Of a stretch of 64,000 bases of DNA, positions 1 to 64,000 are shown in pieces. The translations under genes and the position numbers were made by a program. Numbering within the stretch: position 1 is the first letter of the stretch; each line of letters begins with the position of its first letter. The notes beneath the pieces were generated by a model, which searched no databases, had not been told where the DNA came from, and saw nothing but the letters and a program-made list of their open reading frames with translations. Source of the stretch: Labilibaculum sp. DW002 (GTDB lineage: Bacteria; Bacteroidota; Bacteroidia; Bacteroidales; Marinifilaceae); NCBI RefSeq assembly GCF_029029525.1, contig NZ_JAKJSC010000004.1, positions 124,001-188,000 of the forward strand. Direction: 5' to 3'.

Positions 1-1452
1 CATTGTTTGTGATTTAAAATAGGTAATTGCATCAAGAGGGTTACCATTAAAAATTAGATAACCACCTGTGTCAAGTATTAATAATCTATCGAACATTTTA
101 AATATATCCGACGATGGTTGATGAATGACTACAAATATAAGTTTTCCTTTAAGCGCAAGGTTTTTAAGTAAATCCATGATCTTAGCAGAATCTCTAGAAG
201 ATAGACCAGAGGTAGGTTCATCTAAGAAAAGTACAGATGGTTCACGAATTAATTCTAAAGCTATGTTTAAGCGCTTTCTTTGACCACCACTAATTTTTTT
301 ATCTAAAGGATTACCAACCTTAAGGTTTCGCGCATCATACAAACCTAAATCCTTAAGAAGGTTTAATACGATTCTAATTAATTGAAAGCTACTGTATTTG
401 TCAAAGCAAAGTTTGGCGTTGAAATAAAGGTTTTCAAAAACGGTAAGTGATTCAATTAAAAGATCATCCTGTGACACATGACCAACAACACCATCAAGTT
501 TAGATTTATCGGTAACAATATTATATCCGTTAATTTCTACACTTCCTTCACTTGGATCTGCTGAACCATTTAAAACATTAAGCAGAGTTGTTTTTCCAGC
601 ACCACTCGACCCAATAATTCCAACCATTTTTCCTGATTCTTCCTTGAAAGAAAGATCATGGACACCGATATTGTCCTCCTTAAATCGATATTCAATATTT
701 TTGGTTTCAAAAACGACTCTTTTCTGCTTTTCGTCCCTATGAAAGGTGGTTGCAATATCACTAAAATAGATAGGTGCAATTTTAGGGTTTCTAATAGATG
801 ACCCTTGTGTAAGGAGATGGACTCTTTCTGGACTAAGAGTTTGTCCGTTCATGAATAGCTCTTCAATTCCTTTGAATCGCATTACAAACATATCTACTCT
901 TTTCAGACGTAGAATTTTAATTTCTCCTATTAAGCCATCTGAACAATAATGTTCACCTATTTCATGATTATCTAATTTGTTGCTAACGGTTAAAAGTCGT
1001 TCTGATCTGATAATTTCATCAAAATCATTGAGAACAAAATCTTTTAAGCGTTCATATCCTCCTTCAGGTAAGTTGAAAGTATCTGCTACAGTTTCTACGA
1101 AAGCAAATTCTTGTTGGCTAATTTCTTCTTCTGACTTTAGGAATTCGAGGAGCTGGATTAAAACAATAACCTTTTGACGGATAATTAACTCTTCGTTAAT
1201 CTCCGTGCAAATTCGTAATACCCGGACAGAACTGGCAGAAGTATATTTTTTTATTTTAGCTTTTCTGTTGGTTCTTTTTTGATTTTCTTCGTAATGCTGA
1301 TCGTAGAGTCGAATGTATTCTTCAGCTGTTTCATTATCAAGCTGTTGCTTTAGGTATTTAGATACCATTCTTCGTCTCTCAATTGCTGAACTTTTTGGGT
1401 GAGCAATGATTGCAAAAAGTTGCATTAAAGCTTTAAGAATTCTTTCACTCAT
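1..1452 (-). CDS. ABC transporter ATP-binding/permease protein (ABCG-like), 3' part missing
   Basis: The gene starts with ATG at 1452 and runs off the left edge, so only the N-terminal 484 residues are visible. The first ~130 residues are helical and resemble a TerB-like region. A stretch around residues 180-240 has an FHA-like look. The ABC ATPase domain follows, with Walker A GSSGAGKT at about residue 281, a signature SGGQRKR and a Walker B ending LFLDEP. The domain order matches the complete gene at 41557-44625, which goes on into ABC-2 type membrane segments, so the missing part is probably the permease. It is the last visible gene of a minus-strand run with two exported or anchored proteins (1493-2860), which may be its partners. 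The substrate is unknown. Confidence 0.9.
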   Translation of the reverse strand, partial: MSERILKALMQLFAIIAHPKSSAIERRRMVSKYLKQQLDNETAEEYIRLYDQHYEENQKRTNRKAKIKKYTSASSVRVLRICTEINEELIIRQKVIVLIQLLEFLKSEEEISQQEFAFVETVADTFNLPEGGYERLKDFVLNDFDEIIRSERLLTVSNKLDNHEIGEHYCSDGLIGEIKILRLKRVDMFVMRFKGIEELFMNGQTLSPERVHLLTQGSSIRNPKIAPIYFSDIATTFHRDEKQKRVVFETKNIEYRFKEDNIGVHDLSFKEESGKMVGIIGSSGAGKTTLLNVLNGSADPSEGSVEINGYNIVTDKSKLDGVVGHVSQDDLLIESLTVFENLYFNAKLCFDKYSSFQLIRIVLNLLKDLGLYDARNLKVGNPLDKKISGGQRKRLNIALELIREPSVLFLDEPTSGLSSRDSAKIMDLLKNLALKGKLIFVVIHQPSSDIFKMFDRLLILDTGGYLIFNGNPLDAITYFKSQTM

Positions 1453-1492
1453 AAAATGTGAGACTTAGTGGTAGGTGTGTGCTTTATTGTAT

Positions 1493-1912
1493 TTATTGTC
1501 TGAAGCCTATTAGAAGAAGAATAAAGCCTGAGCTTACTTCTTTTTGATTTAATTTGGCTTCAATTGTACAGTTTATCGAATGGTCAAATTGAAAATCCCA
1601 ATATGGTGAGTTTTGATGATCTTTATTTGAGAACAACAAGTGATTTTCTTCATCGTAGATTGAGAAAATTACATTTTTCTCTTCTTTTCCAGTGGCTCCT
1701 ACAATACGATAATAATTGTTAGCATAGAAAGTGGTATGAAATTCAGCTACCTCGGCACCAGAAAGTAAAGCTTTGTATTGCTGTCCATCTGAAATGAAAT
1801 TAGGTTCTAGATATTTTGTACAATTTTTTAGTGTTACATCCGATTGAGCACTAGCGGTAAAGCTTAAGCCAGAAATGAATAGGAACAAGAATATAATATA
1901 GTAACGCTTCAT
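1493..1912 (-). CDS. Small secreted protein of unknown function
   Basis: A 139-residue protein with a clear signal peptide (MKRYYIIFLFLF, likely cleavage after SASAQ-type residues near position 22). The mature part is ~115 residues, beta-rich, with two cysteines (in KNCTK and INCTI) that could form a disulfide. No family is recognised. It lies 40 bp upstream of the truncated ABC transporter gene and 18 bp downstream of the anchored protein at 1931-2860, so the three are probably co-transcribed. A role in the periplasm linked to the transporter is inference from position. Confidence 0.75.
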   Translation of the reverse strand: MKRYYIIFLFLFISGLSFTASAQSDVTLKNCTKYLEPNFISDGQQYKALLSGAEVAEFHTTFYANNYYRIVGATGKEEKNVIFSIYDEENHLLFSNKDHQNSPYWDFQFDHSINCTIEAKLNQKEVSSGFILLLIGFRQ

Positions 1913-1930
1913 GTTTCGTAGTTTTTGTGA

Positions 1931-2860
1931 TTATTTGATAATGTGTTGACGAATTATACTGACCTTTTCAGTAATGGCATCAAGCTGTTTCTTATTCATT
2001 ACCAACTCTGATTTACTTTTTACAACCGTTAATTTTTGTTTCGAATTTGTTACCGGTGGTATGTAGGTATATTTACTTTCTATTTCATCAAATGTATAAG
2101 CCAAATCGATTAAGCGATCTACCAAAAAGTAAAAATCTTTAGATTCGTTAGAGTAGGGAACCAAAAGTTTAATAAGATTTTCCAAAGGTCTTTTTTGTTC
2201 CGAAATTCTAGCCATTAAATCATTGCTAGTATTGGCCTGTATTTGTTGTGTAAGAATGTAAATAGATTCAACCCATCCACCAGCAAGAATTAGTGCGCCA
2301 GTATTTTCTCGATCATTTGATTTTAAATAATTATCAATTTTTCGATAAGTATTACTTACGATTAACAAGAGCGAATCTCTATTTTCTATATTGGCTTCAA
2401 TGCGCTGAATTGTAGGTTTATCCATTGCATTATACAGTCCGATGTCTTGCGAGATTATTTTTAAAACCGCAAAATAACTTGCCGCATCTTGTGTTTGACC
2501 ATAGATATTGATATAACCTAAATCAGCACCGTAAATACCAAAATTAACAGCTTTGCTAAAATTGTCAACGTAATCACTGGCCTTTCTTGTTGTATGCAAT
2601 ATATCTTTATTATACGGAATTCCTGATTGCTCTAGGAGCAATGAAATTTGATATGGTGATGGAAGGCTAAAAAGAATATTATTGTATTTAAAAATATTCG
2701 CAGCTCCTTCTACATCTTCCATAATGGAAGCTTCTGTTGCTTCTCCTGTTTGATTCAGTTCAGTCTTATCCTCTTGTCTTAAAATAAAAAATGTGACAAT
2801 AGCAGCTACTGAAATCAATAATAGAATTTTAATACTGTTTGGTATTTTTTTCTTCGGCAT
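1931..2860 (-). CDS. Membrane-anchored protein of unknown function
   Basis: I place the start at the ATG at 2860 (MPKKKIPNSIKI) because it immediately precedes a single hydrophobic segment (about residues 10-28). An in-frame ATG 54 bp further upstream would add a non-typical extension. The remaining ~280 residues are soluble and mainly helical, so this looks like an N-terminally anchored periplasmic protein. No known domain is recognised. It is the first gene of the minus-strand run with the small secreted protein and the ABC transporter and is transcribed divergently from the S9 peptidase. Confidence 0.75.
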   Translation of the reverse strand: MPKKKIPNSIKILLLISVAAIVTFFILRQEDKTELNQTGEATEASIMEDVEGAANIFKYNNILFSLPSPYQISLLLEQSGIPYNKDILHTTRKASDYVDNFSKAVNFGIYGADLGYINIYGQTQDAASYFAVLKIISQDIGLYNAMDKPTIQRIEANIENRDSLLLIVSNTYRKIDNYLKSNDRENTGALILAGGWVESIYILTQQIQANTSNDLMARISEQKRPLENLIKLLVPYSNESKDFYFLVDRLIDLAYTFDEIESKYTYIPPVTNSKQKLTVVKSKSELVMNKKQLDAITEKVSIIRQHIIK

Positions 2861-3103
2861 CTTGTATAACTTAAAATTTATTAAGCAATTTAGAAAGAAT
2901 ATGCTAATTCTCAAAGATTAGCTGAAGTCTACTTAGAGACTATTCGTAATAATTACTTATGAATTTGTTAATCGTTTTATGTTTGGATTGAATTCTAAAT
3001 AGATTGGTGTTTGATTTGTCCAATTTCTTCAATCATTATTACTGTATTAATGGTAAAAAGGATACATTTGGGGACCGATTTTTTTAAAAGAAATTTAACA
3101 ACA

Positions 3104-5269
3104 ATGAATAACACTATGAAAAGAGTATTCCTTTTAACCTATTTATTAATCATTTGTGCCTTTTTTGCTGATGCTGATACTCGATCAAAAAAATTGAGTA
3201 TGGAAGATGCTATTTTGGGAAAATGGGGGAAATTTTACCCGGAAAACGTTTCCCAACTTGCTTGGAAAGGTGAAAGTAACCTTATTTCTTATACCAAGGG
3301 AGAGGAAATTTTAGCTGCTAAGCCAGGAGAAGAAGTAAAGGTTATTTTTACTTTATCTGGTCTAAATGACATTTTAAGAAAAGAAAAACTTGATGAGCTT
3401 AAAAGATTACCGCGTTATTCTTGGGAGAATACCAATGTAATTCAATTTAAAGTTAGAAGCAGGTTACTTCATATTGATATCGCGAGTAAAAAGGTAATCT
3501 TGAATTTGAACATTAATTCAATTGGAACAAATCAAGAATTTTGTACGGCGAATTCAACAATGGCCTATACTATTGATAATAATTTATTTATAGCAAATAA
3601 TGAGAATGGAGAAGTAGCTGTTACGAGTGATTCTGATAAAAATATTGTTAGTGGTCAGTCTGTAAGCCGAAGTGAATATGGAATTGATGGTGGTATTTTT
3701 TGGTCTCCCGAAGGTAAGTCTTTGGCATTTTATCGTAAAGACGAAAGTAAGGTAACCTCATATCCATTGGTTGATATTAATACCCGGGTAGGAGATTTGA
3801 GAGAAGAAAAGTATCCCATGGCTGGTATGGATAGTGAAGTTGTAAGTTTGGGTATTTACAATTTGGCAAATAAATTAACGGTTTGGGTTCAGGCAGATGA
3901 TTTTAGATCTGACCAATATTTAACTAATGTTTCTTGGGGAGCAATGGGAGAGTATCTTTATATTCAAGTTTTGAATAGAGCCTCTAATCATATGAGGTTG
4001 AATAAATATGATGCCAAGACAGGCGAATTTGTGAAAACTTTGCTGGAAGAGAAAGACGAGCGTTGGGTTGAACCTCAGCATAAATTGATTTTTCTAAATA
4101 CAAAACCAAATCAATTTATTTATCAATCGAATACTGCAGGCTATAATCATATGTTCCTGTATAATACTGATGGCAAGTTAATCAAGAAATTAACTTCTGG
4201 AGATTGGATGGTTACGAAAGTTCTTGGTTTTGATAAGACTGAAAAAAACTTGTTTTATGAATCTACAGAAGTTAGTCCTACTGATCGTCATGTATATAGG
4301 TTAAATGTTAAATCAGGTAAGCGTGTTCGTTTAACTATGGCGGAAGGACATCACTCAGTGAAGTTTAGTGCCGATGGGAAATACCTTATTGACAATTACA
4401 GTAGTTTAAATGTACCTCGTGTAGTTGCTATTGCCGATACCAAAGGAAAAGTAATTGAAGAATTGGTAAACGCTGAAAACAAGCTTCAGGATTATAATCT
4501 AGGTGAAATTTCGTTGGGAACAATTAAGTCTGCTGATGATAAAACAGATTTACATTACCGATTGATTAAGCCGGCAAATTTCGATTCAACTAAAAAATAT
4601 CCGGTTGTAATATATGTGTATGGAGGACCGCATGCACAATTAGTCACTAATAAGTGGTTAGGTGGAGCACGTCTTTGGGAAGAATACATGGCTCAGCGTG
4701 GTTACGTAGTTTTCACTCTTGATAATAGAGGTTCTGCAAATCGTGGAAAAGAGTTTGAAGCAATTATTCACCGTCAGTGTGGGCAACCTGAAATGGCAGA
4801 TCAAATGAAGGGCGTTGATTTCTTGAAATCGCAACCATATGTTGATGCTGATCGTATTGGTGTTCACGGATGGAGTTATGGTGGATTTATGACAATCTCA
4901 TTAATAACAAATTACCCTGACGTATTTAAAGTTGCTGTTGCGGGTGGTCCGGTAATCGATTGGAAATGGTATGAAATTATGTACGGTGAGCGTTATATGG
5001 ATACACCACAAGAGAACCCGGAAGGATATGCTAAAACATCTCTAATTAGTAAAGCAAAGGATTTAAAAGGGAAACTTTTAATCTGCCAGGGAGCTATTGA
5101 CAAAACCGTTTTGTGGCAGCACAGCTTAAGCTTTATTAGAGAGTGTATAAAAAATAATGTTCAGGTTGATTATTTCCCATATCCACGTGCTGAGCATAAT
5201 GTTAGAGGAATGGATAGAATCCATTTGAAGCAAAAAGTAAGCAACTATTTCGATGATTATTTGAAATAG
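3104..5269 (+). CDS. S9 family peptidase (dipeptidyl-peptidase IV-like)
   Basis: An exported serine peptidase that would remove dipeptides (often X-Pro) from peptides in the periplasm. The start at 3104 (MNNTMKRVFLLTY) gives a normal signal peptide; a second ATG at 3116 is equally possible, while the longer reading frame from 3011 is not. Residues ~50-470 look like the DPPIV beta-propeller (N-terminal domain). The C-terminal ~250 residues are the alpha/beta hydrolase with nucleophile motif GWSYGG (Ser about 591), an Asp in GAIDKTV and a His in RAEHNV. Length (~720 aa) is normal for the family. The gene is followed by a strong terminator and stands alone. Confidence 0.92.
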   Translation: MNNTMKRVFLLTYLLIICAFFADADTRSKKLSMEDAILGKWGKFYPENVSQLAWKGESNLISYTKGEEILAAKPGEEVKVIFTLSGLNDILRKEKLDELKRLPRYSWENTNVIQFKVRSRLLHIDIASKKVILNLNINSIGTNQEFCTANSTMAYTIDNNLFIANNENGEVAVTSDSDKNIVSGQSVSRSEYGIDGGIFWSPEGKSLAFYRKDESKVTSYPLVDINTRVGDLREEKYPMAGMDSEVVSLGIYNLANKLTVWVQADDFRSDQYLTNVSWGAMGEYLYIQVLNRASNHMRLNKYDAKTGEFVKTLLEEKDERWVEPQHKLIFLNTKPNQFIYQSNTAGYNHMFLYNTDGKLIKKLTSGDWMVTKVLGFDKTEKNLFYESTEVSPTDRHVYRLNVKSGKRVRLTMAEGHHSVKFSADGKYLIDNYSSLNVPRVVAIADTKGKVIEELVNAENKLQDYNLGEISLGTIKSADDKTDLHYRLIKPANFDSTKKYPVVIYVYGGPHAQLVTNKWLGGARLWEEYMAQRGYVVFTLDNRGSANRGKEFEAIIHRQCGQPEMADQMKGVDFLKSQPYVDADRIGVHGWSYGGFMTISLITNYPDVFKVAVAGGPVIDWKWYEIMYGERYMDTPQENPEGYAKTSLISKAKDLKGKLLICQGAIDKTVLWQHSLSFIRECIKNNVQVDYFPYPRAEHNVRGMDRIHLKQKVSNYFDDYLK

Positions 5270-5283
5270 AAGAATTAATTTTC

Positions 5284-5314
5284 GCCGGTTTCATATTTGG
5301 AACCGGCTTTTTTA
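5284..5314 (+). terminator. Rho-independent terminator of the S9 peptidase gene
   Basis: A perfect 7-bp stem GCCGGTT/AACCGGC with a 10-nt loop is followed by a run of seven T. It sits 14 bp after the peptidase stop codon. Its position makes a TTG start for the following MATE gene inside this hairpin (5297) unlikely. Confidence 0.9.
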
Positions 5315-5332
5315 TCTTATTGCAGTAGTATC

Positions 5333-6664
5333 GTGAAAATACAAACCTCTTATTCAAATATTTGGACAATTGCTTACCCAATTATTTTAGGTAGTGTCGC
5401 TCAAAATATTATTTCAGTTACTGATACTGCATTTCTAGGACACTTAAGCGAAACGGCTTTGGGTGCAGCTGCTATTGCAACAATATTCTATTTTGCAATT
5501 GTCATGTTTGTATGGGGGTTTGGCTTAGGGGCACAAATCGTAATGGCTCGACGATATGGTGAAGGGAATTACAAGTTAGTAGGAAAAACCTTCGATCATG
5601 CCTTGTATTTTTTGGTAGTTTTGGCAGTCTTGCTTTTCGGATTTATGGAAATTCAATCGCCTTCACTGTTGAAATGGATGGTGAGATCAGATGGTATTTA
5701 TCAGGCAAGTAACGATTATATTTCAGTTCGGGCCTGGGGTGTAATGTTTGCCTGCGTTAACTTACTTTTCAGAGCTTTTTATATTGGAATTGCTAAAACC
5801 AAAGTTATTTCCTGGAGTACAGCTTTTATGGCTATTGTCAATGTGTTTTTAGATTATGCATTGATATTTGGGAAGTTTGGTTTGCCAGAAATGGGAATTA
5901 AAGGTGCAGCTTTAGCTTCGGTTATTGCTGAGGCTTGCGTTTTGGTGTTTTTTATTATTTATACCCTACGAAAAACGCCTGTCGAAAAATATAATCTATT
6001 TCATTTTCCTAAAGTTGATAAAGAATTATACAAACGATTATTGAACGTATCATTCCCAATCATGATTCAAAACTTTCTAGCCCTATCGTGTTGGTTTGTT
6101 TTTTTCATTATGGTTGAACGAATGGGGGAGCACGAATTGGCAATTTCAAATATCATTCGAAGTATTTATGTCCTTCTTATGGTACCTGTGTGGGCCTTTG
6201 GTTCTGCGGCAAATACTTTGGTTAGCCAAGTGATAGGAGAGGGAAATTATCAAGAAGTATTGCCTGTAATATTTAAGACTGTAAAGCTTTCTTTTTTATG
6301 TGTTTTGGCTTTGGTTGGAGTTAGTCTAATTAGTCCAGAATTGGTAATTTCTATTTACACAGATGAAATTGGTTTAATTAGGGAGACTAAACCCGTTTTG
6401 TATGTGATATTTGGTGCAGCACTTCTTTTTCCTGTTGGAATAACCTTGTTTCAAGGCGTTTCTGGAACGGGAAATACCTTTCATGCGATGTTAATAGAAA
6501 TTATTGTGCTGGCCTTTTATTTGGGAGGTGTTTATACTTTAATCGAAGTATTTAAGTTGTCCATTTCAGGGGTTTGGATTTCAGAATATTTTTATGCTGG
6601 CTTTTTGGCATTAGGATCCTGGCTCTATTTACGATTTGCCAATTGGAAAGACAGTAAGATTTAG
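5333..6664 (+). CDS. MATE family multidrug/cation antiporter
   Basis: A 12-helix transporter of the MATE family that would expel drugs or metabolites in exchange for Na+ or H+. The N-terminal half carries the typical stretch with VAQNIISVTDTAFLG and the internal repeat begins near PIMIQNFLAL. I chose the GTG at 5333 (MKIQTSYSNIW) because the upstream TTG at 5297 falls inside a terminator hairpin; the GTG gives 443 residues, normal for the family. It converges with the outer membrane protein gene, only 11 bp separating the two stop codons. The substrate cannot be read from sequence. Confidence 0.88.
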   Translation: MKIQTSYSNIWTIAYPIILGSVAQNIISVTDTAFLGHLSETALGAAAIATIFYFAIVMFVWGFGLGAQIVMARRYGEGNYKLVGKTFDHALYFLVVLAVLLFGFMEIQSPSLLKWMVRSDGIYQASNDYISVRAWGVMFACVNLLFRAFYIGIAKTKVISWSTAFMAIVNVFLDYALIFGKFGLPEMGIKGAALASVIAEACVLVFFIIYTLRKTPVEKYNLFHFPKVDKELYKRLLNVSFPIMIQNFLALSCWFVFFIMVERMGEHELAISNIIRSIYVLLMVPVWAFGSAANTLVSQVIGEGNYQEVLPVIFKTVKLSFLCVLALVGVSLISPELVISIYTDEIGLIRETKPVLYVIFGAALLFPVGITLFQGVSGTGNTFHAMLIEIIVLAFYLGGVYTLIEVFKLSISGVWISEYFYAGFLALGSWLYLRFANWKDSKI

Positions 6665-6675
6665 TTTGTAAGCAA

Positions 6676-8649
6676 CTACTCAAATTTAACCGTTTCGGGT
6701 TGGGTAACTCTAAAGTTATTAAACTTGGGTCTTTCTTCTCCCGAAATTCGGTACTCAAAATGATCAATTTCCTTAGGTGCTCTAGGATAAAATGCCAGTC
6801 GAAGCTGAATTGTTTTAAACACTAGATTTTCATTTCGTAGTCGAATACCAAAGCCAACACCATAATAAAAATCTTCTTTAAAGATGTTCTTATTATTAGC
6901 GCCAATAAAACCAAGATCGGCAAAAGTGTAGAACGCAAATCTAAATCCTCCTAAAGTATATGGCGTAAAAGCAACACTCTCAAAACTACCTACTAATTTT
7001 TGAGTTCCACTCACCGATTCTTTCTTAAATCCTCTAATGCCTTTTTCCGTAATTAAGCTTATGAATTCTTCGGGGAATCGTCGAATTCCTAGCGTGTATT
7101 GCATGTCGCCAAAGTGACGAAATCGAAGAGGTCCAATTTGATGTATTCTGCTGAAAAACTTCGATTGTGCTGTTAATACTCCTTGCTCAAATCGCTTAGA
7201 ATTAAAATATCCTCCTAAAGCAACTCTATTGAATAAATAGCTTCTGCTATTTTTAAGATAAATGGCTTTTTGGAAATCAAATCCAAGGTAATTGCGATGA
7301 GAGTACTCTCGGTCTTCATATCCAAATGTGACCTGACTTAAAAAACCATATGGAATATCTTCTGTACGGCCAAAATTATAAATCAAATTACTTTTGTAAT
7401 ATTGAATTTGACTTAAGCTAATACTAGCTAAATAGAGGATGTTATTGTGAAAAAACTGATTTAGTGTTGGTCCAACTTCGGGGCGTTCAAAAAATTTTTT
7501 ACTTGATATTCTTCCAGCAATATATAGTTTTCTTCTGGCAAATTGTCTTCTCGATTTTACTTTGTAGGAGCGTCCAAACCACATATTTCCATAATTAAAA
7601 TCGAGTGGTATTTCGTTTAAAATGGGATCATCGTTTTGAATTTCTTCCGATCTCATGGTTTGGGCAATGGTAAAACCGCCTGCATATTTGGTGTTATAAG
7701 TTGCAAAAGGTCGATCCAAATCCATCTGAAGAACAGCTTTTTCGTAAGTATTTTGATAGGTGAACAAGGCATCGATATAACTTCTTCGGATATTTTTGAT
7801 CTTATATTTTCCGGTGTAGCCATATTGCTGATTTTTATCTGCATCGAATTCTAGGGCATTGCTAAATTCGTGACCTAATCCGTAAAGATTTCTGCTGTAT
7901 ATTTCAACTTCGGTAGAAGTTAGTGAGCCAACATCTAAGTTTGCTCCCCAGGAAAATTGATCTTTTACCCACAACTGCAGGTCGACTAATGTTTGAGATC
8001 CTAAAACTGGAATAACTCTAAAGTAAGCATCTTTAATGTAGGAGAGCTGTCGAATTAAACGTTCATTATCAGCAATGTTGTAGGGGTCAAGGTCATCGCC
8101 TTCTTTTAATCGCAAAAGTTTCTTTAAATGCTTTCTTCTACTGGTATGATGCAATTTGTTACCCGTATTTTCAATCCACGATGTTGCTACCTTGGTTGTA
8201 TCGTAAAGGGTAGAGCCAAAGGGTTCTAAAACTCGGACACTTATTTTTCGTATTTTTTTTCCTTGGTATTGTACAAAGGCAGTTTCGCTTCGTTCTGTTT
8301 TTAAGGTATCGGTAGGTTTTAACTTGTCAGGAGCTACGAAAAATAAGCGATACAGCTCTTTTGTAAACTTACGCTTATCTGCATTGCGCTTTAACGCATG
8401 ATAAAATTTATTGCCATTGCCAGATTCATTTCCACGATATTTTTCCTTAACTGTATCTAAAAGAAAAACAAAAGTATCTCGGGAGATGATATAAGTGCTA
8501 TCGGTTAAATTGTGTTGTTTGTTTTTGGAAACAAGGGTATCTTTTCGAGAAGACCTTTGTCCATAAGTCAGGGAAAGGTTTCCAATCGAAAATATCAAAA
8601 TCAGACAATATGTAACTATTTTACTGATGTGGCGAAAGTTTAATTTCAA
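6676..8649 (-). CDS. BamA/TamA-like outer membrane protein (POTRA plus surface-antigen barrel)
   Basis: A 657-residue exported protein with a signal peptide (MKLNFRHISKIV, hydrophobic core to about residue 30). A POTRA-like segment covers about residues 125-230 (KIRKISVRVLEPFG, then LRLKEGDDLDPYNIADNERL). The C-terminal ~400 residues alternate aromatic beta-strands as in an Omp85 barrel, with GGFRFAFYTFADLGF and GVGFGIRLRNENLVF near the end. It has fewer POTRA repeats than BamA, so it is more likely an accessory assembly factor or a TamA/patatin-porin relative. No chaperone or lpx neighbour is present to refine the role. Confidence 0.75.
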   Translation of the reverse strand: MKLNFRHISKIVTYCLILIFSIGNLSLTYGQRSSRKDTLVSKNKQHNLTDSTYIISRDTFVFLLDTVKEKYRGNESGNGNKFYHALKRNADKRKFTKELYRLFFVAPDKLKPTDTLKTERSETAFVQYQGKKIRKISVRVLEPFGSTLYDTTKVATSWIENTGNKLHHTSRRKHLKKLLRLKEGDDLDPYNIADNERLIRQLSYIKDAYFRVIPVLGSQTLVDLQLWVKDQFSWGANLDVGSLTSTEVEIYSRNLYGLGHEFSNALEFDADKNQQYGYTGKYKIKNIRRSYIDALFTYQNTYEKAVLQMDLDRPFATYNTKYAGGFTIAQTMRSEEIQNDDPILNEIPLDFNYGNMWFGRSYKVKSRRQFARRKLYIAGRISSKKFFERPEVGPTLNQFFHNNILYLASISLSQIQYYKSNLIYNFGRTEDIPYGFLSQVTFGYEDREYSHRNYLGFDFQKAIYLKNSRSYLFNRVALGGYFNSKRFEQGVLTAQSKFFSRIHQIGPLRFRHFGDMQYTLGIRRFPEEFISLITEKGIRGFKKESVSGTQKLVGSFESVAFTPYTLGGFRFAFYTFADLGFIGANNKNIFKEDFYYGVGFGIRLRNENLVFKTIQLRLAFYPRAPKEIDHFEYRISGEERPKFNNFRVTQPETVKFE

Positions 8650-8744
8650 AAGGCAAATTCTTCTTTAAAGATATACAATTTGCAAGTAGATCATGCTTGG
8701 CAAGAAACAAGAATCGTACCTATATTAACTACAAAATAGTTAAG

Positions 8745-9200
8745 TTATTTTAAATTCGCGACTTGATTAAGCTTTTCGTGAAGTTGCTTTGTATTTTCTT
8801 CTGACCATTTCCATTTCCCTTCTTTACGGATTTCACCGGCTAATATCTTTCCTTTAAATAGTTCAAGTGTTTCAATAGCACTTCCAAAACCAAACCTTTT
8901 TAAGCCCATATTAAAGCCAATTTTAGAATAAGGTATTTTTTCCAAACCCTTACATGCAATTAAATAGAAATAGTACAAATGAATTTCTTTTGCATCATCA
9001 TCGAATTTAATTTCGTAGATAATTCGGTTTCTTTTTAAAAGAAGAAGAAGGATGTACATGAGAAATATGGCGCTCAAGTAAACTACTTTTAATTCTCCAA
9101 AGAATAAAAGGATAAGAAGAAGAAGACCCAATAAGGATAGTTCTTTGATGATTCTTTTGCCAAGAGGATATTCCGCAGGGTCTAGTTGAAATTTTTCCAT
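8745..9200 (-). CDS. Small membrane protein with two helices, unknown function
   Basis: A 151-residue protein. Two hydrophobic segments are visible (about residues 20-38 and 42-60), followed by a basic, PH-like soluble tail (KRNRIIYEIKFDDDAKEIHLYYF). The layout is that of a small bacterial PH-type or DUF membrane protein, but I do not recognise a family. It lies 95 bp upstream of the outer membrane protein gene on the same strand and is divergent from the BlaI/M56 pair. Confidence 0.7.
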   Translation of the reverse strand: MEKFQLDPAEYPLGKRIIKELSLLGLLLLILLFFGELKVVYLSAIFLMYILLLLLKRNRIIYEIKFDDDAKEIHLYYFYLIACKGLEKIPYSKIGFNMGLKRFGFGSAIETLELFKGKILAGEIRKEGKWKWSEENTKQLHEKLNQVANLK

Positions 9201-9293
9201 TGCTTATTTTTTGCATAGTTAGCAAATTAGCTAGCCTAAATCAAGCATAAAGGCAATTTATCAAGTTCTATTTTTAATTAATTTCGTTTATCT

Positions 9294-9350
9294 ACTAAAT
9301 TTTTAGTTGTAAAATTTGGCTACTAAAAATTTAGTACTAAGTTTGTAGTA
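9294..9350. promoter_or_regulatory. Triple BlaI-type operator upstream of the first blaI-M56 pair
   Basis: Three dyads lie in 57 bp: ACTAAATTTTTAGT (9294-9307), ACTAAAAATTTAGT (9322-9335) and TACTAAGTTTGTAGTA (9335-9350), the last ending 25 bp before the blaI start. The arms ACTA/TAGT resemble BlaI/MecI half-sites. Nearly the same elements precede the second pair at 21145-21214, which supports their identity as autoregulatory operators. Confidence 0.8.
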
Positions 9351-9375
9351 GATTAATCTAAAAGTTGAAATTGAT

Positions 9376-9747
9376 ATGAAGGAGTTGACCAAAGCAGAGG
9401 AGCAGGTAATGCAAATTGTGTGGGAATTGGAGAAAACAAATGTTAGAGATGCAATTGCTTGCTTTCCGGATCCAAAACCAGCTTATACTACAGTTGCAAC
9501 TGTAATGAACGCCTTGGATAAAAAAGGATTTGTAAATAAAATCGCACAAGGAAAATCTCATGTGTTTTCTGTTAAAATACCGAAAGAAGATTATTCAGGA
9601 TTTAAAGCAGGAGCATTGGTAACCAATTACTTTAATGGGTCATTTTCAAGAATGGCGTCTTTTTTTGCAAAAGATAATAAGTTAAGCATTCAGGAATTGG
9701 AAGAAATGATTGAGATCGCAAAGAAACAAATAGAAAAGGAGAAATAG
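9376..9747 (+). CDS. BlaI/MecI family transcriptional repressor
   Basis: A 123-residue winged-helix repressor of the BlaI/MecI/CopY family. It begins with the family signature ELTKAEEQVMQIVWEL and has the recognition-helix region KPAYTTVATVMNALDKKGFV, followed by the C-terminal dimerisation helices. It is 2 bp upstream of an M56 metallopeptidase gene, the usual partner that cleaves or inactivates the repressor on a membrane signal. Three dyad operators directly upstream imply autorepression. The effector is unknown and need not be a beta-lactam, since such pairs in Bacteroidota are common without a beta-lactamase. Confidence 0.92.
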   Translation: MKELTKAEEQVMQIVWELEKTNVRDAIACFPDPKPAYTTVATVMNALDKKGFVNKIAQGKSHVFSVKIPKEDYSGFKAGALVTNYFNGSFSRMASFFAKDNKLSIQELEEMIEIAKKQIEKEK

Positions 9748-9749
9748 AT

Positions 9750-11993
9750 ATGACAGCTTTATTTGACTATTTATTACAAGCATCGGTAATTTTAGCCCTG
9801 TTTTATGCGATCTATTTTCTTATTCTTCGGAACGAAAGATTTTTTGTAGAAATAAGAATTTACCTAGTTGTTAGTATAATTCTTTCGCTCTTGTTGCCAT
9901 TTGTGAAAATACCTTACACGGTAATTGTCGAATCGGTACAATCTTCAGTTCAAACTGAGCTTATGCCAATGTTCTCAGGAGCAATGGAAGCAGCACCAAT
10001 GAAGCAAAACTACTTTACAATTCCTAATTTGCTATTGGCAGGTTATTTATTTGTAGTTGCGGTATTGCTAATTCGTAGTTTGATAAAAATTAGTCAGATA
10101 TACAGAATGGTTTTGGGCAAAGATTATACGGTAGTTGAAGATTGTAAGGTTATTGTGTTGGATAGAGCAATTCCGGCTTTTACATTTTTTGGATACATAG
10201 TAATGAACAGAGAGGAATTTACCGATGAATCTCGAACAAATATTATAGCACACGAAAAAGTACATGTGGAACAGAAGCATTGGATCGATCTGCTTTTGGT
10301 GGAACTAACAACAATTTTATTGTGGTTTAATCCTTTTGCATGGCTATTTGAACGTGCTATAAAACAAACGCATGAATTATTGGCCGATGAAGGAGTTATT
10401 GCGCAAGGCTGCAACATTGGAGAATATCAGGCGAGTATTTTAAACCAAATAATGGGTGTTGAAGTCATGGGCTTAGCCAATAACTTTAATTGCTCTATTA
10501 CTAAAAAACGAATGATAATGATGTCAAATGTAAAAAGCCCAAAAAACAGGCGCTATAAATTATTGATTGTAATTCCTGCTGTACTTGTGATACTTCTTTT
10601 TAACATGAAGATAGTTGAAGTTCAGGCTCAGGAAAAAATAATAGAAAAAGTAGTAAATGTAACAACGGTTACTGGACAAATTCTTAATGAAGATAATGAG
10701 CCAATTGCAGGTGTTGCAGTTTTGGTTCAAGATTCTAAAACTGGAACAGTTTCAGATATGGAAGGTAGATTTTCAATCCAAGTTCCTGAAGATGGCAAAC
10801 TGGTATTTTTAGGAGTTGATTTAAACAAAGAGGTAATTTCTGTAGAAGGTTTTATAAAGCATGGAAAGAAAACAGATAACGGCTACGATATGAATGTTCA
10901 ATTAAGTTATTCAGCTGCAAAAGAAGTTAGTGAAGAGAAAACTTATAAAGGAGAGCCTATTTTTGTTATTGTAGAAGATATGCCAGTGTTTCCTGGCGGA
11001 GCATTGAAATTAAAAGAATTTTATGAGGCTGAAGTTTCAAAATTGGATAAAAAATACATAATTGGTAAAAGGAGTTATGTTACCTTTCTTGTAACCAAAA
11101 CAGGCGAAGTTGCTGAGGCTCGTATTGCAAGAAGTTCCGGAAAGAAAAAAGTGGATGCAAAAGCTTTAAAGATTGTTATGAGTTCTCCTAAATGGAAGCC
11201 AGGCAAACAAAGAGGCAAAGCTGTTCATGTTTCTTATACTGTGCCGGTTAATTTTGGTGTGAAAAAAGGTGGAAGCGAATCTAAAAGGTTTACGATTGAT
11301 CCTAATACTAAAGATACTACTTATGTTTATGTTGATGAAATGCCAGTTTTTCCTGGTGGTACAAAAGCCTTACAAAATTATATCGCAGCAACAGTAAAAT
11401 ACCCATCGGAAGCATTTAAAAAAGGTGTAAAAGGAAGAGTATTTGTAACTTTTGTAGTGAATAAAGAAGGTGTTGTTGATCAAGCAAGGGTGATTAGAGG
11501 TGTTGAGACTTCTCTAGATAAAGAAGCATTACGTGCTGTTACAGCAATGCCAAAATGGATGCCGGGAATTGAAAAAGGCAAAGCTGTTGATGTTTCTTAT
11601 ACGGTACCTATTAATTTTGATATTACGGATGATAAAAAAATAGACGAAGTAAAAGTTGATGGAAAAGTATTCACCATTGTAGAGAAAATGCCAGAATATC
11701 CAGGTGGACCCAAAGGCTTACAAAAATATATTGGAGCTAATGTGAAATATCCAGCAGAAGCTCTTAAAAATAATATTACTGGTAAGGTATACATTATGTT
11801 TGTGGTAAATAAAGAAGGTAATGTTGACCAAGCTCGAGTAGCTAGGGGAGTAGAGCCTTCTTTAGATGCGGAAGCTCTTCGTGTAATTAAATCGTTACCA
11901 AAATGGGAACCAGGAATGGAAAAAGGAAAGACTGTAGATGTTTCTTATGTAGTACCAATTAATTTCGATTCTACCGATGATAAAAAGGAGTAA
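9750..11993 (+). CDS. M56 (BlaR1-like) metallopeptidase with carboxypeptidase-regulatory-like and three TonB C-terminal domains
   Basis: A 747-residue integral membrane sensor or protease. Hydrophobic helices occupy about residues 5-60 and 85-110. The zinc motif HEKVH (in IIAHEKVHVEQKHW) is followed by the expected downstream Glu in HELLADEG, and a further helix lies near residue 280. The periplasmic part begins with a CarboxypepD_reg-like domain (GQILNEDNEPIAGVAVLV) and then has three TonB C-terminal domains (about residues 405-505, 525-620 and 637-740). Each contains the P-x-FPGG or P-x-YPGG motif and ends in VSYxVPxNF. The second and third are very similar, suggesting a recent duplication. 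It would act on the adjacent BlaI repressor. The TonB domains may contact envelope partners. Confidence 0.88.
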   Translation: MTALFDYLLQASVILALFYAIYFLILRNERFFVEIRIYLVVSIILSLLLPFVKIPYTVIVESVQSSVQTELMPMFSGAMEAAPMKQNYFTIPNLLLAGYLFVVAVLLIRSLIKISQIYRMVLGKDYTVVEDCKVIVLDRAIPAFTFFGYIVMNREEFTDESRTNIIAHEKVHVEQKHWIDLLLVELTTILLWFNPFAWLFERAIKQTHELLADEGVIAQGCNIGEYQASILNQIMGVEVMGLANNFNCSITKKRMIMMSNVKSPKNRRYKLLIVIPAVLVILLFNMKIVEVQAQEKIIEKVVNVTTVTGQILNEDNEPIAGVAVLVQDSKTGTVSDMEGRFSIQVPEDGKLVFLGVDLNKEVISVEGFIKHGKKTDNGYDMNVQLSYSAAKEVSEEKTYKGEPIFVIVEDMPVFPGGALKLKEFYEAEVSKLDKKYIIGKRSYVTFLVTKTGEVAEARIARSSGKKKVDAKALKIVMSSPKWKPGKQRGKAVHVSYTVPVNFGVKKGGSESKRFTIDPNTKDTTYVYVDEMPVFPGGTKALQNYIAATVKYPSEAFKKGVKGRVFVTFVVNKEGVVDQARVIRGVETSLDKEALRAVTAMPKWMPGIEKGKAVDVSYTVPINFDITDDKKIDEVKVDGKVFTIVEKMPEYPGGPKGLQKYIGANVKYPAEALKNNITGKVYIMFVVNKEGNVDQARVARGVEPSLDAEALRVIKSLPKWEPGMEKGKTVDVSYVVPINFDSTDDKKE

Positions 11994-12018
11994 TCTTTTA
12001 TATATCAGCAAAAAAAGG

Positions 12019-12050
12019 AATGCCTCTAATTTAACTTAGAGGCATTTTTT
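12019..12050. terminator. Bidirectional terminator between M56 and tag genes
   Basis: A perfect 11-bp stem AATGCCTCTAA/TTAGAGGCATT with a 6-nt loop. It is followed by a T run on the + strand and preceded by a run of A (T run on the - strand), so it can end transcripts from both convergent genes. Confidence 0.9.
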
Positions 12051-12625
12051 CATTTAAGTTTTTTGTAACGAAAACAATCTATTGTATGATCATTTACCAT
12101 TCCGGTTGCTTGCATAAAAGCATAACAAATGGTTGGGCCTACAAATTTGAAACCTCTCTTTTTTAAATCTTTGCTCATCAATTCTGATTCTGGAGTCGAA
12201 GCGGGTACTTCAGATAGATCCTTCCAGGAATTTTGGATTGTTTTCCCTTTGGTAAAACTCCAAATGTATCGGTCGAAACTGCCAAATTCTTTTTGAACCT
12301 CAAGAAATGCTTTTGCATTTTTTATAGCAGAATTAATTTTCAGCTTATTTCGAATAATCCCTTCGTTAAGGAGTAGTTCGTCCACTTTCTCCTGAGTATA
12401 ATTCACAATTACATTAGGATCTAAATTATCAAAGGCTTTGCGGTAATTTTCACGCTTACGTAAAATGGTAATCCAACTTAAGCCAGCTTGTGCTCCTTCC
12501 AAAATTAGAAACTCAAATAGCATCAGATCATCGTGCAAGGGAAATCCCCATTCATTATCGTGATAATCGCAATACAAGGGATCTTCTCCAGCCCATTTGC
12601 ATCTACAAATATTCGAGTTTTCCAT
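12050..12625 (-). CDS. tag: DNA-3-methyladenine glycosylase I
   Basis: A 191-residue cytoplasmic base-excision repair enzyme that removes 3-methyladenine from DNA. The family features are all visible: the N-terminal zinc ligands in CRCKWAGEDPLYCDYHDNEWG, the LILEGAQAGLSWITILRKRE segment of the helix-hairpin-helix core, FVGPTICYAFMQATGMVNDH and the C-terminal DHTIDCF zinc-binding motif. Length is typical (187 aa in E. coli). It stands convergent to the M56 gene and 10 bp downstream of the octaheme cytochrome gene on the same strand, so it may be read through from that operon. Confidence 0.95.
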   Translation of the reverse strand: MENSNICRCKWAGEDPLYCDYHDNEWGFPLHDDLMLFEFLILEGAQAGLSWITILRKRENYRKAFDNLDPNVIVNYTQEKVDELLLNEGIIRNKLKINSAIKNAKAFLEVQKEFGSFDRYIWSFTKGKTIQNSWKDLSEVPASTPESELMSKDLKKRGFKFVGPTICYAFMQATGMVNDHTIDCFRYKKLK

Positions 12626-12635
12626 TAGAGTTCAA

Positions 12636-14930
12636 TTATTGGTTTAAAATAGCCTCAATATTAGCTTTGTCGTTAATATTTGGGAATTTTTCAAGTATTT
12701 GCTTAGCAACAGCTTTTGATTCCTTCGTCTGCTTGTATTTCACATGAAGGTTTAGCAAAGCTACATAGTAATTCTGATCTTCAGGATTAATATTGATTGC
12801 ACTTTTTAAATACTTAATCGCATCTTTCGAATTGTTCCTAAAATCATACATCATTGCGATATTGTAGAATATTCTTGGATTGGTTGTAGCCAGTTTCGAT
12901 GCTTTCAATAAATAGGTCATCGATTCATCGTAACGCTGGCGTTCAGATAAAAACAGTGCATAGGTGAACATTGTTGCACCATCATTAGGCACATTTTTTA
13001 AATAATCCTTGAGTAATATCTCAGCTTTTTCGTACTCACCTTTGTTGTTGAATAATATGGCTAGGTTAATCTTAATTGGATGAAGTAGCTTGTCTTGCCT
13101 TAAAGCTTTTTTGTAAAATTCTTCCGCTTTATCGTTTTGTTTGGTGTTGTAATAGAAGTTGGCAAGGTTGAATTTACCAGAAGGGAAATCTGCACTGTAT
13201 TCCAAAGCTTCCAAGTATTCTTTTTCGGCCTTTTTAAGTTGTTCTTGGTATTTAACGGGTATTTGATCTTTGTTTACAGTATTCAATTTTGTTGCACATT
13301 CAACTCTTATGGCTTTTGTCTGGTCATTCAACATTCCTAAAACTTTTTGAAAGGATGTTTGATCGTCCATCAGTAAATTTTGTAATGCATTGTAACGAAT
13401 ATGACCATTGAAATTATTCATAGCTTCATATAATACCTCTTTGGCTTTGTTTTGATAATGCATTCCCAAAAGTCGGATCGCCGTTGCTCTAACAATTTCT
13501 GGATATACTTCGTCTTGGTAAATATGTACCAATTCATCGAATCCTTTTTGACTTCCTGTAGTAGCCTCTTTAAAAGCATTACCATATTGAGAAGGACGAC
13601 CAATTCCGTGCCATTTGTTCACGTAATCAACTGCCCATTGTGTCGATTTATCGGCATGGCATTGGTTACAAGCATTTGGAGTTCCTAATGTTTGTGTTAG
13701 ATCAGGACGAGGAACACGGAAACTGTGATCATTTCTATAATCTGGTCCCATATAAAACTGTGCAGGCATGTGGCAGTTGATACAACGAGCACCAGCACCA
13801 ACTTCGAACTTAACGCCATCATCGGCAATTACCGCTTCACCTTTTTCACCTTCTAATTTGTGAAAATGATGATTGTAAGTATCGTAATCATCAGCTCTGT
13901 GGCATTGTGTACACAATCTATTGTCTTCAAATAAGCGCTTGGTGCTATGAACATTGTGGCAATCGTTACATTTTACATCGCGCATAAACATTTTACTCTG
14001 AGTAAACGATCCATAAACGTAATCTTCATCTAATATCTGTCCATCGATGTGGTAATTTTCACCGCTTGGCAAATTTGGAATGGTATGATTGTATATGTCT
14101 GCACTGTGCTTAAAGTCAGATAGTGAGCCACGTCGTGTATGGCAGCGTACGCATAAATCTACGTATTCTTTGTTATCAATTCCGCTCGTTTTAACTACCA
14201 AGCCAAAATTGACGTGTTCGTCTCTGGCATAATCAGCTTTTGCAGCCCATTCCAGGTGTTTTGAGGCAGGTCCATGACAAGCTTCACAACTTACATCTAT
14301 TTCACTCCAAGTGGTGTGGTAGGTGTCTGTTTTAACATCGTAACCTTTTACCAGGTTCGTGGAATGGCAATCGGCACACATTCCGTTCCAGTTCTGAGCT
14401 TGGTTGGTCCAGTGTAACCAGTTGTCATGCTCAATAATTTCATCTTTATAAACTTCCGTTGACATGTGATACCACACACTATCTTTCGAATTCCAGGTAA
14501 GTGGAAGTGTCTGTAATCTGCCACGATCAAATTCAATTAAATATTGTTGCAATGGATAGTAGCCGAATACATATTTGATCTCAAATTCTTCCATTTTACC
14601 AGTTTCGCCATCAGTAAAAGCATAAAAACGATTGTCTCGTTTGTATAATTTATGAGTCATGCCATTGTATTCCAGTGATTGGTTGTTAAAATCACCAAGA
14701 ACAGTTGAATCATTTGCATGATCCATGGCTTTATCATGATCAGATCCGACCCAATCGTTGTATTCATTTAAATGACACTCAATACAAGTTTCTTTGCCTA
14801 CATATTCAGCCTCAGCTATTGTTTCGCTGCTAGAATTATAAGTGTTAACAAGTAGGTACAATGGAATCGTAAGTACTGTTACCAAAGCAGCAAGAAAGCT
14901 TATGCGTTCTGTTTTTTGTCGATTATCCAT
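12636..14930 (-). CDS. Octaheme c-type cytochrome with HEAT-like and TPR region
   Basis: A 764-residue exported electron carrier with an uncleaved-looking N-terminal helix (about residues 10-28). It has eight CxxCH haem motifs, in order CIECH, CADCH, CEACH, CVRCH, CNDCH, CTQCH, CINCH and CNQCH, within the first ~430 residues, a layout like the cytochrome c554/NrfA-related doubled-CxxCH group. Residues ~430-550 look like HEAT repeats and ~550-760 are TPRs (for example NLANFYYNTKQNDKAEEFYK). Its ATG overlaps the Rieske stop codon by one base (TAATG), so the two are translationally coupled. In this operon it occupies the place of cytochrome c1 or f; that functional reading is inference. Confidence 0.9.
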   Translation of the reverse strand: MDNRQKTERISFLAALVTVLTIPLYLLVNTYNSSSETIAEAEYVGKETCIECHLNEYNDWVGSDHDKAMDHANDSTVLGDFNNQSLEYNGMTHKLYKRDNRFYAFTDGETGKMEEFEIKYVFGYYPLQQYLIEFDRGRLQTLPLTWNSKDSVWYHMSTEVYKDEIIEHDNWLHWTNQAQNWNGMCADCHSTNLVKGYDVKTDTYHTTWSEIDVSCEACHGPASKHLEWAAKADYARDEHVNFGLVVKTSGIDNKEYVDLCVRCHTRRGSLSDFKHSADIYNHTIPNLPSGENYHIDGQILDEDYVYGSFTQSKMFMRDVKCNDCHNVHSTKRLFEDNRLCTQCHRADDYDTYNHHFHKLEGEKGEAVIADDGVKFEVGAGARCINCHMPAQFYMGPDYRNDHSFRVPRPDLTQTLGTPNACNQCHADKSTQWAVDYVNKWHGIGRPSQYGNAFKEATTGSQKGFDELVHIYQDEVYPEIVRATAIRLLGMHYQNKAKEVLYEAMNNFNGHIRYNALQNLLMDDQTSFQKVLGMLNDQTKAIRVECATKLNTVNKDQIPVKYQEQLKKAEKEYLEALEYSADFPSGKFNLANFYYNTKQNDKAEEFYKKALRQDKLLHPIKINLAILFNNKGEYEKAEILLKDYLKNVPNDGATMFTYALFLSERQRYDESMTYLLKASKLATTNPRIFYNIAMMYDFRNNSKDAIKYLKSAININPEDQNYYVALLNLHVKYKQTKESKAVAKQILEKFPNINDKANIEAILNQ

Positions 14931-15391
14931 TATGCGTAGGTTAGCTGAGATTTGTTAAAAGAAGCTCTTTTTACAGGCTTTCTCGTATCAATAAGAAGTT
15001 CTCCATTTTCCACTTTTATTGGAAAAATATCTAGTGGACGAGTTGCAGGAGCAGAAATAACGGCTCCAAATTTATCGAACTGTGAAGCATGACAAGGACA
15101 ATTAAAACCTCCTGTTTTGGAATTGGTATTTACAACGCAACCAAGGTGAGTACATTTGATCGACATTGCCAAAAAACCACCATCTTCGAATCGTTTCAAA
15201 AAGAATTGACCAGTTAAAAATGGATATAATTTATTGTTATCGAAAGAAGAGGCTTTGCCGGCATTAAATAAGTCTTTTGCTCCAGACTTAGTATCTACCT
15301 TATTCACACTCCCTTTTATCAAGAATAAAGCTTCAATTGCTGCAACAGCAATCAAAATTCGCTTTATAAATTTTCGTCTATCTAGTTTCAT
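14930..15391 (-). CDS. Rieske [2Fe-2S] protein of a cytochrome bc-type complex
   Basis: A 153-residue membrane-anchored iron-sulfur protein. I use the ATG at 15391 (MKLDRRKFIKRIL); the upstream in-frame TTG at 15409 is less likely. The N-terminus has a twin-arginine-like DRRKFIKR motif and a hydrophobic anchor (LIAVAAIEALFLI). The cluster ligands are in CTHLGC (about residues 80-85) and CPCH (98-101), including both disulfide cysteines. It lies 21 bp after the cytochrome b stop codon and overlaps the octaheme cytochrome start by one base. The operon order is cytochrome b, Rieske, multihaem c. Confidence 0.93.
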   Translation of the reverse strand: MKLDRRKFIKRILIAVAAIEALFLIKGSVNKVDTKSGAKDLFNAGKASSFDNNKLYPFLTGQFFLKRFEDGGFLAMSIKCTHLGCVVNTNSKTGGFNCPCHASQFDKFGAVISAPATRPLDIFPIKVENGELLIDTRKPVKRASFNKSQLTYA

Positions 15392-15412
15392 TATGCTATC
15401 GTAATTCAATAT

Positions 15413-16699
15413 TTAAAAAATCAACAACATTCCTTCTCCTCTTAGTAAAAGGGAAATGAGTAGCATGCTTATGTAGGATGCCAATATAATACTTGTACTT
15501 GCCATGATTAGTTCAGTGCGATTGGCTTGATGTTTCTTCTTCCAAAATAGCAGGAAGGCAACAACAGGAATCATATACAATAGGAAAGGAATTAAGCCAG
15601 TTGATATGATGCTAGGCCAGTTGGAAAGCCATAAATCAAAATGAAGAAAATGGTCAAGAATATAGATCAATACAAAAGTATATAGAAAAGAACCTATGCT
15701 TGATTGTATGGTGATTTTTTTACCTAAAGGAGAATTGAACCAAACACCAATATTAAGATTGGTGTACTTGTAATAAGGAAGTCCAAAAAAGAATAATGCA
15801 GCCGAGAATGGAATAATTACAGCACTAAAGAACGGATGTAAATGCAATAGTAATTCCTGAGCACCTAAAAAATACCATGGAGCCTTACTTGGGTTAGGAC
15901 TTTTTAAAGGATTTGCTTCTTCAAGCAGTGGAGCGTCATAAAATACTGACACTAAGAAAAGTCCTGCAATTACAATACTTGCAAGCATAATTTCTTTAGG
16001 AACTAAATTAGAAATCACATCAACCTTTTGTTTTTCCTCTTGTTGAGGAAGTGCAATCCCACCAGCTTTTCGTACCAGCCAAAAGTGCATGCTCATTAAA
16101 ATAATAAACAAAATTGGAATGATTCCTGTGTGTAATGTATAGAAGTTGATAAGCGTATTTCCATCAACAGTATGACTACCACGAATCGCGTAAGCTAGAG
16201 AATCACCTATTAATGGGATGTACTCGGCAATTTGAGTAATTACGGTAATTGCCCAATAAGCTAACTGATCCCAGGGCAAAAGATATCCTGTAAAGCTAGA
16301 TGCCAATACCAAAAACATCATAAACAAACCATAAATCCAATTCTCAGCTCTTTTTAAATGAAAACTTTGTGAGTAGTAAGTTCTTATCAAATGTAAAAAG
16401 GAAACCAAGACCATCAATTTTGCTGATAAATGATGCAGGTTGCGAATGAACTGACCAAACATTGTATTGTTCTTTAAACCTAAAATTGAATCGTAGGCAT
16501 GCTGAACTGTTGGGATGTAAGAAAATCGAAGTAATAAACCTGTTATCGAGAGAATTATGAATAGTAATGCACAAACACCTCCTAAGCCGAAAGTTCGGTT
16601 GAATTTGACAGCTCGTGAATCAATTTTTGTTGGATGTAAATGCAGAAAAAACTTTTCTAATGATGATGAGGTCTTATCTTCAGTATTCTTCTTAGTCAT
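15413..16699 (-). CDS. Cytochrome b (b6 plus subunit-IV-like fusion) of a quinol-oxidising complex
   Basis: A 428-residue membrane protein with about eight helices. Haem-b ligands are visible as H89/H103 and H190/H205. The spacings of 14 and 15 residues are those of b6-type rather than mitochondrial-type cytochromes b, and the segment LPWDQLAYWA also looks b6-like. The C-terminal half resembles subunit IV and has PWYFLGAQE at the Qo site, where PEWY is usual, preceded by NPSKA. It is the first gene of the operon. With the Rieske and octaheme proteins it should form a quinol:electron-acceptor oxidoreductase in the inner membrane. Confidence 0.92.
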   Translation of the reverse strand: MTKKNTEDKTSSSLEKFFLHLHPTKIDSRAVKFNRTFGLGGVCALLFIILSITGLLLRFSYIPTVQHAYDSILGLKNNTMFGQFIRNLHHLSAKLMVLVSFLHLIRTYYSQSFHLKRAENWIYGLFMMFLVLASSFTGYLLPWDQLAYWAITVITQIAEYIPLIGDSLAYAIRGSHTVDGNTLINFYTLHTGIIPILFIILMSMHFWLVRKAGGIALPQQEEKQKVDVISNLVPKEIMLASIVIAGLFLVSVFYDAPLLEEANPLKSPNPSKAPWYFLGAQELLLHLHPFFSAVIIPFSAALFFFGLPYYKYTNLNIGVWFNSPLGKKITIQSSIGSFLYTFVLIYILDHFLHFDLWLSNWPSIISTGLIPFLLYMIPVVAFLLFWKKKHQANRTELIMASTSIILASYISMLLISLLLRGEGMLLIF

Positions 16700-17049
16700 T
16701 ACAGGGATTATGTGATTAATAATGTGATTACAAAGAAAGCGAAAATGGATTGAATCTAAAAGAAAATAAAACGAACGCTACTGGTAGGTAATGGTAGTAT
16801 TGATCCTATTTAAAGGGGGATATTCATTTTTGGAGTGTAATTACCTTTAGGTGAGTAGGTTGTGTGTTTCTTAGAAGTGTTTGTTTTCAGATAAAAATAG
16901 AGGTTGGCTAATCTTTTTTAGTTAATTTTATCATCTAAATAATGTAAGTAGTTGGAAGAGTTGATGTTGTAAAGATAAAATCAATTATCAATAATTTGTG
17001 TGGCAGATTATGAAACAGTATGTATTGAAAATGTAATTATAATAGTAAG
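16700..17049. other. Divergent intergenic region, cytochrome operon / sulfatase
   Basis: About 350 bp between the divergent cytochrome b and sulfatase genes. It must hold the promoters of both, but I see no convincing TAnnTTTG box with a paired -33 element, no strong hairpin and no open reading frame worth calling. Confidence 0.5.
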
Positions 17050-18561
17050 ATGAAATTAAAATTATTGCTTTCCATTTCTTTTGTATCCATTTTAATGGGA
17101 TGTTCTGGAAAAAAAATTGAAAAGAAACAACCCAACATTATCTTTCTTTTTGCAGATGATCAGTGTTACAACACAGTACATGCTTTAGGGAATGAGGAGA
17201 TAATTACTCCTAATCTTGATAAAATGGTTGAGGAGGGAGCAACATTTGCTCAAGCATTTAACATGGGAGCCTGGACTGGTGCAGTTTGTGCTAGTAGTAG
17301 AGCGATGTTGAATACCGGAAGATTTGTATGGAGAGCGTATGATTACGAAAACAAGCAAAAAGAATTGGTTGATAATGGGCAAATGTGGTCTCAAATTATG
17401 CAATCGGCAGGATATGATACTTACATGACAGGAAAGTGGCACGTGAAAACAGCTCCACCTAAAATATTTAACCATACCGTTCATATTCGTCCTGGCATGC
17501 CTAAAGATAATTGGGATCATGCAAAGCAAGTAAAACTGTTCGCGGAATTAGATGCTAAAAATGGCAATCCTGAAGATATTATGCCTTTTGGATACAATCG
17601 TCCACAGAGTGAGTCAGATATAAGCTGGACTCCTTGGGATAAGAATAATGGTGGTTTTTGGAATGGAGGAAAACATTGGAGTGAAGTTTTGAAGGATGAT
17701 GCGATCACCTTTATTGATTCTGCTAAAGGAAAAGAGAAGCCGTTCTTCATGTATTTAGCTTTTAACGCTCCACATGATCCTCGTCAATCTCCAAAAGAAT
17801 TTTTAGATATGTATCCCTTGGAAAATATTTCTGTTCCAGAGTCTTTTCTTCCGATGTATCCATATAAAGATAGCATTGGTTGTGGTCCTGCTTTGCGTGA
17901 TGCTGCTTTGGCTCCATTTCCTCGTACAGAATATGCAATTAAAAAGCATCGCCAGGAATATTATGCTTTAATTACGCATTTGGATCATCAAATTGGGGAG
18001 ATCATTAAAGCACTTAAGGAATCAGGTGAAATGGATAATACCTATATCTTTTATACTGCCGATCACGGTTTAGCTGTTGGAGAAAATGGCTTGCTTGGTA
18101 AGCAAAATATGTACGATCATTCTATGCGCCCACCTTTGTTTGTTGTTGGCCCTGATATCCCGAAAGGGAAGAAGATTGATGCTGAGGTTTATTTGCAAGA
18201 TATTATGGCTTCATCTATTGAATTAGCAGGTTTGCCAAAGCCTGAGTATATTGAATTCAAAAGTTTTATGTCTTTGGCGCGAGGTGAGCAGACAGAGTCG
18301 AATTACGATGCAATTTATGGATGCTACAAAGCTGATTTACAGCGAATGATTCGAACAGATGGATTTAAATTGATTGTTTATCCTCATGGAAAAATAATGA
18401 GGTTGTACGATTTAAGAGAAGATCCAAATGAAATGAATGATTTGGCAAACAAACCTGAGTTTAAAGGGAAAATTAAAGAATTGTTTACAAAATTGGTGGC
18501 ACTTCAACAAGATATGGATGACCCATTAGATTTGACAAAAATATTCACACCATTGCAATAA
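17050..18561 (+). CDS. Type I sulfatase (formylglycine-dependent), lipoprotein
   Basis: A 503-residue sulfatase that would remove sulfate esters from a glycan. The N-terminus is a lipoprotein signal (SILMGCSGK, lipidated Cys about residue 18). The catalytic region is C80-A-S-S-R84 followed by LNTG, matching the C-x-P/A-x-R...TG modification motif except for Ser at the third position. Metal ligands appear in FLFADDQ and in YTADHG. It is monocistronic, with a terminator-like hairpin at 18574-18602. No anaerobic or FGE-type maturase is seen in the window, so activation must come from elsewhere in the genome. Substrate unknown. Confidence 0.9.
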   Translation: MKLKLLLSISFVSILMGCSGKKIEKKQPNIIFLFADDQCYNTVHALGNEEIITPNLDKMVEEGATFAQAFNMGAWTGAVCASSRAMLNTGRFVWRAYDYENKQKELVDNGQMWSQIMQSAGYDTYMTGKWHVKTAPPKIFNHTVHIRPGMPKDNWDHAKQVKLFAELDAKNGNPEDIMPFGYNRPQSESDISWTPWDKNNGGFWNGGKHWSEVLKDDAITFIDSAKGKEKPFFMYLAFNAPHDPRQSPKEFLDMYPLENISVPESFLPMYPYKDSIGCGPALRDAALAPFPRTEYAIKKHRQEYYALITHLDHQIGEIIKALKESGEMDNTYIFYTADHGLAVGENGLLGKQNMYDHSMRPPLFVVGPDIPKGKKIDAEVYLQDIMASSIELAGLPKPEYIEFKSFMSLARGEQTESNYDAIYGCYKADLQRMIRTDGFKLIVYPHGKIMRLYDLREDPNEMNDLANKPEFKGKIKELFTKLVALQQDMDDPLDLTKIFTPLQ

Positions 18562-18573
18562 CAAGATATTAGA

Positions 18574-18602
18574 AGGGATGCTTATTGGTATCCTTTTTTT
18601 TT
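18574..18602 (+). terminator. Terminator after the sulfatase gene
   Basis: The hairpin GGATGC/GTATCC (one G-T pair) is followed by nine T, 13 bp after the stop codon. Confidence 0.75.
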
Positions 18603-18734
18603 GCAGAAAACGAAGATTTTTGGAGGGAAAAGGAAAAATTGTCAACTTTTCGGGAATTATCATCCTCGGAGAATCTTTAAATTGTCCTCATCTTTGTATC
18701 ATTAGATAAAACGAATAAGATTAAAACTAAAAAT

Positions 18735-19049
18735 ATGAGAACAATTGAAAGTGCTACAGAATTGGAGAAATTACTTAAAGAAGATAAAGCAATATTGTTA
18801 GATTTTTATGCTGATACATGTCCTCCTTGTCAAGCAATAATGCCAATTGTGGAAAAGTTAGCAGCCGAATATGAAGGAAAAGTTGACTTTCAAAAAGTGG
18901 ATGTGCATAAATTTCCTGAATTGAGAACAAAATACGGAATTGGGAGCATACCAACTTTACTATTTGTGAAAAAAACTGAAGTTGTAGATAAAACAGTTGG
19001 AGTAGTTGCTGAATCTGTTTTAGTAGAGAAATTAAACAAATTAATTTAA
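18735..19049 (+). CDS. Thioredoxin with CPPC active site
   Basis: A 104-residue cytoplasmic thioredoxin fold protein without a signal peptide. The active site is C29-P-P-C32 (DTCPPCQ), where the canonical thioredoxin has CGPC. Pro opposite the active site is seen in GSIPTLLF. A CPPC site usually shifts the redox potential, so this may be a dedicated reductant or oxidoreductase and not the main thioredoxin. It is monocistronic and followed by a strong hairpin. Confidence 0.92.
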   Translation: MRTIESATELEKLLKEDKAILLDFYADTCPPCQAIMPIVEKLAAEYEGKVDFQKVDVHKFPELRTKYGIGSIPTLLFVKKTEVVDKTVGVVAESVLVEKLNKLI

Positions 19050-19090
19050 GCCTTAGGATCGTGCCTATTTTAACATTCGCATATATTACA

Positions 19091-19136
19091 AGTGCTGTTA
19101 CATTCCTTTGGGAACGATAACAGCACTTATTTTTAT
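19091..19136 (+). terminator. Terminator after the thioredoxin gene
   Basis: A perfect 10-bp stem AGTGCTGTTA/TAACAGCACT with a 17-nt loop followed by TTATTTTTATT. It lies between the convergent thioredoxin and M56 genes. Confidence 0.85.
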
Positions 19137-19155
19137 TATCCTAATTTGTATTCTT

Positions 19156-20730
19156 TTAAAATTCCAATTCCATTGCAAAATCAACCGGAACTTTCTTTCC
19201 TCTTTGCGCACCTGGTTTCCAGTTTTCCATCTCGTGTGCTATGGTTTTAGCGGCCTTGGCAACAAGATCATTGTCTTTGTTTAGTATTTGAATGTTAGTT
19301 ACTTCTCCTTTATTAGTAATAGTAAAACCAACTGTAGCCTTACCGCTTAGTTTTTTACCAAACGTACTTTTAAATTCAGATGTTTTCTTTTTAACATACT
19401 GTCCTAAACCATATCTTCCGTTCGGATAATGAGGTATCTCTTCAACAATAAAAAACACAGGCTTGTCTGAATTAGACATTTCAGGTACTGGTGGTGGAGG
19501 CGGAGGAGGTACATCTCCATCTAAATACATCGATTTACTACCGATGCTAATAACCCCTTTTTGCAATTTAAAATTGAAATGTACTTTTTTGTCAGAAGGG
19601 TTTATTTTCTCAACAATGGTTTTGTAACCTACATAAGAAATTACAAGAGCCATTTTTTCTGATTTTGGAACATTCAATTCAAAAGTACCATCTTTATCAA
19701 CAACAGTACCGGTTGTAGAACCTTTTAGTATAATTGAAGTTCCTGGCATATTAATACCATCTTCGTTGATCACCTTACCAGTAATTAATATGTTGTCAGC
19801 GTTATTTATAGAGCTAACAAGAGCTTCTGATTTAATAATTTTAGTTTCTTGTTTGTAATCTGGTTCAGCAAAAGCAACCAGAAGAATTGCCAGTACAGGG
19901 ATTCCCCACATCATTCGAAACAATTTTCGTTTCGCTGTTTTCTCTTTTGTCATCATTTTGAATCGGGTTGGGCCGAGGGATGAACTAAAGTGATTGGCTA
20001 AACCAATTACTTGTGTCCCCATTAGCCGGTTAATTAATAACGCCTGATACCTGACAGGTGAATGGCCCCGGGTTAATACACCTTCGTCGGCCAGGTATTC
20101 ATGGTTTTGTTTAATAGCTCGTTCAAATAACCAAATAAATGGATTGAACCAGAAAAACACTGTTAACAGTTCTATGATGAACAGATCGATCCAATGACGC
20201 TCGTGAATGTGCACCTTTTCATGAGTTAAAATGTCATCTATTTCGTTCTGTTTAAAATATTCAGGATTGATTAATATGCGATTGAAAAACGAAAAAGGTG
20301 AGTTAAAAACCTTGTTCTCGTGAATCAAGCAATCGTTAATTTTTTTAGGCTTTGAATTGCTTATAATTAGTATTGGTTTTCTGCATTGTATAAGGATGCG
20401 AAGCAATACCAAAGAAGCTCCTGTCAAGTAAATTAGAAATAAAATACTTGTTAAGGATATGCTTTCTTTAATGCTATTGGAATTCGTTTTTTCAATATTG
20501 TGATTAAAAATACCAGTGAATTCTGCGACAGTTTCGTTCGCAGTTGCCTGCACATTTACTTGATATTGAACAGGAATAGCAGCGATAACAAGTGATGTCA
20601 TCAAACTAAGCAATAAGAAGTAGCGATTGGCCTTAAAGTGAGTGCTTTCACGTAAAAGAAACCAATACAGTGCATACAACACGATTAAGCTTACCGATGC
20701 TCGAAATAATAATTCAAATAATGCTTCCAT
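19156..20730 (-). CDS. M56 (BlaR1-like) metallopeptidase with carboxypeptidase-regulatory-like and TonB C-terminal domain
   Basis: A 524-residue membrane sensor or protease homologous to the one at 9750-11993 but with a single TonB C-terminal domain. N-terminal helices lie at about residues 5-20, 37-55 and 95-112. The zinc motif is HEKVH (in ILTHEKVHIHERHW) with downstream HEYLADEG, and another helix is near residue 270. After it come a CarboxypepD_reg-like domain (GKVINEDGINMPGTSIIL), a short polyproline linker (seven Pro followed by VPEM) and the TonB domain ending with WKPGAQRGKKVPVDF. It lies 2 bp downstream of blaI and should transmit an envelope signal to that repressor. Confidence 0.88.
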   Translation of the reverse strand: MEALFELLFRASVSLIVLYALYWFLLRESTHFKANRYFLLLSLMTSLVIAAIPVQYQVNVQATANETVAEFTGIFNHNIEKTNSNSIKESISLTSILFLIYLTGASLVLLRILIQCRKPILIISNSKPKKINDCLIHENKVFNSPFSFFNRILINPEYFKQNEIDDILTHEKVHIHERHWIDLFIIELLTVFFWFNPFIWLFERAIKQNHEYLADEGVLTRGHSPVRYQALLINRLMGTQVIGLANHFSSSLGPTRFKMMTKEKTAKRKLFRMMWGIPVLAILLVAFAEPDYKQETKIIKSEALVSSINNADNILITGKVINEDGINMPGTSIILKGSTTGTVVDKDGTFELNVPKSEKMALVISYVGYKTIVEKINPSDKKVHFNFKLQKGVISIGSKSMYLDGDVPPPPPPPVPEMSNSDKPVFFIVEEIPHYPNGRYGLGQYVKKKTSEFKSTFGKKLSGKATVGFTITNKGEVTNIQILNKDNDLVAKAAKTIAHEMENWKPGAQRGKKVPVDFAMELEF

Positions 20731-20732
20731 AA

Positions 20733-21122
20733 TTATTCCATTTGTTCTTTATCTTTCTTCATTTCCTTTTCGGCTTCCTTCATTATTTTTTCCAAATCAG
20801 AAATATCCATATCGTTTTCTTTTGCAAAGAAACTAGCCATTTTAGGAAAGGAACCGTTAAAGTAGTTTCCTAATAGAGAGGTAAACTGAAATTTAGTATA
20901 CTCAGCTTTACTGATTGTCGGCGTAAATAATTTTGTATTGCCAATTTTACGATGCGAAACAAAGCCTTTTTTTTCTAGTACGCTTAATACGGTAGCAATA
21001 GTTGTATAGGCAGGTTTCGATCCTTCAAATTGTTCAAGTACATCCTTAACAATAGCTTCACGCAATTTCCAGATAATTTGCATGATTTGTTCTTCTGCTT
21101 TTGTTAGTGATTTTAAGTCCAT
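20733..21122 (-). CDS. BlaI/MecI family transcriptional repressor (second copy)
   Basis: A 129-residue winged-helix repressor (SLTKAEEQIMQIIWKL, KPAYTTIATVLSVLEKKGFV) closely related to the one at 9376. It pairs with the M56 gene 2 bp downstream. Three dyads of the form TACTA-N6-TAGTA lie directly upstream (21145-21214). One of them differs from a dyad of the first locus by a single base, so the two repressors may bind each other's promoters. Confidence 0.92.
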   Translation of the reverse strand: MDLKSLTKAEEQIMQIIWKLREAIVKDVLEQFEGSKPAYTTIATVLSVLEKKGFVSHRKIGNTKLFTPTISKAEYTKFQFTSLLGNYFNGSFPKMASFFAKENDMDISDLEKIMKEAEKEMKKDKEQME

Positions 21123-21144
21123 AGAGTTTTTGATTTTAATTGTA

Positions 21145-21214
21145 TACTACAAATATAGTAGACTTATTTTAAAATCCTACTATGTTTGTAGTAATAAATA
21201 CTATAAATATAGTA
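21145..21214. promoter_or_regulatory. Triple BlaI-type operator upstream of the second blaI-M56 pair
   Basis: Three 16-bp dyads TACTA-N6-TAGTA are present: TACTACAAATATAGTA (21145-21160), TACTATGTTTGTAGTA (21178-21193) and TACTATAAATATAGTA (21199-21214). The second differs at one base from TACTAAGTTTGTAGTA at 9335 in the other locus. Confidence 0.85.
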
Positions 21215-21328
21215 GTAGTATTGATAAGCCCAGTAAAAGCGTATGTTTTTATTTTAAATTAAGCATTAAAGTAATCTTAATAAGTAATCTATTTATGAAT
21301 TATTACAATAATAAGCGAATTTTGATCA

Positions 21329-21360
21329 AAAAAAGGATACCTAAATGGTATCCTTTTTTA
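21329..21360. terminator. Terminator of the FKBP gene
   Basis: A perfect stem AAAAGGATACC/GGTATCCTTTT with a 5-nt loop and T runs on both sides. On the minus strand it follows the FKBP stop and isolates that gene from the blaI operon. Confidence 0.88.
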
Positions 21361-21375
21361 TTGTTAAATATTTTT

Positions 21376-22203
21376 TTACTTTTTACTCTTATCAAGGACT
21401 TCTACTAAATTGATATCGAATATTAGCGTTTCGTTTGGTCCAATTTTGTCACCACTACCTCTTTCACCATACGCCAATTCTGACGGAATGAATAATCTCC
21501 ATTCTGAACCTTCTGGCATTATTTGGAGAGCTTCAGTCCAACCTTTTATTACTCGATTTACAGCAAAAGAAGTTGTGTCTCCACGTTCTTTCGAGCTATC
21601 GAAAACTGTTTTGTCCAATAAAGTTCCATGATATACACATTTCACCCAATCGGTATTGGCAGCAATTTTACCATTTCCTTCTTTTATAATTTTGTATTGC
21701 AGTCCACTTTCAGTTTCCTTAATTCCTTTATGTTTTTTATTTTCTGTAAGGAAGTTTTTACCTTTTAGTAGATTGGATTTTCCAATTTCCTTTTGCAAGG
21801 AATCTTTTATCGCCTTTTGCTGCTTAAAAATTTTTCTCAAATAGATATCTGCATTTGTTTCAGAAAAATAAGACTTACCATAGGCTAACTCATTTACAAA
21901 TCCTTTGTAAAAAGCATCTTCATTAAACCCGTTGAACTGTTTGATTCTAATATCAGAATATTTTTCTGTTAGTTGTGTTTTTGCCATAATTTTGGCAAAA
22001 TTAACAAAGGTCATTGAATCCATTAGGAATGGTACCTGTTCGAAAGTCTTCTTAAAATTATTGGCTTCAATATAACCCAAGGCATAGCTAACACTATCAA
22101 TACTCGATTTAAAATCCATCTTACCTGATCTTGGTACTTTTCTACAAGCACTAAAACTGACAATAGCAGCTAAAAAAGCGCAAATAATACTACTTCTTCT
22201 CAT
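21376..22203 (-). CDS. FKBP-type peptidyl-prolyl isomerase, lipoprotein
   Basis: A 275-residue envelope PPIase. The signal sequence ends in a lipobox (VSFSACRK, lipidated Cys about residue 20). Residues ~35-150 match the helical N-terminal dimerisation domain of Mip/FkpA-type FKBPs (SYALGYIEANNF). The C-terminal ~110 residues are the FKBP domain, with VKCVYHGTLLDKTVFDSS, the GWTEALQIMPEGSEW segment and IPSELAYGERG. It would assist folding of exported proteins. Monocistronic, with its own terminator. Confidence 0.92.
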   Translation of the reverse strand: MRRSSIICAFLAAIVSFSACRKVPRSGKMDFKSSIDSVSYALGYIEANNFKKTFEQVPFLMDSMTFVNFAKIMAKTQLTEKYSDIRIKQFNGFNEDAFYKGFVNELAYGKSYFSETNADIYLRKIFKQQKAIKDSLQKEIGKSNLLKGKNFLTENKKHKGIKETESGLQYKIIKEGNGKIAANTDWVKCVYHGTLLDKTVFDSSKERGDTTSFAVNRVIKGWTEALQIMPEGSEWRLFIPSELAYGERGSGDKIGPNETLIFDINLVEVLDKSKK

Positions 22204-22419
22204 TTGATAAATAGTCTTTTTGAGGTTATTAATCTATTTTTTATCAAAAGCGAATTTACAATATTGTAGGAAAAAGTAAAAATGCTTAGTTCGGTAATCC
22301 TTGTTTATAGTTTGAACCTAATCTATATAATAGTTTTTAAGAGTTATTAGAGTAACCCTTAAGCTTTGTTTTTCGTTATCTATTTAAATAAATAACGATG
22401 ATTCCTTAAATGCTTTACA

Positions 22420-24462
22420 ATGAAATATTTTATCTTAATTCTTTTCATTCTCCTTTCGAATGTATCATTCTCCCAAATCAATGTTGATAGTTTAGAAAGT
22501 ATACTTCTTTTAAAACAAGGATTGGAGAAAGCTAGAATATTAAATAATTTATCTCATTCTTATTGGAATTCTAATCCTGAAAAGGGATTAGAATATGCAA
22601 ATGCGGCTTACGAAATTGCTCTAAAGAAGGGTAGTAAAAGTGATATGGCAAAAGCAATGCAAAATTTAGGAATTAATTATTGGGCGGAAGGGGAATCAGA
22701 TAAAGCTCTTGAATATTTTGAAAAAACATTGCCTTTGTATGTGGAACTTAATGATTTTCATGGTCAAGCATCCGTATTGGTAAACTTTGGAGTGGTTTAT
22801 AAAAATTTATCTGATTTCGATAATTCTTTAAAACACTATATTAAATCATTGGAAATATGTGAGAAACACAATTTCACTAAAATGAAGAGGAAAACGCTTG
22901 GCAATGCTAGTTTAGTTTACCTTGCGCTTAATAATTACGAGAAGGCTTCTAGTTATATTCAGGAAGCAATATCATTAGGTAAGGAATTAAAAGATGATGA
23001 AGTTCTTTCTGCTCATCTAAATACCTTAGGGCAAATTTACGAGGCTAAGAAAGATTATATAAATGCTCAAGTTTATTATCAGAAAGCTTTAAAAAATAAC
23101 ATCAAACAGAATAATCAATATGGAGCTACAATTTGTTTGTATAATATTGGAAATGCAAAATATTACCTGAAAGAGTATGATGAGGCCAAGAAGTATTTTC
23201 AAGAGTCTCTTTCTTTGAGTCAGAAAATAAATGATCAAATTGGCGTATTGTTTGCGAATAAGAGTATTGGACTTCTTTATGCTGTTCAGGAAAAATACAA
23301 TGTAGCCTTATTTTACTATGCAAAAGCATTAGATTTAGCTACAACATTGAATTCAAGGGAGCAAAAATTGGAAATTTATAAGAATTACTCCGATGTATAC
23401 AAATCGCTTGGTAATTATGAAAAAGCTTTAGAATATTTTGCTCAATCCTCGTCTTTAAATGATAGTATTTACAATGAAAAAAGCTCTCGCCAAATTGCTG
23501 AAATGCAAACGAAATATGAAAGTGTAAAAAAGGAAAAGGAAAATCAATTGCTTCGAAAAAATAGTGAGCTTCAAACTTTAGCAATTACCAAACAGACCAA
23601 TTTAAGAAATTCAGTTATTGTATTATTGATTTTGGTGACATTGGTTGTGCTTATTTTAGTTAATCGAAATAAATTAAAGCAAGAGGCAAATTCGGTGCTT
23701 TCTCTCAAGAATAAGTTAATTGAAGAGCAAAAAGCAGAGCTTATTCATAAGAATGAAGAACTTCAGAAGCTAAATGCCATGAAGGATAAGTTTTTTAAAA
23801 TAATTTCTCACGATTTAAAGGGGCCATTTAATAGTATTATTGGTTTTACAGAATTATTAAAGGAAGATTATGATTCTCTGGATGATATCGCTAGAATTGA
23901 TATGATCGAAGATATTGATAAGTCATCTCAATATGCCTACGAATTATTGAGTAATCTTCTTACCTGGGCACAAACGCAAACAGGTGATATTGCGATGGAC
24001 AAAAAAGCTCTTAACTTAAGAGAATTGGTTACTAAAAGCATCGCATTGTATGGTTTAAATGCGACTAGAAAAAACATTGATATTGAAATAAATGTTGCAG
24101 ATTACATTACACTTTTAGTTGATAAAAATACTTCCATGATTGTTATTGGAAATATTGTAAATAATGCCATTAAATTTACTCCGAATGGAGGTTTGATATC
24201 TATAAATGTATCCGATAAGGAAGACTATATTAACTTGCATATTGTTGATACAGGTCTAGGGATGCCACCAGAAGTTTTAAAAAAACTTTTTAGAATAGAT
24301 GAAACGGTAACAAGTGAAGGAACCAATAATGAAAAAGGAACTGGCTTGGGTTTAATTCTATGTAAAGAATTTGCAGAAAAGAATGGTGGACATATTGATG
24401 TGAATAGTAATTTTGGAAAAGGAAGTGAATTTATTGTAACGCTTCCTAAAAAACTGCTTTAG
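22420..24462 (+). CDS. TPR-containing sensor histidine kinase
   Basis: A 680-residue sensor. A signal peptide (MKYFILILFILLSNVSFS) is followed by about eight periplasmic TPRs (residues ~35-365), a transmembrane helix near residues 395-415 (SVIVLLILVTLVVLILV) and a coiled-coil linker. The kinase core has the H box with His464 (IISHDLKGPFN), N box NIVNNAIKFTPN, DTGLGM and GTGLGL. It is a common Bacteroidota architecture. No response regulator is adjacent, so it is an orphan kinase; its signal and partner are unknown. Confidence 0.92.
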   Translation: MKYFILILFILLSNVSFSQINVDSLESILLLKQGLEKARILNNLSHSYWNSNPEKGLEYANAAYEIALKKGSKSDMAKAMQNLGINYWAEGESDKALEYFEKTLPLYVELNDFHGQASVLVNFGVVYKNLSDFDNSLKHYIKSLEICEKHNFTKMKRKTLGNASLVYLALNNYEKASSYIQEAISLGKELKDDEVLSAHLNTLGQIYEAKKDYINAQVYYQKALKNNIKQNNQYGATICLYNIGNAKYYLKEYDEAKKYFQESLSLSQKINDQIGVLFANKSIGLLYAVQEKYNVALFYYAKALDLATTLNSREQKLEIYKNYSDVYKSLGNYEKALEYFAQSSSLNDSIYNEKSSRQIAEMQTKYESVKKEKENQLLRKNSELQTLAITKQTNLRNSVIVLLILVTLVVLILVNRNKLKQEANSVLSLKNKLIEEQKAELIHKNEELQKLNAMKDKFFKIISHDLKGPFNSIIGFTELLKEDYDSLDDIARIDMIEDIDKSSQYAYELLSNLLTWAQTQTGDIAMDKKALNLRELVTKSIALYGLNATRKNIDIEINVADYITLLVDKNTSMIVIGNIVNNAIKFTPNGGLISINVSDKEDYINLHIVDTGLGMPPEVLKKLFRIDETVTSEGTNNEKGTGLGLILCKEFAEKNGGHIDVNSNFGKGSEFIVTLPKKLL

Positions 24463-24557
24463 TATTTATCTTTTCCTATTATCTTTAAAACACTCAATAA
24501 ATGATTCTTTCAAAAAGGAAGGAAAAAGTTATTGGTAACTTTGAAGAAGTATATGTC

Positions 24558-24992
24558 ATGAGTATTTTACACCAACCAATAATTGTAGAACAAAAATTTA
24601 ACAAGACCAGAGAGCAGGTTTGGAGTGCCATTACAGAGTTGCCTCAAATGCAAAAATGGTTTTTCGAGAATATCCCAGAATTTTTGGCGGAAGAAGGGTT
24701 TGAGACCAGGTTTAATGTAGATGCTGGTGAAAGACAATTTATGCACCTATGGAAAATTACAGAAGTTATTCCATTGCAAAAAATTGTATACGACTGGAGA
24801 TACGATAAATTAAGTGGGAGAGGAATAGTTAGTTTTGAATTGTTTACGGAAGGAGAACAAATTCTACTTCGTTTAACAAATTTTGGACTAGAAACCTTTC
24901 CAAAGGATATTCCTGAATTTTCCAGAGATTCTTGCACGGGAGGTTGGCAGTATTTTATTAATCAAAGGTTAAACGATTATTTGAATCAATAA
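24558..24992 (+). CDS. SRPBCC (AHSA1/Aha1-type) domain protein
   Basis: A 144-residue single-domain START/SRPBCC protein. I chose the ATG at 24558 (MSILHQPIIVEQKF) because the fold begins right there; an in-frame ATG at 24501 would add 19 unrelated residues. Family features are the N-terminal strand with IIVEQKFNKTREQVWSAIT and the C-terminal helix GGWQYFINQRLNDYL. Proteins of this group bind small hydrophobic ligands. The stop codon overlaps the next start by one base (TAATG), so it belongs to a three-gene operon with the LAS peptidase and the GNAT enzyme. Confidence 0.8.
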   Translation: MSILHQPIIVEQKFNKTREQVWSAITELPQMQKWFFENIPEFLAEEGFETRFNVDAGERQFMHLWKITEVIPLQKIVYDWRYDKLSGRGIVSFELFTEGEQILLRLTNFGLETFPKDIPEFSRDSCTGGWQYFINQRLNDYLNQ

Positions 24993-25798
24993 TGAGTCAA
25001 TTTATAAAGTATTCTTGGAATATTCTACTTGTTATCATTTTAACTGCATTAACTCAGGTTGGCGGAATTGTATATTTGATCAGTATCGTTTTATCTAATT
25101 GGATACGATACCAAATGCGTGGTAAATTAGCTTTGGTATTTACAATTTTATATCTGATATGCACTTTTCTGATTGTACCTCTGACCTCACCTTGGTTTGG
25201 AAGACAAAAAATTGATAACAATTCTTATTTGAAGCCAGCAAATTATCTAACGGTTTTATTAAATCGGAACTATGTAACAAATGAGACAAATGTATTTTTA
25301 CAGGAGACCTCAAATCAGTTAATGAGTGAGAAACCTGAAATTCAAATTCGATATTTAGATGCCTGCTTTCCCTTTATTAAAGGGTTTCCGCTATTGCCAC
25401 ATTTAAGCCACAATGATGGTCGTAATATAGACTTTAGTTTAGTGTACGAGGATGAAACAGGCATAATTTCGAATAAGGGAAAGTCTTTGAGTGGTTATGG
25501 TGTTTTTGAAGATGCTCGTGAAGATGAATTCAATCAATGTAAAGATTGTTTAGAGAAGGGATATTTTCAATACGATTACCCCAAGTATCTAACTTTGGGA
25601 AGTATTAATTCTGATTTGCGATTTTCGGAAACAGGAACAAAAGAATTGATTAAGGTCTTCTTAAGTCATAAAAACCTTACCAAATTATTTATTGAACCAC
25701 ATTTAAAGCATAGGCTAAACCTTACTGATAAGAGGGTTCGATTCCATGGTTGCGGTGCAGTTCGACACGATGACCACATTCACATTCAAATTAAATAA
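24992..25798 (+). CDS. Membrane-anchored LAS-superfamily (M15/M74-like) metallopeptidase, putative
   Basis: A 268-residue protein with two N-terminal hydrophobic segments (about residues 10-33 and 46-66) and a periplasmic domain. Two motifs fit the LAS (lysostaphin/D-Ala-D-Ala/sonic hedgehog) zinc site: LSHNDGRNIDFSL, an H-x6-D like the SxHxxGxAxD motif of D,D-peptidases, and DDHIHIQ, the H-x-H. A conserved acidic residue would be required nearby. The likely substrate is a peptidoglycan peptide, but this is inferred from motifs only and the overall sequence is divergent. Four Cys, two in a NQCKDCLE segment, are unusual for an exported domain. Confidence 0.6.
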   Translation: MSQFIKYSWNILLVIILTALTQVGGIVYLISIVLSNWIRYQMRGKLALVFTILYLICTFLIVPLTSPWFGRQKIDNNSYLKPANYLTVLLNRNYVTNETNVFLQETSNQLMSEKPEIQIRYLDACFPFIKGFPLLPHLSHNDGRNIDFSLVYEDETGIISNKGKSLSGYGVFEDAREDEFNQCKDCLEKGYFQYDYPKYLTLGSINSDLRFSETGTKELIKVFLSHKNLTKLFIEPHLKHRLNLTDKRVRFHGCGAVRHDDHIHIQIK

Positions 25799-25800
25799 AT

Positions 25801-26253
25801 ATGATTCAGTTGAAGCGAACTAACTCTGATAATAAGTATTTTATAGAATTAGTGGAAATTCTTGATGCAGATTTGAAAATAAGAGATGGAGAGGATCATT
25901 CTTTTTATTCTCAATTCAATAAAATTGATCACATTAAATATGTTGTTATCGCATATGAGTGTGGTAAACCTGTTGGTTGTGGCGCAATAAAAGAGTATGC
26001 TCATAATGTGATGGAAATTAAACGCATGTTTGTGTTGCCTGAGACTAGAGGAAAGGGAGTTGCCTCAAAAGTTTTGATGGAATTGGAAAAATGGACATGT
26101 GAACTATCTTTTAGCAAGTGCATTTTGGAAACCGGAGTAAAACAACCAGAAGCTATTGGATTATATTATAAAAGTGGCTACCAATTAATACCTAATTATG
26201 GACAATATGCTGGAGTTGATACAAGTGTTTGTTTTGAGAAGCATATGATTTAA
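25801..26253 (+). CDS. GNAT family N-acetyltransferase
   Basis: A 150-residue cytoplasmic acetyltransferase. The acetyl-CoA loop is visible as RMFVLPETRGKGVASKVL (motif A, R/Q-x-x-G-x-G/A), followed by motif B in LETGVKQPEAIGLYYKSGY. It lies 2 bp after the LAS-peptidase-like gene and is the last gene of that operon. Substrate unknown. Confidence 0.88.
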   Translation: MIQLKRTNSDNKYFIELVEILDADLKIRDGEDHSFYSQFNKIDHIKYVVIAYECGKPVGCGAIKEYAHNVMEIKRMFVLPETRGKGVASKVLMELEKWTCELSFSKCILETGVKQPEAIGLYYKSGYQLIPNYGQYAGVDTSVCFEKHMI

Positions 26254-26310
26254 TTACCTCTTTGTCAGTAAAACCCAAATTATACTGAAACCATCATTGA
26301 TACTGCTTTT

Positions 26311-26350
26311 TTTGGTCATATTATGCTCCATTTTGGTCATTTTGTGCTAG
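26311..26350. promoter_or_regulatory. Direct-repeat operator upstream of the PUL regulator
   Basis: Two direct repeats, TTGGTCATATTATGCTC (from 26312) and TTGGTCATTTTGTGCTA (from 26333), are exactly 21 bp apart. The same pair with the same spacing occurs upstream of susC at 29300-29334. Two half-sites 21 bp apart suit an AraC-type DNA-binding domain such as the one encoded at 26572. The rest of the 318-bp gap (26254-26571) shows no gene. Confidence 0.75.
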
Positions 26351-26571
26351 TCGTGAATTCTTATTTTTCTTTGCTTTACTAACAAGATAGATTAGATCGA
26401 ATATTATATTACTTGCATTTTTTTTGCAATATTTAGTAAATGTAAATAATGCATTAAAATATTTGTAAATGGTTTTTCAAGTTAGATATGAAACAGGAGT
26501 GGCTCATACATTGTGGGAGATTGGGAGCCTCTCTTGTTTTTCTTATCTTTATAATTCAAGAAAAGAATAGG

Positions 26572-29217
26572 ATGCGAAGAAGAATTTTAGTTTGCTGTTT
26601 TGTTTTTCTTTTAATATGTAGCTCAAAGCTGCAGGGAACTCAGTATTTTCAAAAACTAGCAAAGTATACAACTGAGCATGGTATTGCCAACAATACTATT
26701 TCTTCAGTATTTCAGGATTCTACGGGTTTATTATGGATTGGGACCTTAGAGGGATTAAGTAGCTACAATGGGTTGGAATTTATAAGTTATCCAATGTCCG
26801 ATTCAATTTTTTTGCATGCCATTTCTTTTATCGATCAAATCAATAAGAATCAACTTTTATTGGGAACCAACGAAGGGAATTATCTGTTCTCAATTTCAGA
26901 AAAAGAATTTATAAAACTTCGTCTACCTCAAGATGAACATGACCCAATTACTGTATTCTTTCGCACTAAAAACAAAATTTATATTGGAAGTCGATCAGGA
27001 TTATTCGAGTATGATGAAGAAAAGCAAATTGGTATTCGAGTCTTTGATCAGGATATTACTTGCAAATGTATTTCGCCGAATGAAAAACTTTTGTTGGGAA
27101 CAAATGAAAATGGCGTATGGGAAGTAAATCTCGAAGCTGAAACGTTTGCTCTCGAGAGGTCTTATCCAGAGCTTAAAAATGAAAAGTTGGTGTCGATTGA
27201 ATTTATGGAGAATGGGACTCCAGTATTTTTAACAGATAAAGGATTGTGGATTTCAGGAATAGAAGAAATTAGGACGGAAACTCCTGACTTTTTTACATCA
27301 TTGAATATTTCGAGTTCTGATGGAATTATTTTGGGAACCTATGGAGAGTCTGTTCAGCAACTACAGCAGATTGATGGTAAATATAGTTTGAAGGATTTTA
27401 TTGATCGAGATAATGAAATATTTAATGACTATTACGATGCACAAGTAAACATTCTTTTTCGAGATTACTCAGGATCTGTATGGGTTGGAACAAATCGTGC
27501 AGGTTTGAATAAAATTGATCGTAAAAAAATCACTTACAAAAAATACAAAAGCAGTTTGCATGCTCAGGAGCCTGAAGCTGGCTATATAAATGCTATAACT
27601 CAGACTGAGGATGGCAGAATATGGATTGGAACTTCGGGTAAGGGCTTGTATTTACTTGATCAGGAAAAGGAAGAGTTGATTCCTATTCCTATTCTACAAG
27701 GGAATATGAATGATTTGTTCATAGAAGCCATTTTGCGATTTAAAGACAAACTGTATATCGGGACAAGGCATATGGGAATTATAACGGCTGATTATCCTTC
27801 GTTAAATTCAAAAAAAGTTATTGCTTCGGGGCAATTGTTTTCGAATAAGGCAGGCTTGGTTAAAAACGACTACATCTATGGTTTGAAAAAGTTTAATGAT
27901 AAATTGTACATCTGTTCGAATAAGGGAAGTTTTGTTTGTGAGGGAGTAGCAGATAATTTACGAAGAGTGGATAGTTTGCCATCTATTGACATCCTAGTTG
28001 ATTCTTTAGATAATATGTGGATACTTTCTTTAGATATGGAATTGTACTATAATCAAGAAAAAATTGAATTGGCTTCAGAAGTATCAAATTTTCATATTGA
28101 ATCTAATGAAATTTGGGTAGCAACTTCAAAAGGTCTTGCTTTAATTAGTAATGGAAATTCAAAACCTACATTTTTTAATCCTCCTAATAAAGTAATTGAA
28201 TTTACTTCAATTTCGAAAGATGAAGAAGGGCAATTTTGGCTTGGATCTCGAATGGGAATATATCGATTCGATTCTAAAAGTAAATTATTTTCAGGTTATC
28301 AAATTCCAGGTGGTTCAAAGGCTAATAGTTTCAATCACGGAAAATTGGTGCATAGTCAATCAGGGCAATTCTATTGGGGAAGCAACGATGGTGTCGTTTC
28401 TATTTATCCTAAGGAAAATAGTTATTTAGCTACGCCTTTATATAAAGTTGAGCAAGGAACTAATGGATCAGAGTCTGTTTTTAAAATCTATAATTATTCA
28501 TTTAATCATCATGAAGAGAATGGAATAGCTTATCGATTTTCTGATCCTGACTCTACATGGAGATACATTTCCGCAAATCAATCTATTCTTGATTTTTCTC
28601 ATTTTGGAAAAGGATCTTATCAGGTGGATATTACAGCAATAAATTCCGATGGTATAATAAGTAACGATTATGCTTCTTTCGAATTTCAAATGAAAAGAGC
28701 TTACAATAATGCTACGATTTTGTGGTTCATCTTTGTAACCATTATAGGAGCAACTGCATTTCTCTATTGGAGATCAAAGAATGCAATTAGATCTTTAACT
28801 GTGGAAGAGGAAGAGCCGACTGAAATTGAAACGCCGGAAGAGAAAATTTTCAAAGAATGGATGAAGAATGAATTTATGCAAAAGGCAATTCTTTTGATTG
28901 AAAATAATCTGTCTAATAATACTTATGGTGTAAATGAACTCTATGCTGACATGCAAATGAGTAAATCAAACTTCTATCGAAAGCTCAAAATCATTACCGA
29001 TCTGTCACCCAATGAACTGATTCGATTCATTAGACTTCGAAAATCAGCTCAGCTGCTTATTCTACCCGATTTAAGTGTGAATGAAATTGCCTACGAAGTG
29101 GGATTCAACACACCTTCTTATTTCACACGTTGTTTTAAACAGCAGTTTGGCATAGCTCCTTCAGAATACAAAGAGTATTATGAAAATCTTTGTTCCATTA
29201 CTGAATCAGTAGAGTAA
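26572..29217 (+). CDS. Transmembrane beta-propeller/AraC-type PUL regulator
   Basis: An 881-residue one-component regulator. The ATG at 26572 (MRRRILVCCFVF) gives a proper signal peptide; the longer frame from 26488 does not. The periplasmic part is two-component-regulator propeller repeats (GLLWIGTLEGL, GSVWVGTNRAG, GRIWIGTSGKG, GQFWLGSRMGI) and a Y_Y_Y-like domain near residue 690. One membrane helix follows (about residues 735-757), then a cytoplasmic C-terminal AraC HTH (SVNEIAYEVGFNTPSYFTR). Unlike classic hybrid two-component PUL regulators there is no kinase or receiver domain, so it should work like SusR. It immediately precedes susC and likely binds the repeats at 26311 and 29300. 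Confidence 0.9.
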   Translation: MRRRILVCCFVFLLICSSKLQGTQYFQKLAKYTTEHGIANNTISSVFQDSTGLLWIGTLEGLSSYNGLEFISYPMSDSIFLHAISFIDQINKNQLLLGTNEGNYLFSISEKEFIKLRLPQDEHDPITVFFRTKNKIYIGSRSGLFEYDEEKQIGIRVFDQDITCKCISPNEKLLLGTNENGVWEVNLEAETFALERSYPELKNEKLVSIEFMENGTPVFLTDKGLWISGIEEIRTETPDFFTSLNISSSDGIILGTYGESVQQLQQIDGKYSLKDFIDRDNEIFNDYYDAQVNILFRDYSGSVWVGTNRAGLNKIDRKKITYKKYKSSLHAQEPEAGYINAITQTEDGRIWIGTSGKGLYLLDQEKEELIPIPILQGNMNDLFIEAILRFKDKLYIGTRHMGIITADYPSLNSKKVIASGQLFSNKAGLVKNDYIYGLKKFNDKLYICSNKGSFVCEGVADNLRRVDSLPSIDILVDSLDNMWILSLDMELYYNQEKIELASEVSNFHIESNEIWVATSKGLALISNGNSKPTFFNPPNKVIEFTSISKDEEGQFWLGSRMGIYRFDSKSKLFSGYQIPGGSKANSFNHGKLVHSQSGQFYWGSNDGVVSIYPKENSYLATPLYKVEQGTNGSESVFKIYNYSFNHHEENGIAYRFSDPDSTWRYISANQSILDFSHFGKGSYQVDITAINSDGIISNDYASFEFQMKRAYNNATILWFIFVTIIGATAFLYWRSKNAIRSLTVEEEEPTEIETPEEKIFKEWMKNEFMQKAILLIENNLSNNTYGVNELYADMQMSKSNFYRKLKIITDLSPNELIRFIRLRKSAQLLILPDLSVNEIAYEVGFNTPSYFTRCFKQQFGIAPSEYKEYYENLCSITESVE

Positions 29218-29299
29218 TTCGACACAACATTTAGAGTTTTTTAGAATATGTATGAGTTTTGAATTGATTTTTGTGTCAACTCACTCATTTTAGTGCAAA

Positions 29300-29334
29300 T
29301 TGGTCATATCGTGCTCAATTTTGGTCAATCAGTA
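29300..29334. promoter_or_regulatory. Direct-repeat operator upstream of susC
   Basis: TTGGTCATATCGTGCTC (from 29300) and TTGGTCAATCAGTACCA (from 29321) are 21 bp apart and match the pair before the regulator gene. A weaker third copy (TCATTTTAGTGCAAA, from 29285) lies just upstream. This is the likely activation site for the PUL. Confidence 0.75.
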
Positions 29335-29427
29335 CCATCATTTCCCTCCTATAATCGCGTGTTTTGAAAGGTCTTTAAGAGACTTGTAGTATTATCTCGA
29401 AAGAGTTAATGCTAGATCAAAATTCTT

Positions 29428-29490
29428 AGGAATGCTCCCACCATTCCTGATTAATAACAAATATTAATTAATAAACTAACCTAAAATTTT
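29428..29490 (+). promoter_or_regulatory. susC 5' leader: hairpin with CTCCCAC loop plus ACTAACCTAA box
   Basis: A 7-bp stem AGGAATG/CATTCCT (29428-29434 and 29442-29448) displays the loop CTCCCAC. Twenty-six bases further is ACTAACCTAA (29475-29484), ending just before the ATG at 29491. The same order (hairpin with a TCCCCAC loop, then ACTAACCTAA, then ATG) recurs on this strand in the array at 40508-41377, whose minus-strand transcripts would be complementary to both elements. No CDS is present in 29218-29490. Confidence 0.6.
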
Positions 29491-32400
29491 ATGAATCAAA
29501 ACTCAAGAGATTTAGCAAGGCAAAGCAGCCTTCTAAAGAAAAGTTTTTCATGGATTGCAAGCTTGTGTTGCGCCGTTTTTTTTATTTCGGTTACACCAGC
29601 ATATGCATCGTCCGTTAATGAAAAAAAGGAATCGACTGTGCTTCAATCTCAGGAAAAAAGAATACTGGGAAATGTGGTAGACAAAAATGGAGAATCTTTA
29701 ATTGGTGTGAATATCATCGTTAAAGGAACTACTACGGGTACCATAACTGATTTTGATGGGAATTACGAAATAAGTGTTCCTGAGAATGCAACTCTGATTT
29801 TCAGCTTTATTGGTTTCTTAAATCAAGAGGTAGCAGTAGCTGGCAAGTCAATAATTAATGTTACGCTACTAGAAGATGCTCTGGGACTTGACGAAGTTGT
29901 TGTCGTTGGGTATGGAACCCAGAAAAAAGCTAACCTTACGGGATCTGTTTCAGCTGTAAAAGGTGATGAAATGGTGAAAAAACCCATGACCGATGCACGT
30001 CAGGCCCTGCAGGGTGTATCTACTGGTGTCACAATCGTTGATCGTGGAGGAGCTCCCGGAGATGAAAATCTTAACATCAATATTCGTGGAATTGCAAGTA
30101 TACCAGATGCTAATAATGCTTCAAAAACAGCACCCTTTAGTTTTAGTCGATGGTATTGAAATGTCAATGAGTGATATAAACCCTTCTGATATTGAAAGTA
30201 TTTCAATTTTGAAAGATGCAGCATCCTCATCAATTTATGGTGCAATGGCAGCCAATGGTGTTATCCTGATTACCACAAAAAGAGGACAAGAAGGTGGCTA
30301 CAAAGTCAACTACGATGGCTATTATGGCTGGCAAACTCCTGCTACCCTACCCGAACAAGTTGGAGCTGAAGATTACCTGAACCTGGTAAACGAGGCCCTT
30401 GTTAATGCCGGACTGGATGCAAAATACTCTGATGATTACATACAGAAAACGGTTGCTGGTGACGATCCAATCAATTATCCTTATGCAAATCTGTTTGAAG
30501 AGCTGTTCGAGACCGCTCCGGTTTTCAATCAATCACTACGAATCAGTGGTGGAAATGAGAAATCAAAAATAGCCTTATCTCTGAATCATATGGATCAGGA
30601 AGGTATGCTTAAGAATGTCAGTTCGAAGCGCTATGGTTTCCGTTTGAATACAGACTTTCAGGTGAAAGACAATTTTAAAGTCAGAGCAGATGTTTCGTTC
30701 AACCGAAGAGATAACGAAAAGCCAAACAGGTTAAATTCAGCTATAGGAGCCATGGTGGGCACCTCACCCGTTACTGTTTTAAAGTATCCCAATGGTGTGT
30801 ATGGTTTGAATAAAGACAATACCAATGCCCTGGCTTGTCTTGAAGTTGGCGGAATGAATGAGTCCGTTGATGAAACGCTTAACATGAAAATCGGAACCGA
30901 TATAGAGATGGTAAAAGGCTTAACGCTTAAGGCTGATCTTTCATACAAAAGCATCAATAACCGTTACAAAAACTACACCGCTGCATATGACTTTGTGGAT
31001 CCTGAAAATACAGACAATGTCATTCAAAAATGGTCACCAAGTAAATTGGTCGATGGTCGATGGCAACAGGAGGAAATCAACTTTAAGGCCTTGCTGAATT
31101 ATAACACAAGCTTTGGCGATCATGAACTCGATCTGTTAGCAGGTACTGATATTACAGAGAATACAGCCTATATCCTTAATGGAGCGCGTAACAATATTTA
31201 CGGCGATAATTATACGGAGTTGAACACAGGTGATGCCGAAGGTCAAACCAATGAAGGTTACCAGGAAGACTGGGCTTTACTTTCATATTTGGGAAGGGTA
31301 AACTATGCCTACAAAGGCAAATACCTGCTTGAAGGAAATATCCGTTACGATGGATCATCCCGATTTGCAGAAGGAAACAAATGGGGCGTCTTCCCATCCT
31401 TTTCAGCAGGTTGGAGAGTGACGGAAGAAGATTTTATGAATGAGATTAGTATGGTAAATAACCTGAAACTAAGAGGTAGTTGGGGACAATTAGGGAATCA
31501 GAACATCGGTTACTATAAATTTTCGTCTACCGTTTATGCTGATTTCCCTTATAACTTTAACGACAACGAGGTGAATGGCTATTCGCAATGGTATTTTGCT
31601 AATACCGATATCACCTGGGAAACAACCGAAATGATAGATTTTGGTTTGGACCTTGCCTTATTCAACAACAAACTGGAAATTGTTGCTGACTGGTACCAAA
31701 AAGATACCAAAGATGTTCTGTTGAAATTGCCAATTTCATATTTAACCGGACTAAGTGCCTCAGAAACCAATGCCGGTCAGGTTCGAAACACAGGTTGGGA
31801 ACTGGCGATTACCCATCGAAATACGATTAATGATTTGACTTACTCTATCGGTTTCAATATCTCCGATGTGAAAAATGAACTGATTGACTTTGCAGGAAAC
31901 GAGCCTTCAATTAGCGGATGGACTATCCTAAAAGAAGGTGAAGCGATCAATTCATTCTACGGATATGAATCTGATGGCTTATTCCAAACTCAAGCCGAAA
32001 TTGATGCGCATGCCGTTCAACCTAACCAATCGGAGCTGAAGCCCGGTGATATTAAACTGGTTGATCAGAATGACGATGGTGAGATAAACGACGATGATCG
32101 TAAGGTCATCGGCTCTCCAATTCCACATTATACAGTTGGTCTTAACCTTTATGCCGAATACAAAGGTTTCGATTTTTCAGCCTTCTTTCAGGGTGTTCTC
32201 AAGGCTGAAAACTATTTCTATGGTGCACCTAACGAAGGTCCGGCATATGAAATCTTCACAACAACCCGTGTATTGGATCGATGGACACCTGAAAACACCG
32301 ATGCTTCCTTTCCAAGATTACAGGCTGCCTCAAACAAAAACAACTATCTGTACAACGATTTTTGGATAAGAGATGCCTCATACGTCAGATTGAAAAACCT

Positions 32401-32596
32401 GCAAATTGGTTATTCTTTCCCTAAATCTGTATTGGAAAGATTAAAGCTTGATAAATTGAGATTATATGTCGGTGGGACCAATCTGTTTACCATTACGGAT
32501 GTAGAATCGGGACTCGATCCGGAAACTTATGATGGAAGACCAAATTACTACCCACCTGTTTCAACCTATACAATGGGAATTCAAGTTCGATTCTAA
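29491..32596 (+). pseudogene. SusC/RagA-family TonB-dependent outer membrane transporter, frameshifted
   Basis: This would import oligosaccharides across the outer membrane with SusD. Part one (29491-30159) has a signal peptide, the carboxypeptidase-regulatory-like domain (GNVVDKNGESLIGVNIIV), the TonB-box region LDEVVVVGYGTQ and the first half of the plug. Part two continues in the +1 frame with [20 protein letters not shown], the rest of the plug and a complete barrel ending GIQVRF. The frames join at CACCCTTTAG (30131-30140): removing one base restores the expected APLVLVDGI. The frame is open on both sides with no other damage, so it is either a very recent mutation, a base-calling error or, less likely, programmed +1 shifting. 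Base composition rises after the first ~450 bp. Confidence 0.9.
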
Positions 32597-32757
32597 TAGA
32601 ATATAAGAGAGAAATAAGTGAAATTCCCGATTGTTATCGGATTATTTAAAAAATGATTATATGAAACGTCCATGACAAAGGTGTTTTGACACACAGGGAG
32701 ATGATTATCCCTGAATGGTAAGTTCCATATGACAACTAAAAAATAAATTATAATCAT

Positions 32758-34437
32758 ATGAAAACAAATATAATATGCTTAGCCACAGTTTTTTTGATGG
32801 TACTGGCAGGCTGTAGCGACGATTTTCTGGAGCGTACACCTAGCGATCAGGTATCTTCAGCAGATTTCTTCACTCAGGAGAAAGATTTGGTCTATGCATT
32901 AAATGCAGCCTATGCTTCTATTGGTTTCAATAGCTGGGGAAGTAAATATGGCTATTCAACCGATTTGCTTCGTGTCGAAGCTTTAACCGATAATGCACTT
33001 GATCACCACTCATGGAATGCGGGTTATCGTCTGGCTGACGGAACAGCCTCTTCTTATGACGGCTATGTTGAAACCCGCTGGAAAGAACGATACAGAGGTA
33101 TTCAAAGAGTAAATAGAATATTGGAAGGTGCCGATGGGGTTACCGATATTAATGCCGACTATAAGGCCCGCTTACTTGCTGAAGCAAAATTCCTGAGAGC
33201 CTTCTTTTATTTTGATTTGGTTTACCTGTTTGGCGATGTACCTTTCCTTACAGCCAGTTTAGAACCTCAAGATACAACACCTGTCGAAGATGCTGATGGC
33301 GAAAAAGAAGCTTCTGAAAACACTAAGCGAACGGATAAGAATGTTATTTTGGAAGCTATTGTGAAGGACTTGTCAGAATCTGCTATTATCCTACCAAGTT
33401 CATATGGAAGCGACGATCAGGGAAGAGTAACGAAAGGTGCTGCAATTTCATTAAAGGCCAGAATTCTTCTTTATCAGGAAAAATGGACAGAGGCAGCTAA
33501 TGCGGCAAAGGAAGTAATGGATTTAGAAGTTTATACTATTTATCCGAGTTACGAAAAGATGTTCACCTACGAGGGGATCGGCAACTCCGAGGTCATTTTT
33601 GATTTACAGGAAGTAAAAGACTCTGATAACCAATGGAATTTCACAGTTCAGAATTATGGCCCTAACTCAGCAGGTGGCTGGAGCAGTGGTTGTCCTATGC
33701 AGTCTTTGGTTGACACTTATGAGTGTACCGATGGTAAAACAATAGCCGAATCAGCTTTGTTCGATCCAAACGATCCATATGCAAACCGTGACCCTCGAAT
33801 GAAATATTCCATTCTTTATCCGGGCAACGACTGGCGCGATGGTGTCTTTAACTCGATTCCCGGAGCAACTTACCCTGGAAAAGAAATCATTCCAGGCGAT
33901 GACTTAACCGACGGTACAGGCGGTCAGTGGAACAAAACAGCCACAGGTTACAATTGGTTGAAATATATATCAGAAGACGATATCGACAATGGCGACTACT
34001 GGAATGGTTCCATCCATTACATCCTGATTCGTTATGCTGAGGTTCTACTGACTTATGCCGAAGCAAAAATTGAGAGCAATGATATCGATCAGTCTGTTTA
34101 CGATGCCATAAACGAAGTGCGCCAACGTGCCGATGTGAACATGCCTGTGGTTACTAGTGGTAAAAGTCAGGATGAGTTGCGTACGATACTAAGACGCGAA
34201 CGACGCGTGGAATTGGCTTTTGAAGGCTTGCGCCTGATGGACATCAGAAGATGGAAAATTGCAGAGAATGTGATGCCTGGTGTACCTGAAGGCTTGACTT
34301 ACACTGATCCTGACTCAGGGCAACCCGTAACACTTTCGTGGGGAACACGTGTATTCGACCCTAACAAACATTACCTGTGGCCTATTCCACAAGCAGAGAT
34401 TGACATTACCCACATTCAGCAAAATCCTGGATGGTAA
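32758..34437 (+). CDS. SusD/RagB-family nutrient-binding outer membrane lipoprotein
   Basis: A 559-residue surface lipoprotein that captures glycans over the SusC pore. The lipobox is LAGCSDD (Cys about residue 19). The N-terminal TPR-like part contains LLAEAKFLRAFFYFDLVYLFGDVPFL, split here by the usual SusD features (AKFLRAFFYFDL then YLFGDVPF). The C-terminal signature RRERRVELAFEGLRLMDIRRW and the final LWPIPQAEI are typical. It is encoded 162 bp after susC. A long perfect hairpin follows it, which may set the level of the downstream enzyme genes relative to susCD. Confidence 0.94.
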   Translation: MKTNIICLATVFLMVLAGCSDDFLERTPSDQVSSADFFTQEKDLVYALNAAYASIGFNSWGSKYGYSTDLLRVEALTDNALDHHSWNAGYRLADGTASSYDGYVETRWKERYRGIQRVNRILEGADGVTDINADYKARLLAEAKFLRAFFYFDLVYLFGDVPFLTASLEPQDTTPVEDADGEKEASENTKRTDKNVILEAIVKDLSESAIILPSSYGSDDQGRVTKGAAISLKARILLYQEKWTEAANAAKEVMDLEVYTIYPSYEKMFTYEGIGNSEVIFDLQEVKDSDNQWNFTVQNYGPNSAGGWSSGCPMQSLVDTYECTDGKTIAESALFDPNDPYANRDPRMKYSILYPGNDWRDGVFNSIPGATYPGKEIIPGDDLTDGTGGQWNKTATGYNWLKYISEDDIDNGDYWNGSIHYILIRYAEVLLTYAEAKIESNDIDQSVYDAINEVRQRADVNMPVVTSGKSQDELRTILRRERRVELAFEGLRLMDIRRWKIAENVMPGVPEGLTYTDPDSGQPVTLSWGTRVFDPNKHYLWPIPQAEIDITHIQQNPGW

Positions 34438-34443
34438 TACATA

Positions 34444-34480
34444 GAACATATTCCTGGAGTAAATTACTCCAGGAATATCT
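34444..34480 (+). terminator. Long hairpin between susD and the enzyme genes
   Basis: A stem of about 13 bp, ATATTCCTGGAGT paired with ACTCCAGGAATAT, has a short AT-rich loop and is followed by CTTATAA, not a clean T run. Within a PUL operon this fits a partial terminator or a 3'-end-stabilising hairpin for susCD mRNA. Confidence 0.6.
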
Positions 34481-34572
34481 TATAAAATCACAAATTTACA
34501 ACAGAATATTTCAAATTATATCTAACTTTTAGTTGTTAGCGAAATGAGTTGAATTAGGAAAGAAAAACCAAA

Positions 34573-36954
34573 ATGAATAGAATACTATTATCAGTCATTT
34601 TTATCTACCTCTTTCATAATGCCATTGCGCAAGAAAAGGTATTTCCGGGAGCCGATGAGCAAAGCCCGTCCCGAGCCCAATATTTTTCATGGATCAACAA
34701 CACCAACGAAGGAACTACTGAGGAACAAACCCTTATCAATCTTGATTTTTTCCAGTGGCTTAATCAGGAGTACGGAATGGTTCTTGACATTTACGCTTTC
34801 GACGCGGGTGCTATCGATGGCAAACGATTTTACGGCGATATGCGTTCCGAACGTTTTAAAAAACAATTTCCCAATGGCTTCGATCCCCTTTACGAAAAAG
34901 CAAAAGCCATTAACACACGATTAGGTGTTTGGGGTGGTCCCGATGGTTTTGGAGATACCGAAGCTGAAAAGCAAGCCCGAATTGATCAGATGGTCAGCCT
35001 TTGTAAAGACTATGAGTTTGCCCTGTTTAAATTCGATGCCGTTTGTGGTCCTTTACGTCCTGAAAAGGAAGATGCCTTTATCGAAATGATGAAAGCCTGT
35101 CGCCAATACAGCCCCGACCTGATTTTGCTAAATCATCGCCTTGGCTTAAAGAAAAGCAAGCCCTATGCCACTACCTTTCTGTGGGGTGGTCAGGAAACTT
35201 ATATCGATGTGTTTACCACCAACAATACAACAGCACCCCATCACCGCGCCGGAGCTCTCGACAGAGGCTTAGTTCCCGGGTTAAAAAGATTAACTGAAGA
35301 TCATGGCGTTTGCATCTCATCCTGTATCGACTATTGGGATGATGATTTGATTATGCAAGCTTTCAACCGCAGCATGATATTGGCTCCTGAAATTTATGGT
35401 AACCCCTGGTTACTAAATGATGATGAATATCATAAATTAGCTGGAATATATAATTTGCATCGTAAATATGGAAAAATACTAGTTTATGGTATCGTACTAC
35501 CAGAAGAGAAATATGGGAATTCTGCGGTATCTAGAGGTGATGAAAATACACGCTTTGTAACCCTCACGAACCTGACTTGGGAACCAATGACCTATACCAT
35601 TAAACTGGACGAAGAAATCGGTTTAAGTACTGATAAAAATATTGAACTCAGACAATTCCATCCCACCGAAAAAATTATTGGTGATTTTAGTAAGGGAGAA
35701 GAAGTTGAAATTTTAGTTGAACCATTTCGTTCATGTTTACTTATGGCTAGTTCGAAAGTAACTGACGAACCTAGCTTGTTAGGAACAGATTATCAGGTGG
35801 TACGTAATGTCCCAAATCAACCTGTTCTAATTAAAATCCTTGGAAGACAAGGCACGACTACGAAAATTCAGCTGAAAAATGCAGGAGAATATAAAAGTGC
35901 TAGTCTTAATGGTAAGAATGTCAGTAAGTTATTGAATGGTAGATTGCTGAGGGTTAATTTTGAGGGAGATATATTGCAGAGTGAATCTCAGCGTAAATTA
36001 TCAAAGTTTGAATTGATCGAAACACCTTTTGATGATGAGGCTTTATACGAAGCCACCTGTTTTGCTGCCGATAATAACGCGCTCGAAGTCCGATCGCTTA
36101 AACGATCAGGCGCCACAAATATTCCTCAGGTGCAAAAAGCCAGAGATGCCTTCTTCAATCAAGACGTTTTTATAAAACGAGGCATATGGGACAAGAACCT
36201 CTTTGATGGCGATATGGAAACAGGCTACTGGCCAAGCAGAAAATACAATATCGATCAGAAAATTAAGGGCGGATGCTTCCGTCTTGACCTGGGTCGTATC
36301 ACCGATTTGGATCAAATCGTTATTAAAGTGCCTGACGAATTTTCGCTTCAACCTCTTCTGCTTGACGAAGGTAATTATGCTGAGGTTTCGTCAGATCTGA
36401 AAAAGTGGAAAACTATTACCTATTACGCTGGTGAAGAAATGGTCATCGATATAAATGAACCCATCCGTTACCTGAGACTGGGGGCACAACCGGGAAGAAT
36501 CGTTGAAATTGAAGCGAAGAAAAATGGAAAGATGCTGGACCGTAGCAATTGGACAGCCTCAAACCTCTTTGCACACGCTAAAAAAATGGAGACACAACAA
36601 ACATGGCAAGCCAACTTCAAATTGGATGAAATTCCTGAGGGCTCATACCTGTCGATTGCCATCAACGGCAAACACGGTACCGAGGGTGCTTATGCTGCTG
36701 CAAAGATAGACGGTGAATACCTGGGTTGTCCCGACCGTGCTGTTTCATTCCCATCCAACACCTGGGAGTTTGTGAATTCGAGACGAGACAGCAATTACAC
36801 CTATTACCTTCCTCTGGATAAAAGTATGATTGGTAAGAATATCGAGGTGTTTGTGATGGGATACGATAAGGAACATACAGACATCAAGCCGGAGGTTTGG
36901 ATATCGGCTGGGGCACTACCGTTTAAAGAGCAAATTTTAGAATTAAAGAAATAA
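34573..36954 (+). CDS. TIM-barrel glycoside hydrolase (clan GH-D-like) with discoidin domain, putative alpha-galactosidase
   Basis: A 793-residue exported enzyme (signal peptide MNRILLSVIFIYLFHNAIAQ). Residues ~30-330 look like a (beta/alpha)8 barrel: DIYAFDAGAIDG, RLGVWGGPDGFGD and LFKFDAVCGP, the last a likely KFD nucleophile strand as in clan GH-D (GH27/GH36). A beta domain follows (to ~420), then a linker domain. About residues 530-660 resemble an F5/8 type C (CBM32-like) module with LFDGDMETGYWPS. I cannot name the family with certainty. Its place between susD and GH97 makes an exo-acting alpha-galactosidase or related activity plausible. A stretch at ~35400-36040 is clearly more AT-rich than the rest of the gene. 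Confidence 0.65.
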   Translation: MNRILLSVIFIYLFHNAIAQEKVFPGADEQSPSRAQYFSWINNTNEGTTEEQTLINLDFFQWLNQEYGMVLDIYAFDAGAIDGKRFYGDMRSERFKKQFPNGFDPLYEKAKAINTRLGVWGGPDGFGDTEAEKQARIDQMVSLCKDYEFALFKFDAVCGPLRPEKEDAFIEMMKACRQYSPDLILLNHRLGLKKSKPYATTFLWGGQETYIDVFTTNNTTAPHHRAGALDRGLVPGLKRLTEDHGVCISSCIDYWDDDLIMQAFNRSMILAPEIYGNPWLLNDDEYHKLAGIYNLHRKYGKILVYGIVLPEEKYGNSAVSRGDENTRFVTLTNLTWEPMTYTIKLDEEIGLSTDKNIELRQFHPTEKIIGDFSKGEEVEILVEPFRSCLLMASSKVTDEPSLLGTDYQVVRNVPNQPVLIKILGRQGTTTKIQLKNAGEYKSASLNGKNVSKLLNGRLLRVNFEGDILQSESQRKLSKFELIETPFDDEALYEATCFAADNNALEVRSLKRSGATNIPQVQKARDAFFNQDVFIKRGIWDKNLFDGDMETGYWPSRKYNIDQKIKGGCFRLDLGRITDLDQIVIKVPDEFSLQPLLLDEGNYAEVSSDLKKWKTITYYAGEEMVIDINEPIRYLRLGAQPGRIVEIEAKKNGKMLDRSNWTASNLFAHAKKMETQQTWQANFKLDEIPEGSYLSIAINGKHGTEGAYAAAKIDGEYLGCPDRAVSFPSNTWEFVNSRRDSNYTYYLPLDKSMIGKNIEVFVMGYDKEHTDIKPEVWISAGALPFKEQILELKK

Positions 36955-36963
36955 TCAAAGAAT

Positions 36964-38913
36964 ATGAGAAAACTAATATGCTTCCTTAGTATGTTCATTT
37001 TAATTACCACAGTGAATGCTAAGGACTATCAACTAAAATCACCTAATCAAAAAATTAATATCACCGTTCATACAAATGGAGAAATTAAATTTTCAGTTGG
37101 ACATGAACAAAATCTATTCGTAGCACCTACAGTTATTGCAATGGAGCTGAAAAGAGGTCTTAGTTTGGGCGTAAATCCTGTTGTGATTAAAAAATATACC
37201 AATAGTGTTAGTAGAGAAATCAGACCTGAAGTTCGTGAGAAGAACGAGATTGTTATTGAAAATTACAATGAGATTAAATTGTCCTTCAAACAAAACTTCG
37301 ACTTGGTATTCAGAGCCTACGATAACGGGATTGCTTACCGTTTCGAAACCCGTTTCCCTGCTGAGATTACCGTGAAATCGGAAACCGGTAAGTATCATTT
37401 CCCTGACAATAAACTGGTATACTGGCCAAAGGAAAAAAGCTTTCATTCAAACAACCAGGTCTATTACGATTTTACTTCACTGGGTGAACTATCTTCAAAA
37501 GATCTGGGTTCTTTGCCCGTACTTATGACATCGGAAAATGCGCCAAGCATCTTAATTGGTGAAACCGATCTGGAAGACTACCCGGGCATGTGGTTCAATG
37601 GTGCCGAAGGAAACAGTTTGGTTTCTACCTTCCCTGCTTATCCTGACAAGACAGAACAGATTAAAGACAGAGATGTGTTTGTAAGAACCCGCATGAATTA
37701 TATCGCCAAAACAGAAGGTACGAGAACTTTCCCCTGGCGCTATGTGGCTATTGCTGAAAATGATGGTGACTTAATTACCAACCAATTATCATGGCTACTG
37801 GCTGACGAGAATGTGATTAAAGATCCATCGTGGATTAAACCCGGTAAAATTGCCTGGGACTGGTGGAATGCCAACAATATTTACGGGGTCGATTTCCGTG
37901 CGGGCATCAACACCGAAACCTATAAGTATTATATCGACTTTGCCGCTGACTATGGTTTGGAATACATCATTATGGACGAGGGTTGGTACGAACTGGGCGA
38001 TTTATTAAAGATTGTACCTGAAATCGACATGGAAGATCTGACTGCTTATGCCAAAGAAAAAGGTGTGGGTATTATCCTTTGGGTGGTTTGGAAAACGCTT
38101 GACGACCAGTTGGAAGTGGCTCTTGATCAATTCCAAAAGTGGGGCATTAAAGGCATTAAAGTCGACTTTATGGATAAGGATGACCAGTGGATGGTGAACT
38201 ATTACCACAAAATTGCCCGTGAATCGGCTAAGCGTGAGTTATTGGTTGATTTTCATGGTTCGTACAAGCCAGCCGGAATCCGTAGAAAATACCCTAACGT
38301 ATTGACTCGTGAAGGTGTGAATGGTGGTGAGCAATACAAGTGGAGCATGCGCCAAACGCCTGAACATAACCTGACCACGCCTTTCTCGAGAATGGTAGCA
38401 GGCCCTATGGATTATACACCCGGAGCCATGCGTAACGCACAAAAGAAAGATTACAAACCTATTTTCGATACACCTATGAGTATGGGAACCCGTTGCCACC
38501 AGCTGGGCATGTATGTGGTTTACGAAAGCCCTTTGCAGATGCTTTGCGACAACCCATCGAACTACAAGAAGGAGCCTGAGTGTATGGAGTTTCTTTCGGC
38601 TGTTCCTGCCGTTTGGGACGAAACCAAAGTTCTGAATGCTAAAATAGCTGACTACATCACTCTTGCCCGAAGAACAGGAAAAGAGTGGTATATAGGTGCT
38701 ATGACCGATTGGGACAAGCGCGAATTAAGCTTTGATCTATCCTTTTTGGCTAAAGGCAAATATAAAATGATCCTGTATCGCGACGGTGACAATGCCGACC
38801 GTAATGCCATCGATTATAAGAAAGAGATAAAAACAGTTGATAAAAGCAGCAAATTGAAGATTCACCTTGCACCAGGAGGTGGTTGGGTGGCAAGAATTGT
38901 TCCATTGAAATAA
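36964..38913 (+). CDS. GH97 glycoside hydrolase, retaining type (alpha-galactosidase-like)
   Basis: A 649-residue periplasmic enzyme (signal peptide ending near VNAKD). The N-terminal beta-sandwich, catalytic barrel and C-terminal beta domain of GH97 are all present. The motif GIKVDFMDKDDQ places an Asp at residue 401 at the nucleophile position of retaining GH97 alpha-galactosidases; the inverting SusB alpha-glucosidases lack it. The conserved Glu follows in REGVNGGEQYKW. The family assignment is firm; alpha-galactosidase specificity is inferred from the Asp. It starts 10 bp after the preceding gene and is co-transcribed. Confidence 0.93.
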   Translation: MRKLICFLSMFILITTVNAKDYQLKSPNQKINITVHTNGEIKFSVGHEQNLFVAPTVIAMELKRGLSLGVNPVVIKKYTNSVSREIRPEVREKNEIVIENYNEIKLSFKQNFDLVFRAYDNGIAYRFETRFPAEITVKSETGKYHFPDNKLVYWPKEKSFHSNNQVYYDFTSLGELSSKDLGSLPVLMTSENAPSILIGETDLEDYPGMWFNGAEGNSLVSTFPAYPDKTEQIKDRDVFVRTRMNYIAKTEGTRTFPWRYVAIAENDGDLITNQLSWLLADENVIKDPSWIKPGKIAWDWWNANNIYGVDFRAGINTETYKYYIDFAADYGLEYIIMDEGWYELGDLLKIVPEIDMEDLTAYAKEKGVGIILWVVWKTLDDQLEVALDQFQKWGIKGIKVDFMDKDDQWMVNYYHKIARESAKRELLVDFHGSYKPAGIRRKYPNVLTREGVNGGEQYKWSMRQTPEHNLTTPFSRMVAGPMDYTPGAMRNAQKKDYKPIFDTPMSMGTRCHQLGMYVVYESPLQMLCDNPSNYKKEPECMEFLSAVPAVWDETKVLNAKIADYITLARRTGKEWYIGAMTDWDKRELSFDLSFLAKGKYKMILYRDGDNADRNAIDYKKEIKTVDKSSKLKIHLAPGGGWVARIVPLK

Positions 38914-38950
38914 GAATATTTTAATCTTAAAAATAAATTGAAAATTTTGG

Positions 38951-40489
38951 ATGATGAGTTATTTTAAAAATAGTAGTCTAATAATTTTACTGATTGTTGC
39001 ACAAAGTTTTATTGCTTGTAAACAGGAAGCGAAAATAGATGAAAAACCCAATGTTTTATGGATCTGTCTTGAAGATACAGCGCCGCTATTGAGCTGTTAC
39101 GGTACCACCATAATTGAAACACCCAATATTGATAAACTTGCAAGTAAGGGGGAGATATTTACCAATGCTTTTATGCCTGCGCCGGTTTGCTCCGCGAGTC
39201 GTTCAAGTGTTATTACAGGTATGATGTCAACAACATTAGGCCTGCACAATCATCACAGTTCACGAACAGTAGAATCAGCTATATATCTCCCAGATACGAT
39301 CTCAACCATTCCAGAAATATTCAAGAAAAATGGATATTTCACCTTTAATAATGGAAAGGATGATTATAATTTTACATATGATAGACGAGATTTATATGAT
39401 CAAGATTATTCATATCATCCATTGTATGGTAAAAGTGGTAAGAGAATTGATCTATCTGTTTTAAAGGATAAAGGGCCATTTTTTGGACAAATACAATTGT
39501 ATGGAGGTAAGGAGATATTTTCATCTAAGTTTAAGGAGAGAGTAAAGTCTCCTGTAAACAGAGAAAAAATTAAACTTCCTCCGTATTTACCAAATCATCC
39601 TGCAATTATAGAAGAGTATGCAAATCATCTTGATGCGATACAAATTACAGATGGTCGACTTGGAGAAATTCTTACTAATCTAAAGGAGAATGGTTTGCTC
39701 AATAATACAATTATCTTCTTTTTCTCTGATCATGGAATGCGTTTAACCCGAAATAAGCAATTTCTATATGACGGTGGGATACACGTTCCACTTATTGTTG
39801 CTGACTTTAGGGAAAATAAGAAGATTAAAGCAAATTCCAGTAATGATATTTTAATAAGTGGAATTGATTTGGGGCCTAGTTCTCTTGCATTAGCAGGTAT
39901 ATCAATACCACAATATATGGAGGGAAGAGACGTCTTTGTTGAAGATTATAAAGAAAGAGAATTTGTAATTTCAACTAGAGATCGTTGCGATTTTTCAATT
40001 GACAGGATACGATCAGTAAGATCAAAAGAGTTTAAATATATTCGTAATTTTCTCACAGATAGACCATATATGCAACCAAGCTATATGGATGCTGATGGAG
40101 TTGAATTTGTGAAAGTTATGAAGCAATTGCATGCTGAAAATAAATTGGACTCCATTCAAGATCGATTCATGTCATTAGAGAGGCCTAAAGAGGAATTGTA
40201 TAATTTGAAAGAAGATCCATTTGAGTTGAACAATCTCGCATCAAATCCTAATTATTCTTCAGAATTATCTAAATATGCTAATGTGCTGAATCAATGGATT
40301 GTTGAGACGGATGATCAAGGGCAGTATCCCGAGAATGAAGAAGCTTTAAAGTTAATGCTTGGAATTTGGGGCAAGAATGCAATAAATCCAGAGTATGATC
40401 CTTTAAGAGTGAAGTATAAGGATTTTGGTGGATCCTTATATGATTTTAAGAATGCTAGATGGAAAAATGTTAATGTTCCAGTTGAATGA
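38951..40489 (+). CDS. Type I sulfatase, lipoprotein (PUL)
   Basis: A 512-residue sulfatase with lipobox SFIACKQ (Cys about residue 23). The catalytic motif is C80-S-A-S-R84 with ITG following, a full match to C-x-P/A-S-R. Metal-site residues appear in WICLEDT and FFFSDHGM. It is the last gene of the PUL and makes a sulfated glycan the likely substrate. Its DNA is markedly more AT-rich than the preceding GH97 gene, so it may have a different history. The first hairpin of the downstream array could serve as its terminator. Confidence 0.92.
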   Translation: MMSYFKNSSLIILLIVAQSFIACKQEAKIDEKPNVLWICLEDTAPLLSCYGTTIIETPNIDKLASKGEIFTNAFMPAPVCSASRSSVITGMMSTTLGLHNHHSSRTVESAIYLPDTISTIPEIFKKNGYFTFNNGKDDYNFTYDRRDLYDQDYSYHPLYGKSGKRIDLSVLKDKGPFFGQIQLYGGKEIFSSKFKERVKSPVNREKIKLPPYLPNHPAIIEEYANHLDAIQITDGRLGEILTNLKENGLLNNTIIFFFSDHGMRLTRNKQFLYDGGIHVPLIVADFRENKKIKANSSNDILISGIDLGPSSLALAGISIPQYMEGRDVFVEDYKEREFVISTRDRCDFSIDRIRSVRSKEFKYIRNFLTDRPYMQPSYMDADGVEFVKVMKQLHAENKLDSIQDRFMSLERPKEELYNLKEDPFELNNLASNPNYSSELSKYANVLNQWIVETDDQGQYPENEEALKLMLGIWGKNAINPEYDPLRVKYKDFGGSLYDFKNARWKNVNVPVE

Positions 40490-40508
40490 TATTAAGTATA
40501 TAAAATAG

Positions 40509-40599
40509 AAAAAGCTTGGATCCCCACCCAAGCTTTTCTTCTAACCACTATTTACTAACCTAATCTTTAATCTATGAAAAAACGGTTACCAGCCGTTTA
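40509..40599 (-). ncRNA. Putative small RNA, array unit 1
   Basis: On the minus strand the promoter box TATGTTTG (40605-40612) is followed, a few bases on, by a 5' hairpin AAACGG/CCGTTT, the conserved 26-nt block and the terminator hairpin GCTTGG-GTGGGGAT-CCAAGC with a five-T tail. No clear -33 TTTG is seen, so the promoter call is moderate. Predicted length is ~91 nt; ends are approximate. Confidence 0.5.
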
Positions 40600-40706
40600 C
40601 ATTACAAACATACCCCAATGTGTCGTTAAGTGCATTTAACAGATGTTAAAGAAATCTAAAAGGATATTTAATTATAGAAATTAGGAGCTAGCAGGTATTT
40701 AAACAG

Positions 40707-40798
40707 AAAAAAGCTTGGATCCCCACCCAAGCTTTTCTTCTAACCACTATTTACTAACCTAATCTTTAATCTATGAAAAAACGGTTACCAGCCGTTTA
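40707..40798 (-). ncRNA. Putative small RNA, array unit 2
   Basis: Same layout as unit 1: TATGTTTG box at 40804-40811, 5' hairpin AAACGG/CCGTTT, conserved block at 40740-40765 and the same terminator hairpin with a T tail. Ends are approximate. Confidence 0.5.
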
Positions 40799-40905
40799 CA
40801 TTACAAACATACGTCAATGTTTAGTTAAGTGCATTTAACAGATGTTAAAGAAGTCTAAAAGGCGTTTTTTTTATAGAAACTAAAAGCTAGCAGGTATATT
40901 AACAG

Positions 40906-40994
40906 AAAAAGCTTGGATCCCCACCCAAGCTTTTCTTCTAACCACTATTTACTAACCTAATCTAATCTATGAAAAAACTTTTACTCTTTGTTTA
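40906..40994 (-). ncRNA. Putative small RNA, array unit 3
   Basis: TATGTTTG box at 41000-41007, conserved block at 40938-40963 and the same terminator hairpin. The 5' hairpin is changed and weaker (AAAC/GTTT), while box, block and terminator are unchanged. Confidence 0.48.
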
Positions 40995-41101
40995 CATTAC
41001 AAACATACAACAATGTTTAGTTAAGCGCATTTAACAGATGTTAAAGAAGTCTAAAAGGCGTTTTTTTTATAGAAACTAAAAGTTAGCAGGTATATTAACA
41101 G

Positions 41102-41191
41102 AAAAAGCTTGGATCCCCACCCAAGCTTTTCTTCTAACCACTATTTACTAACCTAATCTTTAATCTATGAAAAACGGTTACCAGCCGTCTA
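41102..41191 (-). ncRNA. Putative small RNA, array unit 4
   Basis: TATGTTTG box at 41197-41204, 5' hairpin ACGG/CCGT, conserved block at 41134-41159 and the same terminator. A one-base deletion here destroys the short + strand reading frame but not the RNA features, which favours an RNA product. Confidence 0.5.
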
Positions 41192-41272
41192 CATTACAAA
41201 CATACGGCAATGTTTAGTTAAGTGCATTTAACAGATGTTAAAGAAGATTAAACATCTGTAGAAAATGGACAT

Positions 41273-41368
41273 AAAAAAACCTGAGTCCCCACTCAGGTTT
41301 TCATCTAACCACTATTTACTAACCTAATCTAAAATCTATGAAAATTTATTTTTATTCGCCTCAATATT
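41273..41368 (-). ncRNA. Putative small RNA, array unit 5 (divergent)
   Basis: The promoter-like box TACATTTA (41370-41377) matches TAnnTTTG except for the last base. The conserved block (41305-41330) is identical to units 1-4. The terminator has a different stem (CCTGAG/CTCAGG) but the same loop (TGGGGA) and a seven-T tail. Flanking DNA is unrelated to the other units. Confidence 0.45.
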
Positions 41369-41556
41369 CTAAATGTACGAAAAAAAGTGATAAACGTTAT
41401 ATTATTGATGTTAAAATTATTTAAAAAGATAGTTTGTGAATAAAAATGTCAATTATTATTATCTAATTTTATGCTTCATAATACAGAACTTTTTATAGCT
41501 CGTATAAATTATCTAAATTAGGCCCTTAGCAAAATCTAATACCCTATAGAAGCCCC

Positions 41557-44500
41557 ATGAATGAGTCAGTACTGAATGCCTTAATGAAACTTTTTGCCAT
41601 TATTGTTGATGAGCAAAAGGTTGGTTTTGAGGTTGCTGCGCATGATGTTGTAGCACATTATCTTGAAAAACAATTTAGTAAGGAATGGCTCGAAATTTAC
41701 TTGGATAATTTTGATCGCTATTTACTAGAGTCTCATTGTGATGTAGAAAATGAGACTTGTGTGATAAATAAGCACGTTCAGGTTCAAGATGTTTGTGTTA
41801 AAATAGCTGAAGAGGTTGATCAGGAACAGAAAGTATGGATCATGCTTCAGTTACTTGAATTTATTGATGAGGCAGAATTCGCTGGTCCCGAGGAGCTTAG
41901 TTTAGTAAAGACTGTTTCCAAAACATTTAAGATTTCTAAGGATGAGTTTGAATACAGTCATCAATTTATTTTAGGCGATGAATATTCAATTCCTTTTAAT
42001 CAGTATTTATTGATTATTGATGCTAATGATAATTTTGAGCATGAAGTAGTAAAGCACATTTTTAGTTCAAAATTACGTGGTCGTGTTTTTGTTCTTCGTA
42101 TCGAAAGTACCAAGACCTATTTAATTAAGTATTTTGGGGAATACAACTTATTTTTGAATGGGCATAATATAAAATACGATAGACCATATGTTCTTTCCTA
42201 TGGTTCTGTGGTACGAAGTCATAGAATTGACCCAATTTACTATTCTCAAATTGTATCTGAATTTATAGAGCGTAAAGATCATTCCGACATACGTTTTGTT
42301 GCCAAGGATATTGAATTTAAATTTCCAGGGTCGAATAATGGTGTATTTCCAGTTAATTTCCAGGTGAAATCAGGACAACTGATTGGTGTAATGGGAGGTA
42401 GTGGTACTGGTAAATCTACCTTGCTAAATGTTTTAAATGGAAATTTGCCTTTAAATCAAGGTGATATTTTTATTAATGGTTACAACTTACATCACGATAA
42501 GGAAAAATTAGAAGGTGTAATTGGTTATGTGCCTCAGGACGATCTACTGGTAGAAGAATTAACGGTTTACCAAAATTTATATTATAATGCCAAATTGTGT
42601 TTTGATGATGTTTCTGATGAAAAAATAGAGGAAATTATTGACGATACAGTTGAAAGTTTTGATTTGGTTGAAGCACGTGATTTAAAGGTTGGCGATCCAA
42701 TTAATAAGGTTTTAAGTGGTGGACAAAGAAAGCGACTGAACATTGCCTTAGAATTAATGCGAGAACCATCTATTCTATTTGTTGATGAACCAACTTCAGG
42801 CTTGTCTAGTATGGATTCGGAGAAGGTAATGCTATTGCTGAAAAGACAGGTTTTAAAAGGTAAACTGGTAATGTGTAACATTCACCAACCTTCATCTGAT
42901 ATTTTCAAGCTTTTGGATAAGCTTATTATTATGGACACGGGTGGAAAAGTGATTTATTTTGGTAATCCTATCGATGCTGTTGTTTATTTCAAAACACAAA
43001 GCCATTACGTTAAGGCAGATGAGAGTGAGTGCTTATCGTGTGGTAATGTAAATTCTGAACAGATATTAAGAATTGTGGAAGCTCGTATGATGAATGAATA
43101 CGGGAAACAAATAAGGAAGCGTAAGAGAAGTTCTGATGAATGGTATGAATTGTATCAAGAGAAGATTGAATCGAAGCATCCAGTAAAGAAACCAAAACGA
43201 AAAAGGCTGATTCCTGCTAATTATTTTAGTATTCCCAAAAGAACAGAGCAGCTGAAAATCTATTTGTCGAGGGATTTAAAAGCAAAAGTAAGCAATAAGC
43301 AATACATGTTGATTACGCTATTTGAAGCGCCGATATTAGCTGTGATATTAGGATATTTTACCAAATATATTAGTGGAACAGAAGGTGATTCAAGTGCTTA
43401 TGTTTTTTCAAATAATGAGAACATTCCATCTTTTATATTTATGGCTGTGGTTGTTTCTCTTTTTCTAGGATTGATTATTTCTGCAGAAGAAATTTTACAC
43501 GATCGAAGGATCATGAAGAGAGAATCTTTTTTGAATTTAAGTCGCTTTAGTTACTTAAATTCGAAAGTGATCATCATGCTGGTGATATCTGCATTTCAAA
43601 CTATGTTATTTGTTTTAGTTGCCAACACGATTTTGGAAATTAAGGGATTAACTTGGGAGTATTGGCTTGTTTTATACACTGCTTCGGCCTGTGCCAATAT
43701 GATTGGTTTAAATTTATCTTCAGCACTAAATACTGTTGTAGCCGTTTATGTATCTATACCTTTCATTTTAGTACCTCAACTTTTGTTTTCAGGTGTAATT
43801 GTAAATTTCACAAAATTGCACCCAACCATAACATCTCAAAAATATGTTCCTCTCGTTGGAGATTTAATGACTTCTCGTTGGGCATACGAAGCTTTGGTTG
43901 TAGAACAGTTTAAGAATAATGAATTCGAAAGGCAGTTTTTTGATTTGGAACAAGAAATGAGTGAAAATTCGTTTCGCTCTTCTTTCTATATCCCTGAAGT
44001 GAAGCAACGTTATCAAAATTGGCTACGAACAGGAGATAAGAAGCAATACAAGTTGTTAAAGAATGAATTTTCAAAATTGGTGCAGGATTATAAAGCCCCT
44101 AATGGAATTGAGTATTCAACTACTTATTTGAAAAATTCGTCTGAAGGCTTATTTAAATGGTTGGAAACGATAAAACAAAATGGCTGGTCTAAATACAGCA
44201 AAGCATCAAATGAGAGAGATAAAGTATATGCAAACCTTCTAAAAAATTTTGGAGGTAAAGAGCATTTATTTACATACAAACAGAAACATCACAATGAGGC
44301 GATTGAGCAAATTGTGCTGAATCGAAGGGAGTTAAATAAAATTATTGATTACAAAGGTGAATTAATTCAATTGAAAGATCCTATTTTTCAAATACCAGAG
44401 AATAAAACGGGACGTGCCCAATTATATGCCTCTAGAAAACGTATTGGAGATTATTTAGTTGATACCTTTTGGTTTAATGTTTTAATTGTTTGGCTTACAA

Positions 44501-44625
44501 GTTTGTTTTTTTATTTTACACTTTATTTTGATGTGCTAAGAAGAGCATTACTATTCTTCGAAATTCTGTGGGTTAAGATATTACCTGATGGCCACATTCT
44601 AATAACACGAAAACGTCAGAAATAA
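41557..44625 (+). CDS. ABC transporter, fused ATPase and ABC-2 permease (ABCG-like)
   Basis: A 1022-residue half-transporter with an unusual N-terminus. Residues 1-130 are helical and TerB-like. About 170-240 are FHA-like (YNLFLNGHNI, YVLSYGSVVRS). The ATPase follows, with Walker A GGSGTGKST at residue 280, signature LSGGQRKR near 386 and Walker B ILFVDEP. Membrane helices occupy about 600-760 plus a last pair near 975-1005. Between them lies a ~210-residue hydrophilic, charged domain (about 760-970), probably extracytoplasmic. It is the complete paralogue of the gene cut at the left edge. It is monocistronic with a terminator downstream. Export substrate unknown. Confidence 0.88.
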   Translation: MNESVLNALMKLFAIIVDEQKVGFEVAAHDVVAHYLEKQFSKEWLEIYLDNFDRYLLESHCDVENETCVINKHVQVQDVCVKIAEEVDQEQKVWIMLQLLEFIDEAEFAGPEELSLVKTVSKTFKISKDEFEYSHQFILGDEYSIPFNQYLLIIDANDNFEHEVVKHIFSSKLRGRVFVLRIESTKTYLIKYFGEYNLFLNGHNIKYDRPYVLSYGSVVRSHRIDPIYYSQIVSEFIERKDHSDIRFVAKDIEFKFPGSNNGVFPVNFQVKSGQLIGVMGGSGTGKSTLLNVLNGNLPLNQGDIFINGYNLHHDKEKLEGVIGYVPQDDLLVEELTVYQNLYYNAKLCFDDVSDEKIEEIIDDTVESFDLVEARDLKVGDPINKVLSGGQRKRLNIALELMREPSILFVDEPTSGLSSMDSEKVMLLLKRQVLKGKLVMCNIHQPSSDIFKLLDKLIIMDTGGKVIYFGNPIDAVVYFKTQSHYVKADESECLSCGNVNSEQILRIVEARMMNEYGKQIRKRKRSSDEWYELYQEKIESKHPVKKPKRKRLIPANYFSIPKRTEQLKIYLSRDLKAKVSNKQYMLITLFEAPILAVILGYFTKYISGTEGDSSAYVFSNNENIPSFIFMAVVVSLFLGLIISAEEILHDRRIMKRESFLNLSRFSYLNSKVIIMLVISAFQTMLFVLVANTILEIKGLTWEYWLVLYTASACANMIGLNLSSALNTVVAVYVSIPFILVPQLLFSGVIVNFTKLHPTITSQKYVPLVGDLMTSRWAYEALVVEQFKNNEFERQFFDLEQEMSENSFRSSFYIPEVKQRYQNWLRTGDKKQYKLLKNEFSKLVQDYKAPNGIEYSTTYLKNSSEGLFKWLETIKQNGWSKYSKASNERDKVYANLLKNFGGKEHLFTYKQKHHNEAIEQIVLNRRELNKIIDYKGELIQLKDPIFQIPENKTGRAQLYASRKRIGDYLVDTFWFNVLIVWLTSLFFYFTLYFDVLRRALLFFEILWVKILPDGHILITRKRQK

Positions 44626-44631
44626 TATACA

Positions 44632-44660
44632 GAGGTTGATTTAAATCAGCCTCTTTTTTT
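44632..44660 (+). terminator. Terminator after the ABC transporter gene
   Basis: The hairpin GAGGTTGATT/AATCAGCCTC (one G-T pair) is followed by seven T, 7 bp after the stop codon. It separates the transporter from the GRE operon. Confidence 0.88.
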
Positions 44661-44783
44661 GCATTTAAATTTCTCAACTAAGAATCATTCTTAATATCGC
44701 TATAGTGTAATAAAAAAACGTTTACATGTGATGTTTTGTACGTATTTGGTCATTCTTGTGCCTTATTTTTGTAGTAAAGCATT

Positions 44784-45683
44784 ATGGGTAGAATTACACA
44801 AATACAAAGCATGTCTCTTCACGATGGACCAGGAATAAGGACAACTGTTTTTATGAAAGGTTGTAACATGCGTTGTACTTGGTGTCATAACCCAGAAACA
44901 TGGAGGCATAGCAAACAAATTCAGTTTCTTGAAGATAAATGCATTGATTGCAAAGCTTGTCATCAAGCATCACTTCAATCAGAATTCACTCCAAATTTAT
45001 TGGTGAAGCCTAATCAATTTTCAATTTCAGAATTGATTACAATTTCAGAATCATGTTATACAGGAGCTTTAGAGCTTATAGGTAAAGATGTGTCTTTAGA
45101 TGATGTAATGAAAGCTGTTGAGAAGGATTGTGAATTTTTTGAAGAATCGGGTGGAGGAATTACCATTTCGGGAGGAGAACCATTGTTACAAGCTGAATTT
45201 GTGATCGAAATATTCAAAAAATGCAAGGAGAGGGGAATTCACACTGCTATTGAAACCAACTTGCATTCAAACACCGAATTAGTTGAACGTGTAGCCGAAT
45301 ATACCGACCTGTTTATGGTAGATATTAAATTGTGGAATTCCGAATTGCACAAGAAATGGACAGGCTTGGGAAATGAATTGGTTCTAAAAAATATCAAAGC
45401 ATTAAATGACTTAGGTAAATCCTTAATCATTCGTACACCGGTTATTCCTGGAGTGAATGATAATGTTAAAGAATTGAGCGCAATTGCTGATTTTGTTAGC
45501 GAATTGGATTGTTTGATAAACTATGAACTTTTGCCATACCATAGTCTAGGAAATGGAAAATACAAAGCTTTAGGCATAGAAGATCAAATGCCAAATTTTG
45601 ATCAGCTAAGTAAAGACCACTTTGAACAATTACAGAAAGAAGTGGCTAAACTGTGTAAGAAATTTAAAAAGAATTTAGAATAG
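44784..45683 (+). CDS. Glycyl radical enzyme activating protein (radical SAM)
   Basis: A 299-residue activase that would use S-adenosylmethionine to install the glycyl radical on the enzyme encoded next door. It has the radical SAM cluster motif C27-x3-C31-x2-C34 (GCNMRCTWCHNPE), the GGEPLLQ segment and an N-terminal SLHDGPGIRTTVFMKG typical of PflA-like proteins. An auxiliary cluster region holds C53, C56, C59 and probably C91, enough for one [4Fe-4S] cluster; many GRE activases other than PflA carry two. It begins 5 bp before the GRE gene. A TATTTTTG box at 44764-44771 is very close to the start. Confidence 0.93.
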   Translation: MGRITQIQSMSLHDGPGIRTTVFMKGCNMRCTWCHNPETWRHSKQIQFLEDKCIDCKACHQASLQSEFTPNLLVKPNQFSISELITISESCYTGALELIGKDVSLDDVMKAVEKDCEFFEESGGGITISGGEPLLQAEFVIEIFKKCKERGIHTAIETNLHSNTELVERVAEYTDLFMVDIKLWNSELHKKWTGLGNELVLKNIKALNDLGKSLIIRTPVIPGVNDNVKELSAIADFVSELDCLINYELLPYHSLGNGKYKALGIEDQMPNFDQLSKDHFEQLQKEVAKLCKKFKKNLE

Positions 45684-45688
45684 GTATC

Positions 45689-47845
45689 ATGAAGACAAAG
45701 TACGACTATAGAATTGCGGCCTTGAAAGAAAGGAAACTGAATCAAACTGATAATAAGATTCAAGTTGAAGGTTTGTTGGATGAGGATGATTATGGAAGAA
45801 TTGTACCACCTAAAGAGGGCGCTTGGGAAATTATACCTAACCATGAAGATGGTTCATTTTATGGCGTAAAAGCTTGGACTGATAACTTCTGTGATTTGAT
45901 GCAAAAGCATCCAACCTACGTTGATCCTAATGATGCATTTGCAGGAAGATGGATGTACTTCATGTCTAAAATGAGACCAAATCTATTTAATCCTGATTAT
46001 TCTTACGATCACTTAAAGCCAGAAATTGAAAAGTACAATATTATAGATGGTATTGGTTTTGATGCTCATTTTGCACCTGATTACGAGTTAGGATTACAAT
46101 TAGGATGGGGTGGTATTCTTAATAAAATTAGGAAATATAGAGATTTAAATGCCAAAGATGAAGAAACTAGATTGTTTTATGATTCTCATGAACGAGCTGT
46201 ACTAAGCATTCAGGTTTGGATCAAAAATACAATTGAAGAAATAAAAAGAAAGCTTCAGCTTGAGAAAGATGAGGCATTAAAGGCAAATCTTGAAGAAATG
46301 CTTGTAGTAAATCAAAATGTATTAAATGATGCTCCACAAACATTCAGAGAAGCTTGCCAATGGATGATTTGGTATCACCTTTCTTCAAGAACCTACAATC
46401 GTGATGGTGCAGGCGGACAGTTAGATACGCTTTTGTATCCATTTTATTTGAAAGATAAAGAGGAAGGAATTCTCGATGATGAAGCTGCAATTTATCAGCT
46501 TGCATGTTTCTTAATAAATGACCCTATTTATTGGCAAATGGGAGGACCAGATGGTAAAGGTGGTGATATGACAAATCATCTTTCTTATTTGATTCTAGAA
46601 GCTGGTGATAAGGTGAATACTTCGCTGAATTTAACCATTCGTGTTCATGATAAGTTAGATCAGAATTTTTTGAGAAAATCAGTTGAACTTCTGATTAAAA
46701 ATAAGAATGCATGGCCTCGTTATTCAGGAGATAAAGCGCTTGTAGAAGGTTATATGAAGAATGGTTACGAAGAGGAATCAGCTAGAAAGAGAATTGCTGT
46801 AGGTTGCAATTGGATGTCTCTTCCCGGATTGGAATATACCATGAATGATTTGGTGAAAATCAATGTTGGTAGAGTTTTTCAAGTGGCATATAATGAAATG
46901 TTGGAGGGTGGATTTGAAAATGCTTCAACGGAGAAATTGTATTCTATTTTTAATAAACATTTAATTCGTGGAGTAAAAGTTACTGCTGATTGTATTCGAT
47001 TTCAATTGGAACATCAAAGATATAATGAGCCTGAGTTATTATTGAACTTACTAAGTTACGGTCCTTTAGAAAAAGGATTGGATGCAAGTGCAGGTGGAGC
47101 GGAATATTATAATCTTGCAATTGATGGAGCTGGATTGGCAACAATTGCAGATTCGTTTGCAGCATTAGAGCAAAGAATTGAGGATGAAGGAAAAATTACT
47201 TGGGAAGAATTGGATTATCATTTGAAAGGCAATTGGGACGGAACTGATGGAGAGAGAATTCGTCAGTTAATGAATCGAAGCGATCGTTATGGTCAGGTTG
47301 ATTCACGTGGAGATATTTGGGCGAAAAAGATTTCTAAAGAGTTTACCACTTTGGTAAAAAATGAATCTGATATGGAAAAAGGACATTGTTTTATTCCGGG
47401 TTGGTTTTCATGGGCAAATACAGTTGGTTTAGGTCAAGCTCTTGAGGCAACACCTAATGGTAGATTTGCCAAAGCGCCAATTTCTCACGGTGCAAATCCA
47501 CACCCCGGATTTTCAAATGATGGAGCAGCAACAAGTATGGCTAAGTCGATTGCTCAAATTCAACCAGGTTATGGAAATACTGCGCCAATGCAATTAGAGT
47601 TAGACTTGTCCATGGCAAAAGGTGATCAGGTAGATAATTTTATTGCCTTAATTAAGACACACTTCAAGCTAGGGGGAACATTGATTAATGTGAACATTGT
47701 AGATCAGAAGAAAATATTAGCGGCTCACAAAAATCCTTCTCAGTATCCCGATTTAGTAGTTCGTATTACTGGATTTACAGCATATTTTGCAATGCTAACA
47801 CCTGAATTTAGACAGTTGGTTGTCGATCGTATTATAGAGAATTAA
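45689..47845 (+). CDS. Glycyl radical enzyme (PFL-like superfamily), unknown substrate
   Basis: A 718-residue anaerobic radical enzyme. The glycyl radical loop is RITGFTAYF with Gly695, 24 residues from the C-terminus as expected. The catalytic cysteine loop is AVGCNWMSLPG with Cys373. In the known dehydratase, lyase and decarboxylase families this loop reads GCVE, the Glu acting as base; here that position is Trp. It also lacks the Cys-Cys pair of pyruvate formate-lyase. Neighbours are its activase, a cupin-like protein, a sugar porter and a GH92 mannosidase, suggesting a sugar-derived substrate. The family is clear; the reaction cannot be named. Confidence 0.9.
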   Translation: MKTKYDYRIAALKERKLNQTDNKIQVEGLLDEDDYGRIVPPKEGAWEIIPNHEDGSFYGVKAWTDNFCDLMQKHPTYVDPNDAFAGRWMYFMSKMRPNLFNPDYSYDHLKPEIEKYNIIDGIGFDAHFAPDYELGLQLGWGGILNKIRKYRDLNAKDEETRLFYDSHERAVLSIQVWIKNTIEEIKRKLQLEKDEALKANLEEMLVVNQNVLNDAPQTFREACQWMIWYHLSSRTYNRDGAGGQLDTLLYPFYLKDKEEGILDDEAAIYQLACFLINDPIYWQMGGPDGKGGDMTNHLSYLILEAGDKVNTSLNLTIRVHDKLDQNFLRKSVELLIKNKNAWPRYSGDKALVEGYMKNGYEEESARKRIAVGCNWMSLPGLEYTMNDLVKINVGRVFQVAYNEMLEGGFENASTEKLYSIFNKHLIRGVKVTADCIRFQLEHQRYNEPELLLNLLSYGPLEKGLDASAGGAEYYNLAIDGAGLATIADSFAALEQRIEDEGKITWEELDYHLKGNWDGTDGERIRQLMNRSDRYGQVDSRGDIWAKKISKEFTTLVKNESDMEKGHCFIPGWFSWANTVGLGQALEATPNGRFAKAPISHGANPHPGFSNDGAATSMAKSIAQIQPGYGNTAPMQLELDLSMAKGDQVDNFIALIKTHFKLGGTLINVNIVDQKKILAAHKNPSQYPDLVVRITGFTAYFAMLTPEFRQLVVDRIIEN

Positions 47846-47846
47846 G

Positions 47847-48299
47847 ATGAAAGACATAAAATTAATGCAAGAATACAGACATAAGGGAGAAGGTTTTTCT
47901 CCCCTGTATATTAGTGGTGAATGGCAGGTCGCTCAAATTAATTACATCCAAAATCAAGAAATTGGTAATATAAAAAGCCTTGATATACATTTTAAGACCG
48001 ATGAACTATTTGTACTTTTAAAAGGAAGTGCCATATTGATTGCCGCGGAAAGAAAAGATAACAATTTTGTTTCTTATGAAATGACTTTTATGAAAGAAGG
48101 AATTGTGTATAATATACCTAAAATGGTTTGGCACAATATTGCTTTGCTCGAAGATGCCGAAGTATTGATTTTTGAAGATAAGAACAGCCATTTGGGAGAA
48201 TATGAAATTGTAAATCTTAGCATGGATGAACACATTAAATTGACCCAAAAACTTAAAAAAACTTTATTCGATAATACCCAAGTCGGAATAACTAAATAA
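47847..48299 (+). CDS. Cupin-like small protein of the GRE operon
   Basis: A 150-residue cytoplasmic protein beginning 1 bp after the GRE stop. Two stretches resemble cupin motifs: SLDIHFKTDELFVLLKGSA (motif 1, H...E...G) and GIVYNIPKMVWHNIAL (motif 2, G...P...H...N). They give His and Glu residues that could bind a metal. It could be an isomerase, epimerase or sugar-binding accessory acting on the GRE substrate or product; this is inference from position. I know no named family for it. Confidence 0.7.
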   Translation: MKDIKLMQEYRHKGEGFSPLYISGEWQVAQINYIQNQEIGNIKSLDIHFKTDELFVLLKGSAILIAAERKDNNFVSYEMTFMKEGIVYNIPKMVWHNIALLEDAEVLIFEDKNSHLGEYEIVNLSMDEHIKLTQKLKKTLFDNTQVGITK

Positions 48300-48319
48300 G
48301 ACCCAACAATAACAAAACT

Positions 48320-49723
48320 ATGACATCTCGAACTCAAAAAACAAACAAAACTTACTTGCTATTTATAGCATTAGCTGCCGCTTTTGGTGGTTTTCTATTT
48401 GGTTATGATACCGCAGTGATTTCCGGTACCATAGGATTCGTTAAAGATAAATTTGCACTGGATACGGTAATGGAAGGCTGGTTCGTTAGCTCTGCTTTGG
48501 TTGGCTGTATCGTTGGTGTTGCTTTTGCAGGTGAACTATCCGATCGCTTTGGAAGAAAAAAATCCTTGATCGCATCTGGTTTACTTTTTTCAATATCAGC
48601 AATTGGATGTGCCGTATGTGGGAGTCATACCGAATTGATTATTTACCGTTTGGTAGGTGGTTTGGGGGTTGGAATCGCTTCAATGTTATCACCTCTATAC
48701 ATTTCAGAAGTATCTCCTGCAAATGTTAGAGGACGAATGGTTGCATTATATCAATTCGCAATTACCCTTGGTATCCTTTGTGCTTATTTTGCGAATGCTT
48801 TATTATTAGGTGGAGGAGAATCAAGTGTTTCTTTTGCAGAGGGAAGCTTACTACATACCGTTTTTGTGAGTGAAGTTTGGCGTTCAATGTTTGGTAGTGA
48901 GGTTATTCCTGCACTTCTTTTCTTTGCAGCTATGTTTGTAGTACCTGAGAGTCCAAGATGGTACGCATCTAAGAACAGAAATGAAGAAGCTGGTGCTGTA
49001 TTAGCGAAAATTAATGGCGCCGAGGTAGCAAAAAAAGAATTGAAGTCGATTAAAAATGCGATAGAGAAAGAGGGCGAAAGCTCATGGTCTATGCTTTTGC
49101 AACCAGGAATTAGAATTGCTGTATTTGTAGGTGTTGCTTTGGCTCTTTTGTCACAGTTTACAGGAATTAACGCAATCATTTATTACGGACCTAGAATTAT
49201 GGAAGAAGCAGGTCTGCAATTGAGCGATGCGCTAGGTGGTCAGGTTGTGATTGGTGCTGTAAATGTGCTTGCAACGGTTTATGCAATCATGAAAATTGAT
49301 CAATTTGGACGTAAGAATCTAATGAAAGGTGGAATTATTGGAATGTTCATTTCTCTAATTGCGGTTGGAACTTTGTTCATTTTGGAAATGACTCAAGGGT
49401 ATTTATTGATAGTTTTCATCTTAACATTCATTATGTCATTTGCTGTTGGATACGGACCGGTTCTTTGGGTATTGTTATCTGAAATTTACCCAACTAAAGT
49501 TAGAGGTAGAGCAATGTCTGTTGCAACGCTCTCGGTTTGGGTAGGAACTGCCGTTATTGGTCAGGTTGTACCTTGGATGTTAGAAACTTTAACTCCTGCA
49601 GGAACATTTTTCATTTTTGCAGTATGTTGTTTACCTGTACCATTTATATTAAAATCGGTACCCGAAACAAAAGGATTGTCTCTGGAAGATATTGAAAGTG
49701 CTTGGGTGAAAGCAAAGGAATAA
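48320..49723 (+). CDS. MFS sugar porter (sugar:H+ symporter family)
   Basis: A 467-residue, 12-helix transporter of the sugar porter family (XylE/GalP/GLUT type). Signatures are GGFLFGYDTAVISG in helix 1, the loop motifs DRFGRKK and PESPRW, QFTGINAIIYYGP in helix 7 and PETKGLSLEDIE at the C-terminus. It should import a free monosaccharide across the inner membrane. It lies 20 bp after the cupin-like gene and 98 bp before a GH92 alpha-mannosidase gene, so mannose or a related hexose is a reasonable guess. Confidence 0.93.
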   Translation: MTSRTQKTNKTYLLFIALAAAFGGFLFGYDTAVISGTIGFVKDKFALDTVMEGWFVSSALVGCIVGVAFAGELSDRFGRKKSLIASGLLFSISAIGCAVCGSHTELIIYRLVGGLGVGIASMLSPLYISEVSPANVRGRMVALYQFAITLGILCAYFANALLLGGGESSVSFAEGSLLHTVFVSEVWRSMFGSEVIPALLFFAAMFVVPESPRWYASKNRNEEAGAVLAKINGAEVAKKELKSIKNAIEKEGESSWSMLLQPGIRIAVFVGVALALLSQFTGINAIIYYGPRIMEEAGLQLSDALGGQVVIGAVNVLATVYAIMKIDQFGRKNLMKGGIIGMFISLIAVGTLFILEMTQGYLLIVFILTFIMSFAVGYGPVLWVLLSEIYPTKVRGRAMSVATLSVWVGTAVIGQVVPWMLETLTPAGTFFIFAVCCLPVPFILKSVPETKGLSLEDIESAWVKAKE

Positions 49724-49820
49724 AAAAAACTACTAAAAAAAAGATATTTTAAATCAGTAAGTTGAGCCTTTAGAAATGGTAAAACGATTTTTAAATAAGA
49801 TAACCTGTAAATCATTATAA

Positions 49821-52448
49821 ATGAAATGTTTTTTTAGAAAATACCTTGTGATAGGTATAGCGTTTATTACCTTTTTTGGGTGCAATACGCAGTCAGGAAA
49901 GAAAGAATCAGTATTAAACTATGTGGATACAAGAGTTGGAACAGCAGCTAGCATTGCTGATATTACCGTAACAGAGGTAGAAGAACCGATGGGCTATGTT
50001 TCACCTATTGTTGGTAATCCATCTGCTTTAACACATTGGACACCACAAACTGCGGTTTTTACGAAGAGAGTAATTACGGTACCAGTACCCTATTGGTACG
50101 ATCAGGAAGCAATTCAAGGCTTTCGTGGAACTCGCTATCCCAATGGAGCAGTTGTAGGAGATTGGGGTGCAATGTGTGTAATGCCAATGACAGGTGAGGT
50201 AAAAATTGGCGCTGAGGATCGCGCATCTAAATTTAGTCATAATACTGAAGTGGCTAAACCACATTACTACGCTGTTCAATTAGATGATTATAATATTAAA
50301 GCTGAATTTACAGCGGCTGCTAAAACAGCATTTTTTCAGTTTACTTTTCCAGAATCAAATCAGTCGTCAATATTAATTGATGGTGTGTTTGTACCGGGAA
50401 ATTATAAAGTAATACCTGAGAGAAATGAAATTGAAGGATACTCAGTTATTGCCGGGCATTTCAAAAATCATTTTGTTGCTAAGTTTGATAAGAAATTCGA
50501 GGTTTATAATGTAGATGTTTTGCCAAATGTAGTTGATGCTAATCTGGTTCCAGAAGGATTCGAAGCTAAATACTATAACAACGATAAGTTGGAAGGAAAA
50601 CCGGATGTACTTGTTAACTATTCGGAATTGAACTACAATTGGCTGAAAGAACCGGCTAAAGGTGTTAAAGCTGACTTCTTTTCGGTTGAATATACAGGAA
50701 TTTTTGTTGCAAGACATACAGGAGAACACAGATTTGAATTAACGACTAAAGATGGTACTCGAATGTACATCAACGATGAAATGGTTATTGATCAGTGGAT
50801 GTATAGAGCAACAGGTACTAATACTCATAAGGTTCACTTAATAAAGGGGCAGAAATACGAAATTCGCATTGAATATTACGATGGATCAAGTACAACAGAG
50901 ATGCAATTACGATGTGCAGAGCCAGTGAAATTAGATCCTAGTCATGGGCCTAAAATGGCACTTAAAGGCGCTGATGGAAATGCAGTATATGTAACTTTTG
51001 CTACCAAAGATCAGGAGAAAGTGAAGATGAAAGTTGCTACTTCCTTAATTGATATTGCACAAGCAAGAGCAAATATGGAAGAAGAATTTCCTGAATTTGA
51101 TTTTAACAAAGCTGTAACGAAAAGTGCTGCCGTATGGGAGAAGGAGTTAAACATGATTCAGGTTGAAGGTACTGAAGATGATAAAGCTATTTTCTACACT
51201 GCCTTAACCAAGTGTTTTGTAAACCCTCGTAATCTAAATGAAGGAGGAAGGTATTTTAGTCCTTTCGATTATAAGGTTCACGAAGGAGAAATGTATACTG
51301 ATTTATCCATTTGGGATACGTTTAGATCTCTGCATCCTCTTTGGGTGATTTTAAAACCTCAGGAAACTACTGATATTATTAACGGAATGTTGAATGCCTA
51401 CAAAGAAGGTGGTTGGATTCCTAAATGGCCAAACCCATGGTATCGTAGCATCATGATGGGAACTCACTCCGATGCAGTAATTGCAGATGCATATGTGAAA
51501 GGAATTAAAGGTTTTGATACAGACTTAGCATTCGAGGCCATGTTGAAAAATGCGAACGTGAAAGGAAATCGTGGATTCTCTGGTCGAGTAGGCATAGATT
51601 ATTTTAATGATATAGGATACGTACCTACCGACATCTTCGGATTTTACGGGGAACCTGTTGCTAGAACACTTGAGTTCTCTTACGATGATTATTGTATTGC
51701 TCAAATGGCAAAAGCTTTGGGTAAAGATGATCAGCATGACGAATTTATGAAACGCTCTAAGCGATACGTAAATGTTTTGGATAAGGAAACGGGTTTAGTT
51801 CGTGGTAAGAAATTGAATGGTGAATGGTTAGCTCCTTACGATAAAAGTATCAGTGTTTGGGCACAGGGAACAGATCATGATACCGAAGTATATTATAAGA
51901 ATCATACCTTATTAGTGCCACATGATGTTCCAGGATTGGCTGAATTTATGGGTGGAAATGAGAAACTAGAAGCTTACCTTGATGAATTTTTTGATAATGA
52001 TATGTATTATGTAGGTGATGAGTTTTCAATGCATGCACCTTACCTATACAATTTCATTGGGACACCTTGGAAAACACAAAAAGTAGTTAGAGATATGCTT
52101 TTTAAGTATTTCTTTAATGATGTTGGAGGACTTCCTGGAAACGACGACTGTGGTCAAGTATCTTCGTGGTATGTATTTGGTGCTATGGGATTCTATCCAG
52201 CATGTCCTGGCGATCCAATTTATCAAATTTGTAGTCCAGTATTGGATAAGGTTTCATTGAACGTGGGTGAAGGAAAAACATTTACTGTTATTGCCAAAAA
52301 TAACTCAAGAGAAAACATGTACATCCAATCGGCAACATTAAATGGCAAGCCATATTCAAAGTGTACATTAGATCATAAAGATTTAGTTGCTGGCGGAGAA
52401 TTGGTATTTGAAATGGGAGCAGAGCCAAATAAAAATTGGGGAATATAG
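49821..52448 (+). CDS. GH92 alpha-mannosidase with inserted PA14 domain, lipoprotein
   Basis: An 875-residue exo-alpha-mannosidase of family GH92 (calcium-dependent, inverting). The lipobox is FFGCNTQ (Cys about residue 17). The N-terminal GH92 domain is interrupted by a PA14-like module (about residues 245-375, starting GFEAKYYNNDKLEG and with GEHRFELTTKDGTRMYIND), which may bind carbohydrate. The catalytic domain shows GTHSDAVIADAYVKG, YSYDD-type sequence (FSYDDYCIAQMAK) and GNDDCGQVSSWYVFGAMGFY. It is probably on the cell surface and feeds the sugar porter upstream. A terminator follows. Confidence 0.93.
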   Translation: MKCFFRKYLVIGIAFITFFGCNTQSGKKESVLNYVDTRVGTAASIADITVTEVEEPMGYVSPIVGNPSALTHWTPQTAVFTKRVITVPVPYWYDQEAIQGFRGTRYPNGAVVGDWGAMCVMPMTGEVKIGAEDRASKFSHNTEVAKPHYYAVQLDDYNIKAEFTAAAKTAFFQFTFPESNQSSILIDGVFVPGNYKVIPERNEIEGYSVIAGHFKNHFVAKFDKKFEVYNVDVLPNVVDANLVPEGFEAKYYNNDKLEGKPDVLVNYSELNYNWLKEPAKGVKADFFSVEYTGIFVARHTGEHRFELTTKDGTRMYINDEMVIDQWMYRATGTNTHKVHLIKGQKYEIRIEYYDGSSTTEMQLRCAEPVKLDPSHGPKMALKGADGNAVYVTFATKDQEKVKMKVATSLIDIAQARANMEEEFPEFDFNKAVTKSAAVWEKELNMIQVEGTEDDKAIFYTALTKCFVNPRNLNEGGRYFSPFDYKVHEGEMYTDLSIWDTFRSLHPLWVILKPQETTDIINGMLNAYKEGGWIPKWPNPWYRSIMMGTHSDAVIADAYVKGIKGFDTDLAFEAMLKNANVKGNRGFSGRVGIDYFNDIGYVPTDIFGFYGEPVARTLEFSYDDYCIAQMAKALGKDDQHDEFMKRSKRYVNVLDKETGLVRGKKLNGEWLAPYDKSISVWAQGTDHDTEVYYKNHTLLVPHDVPGLAEFMGGNEKLEAYLDEFFDNDMYYVGDEFSMHAPYLYNFIGTPWKTQKVVRDMLFKYFFNDVGGLPGNDDCGQVSSWYVFGAMGFYPACPGDPIYQICSPVLDKVSLNVGEGKTFTVIAKNNSRENMYIQSATLNGKPYSKCTLDHKDLVAGGELVFEMGAEPNKNWGI

Positions 52449-52483
52449 ATATTGGAATCTGTTAGAAATTAGATTTTAGTTAG

Positions 52484-52514
52484 GGGGCTGTTTTAGAAAT
52501 ACAGCCCCTTTTTT
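52484..52514 (+). terminator. Terminator after the GH92 gene
   Basis: A perfect 8-bp stem GGGGCTGT/ACAGCCCC with a 9-nt loop and six T. It ends the GRE-transporter-GH92 transcription unit. Confidence 0.92.
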
Positions 52515-52566
52515 ATTTGTTGAATAAAAATTCTATTTTGCTGTGGCTAAATCATCCAATTCAATC

Positions 52567-53400
52567 ATGAAATTTAATCTCGATTCTTTTCTTACAGATT
52601 CAAAAGAGGTCTTTCATCTTGCGCGAGTCACCTTGCGTTCGAAAGACGATATTGAGATGCATACACATGATTATGCAGAGATTTTTTGGATAGAGGAGGG
52701 AGAAGGATTTCATTTGGTTAATGGAGAGAAAGTGAAAATATTTCCGGGTTATTTATGCACGCTTCGTCCTGGTGATGAGCATACCTTTATTGCAAAATCA
52801 GCAACCAAAGGCTTAACAATTACCAATCTTGCTTTTAAAAGTAGCACTCTAGATTATTATAGAGAACGATATTTTCCAGCTACCAATCTTTATTTCTGGA
52901 GTAAAAGTCATTTGCCATTTAGCTTTCGAGTTCCTAAAGAGGAGCTGTGTTTGTTGAGTGGGAAAGCTGATCATATCATCAATCAAACCAAGAACAACAT
53001 TCATTTGGATCGATTGCTCTTGTTTATTTTTGAAATAATAGAACCATCCTACGAGAGTTATGATCCCGAAATGCCTTACTGGCTGCAGTCTGCACTGGAA
53101 AATTACAACTCACCAGTAGTGTTCAAAGAAGGAGTTGATGGTTTTTTATCCATAGCGAATAAATCGCTGGATCATTGCAATCGAATTTTGAAAAAGTATA
53201 CCGGAAAGACCTTAACGGATACCATAAACGAAGCTAAAATTAAGTATGCAGCTCGCTTATTAATTATGACCGATGCTTCTGTAAAGAATATTGCTTCGGA
53301 TTGTGGGTATGGGAATATTGGTTATTTCTATCGCGTGTTTAAAACGCATTATAAAATGTCGCCTAAAGACTATCGAACATACAATAAGCGAATAATATAA
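52567..53400 (+). CDS. AraC family transcriptional regulator with cupin sensor domain
   Basis: A 277-residue cytoplasmic regulator. I use the ATG at 52567 (MKFNLDSFL); an in-frame GTG at 52543 would add eight residues. An AraC-type cupin lies in the N-terminal ~120 residues (MHTHDYAEIFWIEEGEGFHLV, split as HTHDYAEIFWI and GEGFHLV). The C-terminal two-helix-turn-helix AraC domain has NIASDCGYGNIGYFYRVFK. It follows the GH92 gene and terminator and is a candidate regulator of the GRE/mannosidase operon, which is inference from position. Confidence 0.92.
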   Translation: MKFNLDSFLTDSKEVFHLARVTLRSKDDIEMHTHDYAEIFWIEEGEGFHLVNGEKVKIFPGYLCTLRPGDEHTFIAKSATKGLTITNLAFKSSTLDYYRERYFPATNLYFWSKSHLPFSFRVPKEELCLLSGKADHIINQTKNNIHLDRLLLFIFEIIEPSYESYDPEMPYWLQSALENYNSPVVFKEGVDGFLSIANKSLDHCNRILKKYTGKTLTDTINEAKIKYAARLLIMTDASVKNIASDCGYGNIGYFYRVFKTHYKMSPKDYRTYNKRII

Positions 53401-53401
53401 A

Positions 53402-53434
53402 AAAAAGAGCCGAAGATTAATTCGGCTCTTTTTG
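53402..53434. terminator. Bidirectional terminator
   Basis: A perfect stem AAAGAGCCGAA/TTCGGCTCTTT with a 6-nt loop lies between the convergent AraC and peroxiredoxin-like genes. T runs are present on both strands. Confidence 0.9.
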
Positions 53435-53436
53435 TA

Positions 53437-54018
53437 TTATAAATGTTTTAAAATTTCTTCAGCATTCGATCTATTTTTATAATCTGGATCGTACTGCACG
53501 TATTTTACGATGCCGTCTTTTCCAATTACATAGGTCGCTGGCACAGGAAGTATTTGATCACTATTTCCATTAGAGACAGTAAGGTCGATACCGTACTCTT
53601 TGTATTTCTCTACCATTTTTGATGCTAAAACAAAATCAACACCATATTGCTTCATTATTTTGCTATCAACATCGTGTAATACAGAATATTCAGCTTTTGT
53701 CTTTTTTACAGTTTTTTCAACGCTAACAGCAATTTCTGGTGAGATAGCTACTAATCGTGCACCTGCCTCTTTAAATTTAGCCACGTTTTCCTGAAGATGA
53801 GAAAGGTGTTTGTTGCAAAGTGGGCACCATTGTCCGCGATAGAATACAACAATTAATTGCTCTTTCTCTAGTATGTCATTGCTCGTTACGGTATTTCCAT
53901 TTTGGTCCATTGCTTTAAACATAGGAGCTTTATCACCAACAAGAACACTACTTTCTTTTTTTTGAGCAATACTACTAATACTAAAAAATAGTAATGCAAC
54001 TACTAATATTTGTTTCAT
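53437..54018 (-). CDS. Exported peroxiredoxin/TlpA-like redoxin
   Basis: A 193-residue thioredoxin-fold protein with a signal peptide (MKQILVVALLFFSISSIAQ). The active site is FYRGQWCPLCNKHLSHL, a CPLC motif in an AhpC/TSA-type context. No obvious second resolving cysteine lies further on. It likely acts as a periplasmic peroxidase or thiol oxidoreductase. It lies downstream of the OsmC gene on the same strand, about 165 bp away and separated by a terminator. Confidence 0.85.
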   Translation of the reverse strand: MKQILVVALLFFSISSIAQKKESSVLVGDKAPMFKAMDQNGNTVTSNDILEKEQLIVVFYRGQWCPLCNKHLSHLQENVAKFKEAGARLVAISPEIAVSVEKTVKKTKAEYSVLHDVDSKIMKQYGVDFVLASKMVEKYKEYGIDLTVSNGNSDQILPVPATYVIGKDGIVKYVQYDPDYKNRSNAEEILKHL

Positions 54019-54133
54019 TTTTAAGCTGTTTTGTATTTGAATAGAATAAAAGACAAGTTAATCTTTTATTTTAAGTTCCTAAAACAATAAGTCAATTGCA
54101 GTCGTTAAAAAGATGTTAAAACAGAGCTAAAAC

Positions 54134-54166
54134 AAAAAATCCCTTACCAAAAGGCAAGGGATTGAA
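54134..54166 (-). terminator. Terminator of the OsmC gene
   Basis: The stem AATCCCTT/AAGGGATT with a 10-nt loop is followed on the minus strand by six T, about 20 bp after the osmC stop. Confidence 0.85.
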
Positions 54167-54183
54167 ATATTATAAAGTTTTAC

Positions 54184-54597
54184 TTATGCTTTCTGTAATT
54201 TTTCAATTTTGTAAGTTGTGTTTACACCTGCTTGATGGAAAAGAACACCTACAGGACACATTTTTAAAGTTTTTTGTAAACAAGATTCAATCTTCTCATC
54301 ACTAGCTTCCGATTCTACTCTAAGCTCAACTTCAACATCAGTGAAGGTAGGCGCTCCATCTTTTTGAATTCCGGTAGTATCAACTTCAAGAGCAGTAAAA
54401 TCAAATCTCATTTTCTTAGCTACAATATTGAAGATTGTATTTACACAACCTGAGTAACTCATTAAGCAAAGTTCAAATGCAGTTGGACCTAGATCTTGTC
54501 CGCCTTTAGCCTCTGGTAAGTCAATAATGGTTTCATGACCTCTATTATCTGTAATAACTGAAGCTGTTCCTTGTGTCCAAGTTGTTGTTGCTTTCAT
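54184..54597 (-). CDS. OsmC/Ohr family peroxide-detoxifying protein
   Basis: A 137-residue protein of the OsmC superfamily. The two redox cysteines are visible in MSYSGCVNTIF and in KMCPVGVLF, in the usual positions, and the PEAKGGQDLGPTAFEL segment is typical. It would reduce organic hydroperoxides. It is divergent from clpB and shares a 266-bp regulatory region with it. Confidence 0.9.
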   Translation of the reverse strand: MKATTTWTQGTASVITDNRGHETIIDLPEAKGGQDLGPTAFELCLMSYSGCVNTIFNIVAKKMRFDFTALEVDTTGIQKDGAPTFTDVEVELRVESEASDEKIESCLQKTLKMCPVGVLFHQAGVNTTYKIEKLQKA

Positions 54598-54689
54598 CTG
54601 TTTAAATTTTTATATGTTTAATTTTCAGCTTGCAAATATATACAATTATCGACATGTGTCGCTATTATTTTGTTTGTTTATCAACATGT

Positions 54690-54818
54690 CTGAAATTATT
54701 TCAGATAAATCACAGGTAATATGTCAAATTGACTTGCTTTAAGTGGCTGTGTAAGACATAATTTCAGGTTTAATGATAAACTCAGTGATTGGCAGATTAT
54801 TTGACAGCATAATTTCAG
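54690..54818. promoter_or_regulatory. Repeated CTGAAAT/ATTTCAG elements between osmC and clpB
   Basis: The inverted repeat CTGAAATTATTTCAG (54690-54704) is followed by two more half-sites, ATTTCAG at 54761-54767 and 54812-54818, each preceded by CATA. Half-site spacing is 63 and 51 bp, near whole helical turns. A shared stress-regulator operator is plausible; no regulator is identified. Confidence 0.45.
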
Positions 54819-54863
54819 ACGATAGGTTAATCCTTACGTGGATGTTATCGAAAAATTAAGAAT

Positions 54864-57455
54864 ATGAATTACAATAATTTTACAATTAAATCACAGCAAG
54901 CAATAGAAAAAGCATTTCAAGTTGCTTCTGGAAAACAGCAACAAGCTGTTGATACAGGACATCTATTAAAAGGTGTTTTACTTGAAGGGGAAAATATCAC
55001 CAATTTTCTATTGAAGAAATTAGGGGTTAATTTACAAAACTTTACATTGGTGGTCGATCAGATCATTGAAAGCTATCCAAAAGTAAGTGGAGGAGAACCT
55101 TATCTTTCACGTGAAGCTTCGGGTACTTTGCAAGCAGCTACTGATATTTCAAATAAAATGGGTGATCAGTTTGTTTCTCTTGAGCATATTTTATTGGGCT
55201 TATTAAAAGAAAAGGGGCAAATATCTAGCTTGTTAAAGGACAATCAGATAAATGAAAAAGATTTGGTTGCGGCTATAAATGAATTGCGAAAAGGAGCTAA
55301 AGTTGATTCTCAAACTGCCGAAGATACATTTAATTCTTTACACAGATTTGCTGTTGATTTGAACGAAAGAGCTCGAAATGGCAAGCTCGATCCTGTAATT
55401 GGACGAGATGAGGAAATACGAAGAATACTTCAAATTCTTTCGAGAAGAACGAAAAATAATCCTATGCTGATTGGTGAACCAGGAACGGGTAAAACAGCCA
55501 TTGCCGAAGGTTTAGCACACCGTTTGGTTAAGGGGGATATTCCTGATAACCTGAAAGACAAGATTATTTACTCTTTGGATATGGGTGCCCTAATTGCCGG
55601 TGCCAAATACAAAGGTGAATTTGAAGAAAGGTTAAAAGCTGTTGTGAAAGAAGTGATTGCCGAGGATGGAAAAATCGTCTTATTTATCGATGAGATACAT
55701 ACCCTTGTTGGGGCTGGTGGCGGGCAGGGTGCTATGGATGCAGCTAATATTCTTAAGCCTGCTTTGGCCCGGGGCGAGTTGCGCGCTATTGGAGCAACAA
55801 CTTTAGATGAGTATCAAAAGTATTTCGAAAAGGATAAAGCACTGGAGCGTCGTTTCCAAAAAGTGATGATTAGTGAACCCAACCGGGAGAGTGCCATTTC
55901 TATTTTGCGAGGGATTAAGGATAAATACGAAAGTCATCATAAGGTGAGAATTCAGGACTCTGCGCTTATTGCTGCTGTTGAATTATCCCAGCGTTATATT
56001 TCCGATCGTTTTCTTCCGGATAAGGCCATTGACTTGATGGATGAATCGGCAGCAAAATTGAGAATGGAAATCAACTCCAAGCCGGAAGAGCTGGATGAAA
56101 TTGAAAGACGCATAAAGCAGCTGGAAATTGAGCGTATGGCGATTCAGCGTGAAGATGATAAAAAGAAATTAGAAGATTTATCACGTGAGATTGCGGAGCT
56201 TAATGATGAACGTAACCGACAGAGAGCGAAATGGGAAGCAGAACGAGAAGTAATTGATGGCATTCAAAACAATAAAGAGGAATTGGAAAACCTGAAGTTC
56301 GAGGCCGAAAAAGCAGAACGAGAAGGAGATTATGCCAGAGTTGCGGAGATTCGCTATGGAAAAGTTAAGGAGATTGAGGAAAATATCGAGCGTTTGAATG
56401 AACAACTGAAAATTAACCAGAATTCGGATGCTATGATCAAAGAAGAGGTTGGAAGTGAGGATATTGCTTATGTGGTATCGCGCTGGACGGGAATTCCTGT
56501 AAACAGAATGCTGAAGAGTGAAAGACAAAAATTGCTTGGTTTGGAAACTGAACTTCATAAAAGAGTGGTAGGACAGGAGGAAGCAATTTCGGCTGTAGCA
56601 GATGCCGTTCGAAGGAGTAGAGCTGGATTACAGGATACCAAAAGGCCAATTGGCTCATTCATATTTTTGGGAACAACAGGAGTTGGAAAAACAGAATTGG
56701 CAAAAGCCTTAGCGGAATTTTTGTTCGATGATGAAAATCAAATGACGCGCATAGATATGTCAGAGTATCAGGAACGTCATTCGGTTTCAAGGTTGATTGG
56801 AGCGCCTCCAGGATATGTTGGTTACGATGAGGGTGGACAGTTAACAGAATCGGTTCGTAGAAAGCCATATTCTGTGGTATTGTTAGATGAAATTGAAAAA
56901 GCGCATCCTGATGTTTTCAATATTCTTTTGCAGGTATTGGATGATGGAAGATTAACGGATAACAAAGGAAGGGTTGTTGATTTTAAAAATACGATTATTA
57001 TCATGACATCCAATGTTGGTTCTCACTTGATTCAGGAAAAGATTGCGAAAATGAATTCGGGCAATAAAGGAGAATTAATTTGGGAAGCCAGAAATGAAGT
57101 TCTCGATTTGCTTAAAAAGAGTATTCGTCCGGAGTTTTTGAATCGTATTGATGAAACAATTGTATTTACACCATTGGATCGTGAGGAAGTCAAGCAAATT
57201 GTTCGCTTGCAGTTCGAGATGGTAAAATCGATGCTCCTAAAAAATGAAATAAGTATAGAGCTGAGCGAAACAGCAGTTAATTACCTTGGAAATGCGGGCT
57301 TTGATCCACAGTTTGGAGCAAGACCAATAAAAAGAGTATTGCAAAGAGAAGTGCTTAACAAACTTTCAAAGCAAATTTTGTCGGAAAGCATTGCTTCTAA
57401 TCAGAAGATTTTAATTGATGTAGAAGATGGCGATTTGGTTTTTCGAAATTTGTAA
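54864..57455 (+). CDS. clpB: ATP-dependent disaggregase ClpB
   Basis: An 863-residue Hsp100 chaperone that dissolves protein aggregates with DnaK. The N-domain (two Clp_N repeats, residues ~1-145) precedes AAA+ domain 1 with Walker A GEPGTGKT at residue 204. The coiled-coil middle domain is about 400-525, which distinguishes ClpB from ClpA and ClpC. AAA+ domain 2 has GTTGVGKT near residue 603 and a C-terminal domain ending [14 protein letters not shown]. Length is normal. Repeated ATTTCAG elements upstream may take part in heat or stress control. Confidence 0.97.
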
Positions 57456-57475
57456 TAAGAGTTACATTTAAATAT

Positions 57476-57508
57476 TAATCCTGCTTGCCATGTGAGCAGG
57501 ATTATTTT
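57476..57508 (+). terminator. Terminator after clpB
   Basis: A perfect 9-bp stem AATCCTGCT/AGCAGGATT with a 9-nt loop followed by ATTTTGTT. Confidence 0.8.
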
Positions 57509-57726
57509 GTTGCTTAATCTCCTATTCGGTATCAAGATGCCTTGTACTATTTTGATGTGAATTGACTATTGGATTCAAGCTGTGATCTTAATTTGGAATA
57601 TTGCAAACCATTGCAGTGATTTTCAGGCACAATTCATGAATTATTTTAAGCCATTGTGCATTATTTCTATTTCTTTGTTGGTAATTTAAGAGAGAAAATA
57701 GATTAATAATTCTAAAATAGATTCAA

Positions 57727-59160
57727 ATGTCTTCTACTGATTTAAAAGCACAATGGCTTGAAAACTATAAAACAGCACCAGCTCAATTGGATAAAATGGG
57801 AGAAGTTAACGGCCTTATTAGTGCATTTAATGCAAATGTAGATGCGGTAATTAAGGTAAATGGTGAAGGAATTCAAAAGTTAATTGCTGAAAATAATTTG
57901 GATACAGATGTGATTCTTGCAGAAGGAAAGAGCAGTATTCGTTCCAACGAAGATGCGATACGTGGTTTTCTGAATTGTTTTAAGAATGGTATCGCAGAAG
58001 AATGGTTGATAGAAGATGTTGACGTTTTTGAGTGGCTGAATAAAACTGTTGGCTACGATAAATTGCAAATGGGAGGCCAAGGTGGTATTGTTGCCAATGT
58101 AATGGCAATCTGTGGTGTAAATTCTGTTTACGTGCATTGTGCATCTTCTCCTAAAGAACAATCTCAATTATTTTTAGATCTTCCAAACTTGGTAACTACA
58201 AATGCAAATGGCGAATTAGAGCAAGCTTTTACTGTTAATCGTACTGGCGAAAATGCCCTTATTCATTGGATTATTGAATTTGATAAAGGAGATACAATTA
58301 ATTTGGGAGGAAAAACATATATGTGCCCTAAAGCCAATCGATTTATCGCTACTTACGACCCTTTAAATTTTAAATTGCATATCGACGAAAACTTCGATAA
58401 GTGCATGTCGAATGAGGATGTTAATCCAGAATACATTATCCTTTCCGGATATCAAATGCTACATGAAGAATTGGCCGACGGAACAAAAGGAGCTGATCGT
58501 ATTGATGAGTCAAAGGAAATGATTGCCAACTGGCGTAAGTCTTGCCCTGATAATTTATTACATTTAGAAGTTGCTTCTACGCAAGATAAAGCCGTGAGAA
58601 GGCATTTGATTGATTCTTTGGTTGATAGTGTTGATAGCTTAGGATTTAACGAACGTGAACTTATTGATATACTCGAAGTAATCGGGGAAGATGGACTTGC
58701 AGTAAAATGTGAGGCAAACACAAATTCATCTAACTTGTTCGAAGGCATGTTGAAAATATATGAATACACAAAGTGTCCGCGAATGCAATTGCATATGTTT
58801 GGCTTATATCTGACGCTTCAGAAAAAAGGCTTTAAAGTAACTCCGATGCAAAATCGTGATGGTATGCAGTTGGCAGCCACTGTTGCTGCAGCAAAAGCCG
58901 GAACGGGTGCCATAAACTCTAAAGATGTTCTGCTTTGGGCACAAGGGCATAAAGTTTCTGATGTTGGTTTAGGCGAACTGGAAGCGCTATCTGAAAAAGT
59001 AACAGAGCTATTGGGCGAAAATGACCTAACGAGCACTGGTATTTTTACAGATGAAAAATTAGAAATAATAGCAGTTCCTACAATCTTAATTGAGAAACCT
59101 GTGACTTTAGTAGGAATGGGAGATACAATCTCATCAGTATCTTTAGTGGGAGCTAGGTAG
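57727..59160 (+). CDS. ADP-dependent phosphofructokinase/glucokinase family kinase
   Basis: A 477-residue kinase of the ADP-dependent sugar-kinase family (ribokinase superfamily), best known from hyperthermophilic archaea. Features are the substrate region ISAFNANVDAVIKVNG, the GGQGGIVANVMA motif and the C-terminal GMGDTISS with catalytic Asp466 (G-x-G-D). It would phosphorylate glucose, fructose-6-phosphate or another sugar with ADP as donor; the nucleotide and sugar cannot be told from sequence. It is monocistronic, between clpB and a GH92 gene, with a terminator at 59181-59209. Confidence 0.85.
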   Translation: MSSTDLKAQWLENYKTAPAQLDKMGEVNGLISAFNANVDAVIKVNGEGIQKLIAENNLDTDVILAEGKSSIRSNEDAIRGFLNCFKNGIAEEWLIEDVDVFEWLNKTVGYDKLQMGGQGGIVANVMAICGVNSVYVHCASSPKEQSQLFLDLPNLVTTNANGELEQAFTVNRTGENALIHWIIEFDKGDTINLGGKTYMCPKANRFIATYDPLNFKLHIDENFDKCMSNEDVNPEYIILSGYQMLHEELADGTKGADRIDESKEMIANWRKSCPDNLLHLEVASTQDKAVRRHLIDSLVDSVDSLGFNERELIDILEVIGEDGLAVKCEANTNSSNLFEGMLKIYEYTKCPRMQLHMFGLYLTLQKKGFKVTPMQNRDGMQLAATVAAAKAGTGAINSKDVLLWAQGHKVSDVGLGELEALSEKVTELLGENDLTSTGIFTDEKLEIIAVPTILIEKPVTLVGMGDTISSVSLVGAR

Positions 59161-59180
59161 TAAGATCAGAACAAAAGAAT

Positions 59181-59209
59181 AGCCCCGATGGTTAAGTCGG
59201 GGCTTTAAT
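59181..59209. terminator. Terminator between the kinase and GH92 genes
   Basis: A perfect 8-bp stem AGCCCCGA/TCGGGGCT with an 8-nt loop followed by TTAATTT on the + strand. On the minus strand it is followed by ATTCTTTT, so it may end both convergent transcripts. Confidence 0.8.
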
Positions 59210-59261
59210 TTGAACCATTTGTGTGGAATAGTTCTAATCTAACTGATCTATTACTAACTTA

Positions 59262-61538
59262 CTAATCTTTACTCATCGAATAAGGAACGAACTTTGGATT
59301 TGTTCCCCATGTTTTATTTGGTCTGTCGCTCATTTCTAATACCAGTTTAGCACCGTTTATAATATCAGCGTGCTTGAAATAAGGACCTTTTAATTCTTTT
59401 CCATTTAAGCTTGCCGATTGAATGTATTTGTTTTTATCGGAGCAGTTCTTGGCTGTAATTTCTAATTTCTTGTTATTCCCTAAATCAATTGTTATTTCCT
59501 CAAATATTGGACTTCCAATATTGTATTCCGGTATACCAGGCGTTACAGGGTAAAATCCCATTGCAGAAAAAACATAGAAAGCAGATAAACCACCACCATC
59601 TTCATCGCCACAAATACCAAAAGGTGAATTTGTGAACCAAACATCCATTAGGTAACGAATTCTTTTTTGAGTTTTCCAAGGAGCTCCAGAGTAATTATAC
59701 AAATAAGGAATGTGCAAACTTGGTTCATTTCCCATAACAAATTGACCTGTTAAGCCAGTTGCATCTGGAAAAATATCCCAATAATCCCATTTTGGAATTC
59801 CGAATGGTTCTACAAACAATTGGTCCAATTTGGTATTGAAATTTTCATTTCCTCCCATTAGTGTAATCAATCCAGCAACATCATGTTGAATGTCCCAAGT
59901 GTAGGTCCATGAATTGTTTTCAGCAAAGTAAGCTCGACCTCCTAAACCGCCAGATAACTTTGGATCAAATGGTCTAATCCATTCTCCGTCTGCCGATTTT
60001 GGTGCCATAAAGCCAATTTCCGAATCAAAATGATTTTTATAATTGTTAGACTTCTCTGAAAATAGTTTGTAATCGTCTTTTTTATCTAAGTCTTTTGCCA
60101 ATTGAGCAATACACCAATCGTCGTATGAATGTCCCAAGGTTAGTGCCACTGCTTGGCGTTTCTCCCAATGATGAACCTCTTTAACCCATTCTTTTTCTCC
60201 AATTTTTAAAGCAGGGAAAAAGCCATTGTCATGATAAAAGGAATCCAATTCGGTTGCTGGCCCATTTTTCCATGGTAGCATGGTTGCTTCTAATTCATTC
60301 TTTTTAAGTCCCTCAAATGCTTTTTCAATATCAAATCCGTGCAGCCCTTTAAAATAAGCATCGGTAATTATTGATGCAGCATGGTTACCATTCATACAAG
60401 TATGATCACCAGTAAAAAGAGGGAAAGATGGCATCCAACCTCCTTGTTCGTACATTTTAACGTACGAATTAATTTTTTTGGATTGGTTTTCAGGATCGAT
60501 GATTAACATTAAAGGGTGAGTTGCTCTGTAGGTATCCCAAACCCAGTCGTCAACAAAGAAATCAACACCTTCGTCATGATGAATTTTTTGATCGTAATTG
60601 CTAAAATACTTCCCATTTTCTGAGATGTTCACCATTCTTTCGTAACACCTGTAAAGTGCAGTATAAAAGACGATCTTCTGATCTTGACTTCCACCTTTTA
60701 TTTTGATTTTGGAAAGTGCTTTGTTCCAAATTTGTTTGTGTTTTTCGCTAATCTCATTAAAATTCCAGTTTGGTATTTCTGAGTTTAAATGATTCTCAGC
60801 TTCATCAGTTGATAGGTACGAAACGGCTATTTTTAAATGCAGGTCTTTAGCAGTATTATCAAAACTTAAATAAGTACCAACTTCTTCTCCCGAAATGGAT
60901 TTGTTCTTGGCATTTATTTGCTTTGAATCAAATGTTCCGTAAGTAGATAGCTTTTGATCAAATTTGCCTGCAAAATAGACCTTTACAGGGTGTATGAGAT
61001 CTAAACCATCAACAGCTGTAATCATATCAAAGCCTTTTATTACATTATCTTTTACGGATATATTAAATTCTCCAATATTTCTTGTTTGCAGATAAAGAGT
61101 CGCAGGAGCTTTATCGGTAAAGCTAAACTTCGAAAAGGACACATGCTCACTTGCTGTTACTTGCATTTCGATGTCAGAATCTTCTAGCAAAACAGAATAA
61201 CAATAAGGTTTAGCTTCTTCCAGATCATGATCGTAATCTGATTCCCAATCTTTAGGATTGTTAGAAATTGCTTTTTGAGAGATCATGAATTTTCCAATTG
61301 TGCCTTTTCTGTGTGATACAATTGAAAAAGGGAAATGCTCTATTTTTTGGTTCTGATATCCTTTTGGTTCTTTCGAAATCCGCATCATGCTATTTGGTAA
61401 GTGTACCAAAGGACGAGTTGGTTGTAGCATATGTCCAATTCCGCCAATATTTGGATTCACGTAATCAACAACACTTTCTTGAGCAAAAAGAGTAAATGAG
61501 ATAAGTAGGGGCAAAAATAGCAGTGATAGTCTCTTCAT
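59262..61538 (-). CDS. GH92 alpha-mannosidase
   Basis: A 758-residue exported alpha-mannosidase (signal peptide MKRLSLLFLPLLISFTLFAQ, no lipobox). GH92 features are NPNIGGIGHMLQPTRP at the N-terminus, MNGNHAASIITDAYFKG in place of the HSD segment, HSYDDWCIAQLAKDL and GDEDGGGLSAFYVFSAMGFYP. Compared with the GH92 protein at 49821 it has no PA14 insertion, and the THSD motif reads GNHA, so its catalytic details or linkage preference may differ. It is divergent from the citrate lyase genes. Confidence 0.9.
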   Translation of the reverse strand: MKRLSLLFLPLLISFTLFAQESVVDYVNPNIGGIGHMLQPTRPLVHLPNSMMRISKEPKGYQNQKIEHFPFSIVSHRKGTIGKFMISQKAISNNPKDWESDYDHDLEEAKPYCYSVLLEDSDIEMQVTASEHVSFSKFSFTDKAPATLYLQTRNIGEFNISVKDNVIKGFDMITAVDGLDLIHPVKVYFAGKFDQKLSTYGTFDSKQINAKNKSISGEEVGTYLSFDNTAKDLHLKIAVSYLSTDEAENHLNSEIPNWNFNEISEKHKQIWNKALSKIKIKGGSQDQKIVFYTALYRCYERMVNISENGKYFSNYDQKIHHDEGVDFFVDDWVWDTYRATHPLMLIIDPENQSKKINSYVKMYEQGGWMPSFPLFTGDHTCMNGNHAASIITDAYFKGLHGFDIEKAFEGLKKNELEATMLPWKNGPATELDSFYHDNGFFPALKIGEKEWVKEVHHWEKRQAVALTLGHSYDDWCIAQLAKDLDKKDDYKLFSEKSNNYKNHFDSEIGFMAPKSADGEWIRPFDPKLSGGLGGRAYFAENNSWTYTWDIQHDVAGLITLMGGNENFNTKLDQLFVEPFGIPKWDYWDIFPDATGLTGQFVMGNEPSLHIPYLYNYSGAPWKTQKRIRYLMDVWFTNSPFGICGDEDGGGLSAFYVFSAMGFYPVTPGIPEYNIGSPIFEEITIDLGNNKKLEITAKNCSDKNKYIQSASLNGKELKGPYFKHADIINGAKLVLEMSDRPNKTWGTNPKFVPYSMSKD

Positions 61539-61799
61539 TTGAATTTTCTGATAAAATTATGCTGCCAAAAATAGCTTTGAGCAATTAATTTTAATTTAAT
61601 TGTCGATTAACCCATGCAAATAATGTGTTAATCATGCTTATTAATCCGAATTAATCTGTCTTTGCAATTGGGAATAAAGCTTTCTAATTATTTGAATATT
61701 AATAGGTAGGTGTTTATGGTGACTGAAATTAACTTGATGACAATGTAATTGATGATTTATTTTAAGTAAATCAAGATAAGCTTGGCTCAAAAAAAAACA

Positions 61800-61993
61800 T
61801 GAAAACGTTTGCGTAAATTAATTTTTTACACTTATATTGTCATCGATTTAAAAAGAAAAACGAAAAACCATTTGTAATCGAATTAAATCACACCTTTTGA
61901 TTCTCATCATTAACTGTGGTGAGATCTTACTAACCACTAACTAATCACTAACAATGAGATCCTGCTTATTCTAAATAAGCAGGATCTTTTTTT
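61800..61993 (+). ncRNA. Putative short transcript or attenuated leader upstream of citDEF
   Basis: A promoter-like pair, TTTG (61808-61811) and TATATTGT (61833-61840, 4-6 of TAnnTTTG bases), is 21 bp apart. The downstream sequence contains a hairpin (CTCATCA/TGGTGAG, 61902-61922), an ACTAACCACTA tract (61930-61940), a six-codon frame starting at 61954 and a perfect 13-bp terminator, AGATCCTGCTTAT/ATAAGCAGGATCT (61957-61987), with seven T. No gene precedes it on this strand. It is either an independent RNA of ~145 nt or an attenuator of the cit operon. Confidence 0.5.
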
Positions 61994-62342
61994 ATGCCTA
62001 TTTTTCGATTTATCTTTATTGATATTCTCTTTAGTTAAGGAGTTGAAATATTAGGCTGAAATTTAATTGTGCAACTATAAAATCATCAAGTGTTAGGATC
62101 TATGATAAAACTCATATAAAAAATATGCTTTGGAAAGAGAAAGTTAAGAGGTTTAATTACTTACAAAGTTTAAGTGTTTAATAACGGTCTGATCTGCAAT
62201 CGTTTCCAAAAAGTGTTTTTAAACATTATCCAAAGAGGAAAAAAACACGCGAAAGTACTTTGATTTGTATCGAAAGACCTTAAAATTTGCATGTACAAAT
62301 ATTTCGAATCACACGTAATAAATTAACAAATATCCACTAACA
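61994..62342. other. Leader region upstream of citD
   Basis: About 350 bp with no gene. A cre/LacI-like AATCGTTT core occurs near 62198-62206, and an A-rich stretch precedes the citD start. The -33/-7 elements for citD are not clear to me. Confidence 0.4.
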
Positions 62343-62630
62343 ATGACACCTAAGTTTAAAGCTCAAGCTGGAACTTTCGAATCAAGCGACATTATGGTTC
62401 TTATAGAGCCAGTTGCGGAAGGATCTGGAAGACAGGTTGACATTTCTTCAACTGTAATGCTGCAGTTCGAAGAAGATCTTAAAACATGCATCAATCAAGT
62501 TTTAGATGTAATGGAAATTGAAAATGTGCACCTTATTGCAAAAGATAAAGGCGCATTAACACCGACCATTAAAGCGAGAGTTGAAACCGCAGTTAAACGT
62601 TCTTTAGGTATTCAGGAGGGTACATTGTAA
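62343..62630 (+). CDS. citD: Citrate lyase acyl carrier protein (gamma subunit)
   Basis: A 95-residue carrier protein. The motif AGTFESSDIMV places Ser14 at the position that carries the phosphoribosyl-dephospho-CoA prosthetic group in citrate lyase. Length is typical. Its stop codon overlaps the citE start by one base (TAATG). The gene order citD-citE-citF is the usual one. The genes for prosthetic group attachment (citC, citX, citG) are not in the window. Confidence 0.95.
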   Translation: MTPKFKAQAGTFESSDIMVLIEPVAEGSGRQVDISSTVMLQFEEDLKTCINQVLDVMEIENVHLIAKDKGALTPTIKARVETAVKRSLGIQEGTL

Positions 62631-63532
62631 TGGCTAAGAAGAAAAGAAGATCAATGTTGTACATCCCGGGTAATAATCCGGCAATGATTCAACAAGCGGG
62701 TGTTTATGGCTGTGATGCCGTACTACTTGATTTGGAAGATGCAGTAGCATTGAACCAAAAAGATGCTGCACGTATTTTGGTACGCAGCATGCTTGAAACC
62801 GTAAATTTCTACGATACCGAAGTTTGTGTTCGTGTAAACAACATGCAAACACCATTCGGTTTGGCGGATTTGGAAGAGATTGTTCCTATGCAGCCAGACA
62901 ATATTCGTTTTCCTAAAACGGAATCGGTTCAGGATGTTAAAGATTTCATGAAAGAGGTTCGTAGAATCGAAAAAGAGCATGGAATCAAAAATCCAAAGAT
63001 GACCATTCACGTAATGATTGAAACGGCTAAAGGAGTTGCTAATGTATACGATATTGCTGCTTGCGAGCCACGTGTAGATGCAATCACTATTGGAGGTCAG
63101 GATTTAACGGCTGATATGGGTATTGTGAAAACGCCGGACGGAGCAGGAATCGACTATGCTCGTAAGAGAATCGTTATGGCTGGTAAGGCTAATAATCTAG
63201 ATGTATTAGATACTGTTTTTGCTGATGTTAATGATGAGGAGGGTCTTAAAGAGGAGACTGAATACATCAAGAAATTAGGTTTTGCTGGTAAAGCATTGAT
63301 TAATCCACGTCAGGTTGATCCTGTTCACGAGGTATTCAATCCTAGCGAAAACGAAATCCGTAAAGCTTACCGTGTGTATTCTGAGTTTTATAAGAATACT
63401 AAAGCGGGTATCGGTGTTTTTGCTATTGATGGTAAGATGATTGATGCTCCTGTTGTTCAGAGAGCTATCACCGTTTTAGAATATGCTAATATCGATATTA
63501 ACAGAAATCGAAAAAAATGCAGATTAGTTTAA
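62630..63532 (+). CDS. citE: Citrate lyase beta subunit (citryl-CoA lyase)
   Basis: A 300-residue TIM-barrel lyase that cleaves citryl-ACP to acetyl-ACP and oxaloacetate. HpcH/HpaI family motifs are RSMLYIPGNNPAM, DAVLLDLEDAVAL, the Mg-binding MIETAKGV segment and ITIGGQDLTADMG. It is translationally coupled to citD. Confidence 0.95.
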   Translation: MAKKKRRSMLYIPGNNPAMIQQAGVYGCDAVLLDLEDAVALNQKDAARILVRSMLETVNFYDTEVCVRVNNMQTPFGLADLEEIVPMQPDNIRFPKTESVQDVKDFMKEVRRIEKEHGIKNPKMTIHVMIETAKGVANVYDIAACEPRVDAITIGGQDLTADMGIVKTPDGAGIDYARKRIVMAGKANNLDVLDTVFADVNDEEGLKEETEYIKKLGFAGKALINPRQVDPVHEVFNPSENEIRKAYRVYSEFYKNTKAGIGVFAIDGKMIDAPVVQRAITVLEYANIDINRNRKKCRLV

Positions 63533-63558
63533 GCTTTGATTCTTAAAGAAGTAGACAA

Positions 63559-64000
63559 ATGAAAAACGCATTAGGAGTTGAAATCCCTGAATATATAGAA
63601 GGTTTAGGCGAATTGCAGCCTTACCAAGGTGTTTGGAAAAGTATCATCGAAGATGAAGTTCCATCTACCAACATATCACGTACTTTAAAGGCAAAGAAAG
63701 CACACACATCAAAATTTTGTGATAGTTTAGAAGAAGCTATTAAAAAGTGCGAGCCTTTCGATGGTATGACTGTTACTTGTCATCATCACCTTCGTGGAGG
63801 AGATGGTGTATTGATGCAAACTATTGAGATTTTAGACAAGATGGGAATCAAAGATATTACTTTGGCTTCTTCATCTCTAACTTCTGCTCACGATGGTTTG
63901 GTACCTTACGTTGAGAATGGTATGATTACTAAGATTTTTTCTTCAGGTATTAGAGGACGTCTTGGTGAAATCATCTCAATGGGAAAATTAAAGCATCCTG
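63559..64000 (+). CDS. citF: Citrate lyase alpha subunit (citrate:acetyl-ACP transferase), 3' part missing
   Basis: The first 147 codons of citF (MKNALGVEIPEYIEG...), cut by the window edge. Family sequence is recognised in GVWKSIIEDEVPSTN, SFRDSLEEAI-like KFCDSLEEAIKKC, TCHHHLRGGDGV and ITLASSSLTSAHDGL. It starts 26 bp after citE. With citD and citE it makes the citrate lyase complex, used in citrate fermentation. Confidence 0.95.
   Translation, partial: MKNALGVEIPEYIEGLGELQPYQGVWKSIIEDEVPSTNISRTLKAKKAHTSKFCDSLEEAIKKCEPFDGMTVTCHHHLRGGDGVLMQTIEILDKMGIKDITLASSSLTSAHDGLVPYVENGMITKIFSSGIRGRLGEIISMGKLKHP

Follow-up and report, generated by a model that had tools for sequence, protein, structure and literature searches.

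A tandem array of minus-strand small RNA genes in Labilibaculum, probably FopS-like and predicted to pair at susC start regions

DonS of Bacteroides fragilis is a cis-antisense RNA that acts on a susC leader and is encoded opposite its target. Bacteroides has 14 paralogous FopS sRNAs, which bind close to susC start codons, repress translation and are antagonised by the RRM-1 protein RbpB (PMC11697453). FopS has been reported as a Bacteroidaceae family that works together with RbpB (PMC11697453). GibS (RF04182; PMC7366714) has the R1-type 5' seed common to FopS and also binds translation-initiation regions, but it is ~145 nt long, is encoded by a single copy, and has another promoter and other targets (PMC7366714). 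The core idea that multicopy sRNAs pair at susC starts is already known from Bacteroides (2025).

Here we describe an array of five direct repeats at positions 40506-41377 of a window of 64,000 nt, which corresponds to C4:124001-188000 in the 5.4-Mb genome of Labilibaculum sp. The repeats carry predicted small-RNA genes on the minus strand (Table 1) and follow each other at spacings of 199, 198, 196 and 171. A block, TCTAACCACTATTTACTAACCTAATCT, is identical in all five units and starts at 40540, 40739, 40937, 41133 and 41304. Read on the minus strand, each unit shows, in this order, a TAnnTTT(G/A) box, a leader that in some units forms a weak hairpin, UUUUUUCAUAGA and the block, then an A-rich stretch and a strong hairpin of about -16 kcal/mol, which is followed by 5-7 T. 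In unit 5, the seed and the loop are kept while the terminator stem is different. The predicted RNAs measure ~92-95 nt from the inferred start site to the terminator.

A covariance model of the family, R1, was built from 27 training sequences, among them two singletons that had been pointed out by RF04319. R1 scores the five units at 77-89 bits, with E values of ~1e-10 to 1e-13 for the whole genome, which rules out a chance origin of the array. A preliminary description of this DNA had already recognised the five-unit minus-strand array, the promoter box TATGTTTG in four of the five units and the deviating stem of unit 5 beside an unchanged block and loop, all of which we recover. Some details needed revision. 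The identical block is 27 bp long instead of 26, and the order of box, block and terminator is confirmed in all units, but the 5' hairpin assigned to each of them forms, at about -4.8 kcal/mol, in units 1, 2 and 4 and in neither unit 3 nor unit 5. Across the family this hairpin is weak (mean -1.8 kcal/mol vs -0.7 kcal/mol for shuffled sequences; p < 0.05 in 20% of 65 distinct segments), and we dropped it as a conserved, essential element.

Table 1. Positions of the predicted sRNA genes, their promoter boxes and neighbouring features within the window.
Feature	Position	Strand	Basis
sRNA unit 1 (5' stem, seed, terminator)	40506..40599	-	R1 85.9 bits, E 2e-12 whole genome; RF04319 24.5 bits
sRNA unit 2	40704..40798	-	R1 89.2 bits; RF04319 25.0 bits
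sRNA unit 3, seed variant AUUAGAUUAGGUUAG, without 5' hairpin	40903..40994	-	R1 86.6 bits; RF04319 26.3 bits; 5' fold 0.0 kcal/mol
sRNA unit 4	41099..41191	-	R1 80.9 bits; RF04319 23.7 bits
sRNA unit 5, other terminator stem, without 5' hairpin	41271..41362	-	R1 76.9 bits; RF04319 21.5 bits
Putative -7 promoter box TATGTTTG, unit 1	40605..40612	-	sequence; box pattern across family members
Putative -7 promoter box TATGTTTG, unit 2	40804..40811	-	as for unit 1
Putative -7 promoter box TATGTTTG, unit 3	41000..41007	-	as for unit 1
Putative -7 promoter box TATGTTTG, unit 4	41197..41204	-	as for unit 1
Putative -7 promoter box TACATTTA, unit 5 (equivalent place)	41370..41377	-	sequence
susC leader of the adjoining PUL: CUCCCAC-loop hairpin, ACTAACCTAA, start codon	29428..29493	+	fold and duplex; target rank 186/1,509
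ABC transporter gene, divergent to the array	41557..44625	+	Pfam ABC_tran, ABC2_membrane; orthologue adjoins sRNA copies in 14/58 related loci

In its own genome, R1 detects 12 clear copies, so that we count about 12 sRNA genes: the five units, four copies in a second array (array B, C1:2844201-2844832) and three single copies at C1:2888953, C1:193343 and C1:377433. When the core of the block was scanned in 84,980 species genomes, 58 stretches were retrieved, all of them annotated as Marinifilum, Labilibaculum or Marinifilaceae. Within the family Marinifilaceae, 52 of 59 genomes have an R1 match. Labilibaculum and Marinifilum mostly carry 8-15 copies and most other genera 0-2, although counts outside this clade may be low, as R1 was trained on it. 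Many of the copies are arranged in tandem. The array itself is also found in a genome of the same species (G344) and on contig JAEINT010000015.1 of Labilibaculum sp. MAG11 (loci L065 and L081). One unit of a same-species genome (L065:494-595) has an enlarged GATTA repeat inside the seed (GATTAGATTAGATTAGATTAGG), and the length of the seed may thus vary by slippage.

The best conserved stretch among 36 distinct members, chosen without using the exact pattern, is UUUUUUCAUAGA followed by UUAGAUUUAGGUUAG. This element reaches further 5' than the 27-bp block, whose 3' half is less conserved. A TAnnTTT(G/A/C) box is present in 130 of 143 family members, and in 114 of those it lies 34-37 nt upstream of CAU; by its sequence, the box fits the -7 element of the Bacteroidota sigma-ABfr promoter. 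In the terminator helix, 11 of 12 pairs are changed on both sides and 93.5% of cells are paired, and the slid and shuffled controls are all lower. In a MAFFT alignment, two subgroups had their terminator stems shifted against each other, and we therefore counted covariation on the model-fitted alignment, which is fitted to the structure and hence favours it. The preliminary description had proposed selection on block, loop and pairing, along with a covariation test on homologues. The seed is conserved and the terminator covaries; the 3' half of the block is less conserved and the loop varies across the family.

Such repeats could also be terminators, or a non-functional repeat of the REP-like or duplication-debris kind, from which no regulatory RNA is made. 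Duplication easily yields tandem, near-identical units of 83-196 nt, and the hairpin of unit 1 could also terminate the PUL transcript. Debris would not, however, be expected to have a seed and a promoter that are conserved across genera, flanks and stems that diverge with compensatory change, and a seed that matches susC starts specifically. We therefore judge this explanation to be highly improbable.

Instead, the array RNAs appear to be distantly related to Bacteroides FopS and to have an analogous function. The FopS model RF04319 (BTncRNA_FopS) matches all five units, on the minus strand only, at 21.5-26.3 bits. The best match in the genome has 31.0 bits and the gathering cut-off of 56 bits is not reached, nor does Rfam at gathering threshold return any match in the whole window. 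Because this cut-off was tested and the scores stay below it, we treat the array as distantly FopS-like and do not file it under RF04319. Among the 12 best RF04319 matches in the whole genome, eight are members of the array's family. In the reciprocal search, R1 recovers six of six tested bona fide FopS loci at the correct place and on the correct strand (E 6e-4 to 0.12 in 17 kb), a test that is partly dependent, given the two RF04319-derived training sequences. RF04319 itself scores above its cut-off in 55 of 295 genomes of the order and in none of four sampled genomes of the family. The GibS model RF04182 gives 18.9 bits, with one unit only. Matches to MicC and OmrA at similar bit scores were rejected as composition and terminator matches, far below the respective cut-offs.

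The units share several traits with FopS of Bacteroides thetaiotaomicron (RF04319, PMC11697453). Both are encoded by multicopy, paralogous genes (14 there, about 12 here) with sigma-ABfr-type promoters, both have a Rho-independent terminator hairpin after the seed, and both show complementarity to susC translation-initiation regions, with predicted pairing across the start codons. UUUUUUCAUAGA-UUAGAUUUAGGUUAG corresponds to the R1' seed of FopS (RF04319). This seed, GUGUUUUUCAUgGUAUUAGAUUUAAGGUUAA near the 5' end, has the form GUUUUUUCAU-G-UUAGAUUUA-GGUUA; it is aligned in the units, is the best conserved part of the family and is detected reciprocally. In contrast to FopS, which is ~65-70 nt long and has an unstructured 5' end, the array RNAs score below the Rfam cut-off, have a predicted length of ~90 nt, and carry an extra 3' seed part, UAAAUAGUGGUUAG, as well as an optional weak 5' hairpin. 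Tandem arrays are prominent in Labilibaculum, but some genomes also have bona fide FopS genes close to one another, as in the groups of other Bacteroidales at L164:923, 1487 and 1750 and at G133:C1:3141137-3141708.

The preliminary description had taken DonS as its model and a multicopy array with loop-loop and leader pairing, directly behind a PUL, as new. The array is antisense to no susC, and the published match is FopS, already a multicopy family at susC starts (PMC11697453, RF04319). Like DonS, the array RNAs would act on susC-type leaders. Unlike DonS, they are encoded away from their predicted targets and match many susC leaders imperfectly. A DonS-type cis-antisense RNA was rejected, as 11 kb separate the array from the susC leader, and the related loci elsewhere are without a full SusC gene.

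Each unit has a plus strand that resembles a susC leader followed by ATGAAAA. The units might accordingly be copies or remnants of such leaders (hairpin, ACTAACCTAA, ATGAAAAA...), serving as decoys or sponges, or they might be genes for small peptides. The TAnnTTTG box at fixed spacing and the long T tract, however, sit on the minus strand, which is also the only strand matched by RF04319. A conserved frame was not found for plus-strand small peptides or decoys: in unit 4 the frame shifts after ATGAAAAAC, and unit 5 encodes an unrelated peptide. We consider a functional plus strand very unlikely, and sRNA genes on the minus strand remain our preferred reading.

If the units encode trans-acting sRNAs, their seed should distinguish susC starts from those of other genes. 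We computed seed pairing with RNAduplex for the region -60..+20 in 2.07 Mb of the genome, comparing 31 susC-class starts with 1,469 other genes. The mean energies, which disregard target accessibility and the sRNA's own structure, are -22.4 kcal/mol for susC and -14.0 kcal/mol for the other genes (AUC 0.895); in the RNAfold structures of units 1, 2 and 4, part of the seed is paired. None of 150 dinucleotide-shuffled seeds equals the real one, the maximum AUC being 0.77. The signal is confined to -60..+20, is gone at -220..-60 and +20..+380 of susC, and holds against other MK-starting genes. Even without the UUUUUUCAU part, the seed core still separates the upstream regions, also from those of MK-starting genes (0/100 shuffles as good).

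Among 1,509 ranked targets, 22 of the 31 susC genes fall within the top 100, and ranks 1-4 are all susC, the first of them starting at C1:556105. The predicted duplex spans the ATG in 28/31 cases. A low-ranking entry on the susC list stems from the broken susC of the window, of which it is the second half, and does not mark a real start. A repeat of the test in Marinifilum flexuosum gave an AUC of 0.83 (0/200 shuffles). In line with this, the proposed aim in trans at several susC leaders is upheld in two genera by genome-wide enrichment, both against shuffled seeds and against other genes. The motif CTAA(C/T)CTAA occurs upstream of 7/31 susC vs 4/1,475 other genes. Separately, 4/31 susC genes vs 8/1,475 others have a C-rich tract, CCC(C/T)CC, in their upstream region (p = 6e-5), one of these tracts being at about 29343-29350; the tract is perhaps a regulator site.

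The adjoining PUL had figured prominently in the preliminary description, and the elements described there are indeed present. The susC leader folds into a hairpin with a CUCCCAC loop at 29428-29448, and the complementary element ACTAACCTAA lies at 29475-29484, before the susC ATG. Interaction prediction with the leader yields a duplex, but as a target this susC is one among many and not the best, given its rank (Table 1). The PUL susC (29491-32596) is split by a frameshift inside the Plug domain, whereas G344 has a single open frame of 1,036 aa; the frameshift is either an assembly error or a recent mutation.

It had further been suggested that a GUGGGGA loop of the sRNA kisses the CUCCCAC loop and adds to the leader pairing, as would an antisense RNA directed at the neighbouring PUL. 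Six pairs could form between the two loops, including one G-U pair. Across 2 Mb of the genome, UGGGGA loops on terminators occur in the five units and, apart from these, only in a single weak member of the family. A U-A pair, however, closes the terminator loop into a GGGG tetraloop, and GUGGGGA is therefore not an open loop of 7 nt. It is also absent from array B, the single copies and most Marinifilum members, which share the seed, and is a mark of a subfamily. A genome-wide search of susC leaders found (T/C)CCCAC in 1/31 susC upstream regions vs 8/1,475 others (p = 0.17). As conserved complementary loops were found in neither the RNA family nor its targets, we abandoned a kissing-loop antisense RNA, which we hold to be most improbable. 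The weak family member, at C2:354129-354217 (L116, 30.8 bits), has the rare UGGGGA terminator loop, which recurs on several different stems.

Nor is the PUL a conserved neighbour. A full SusC gene is found in 0/58 related stretches, and five have weaker TonB-receptor-like matches. The conserved neighbour of the array is the ABC gene at 41557, and the PUL is adjacent in this species only. The significance once attached to the PUL neighbourhood is not supported, and cis action on the adjoining PUL was rejected on the basis of synteny and of the target rank of its susC.

FopS is associated with the RRM-1 protein RbpB, and here the array differs from it again: neither this genome nor 25 others of its clade have an RRM_1 match (the positive control was detected), and no Hfq was found in this genome (control genomes were detected). 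RRM_1 is missing from all 26 genomes sampled in the own genus and its neighbours (g1, g185, g192-g196), which carry 1-15 R1 copies; the 29 RRM-positive genomes of the family carry 0-2. Among the Marinifilaceae genomes G295-G349, RRM_1 is absent from the whole Labilibaculum/Marinifilum branch and present in most other genera. That the absence of RRM_1 and the R1 copy number go together is suggestive only, and may reflect one evolutionary event.

Overall, we propose that the array very probably comprises five tandem genes for FopS-like, trans-acting repressors of SusC translation. The computations support the gene anatomy, the conservation and covariation within the family, the relation to FopS and the target specificity; transcription, repression, a dosage effect and independence of RRM-1 or Hfq are predictions drawn from them. 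Each ~90-nt minus-strand sRNA would be transcribed from its own sigma-ABfr-type promoter and ended by the intrinsic terminator. The seed, UUUUUUCAUAGA(U)UUAGAUUUAGGUUAGUAAAUAGUGGUUAG, is for the most part single-stranded. It is antisense to the initiation-region consensus of SusC-type genes, ...CUAACCUAAAUCUAAUCUAUGAAAAAA, and could pair across the start codons of many susC mRNAs simultaneously. Pairing in the cell would block ribosome entry and lower the translation of outer-membrane glycan importers, and the tandem copies would increase the dosage of the sRNA. A more far-reaching proposal, which we put forward tentatively and consider possible rather than probable, is that the marine branch of Marinifilaceae controls most of its SusC importers through a FopS-like network that involves neither an RRM-1 nor an Hfq chaperone. 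Here, tandem amplification, and possibly the extra 5' stem and the longer seed, would replace the protein that tunes FopS.

Among the papers searched, none describes such RNAs in Marinifilaceae. New features are the lineage, the array size with its tandem dosage, the longer seed and the absence of an RRM protein; tandem copies as such are not unique. That one seed fits most susC start regions suggests that regulation keeps susC leaders mutually similar. The tandem arrays make gene dosage directly testable. If the range of the family includes marine Marinifilaceae without RRM-1 proteins, the control of glycan importers by sRNAs would predate the RRM-1 protein and be separable from it.

Follow-up and report, generated by a model that had tools for sequence, protein, structure and literature searches.

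What does a glycyl radical enzyme (GRE) do when a tryptophan occupies the place of the glutamate found in GRE eliminases, and on which substrate does it act? The question is raised by a gene of Labilibaculum sp. DW002, lying in a stretch of 64,000 nucleotides that was analysed as a whole and is called the window. The gene starts with ATG and belongs to a tight gene series, in which the gaps from the activase gene to that of the AraC-family regulator are 5, 1, 20, 97, and 94 bases (Table 1). The activase keeps the CX3CX2C motif; by motif count, both auxiliary CX2CX2CX3C cluster motifs are gone. Two other GREs are encoded in the same genome: one is HypD-like, reads GCVETG, and is separate from the GRE of the window (L059:8930-11308); the other is PFL-like (PFL, pyruvate formate-lyase), as judged from a partial match.

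Table 1. Features of the GRE locus, in positions of the window.
Feature	Position	Strand	Basis
GRE activase (radical SAM)	44784..45683	+	ORF; TIGR02494 347 bits, cut-off 174
CNW-family GRE, 718 aa, C373-N374-W375, G695	45689..47845	+	ORF, Pfam, alignments, fold, tree
Cys-loop codons 373-375 (Cys-Asn-Trp)	46805..46813	+	Computed from ORF start; alignment
Radical glycine codon 695	47771..47773	+	Computed from ORF start; alignment
Small cupin, 150 aa; invariant H48, E53, H96 are candidate metal ligands	47847..48299	+	Alignments
Sugar porter family MFS transporter, XylE-like	48320..49723	+	PF00083 E 1.3e-121; TIGR00879 above cut-off
GH92 exo-alpha-mannosidase family protein with PA14 insert	49821..52448	+	PF07971 E 2.5e-160, 534.9 bits
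AraC-family regulator with cupin-like sensor	52543..53400	+	Pfam; family present at 21/34 GRE loci

The protein matches the Pfam families PFL-like (E 2.6e-95, 320.9 bits for a cut-off of 24.3) and Gly_radical (E 9.2e-14, 52.3 bits for a cut-off of 22.2). These domains and the alignments agree with a first-pass annotation of the window, which had located the catalytic Cys373 and the radical Gly695. Within the family defined below, the cysteine is present in 33/33 rows and the glycine, followed by Phe each time, in 32/32; L047 stops before the Gly loop, and L052, which stops before both loops, was excluded from the rows. The context of Gly695 is RITGFTAYF, the corresponding sequence being RVxGY in most GREs. 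As judged from its domains, Cys and Gly residues, fold, and activase, the protein is a full-length GRE by every superfamily feature tested.

The Cys loop was compared with those of other GREs. The segment C373-N-W-M-S-L-P-G-L-E-Y-T-M-N-D387 aligns without gap over C433-V-E435-P-Q-K-P-G-K-T-E-G-W-H-D447 of the B12-independent glycerol dehydratase (GDH, residue numbers counted from the alignment), and C373-N374-W375 likewise over the Cys-Val-Glu of Escherichia coli PflD, so that the loop G-C-N-W-M with Trp for Glu was correctly read at first pass. A joint alignment of 71 GREs was made, with 33 rows from the CNW family and 38 others. Trp375 is present in 33/33 family rows, which rules out a sequencing error as its source, and GCNWMSLPG is kept throughout. 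At the same position, the 38 others have Glu (33), Ser (2), Val (2), or Gly (1). The Ser rows are of PFL type (L070 and L072; E. coli PflB and L070 read CCVSP), the Val rows are two Peptostreptococcales proteins with GCVV (L054/L076), and the Gly row is a Novosphingobium protein with GCLG (L077). The claim that known eliminating and decarboxylating GREs have Glu thus describes most of these rows but not all; the substitution was rightly recognised at first pass, but loops devoid of Glu are found outside the CNW family too.

Cys-X-Glu (CXE) is described as conserved among GRE eliminases in the accessible parts of PMC7077986 and PMC8473560, which report, for HypD and IslA respectively, that activity is lost when Gln replaces this Glu. 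The motif is absent from the CNW family (C-N-W in 33/33). On the evidence of motifs, the family is GRE by every feature tested, yet it is not a CXE eliminase, as the defining motif fails. Identity with PFL was dropped, since the two adjacent cysteines of that enzyme, also pointed out at first pass and found in the CCVSP of PflB, are absent and a single one is present in the G-C-N-W of the window GRE. All 12 listed NCBIfam named GRE families score below cut-off (TIGR01774, 245.5 vs 678.2; HypD, 188.8 vs 1100). The annotation as trans-4-hydroxyproline dehydratase was dropped as well, being far below cut-off in a genome that has the separate GCVETG enzyme.

The CNW family comprises 34 loci. Thirty come from a scan of genome contigs with two family-specific peptide patterns, the reach of which ends short of distant intermediates; two are plasmid-borne, in Flammeovirga kamogawensis and Persicobacter psychrovividus; one, at 87% identity, is from a further genome of the same family; the last is the window. 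The hosts are Bacteroidota, with one MAG labelled Chlorobiota, and a Labilibaculum MAG carries the GRE at 99% identity to the window copy. Identity to the window GRE is 60–99% within the family, across genera, and falls to about 30% in the next matches. The genomes of 59 relatives yielded one further member (87%, next matches about 30%), plasmid records yielded two (64–65%, next about 28%), and a search of 395 Bacteroidota genomes with E up to 1e-70 yielded none except in the window's own genome (1/395). The family is rare by this last count. No intermediate between CNW and canonical GREs was found in these three sets, and profile scores are at least 1232 bits for the family and at most 249 bits for non-family sequences. 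In a tree built by a quick method, with six near copies or fragments omitted and long branches flagged by the program, 27/27 family rows are grouped by a single branch (support 100), and the stem of the group measures 5.1 changes per column. Phylogeny, suggested at first pass as a check, thus places the CNW GREs in one clade of their own, set off by a very long stem. A close homologue of characterised function was not found: over the structural alignment, the solved GREs share 17–24% identity with the window GRE. Searches of the open-licence literature showed no description of the family, although it may be in print elsewhere.

A model of the GRE built from 28 family sequences (pLDDT 81, pTM 0.86) has the predicted GRE fold end to end, with an unreliable part at residues 376–386 of the Cys loop (pLDDT below 50). 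The best 40 structural matches have Z scores of 26.6–34.5. PflD comes first (Z 34.5, rmsd 2.9, 674 residues aligned), and other scores are 33.8 for PflD with 1,5-anhydromannitol-6-phosphate, 33.6 for GDH (1r8w/1r9d/4mtj), 32.4 for YbiW with 1,5-anhydroglucitol-6-phosphate, 32.0 for HypD (6vxc, trans-4-hydroxy-L-proline dehydratase), and 26.8 for PFL. Since rows within one Z unit count as tied, the fold does not single out a nearest relative. By profile, the nearest solved GRE is PflD (E 2.7e-65); PflD, CutC, and GDH rank first, and PFL (E 1e-24) and benzylsuccinate synthase (E 1.5e-25) are more distant.

Candidate catalytic residues were sought among the conserved positions. His127 and Asp387 are invariant in the family (33/33). 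The histidine is common to 32/38 other GRE rows, and the aspartate is also found in PflD, in the GDH-like L075, and in some other rows. GDH has H164 and D447 at these two positions and differs from the window GRE in having E435 where W375 stands, and H281-S282 for R238-D239 if the alignment is gapless. The register of R238-D239 is ambiguous, as 2–3 residues are missing in the family, and D239 corresponds to S282 only if the alignment is gapless from the right. The stretch RTYNRDGAGGQ, 2–3 residues shorter, takes the place of ESNGHSISxGR. The family-specific invariants include Y236, R238, W282, Q283, R344, N374, W375, E382, N386, E498, W575, T578, and H600. A different base or a different chemistry had been predicted at first pass; this is a reasonable inference given the inactive Gln variants of HypD and IslA (PMC7077986 and PMC8473560, accessible parts), and both base and reaction are treated as putative here. 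The catalytic base may have moved from the CXE position, for which HypD offers a precedent: Asp278 of its strand 2 has been proposed as the acid/base, and the D278N variant is inactive, according to the accessible part of PMC7077986. Unlike the CNW GRE, HypD keeps the CXE Glu, which is also essential, and acts on an amino acid. As far as the sequences can tell, either D387, D239, H127, or E382 has to take over the role of the Glu, or the reaction needs no base.

That last case would be a reaction such as C–C cleavage, epimerisation, or addition, with a sugar of the type proposed below, and it is considered rather unlikely. PFL works without the CXE Glu, its type having Ser in L070 and L072, and the active-site region of the CNW family is remodelled, with R238, W282, R344, E382, E498, W575, and H600 among the invariants. 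PflB shares the fold and the lack of Glu at the position equivalent to 375, but has the two adjacent Cys, the second of which is absent from the CNW family, and its sequence similarity is weak and mostly C-terminal. The profile values given above group the family with the eliminases and not with PFL or benzylsuccinate synthase, and the neighbouring genes suggest no second substrate. It is very improbable that the GRE has ceased to be a catalyst and is conserved for structure or regulation. The glutamate normally used in catalysis is missing, and its replacement by Gln abolishes activity in HypD and IslA; Cys373 and Gly695 are nevertheless present in every covering row, an activase gene accompanies the GRE wherever upstream DNA is present, and identity stays at 60–99% across genera. 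An inactive pseudo-enzyme was dropped from consideration, as the radical machinery is fully conserved.

The gene neighbourhoods were counted by tblastn at the 34 loci, the flanks of which are of unequal length. The activase gene is found at 31/34; the other three have at most 62 bases upstream, which makes 31/31 where upstream DNA is present. A mannosidase of any family is found at 24/34 loci (GH92 at 16, GH47 at 10, GH130 at 3, GH38 at 1), an AraC-family regulator at 21, a RhaT-type importer and a SusC-type protein at 12 each, a sugar porter at 4, and an SSS transporter at 2. Beyond the window, Pfam confirmed the mannosidases of L045 (PF07971, 561.5 bits) and L036 (PF01532, 393.3 bits), the rest being tblastn matches. 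The window's own genome has 11 GH92 domains, with 3.2% of its DNA at a distance of 10 kb or less from one; the binomial probability of GH92 at 16/34 loci by chance is about 1.5e-15, a rough figure given the relatedness of the loci and the differences between genomes. At four loci from rumen or uncultured Bacteroidales (L044, L045, L046, and L048), a RhaT domain shares one reading frame with the beginning of a GH92 domain; the fused domains are Pfam-confirmed for L044, where the fusion also contains GH28. These homologous loci, together with the cupin, sugar porter, and GH92 protein confirmed in the window, support the carbohydrate context recognised at first pass and suggest that it can be narrowed to mannose.

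The context is not uniform. No mannosidase was found in the examined flanks of 10/34 loci (L026, L027, L029, L030, L034, L035, L038, L039, L042, and L043), six of which have a RhaT-type importer. RhaT is named for L-rhamnose. L027 adjoins genes for a TPP enzyme, SSF, aldehyde dehydrogenase, TIM-barrel, and Gfo/Idh proteins and resembles inositol catabolism; L029 adjoins GH36 and PL8 genes, L042 sialidase-like and DHDPS-family genes, and L043 a URO-D-family gene. It is unlikely that the substrate is another sugar that accompanies mannosidase clusters, namely L-rhamnose, inositol, or N-acetylmannosamine. The RhaT-family importers, the GH28 domain of the L044 fusion, and the genes of L027 and L042 would fit such a sugar, but the inositol-type and sialidase-type contexts occur once each among the scanned loci, to be compared with mannosidases at 24/34, RhaT is itself fused to GH92 at the four loci above, and the cupin accompanies alpha-mannosidases even where the GRE is missing.

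This cupin is found at 27/34 GRE loci. Of the seven without it, two have next to no downstream sequence (L047, 0 bases; L052, 2 bases); the other five, L023, L026, L037, L042, and L051, do have downstream DNA, in which tblastn did not find the cupin. Its closest PDB relative is 3d0j (CA_C3497; E 1.1e-27, fold Z 17.2), an uncharacterised protein of the same cupin family, followed by sugar 3,4-ketoisomerases (Z about 11) and RmlC-type epimerases. The likeness to the ketoisomerases may be a common arrangement only. The cupin was rejected as a known mannose isomerase, since it matches no Pfam family at cut-off and its weak WbuC match is below cut-off. A paralogue lies in the same genome at C1:1360134 with no GRE nearby, and a homologue without nearby GRE was found in another Bacteroidota genome (G192; L080). 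Both of these loci (2/2) have a GH38 alpha-mannosidase, a sugar porter, an SDR, a lactonase, a UxuA-type dehydratase, and an RraA-like protein; at L080, UxuA, RraA-like, GH76, and FGGY proteins were scanned, and the SDR, lactonase, porter, and GH38 were assigned from their likeness to those of the first locus, L058. By its gene content, the set looks like one for the oxidation of free mannose via mannonate, which suggests that the cupin is tied to mannose whether or not a GRE is present.

It is about an even chance that the CNW GRE acts on D-mannose or a manno-configured pyranose as a radical lyase or dehydratase, drawing its base from other residues. Support comes from the Trp clade, the operon spacing, the co-occurrence of activase, cupin, and mannosidase, the small share of the window's own genome that is near GH92 genes, the RhaT-type importers and their fusions to GH92, the cupin loci without GRE, PflD as nearest relative by profile, the invariance of H127 and D387, and the strand-2 Asp of HypD. 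The proposal is weakened by the ten loci without mannosidase, the contexts of L027, L042, and L029, the name of RhaT, the GH28 of L044, the absence of the cupin at five loci, the lack of any recurring downstream kinase, aldolase, or dehydrogenase, the ambiguous register of R238-D239, and the low-confidence Cys loop.

According to this mannose proposal, GH92 or GH47 alpha-mannosidases, presumably secreted, would release D-mannose, which the sugar porter or a RhaT-type symporter would import. The activase would generate a glycyl radical on Gly695, which would oxidise Cys373 to a thiyl radical; the latter would abstract a hydrogen from one of the carbons in the manno-configured pyranose, and a redox-neutral 1,2-elimination or ring opening would follow, yielding a keto or deoxy sugar. 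Trp375, in the place of the Glu, may stack on the sugar ring, and the acid/base role would most likely fall to Asp387 (aligned with GDH Asp447), to Asp239 or Arg238 in strand 2 of the barrel, or to His127. The cupin would handle the same sugar or the keto product by interconversion of anomers or isomers. By chemical analogy, four reactions are considered: abstraction at C2 with loss of the C3 hydroxyl, which would give 3-deoxyhexosulose; abstraction at C1 with loss of the C2 hydroxyl, which would give a 2-deoxyaldonolactone; ring opening to fructose; and loss of the C1 hydroxyl to 1,5-anhydrofructose. No kinase, aldolase, or dehydrogenase recurs downstream among the GRE neighbours, so that the fate of the product is not visible; a keto or deoxy product would need few dedicated enzymes, the lack of which suggests that it joins general metabolism.

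Sugar-like rings are not new to GREs. The ring-opening work on PflD and YbiW is reportedly that of Ma et al. (JACS, 2024). The first-pass remark that GREs acting on sugars are rarely reported is corrected by the accessible part of PMC12441222, according to which the E. coli enzymes YbiW and PflD, known since 2024, open the rings of 1,5-anhydrohexitol phosphates delivered by PTS import: 1,5-anhydroglucitol-6-phosphate for YbiW, and 1,5-anhydromannitol-6-phosphate for PflD, which yields 1-deoxyfructose-6-phosphate. The titles of PDB entries 8id0 and 8id7 also point to sugar-acting GREs (PflD and YbiW), 8id0 being a Streptococcus namesake of PflD solved with 1,5-anhydromannitol-6-phosphate. The CNW GRE has in common with both enzymes the fold and possibly a hexose-like ring as substrate, and PflD has an Asp aligned with D387. 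Both differ in keeping Cys-X-Glu (Cys-Val-Glu in PflD, L071) and in their phosphorylated substrates; they are about 20–27% identical to the window GRE and have about 770–810 residues vs 718.

A divergent ring opener of the PflD type, with an anhydro- or phosphorylated mannose derivative as substrate, is judged distinctly unlikely. PflD is the closest enzyme by profile and the top structural match, and the ring that it opens is that of 1,5-anhydromannitol-6-phosphate (PMC12441222, accessible part). It retains the Glu that the family has lost, however; no PTS or kinase gene was recognised among the recurring GRE neighbours in the part of them that was scanned, the importers near the GRE belong to non-phosphorylating families, and no source of anhydromannitol was recognised nearby. 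The mannose proposal can also be given a narrower form, in which the GRE would act on free, unphosphorylated D-mannose from alpha-mannans or N-glycans, with Trp serving as a platform where the Glu would be and another strand supplying the base; hexose catabolism would then have a radical entry that by-passes hexokinase and mannose-6-phosphate isomerase. This form is put forward tentatively, as one that could hold but would more readily fail.

What is new is a conserved GRE family with Glu replaced by Trp, its mannose context, and its link to a cupin. Having lost the CXE Glu and kept the radical machinery, the clade is a natural test of the purpose of that residue. If the substrate is mannose, an ordinary hexose is open to marine and gut bacteria by a radical route, the anaerobic use of yeast mannan and N-glycans would be modelled differently, and GREs would gain a new sugar reaction. 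The question is testable, the operon being small, the hosts including cultured ones (Labilibaculum filiforme and Flammeovirga), and the candidate substrates obvious. In the window's own genome, no match to the C-terminal family of type I mannose-6-phosphate isomerase was found, and the catalytic family was matched; as a standard mannose-6-phosphate isomerase thus exists there, the GRE is not a forced replacement for it.

The auxiliary cluster motifs (CX2CX2CX3C) were counted in 29 activases, one of which is a fragment. Both are absent in four Labilibaculum-type loci and one of the two is missing in three Flammeovirga loci, while the pair is retained in 21 other activases. This loss constitutes a natural test of the role of the extra clusters.

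Two other glycyl radical enzymes (GREs), from Peptoclostridium and Acetoanaerobium (loci L054 and L076), have GCVV in place of GCVE. Both carry a glutamate at the strand-1 position that is occupied by a histidine in nearly all other GREs (H127 in the GRE of the window). Judging from sequence, they are another Glu-less lineage, in which the acid would have been gained elsewhere. The Cys loop reads GCLG in a GRE of Novosphingobium sp. PP1Y (L077, plasmid Mpl, 1889-4384), where the database record has no gene annotation at that stretch. Novosphingobium is usually regarded as aerobic.

Two clusters with a homologue of the cupin partner and no GRE nearby (L058, from the genome of the window, C1:1350500-1370000; L080) group genes for GH38, a sugar porter, the cupin, and RraA-like, SDR, lactonase and UxuA-type proteins, and likely encode a non-phosphorylating mannose oxidation route. 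CoA-transferase and enoyl-CoA hydratase genes are additionally found in L058; the further genes of L080 are of the GH92-like, GH76 and FGGY kinase types.

Upstream in the window, 34573-40489 contains genes of two kinds, GH97 alpha-galactosidase-like and sulfatase, as well as an ORF of 793 residues that matched nothing in a Pfam scan. Large plasmid records of Flammeovirga kamogawensis and Persicobacter psychrovividus (L021 and L022) carry GRE modules accompanied by GH47 and GH130-type genes. At four loci, a RhaT-type transporter and a GH92 alpha-mannosidase form an in-frame fusion, with GH28 following in L044.

Coordinates of the fusions and loci of the reduced activases
Feature	Location	Basis
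RhaT-GH92 fusion	L044:12543-17480	
RhaT-GH92 fusion	L046:12535-17490	
RhaT-GH92 fusion	L048:2357-4324	
RhaT-GH92 fusion	L045:12566-13624	
Activases with reduced auxiliary cluster motifs	window 44784-45683; L023, L024, L025, L033, L036, L050	motif count
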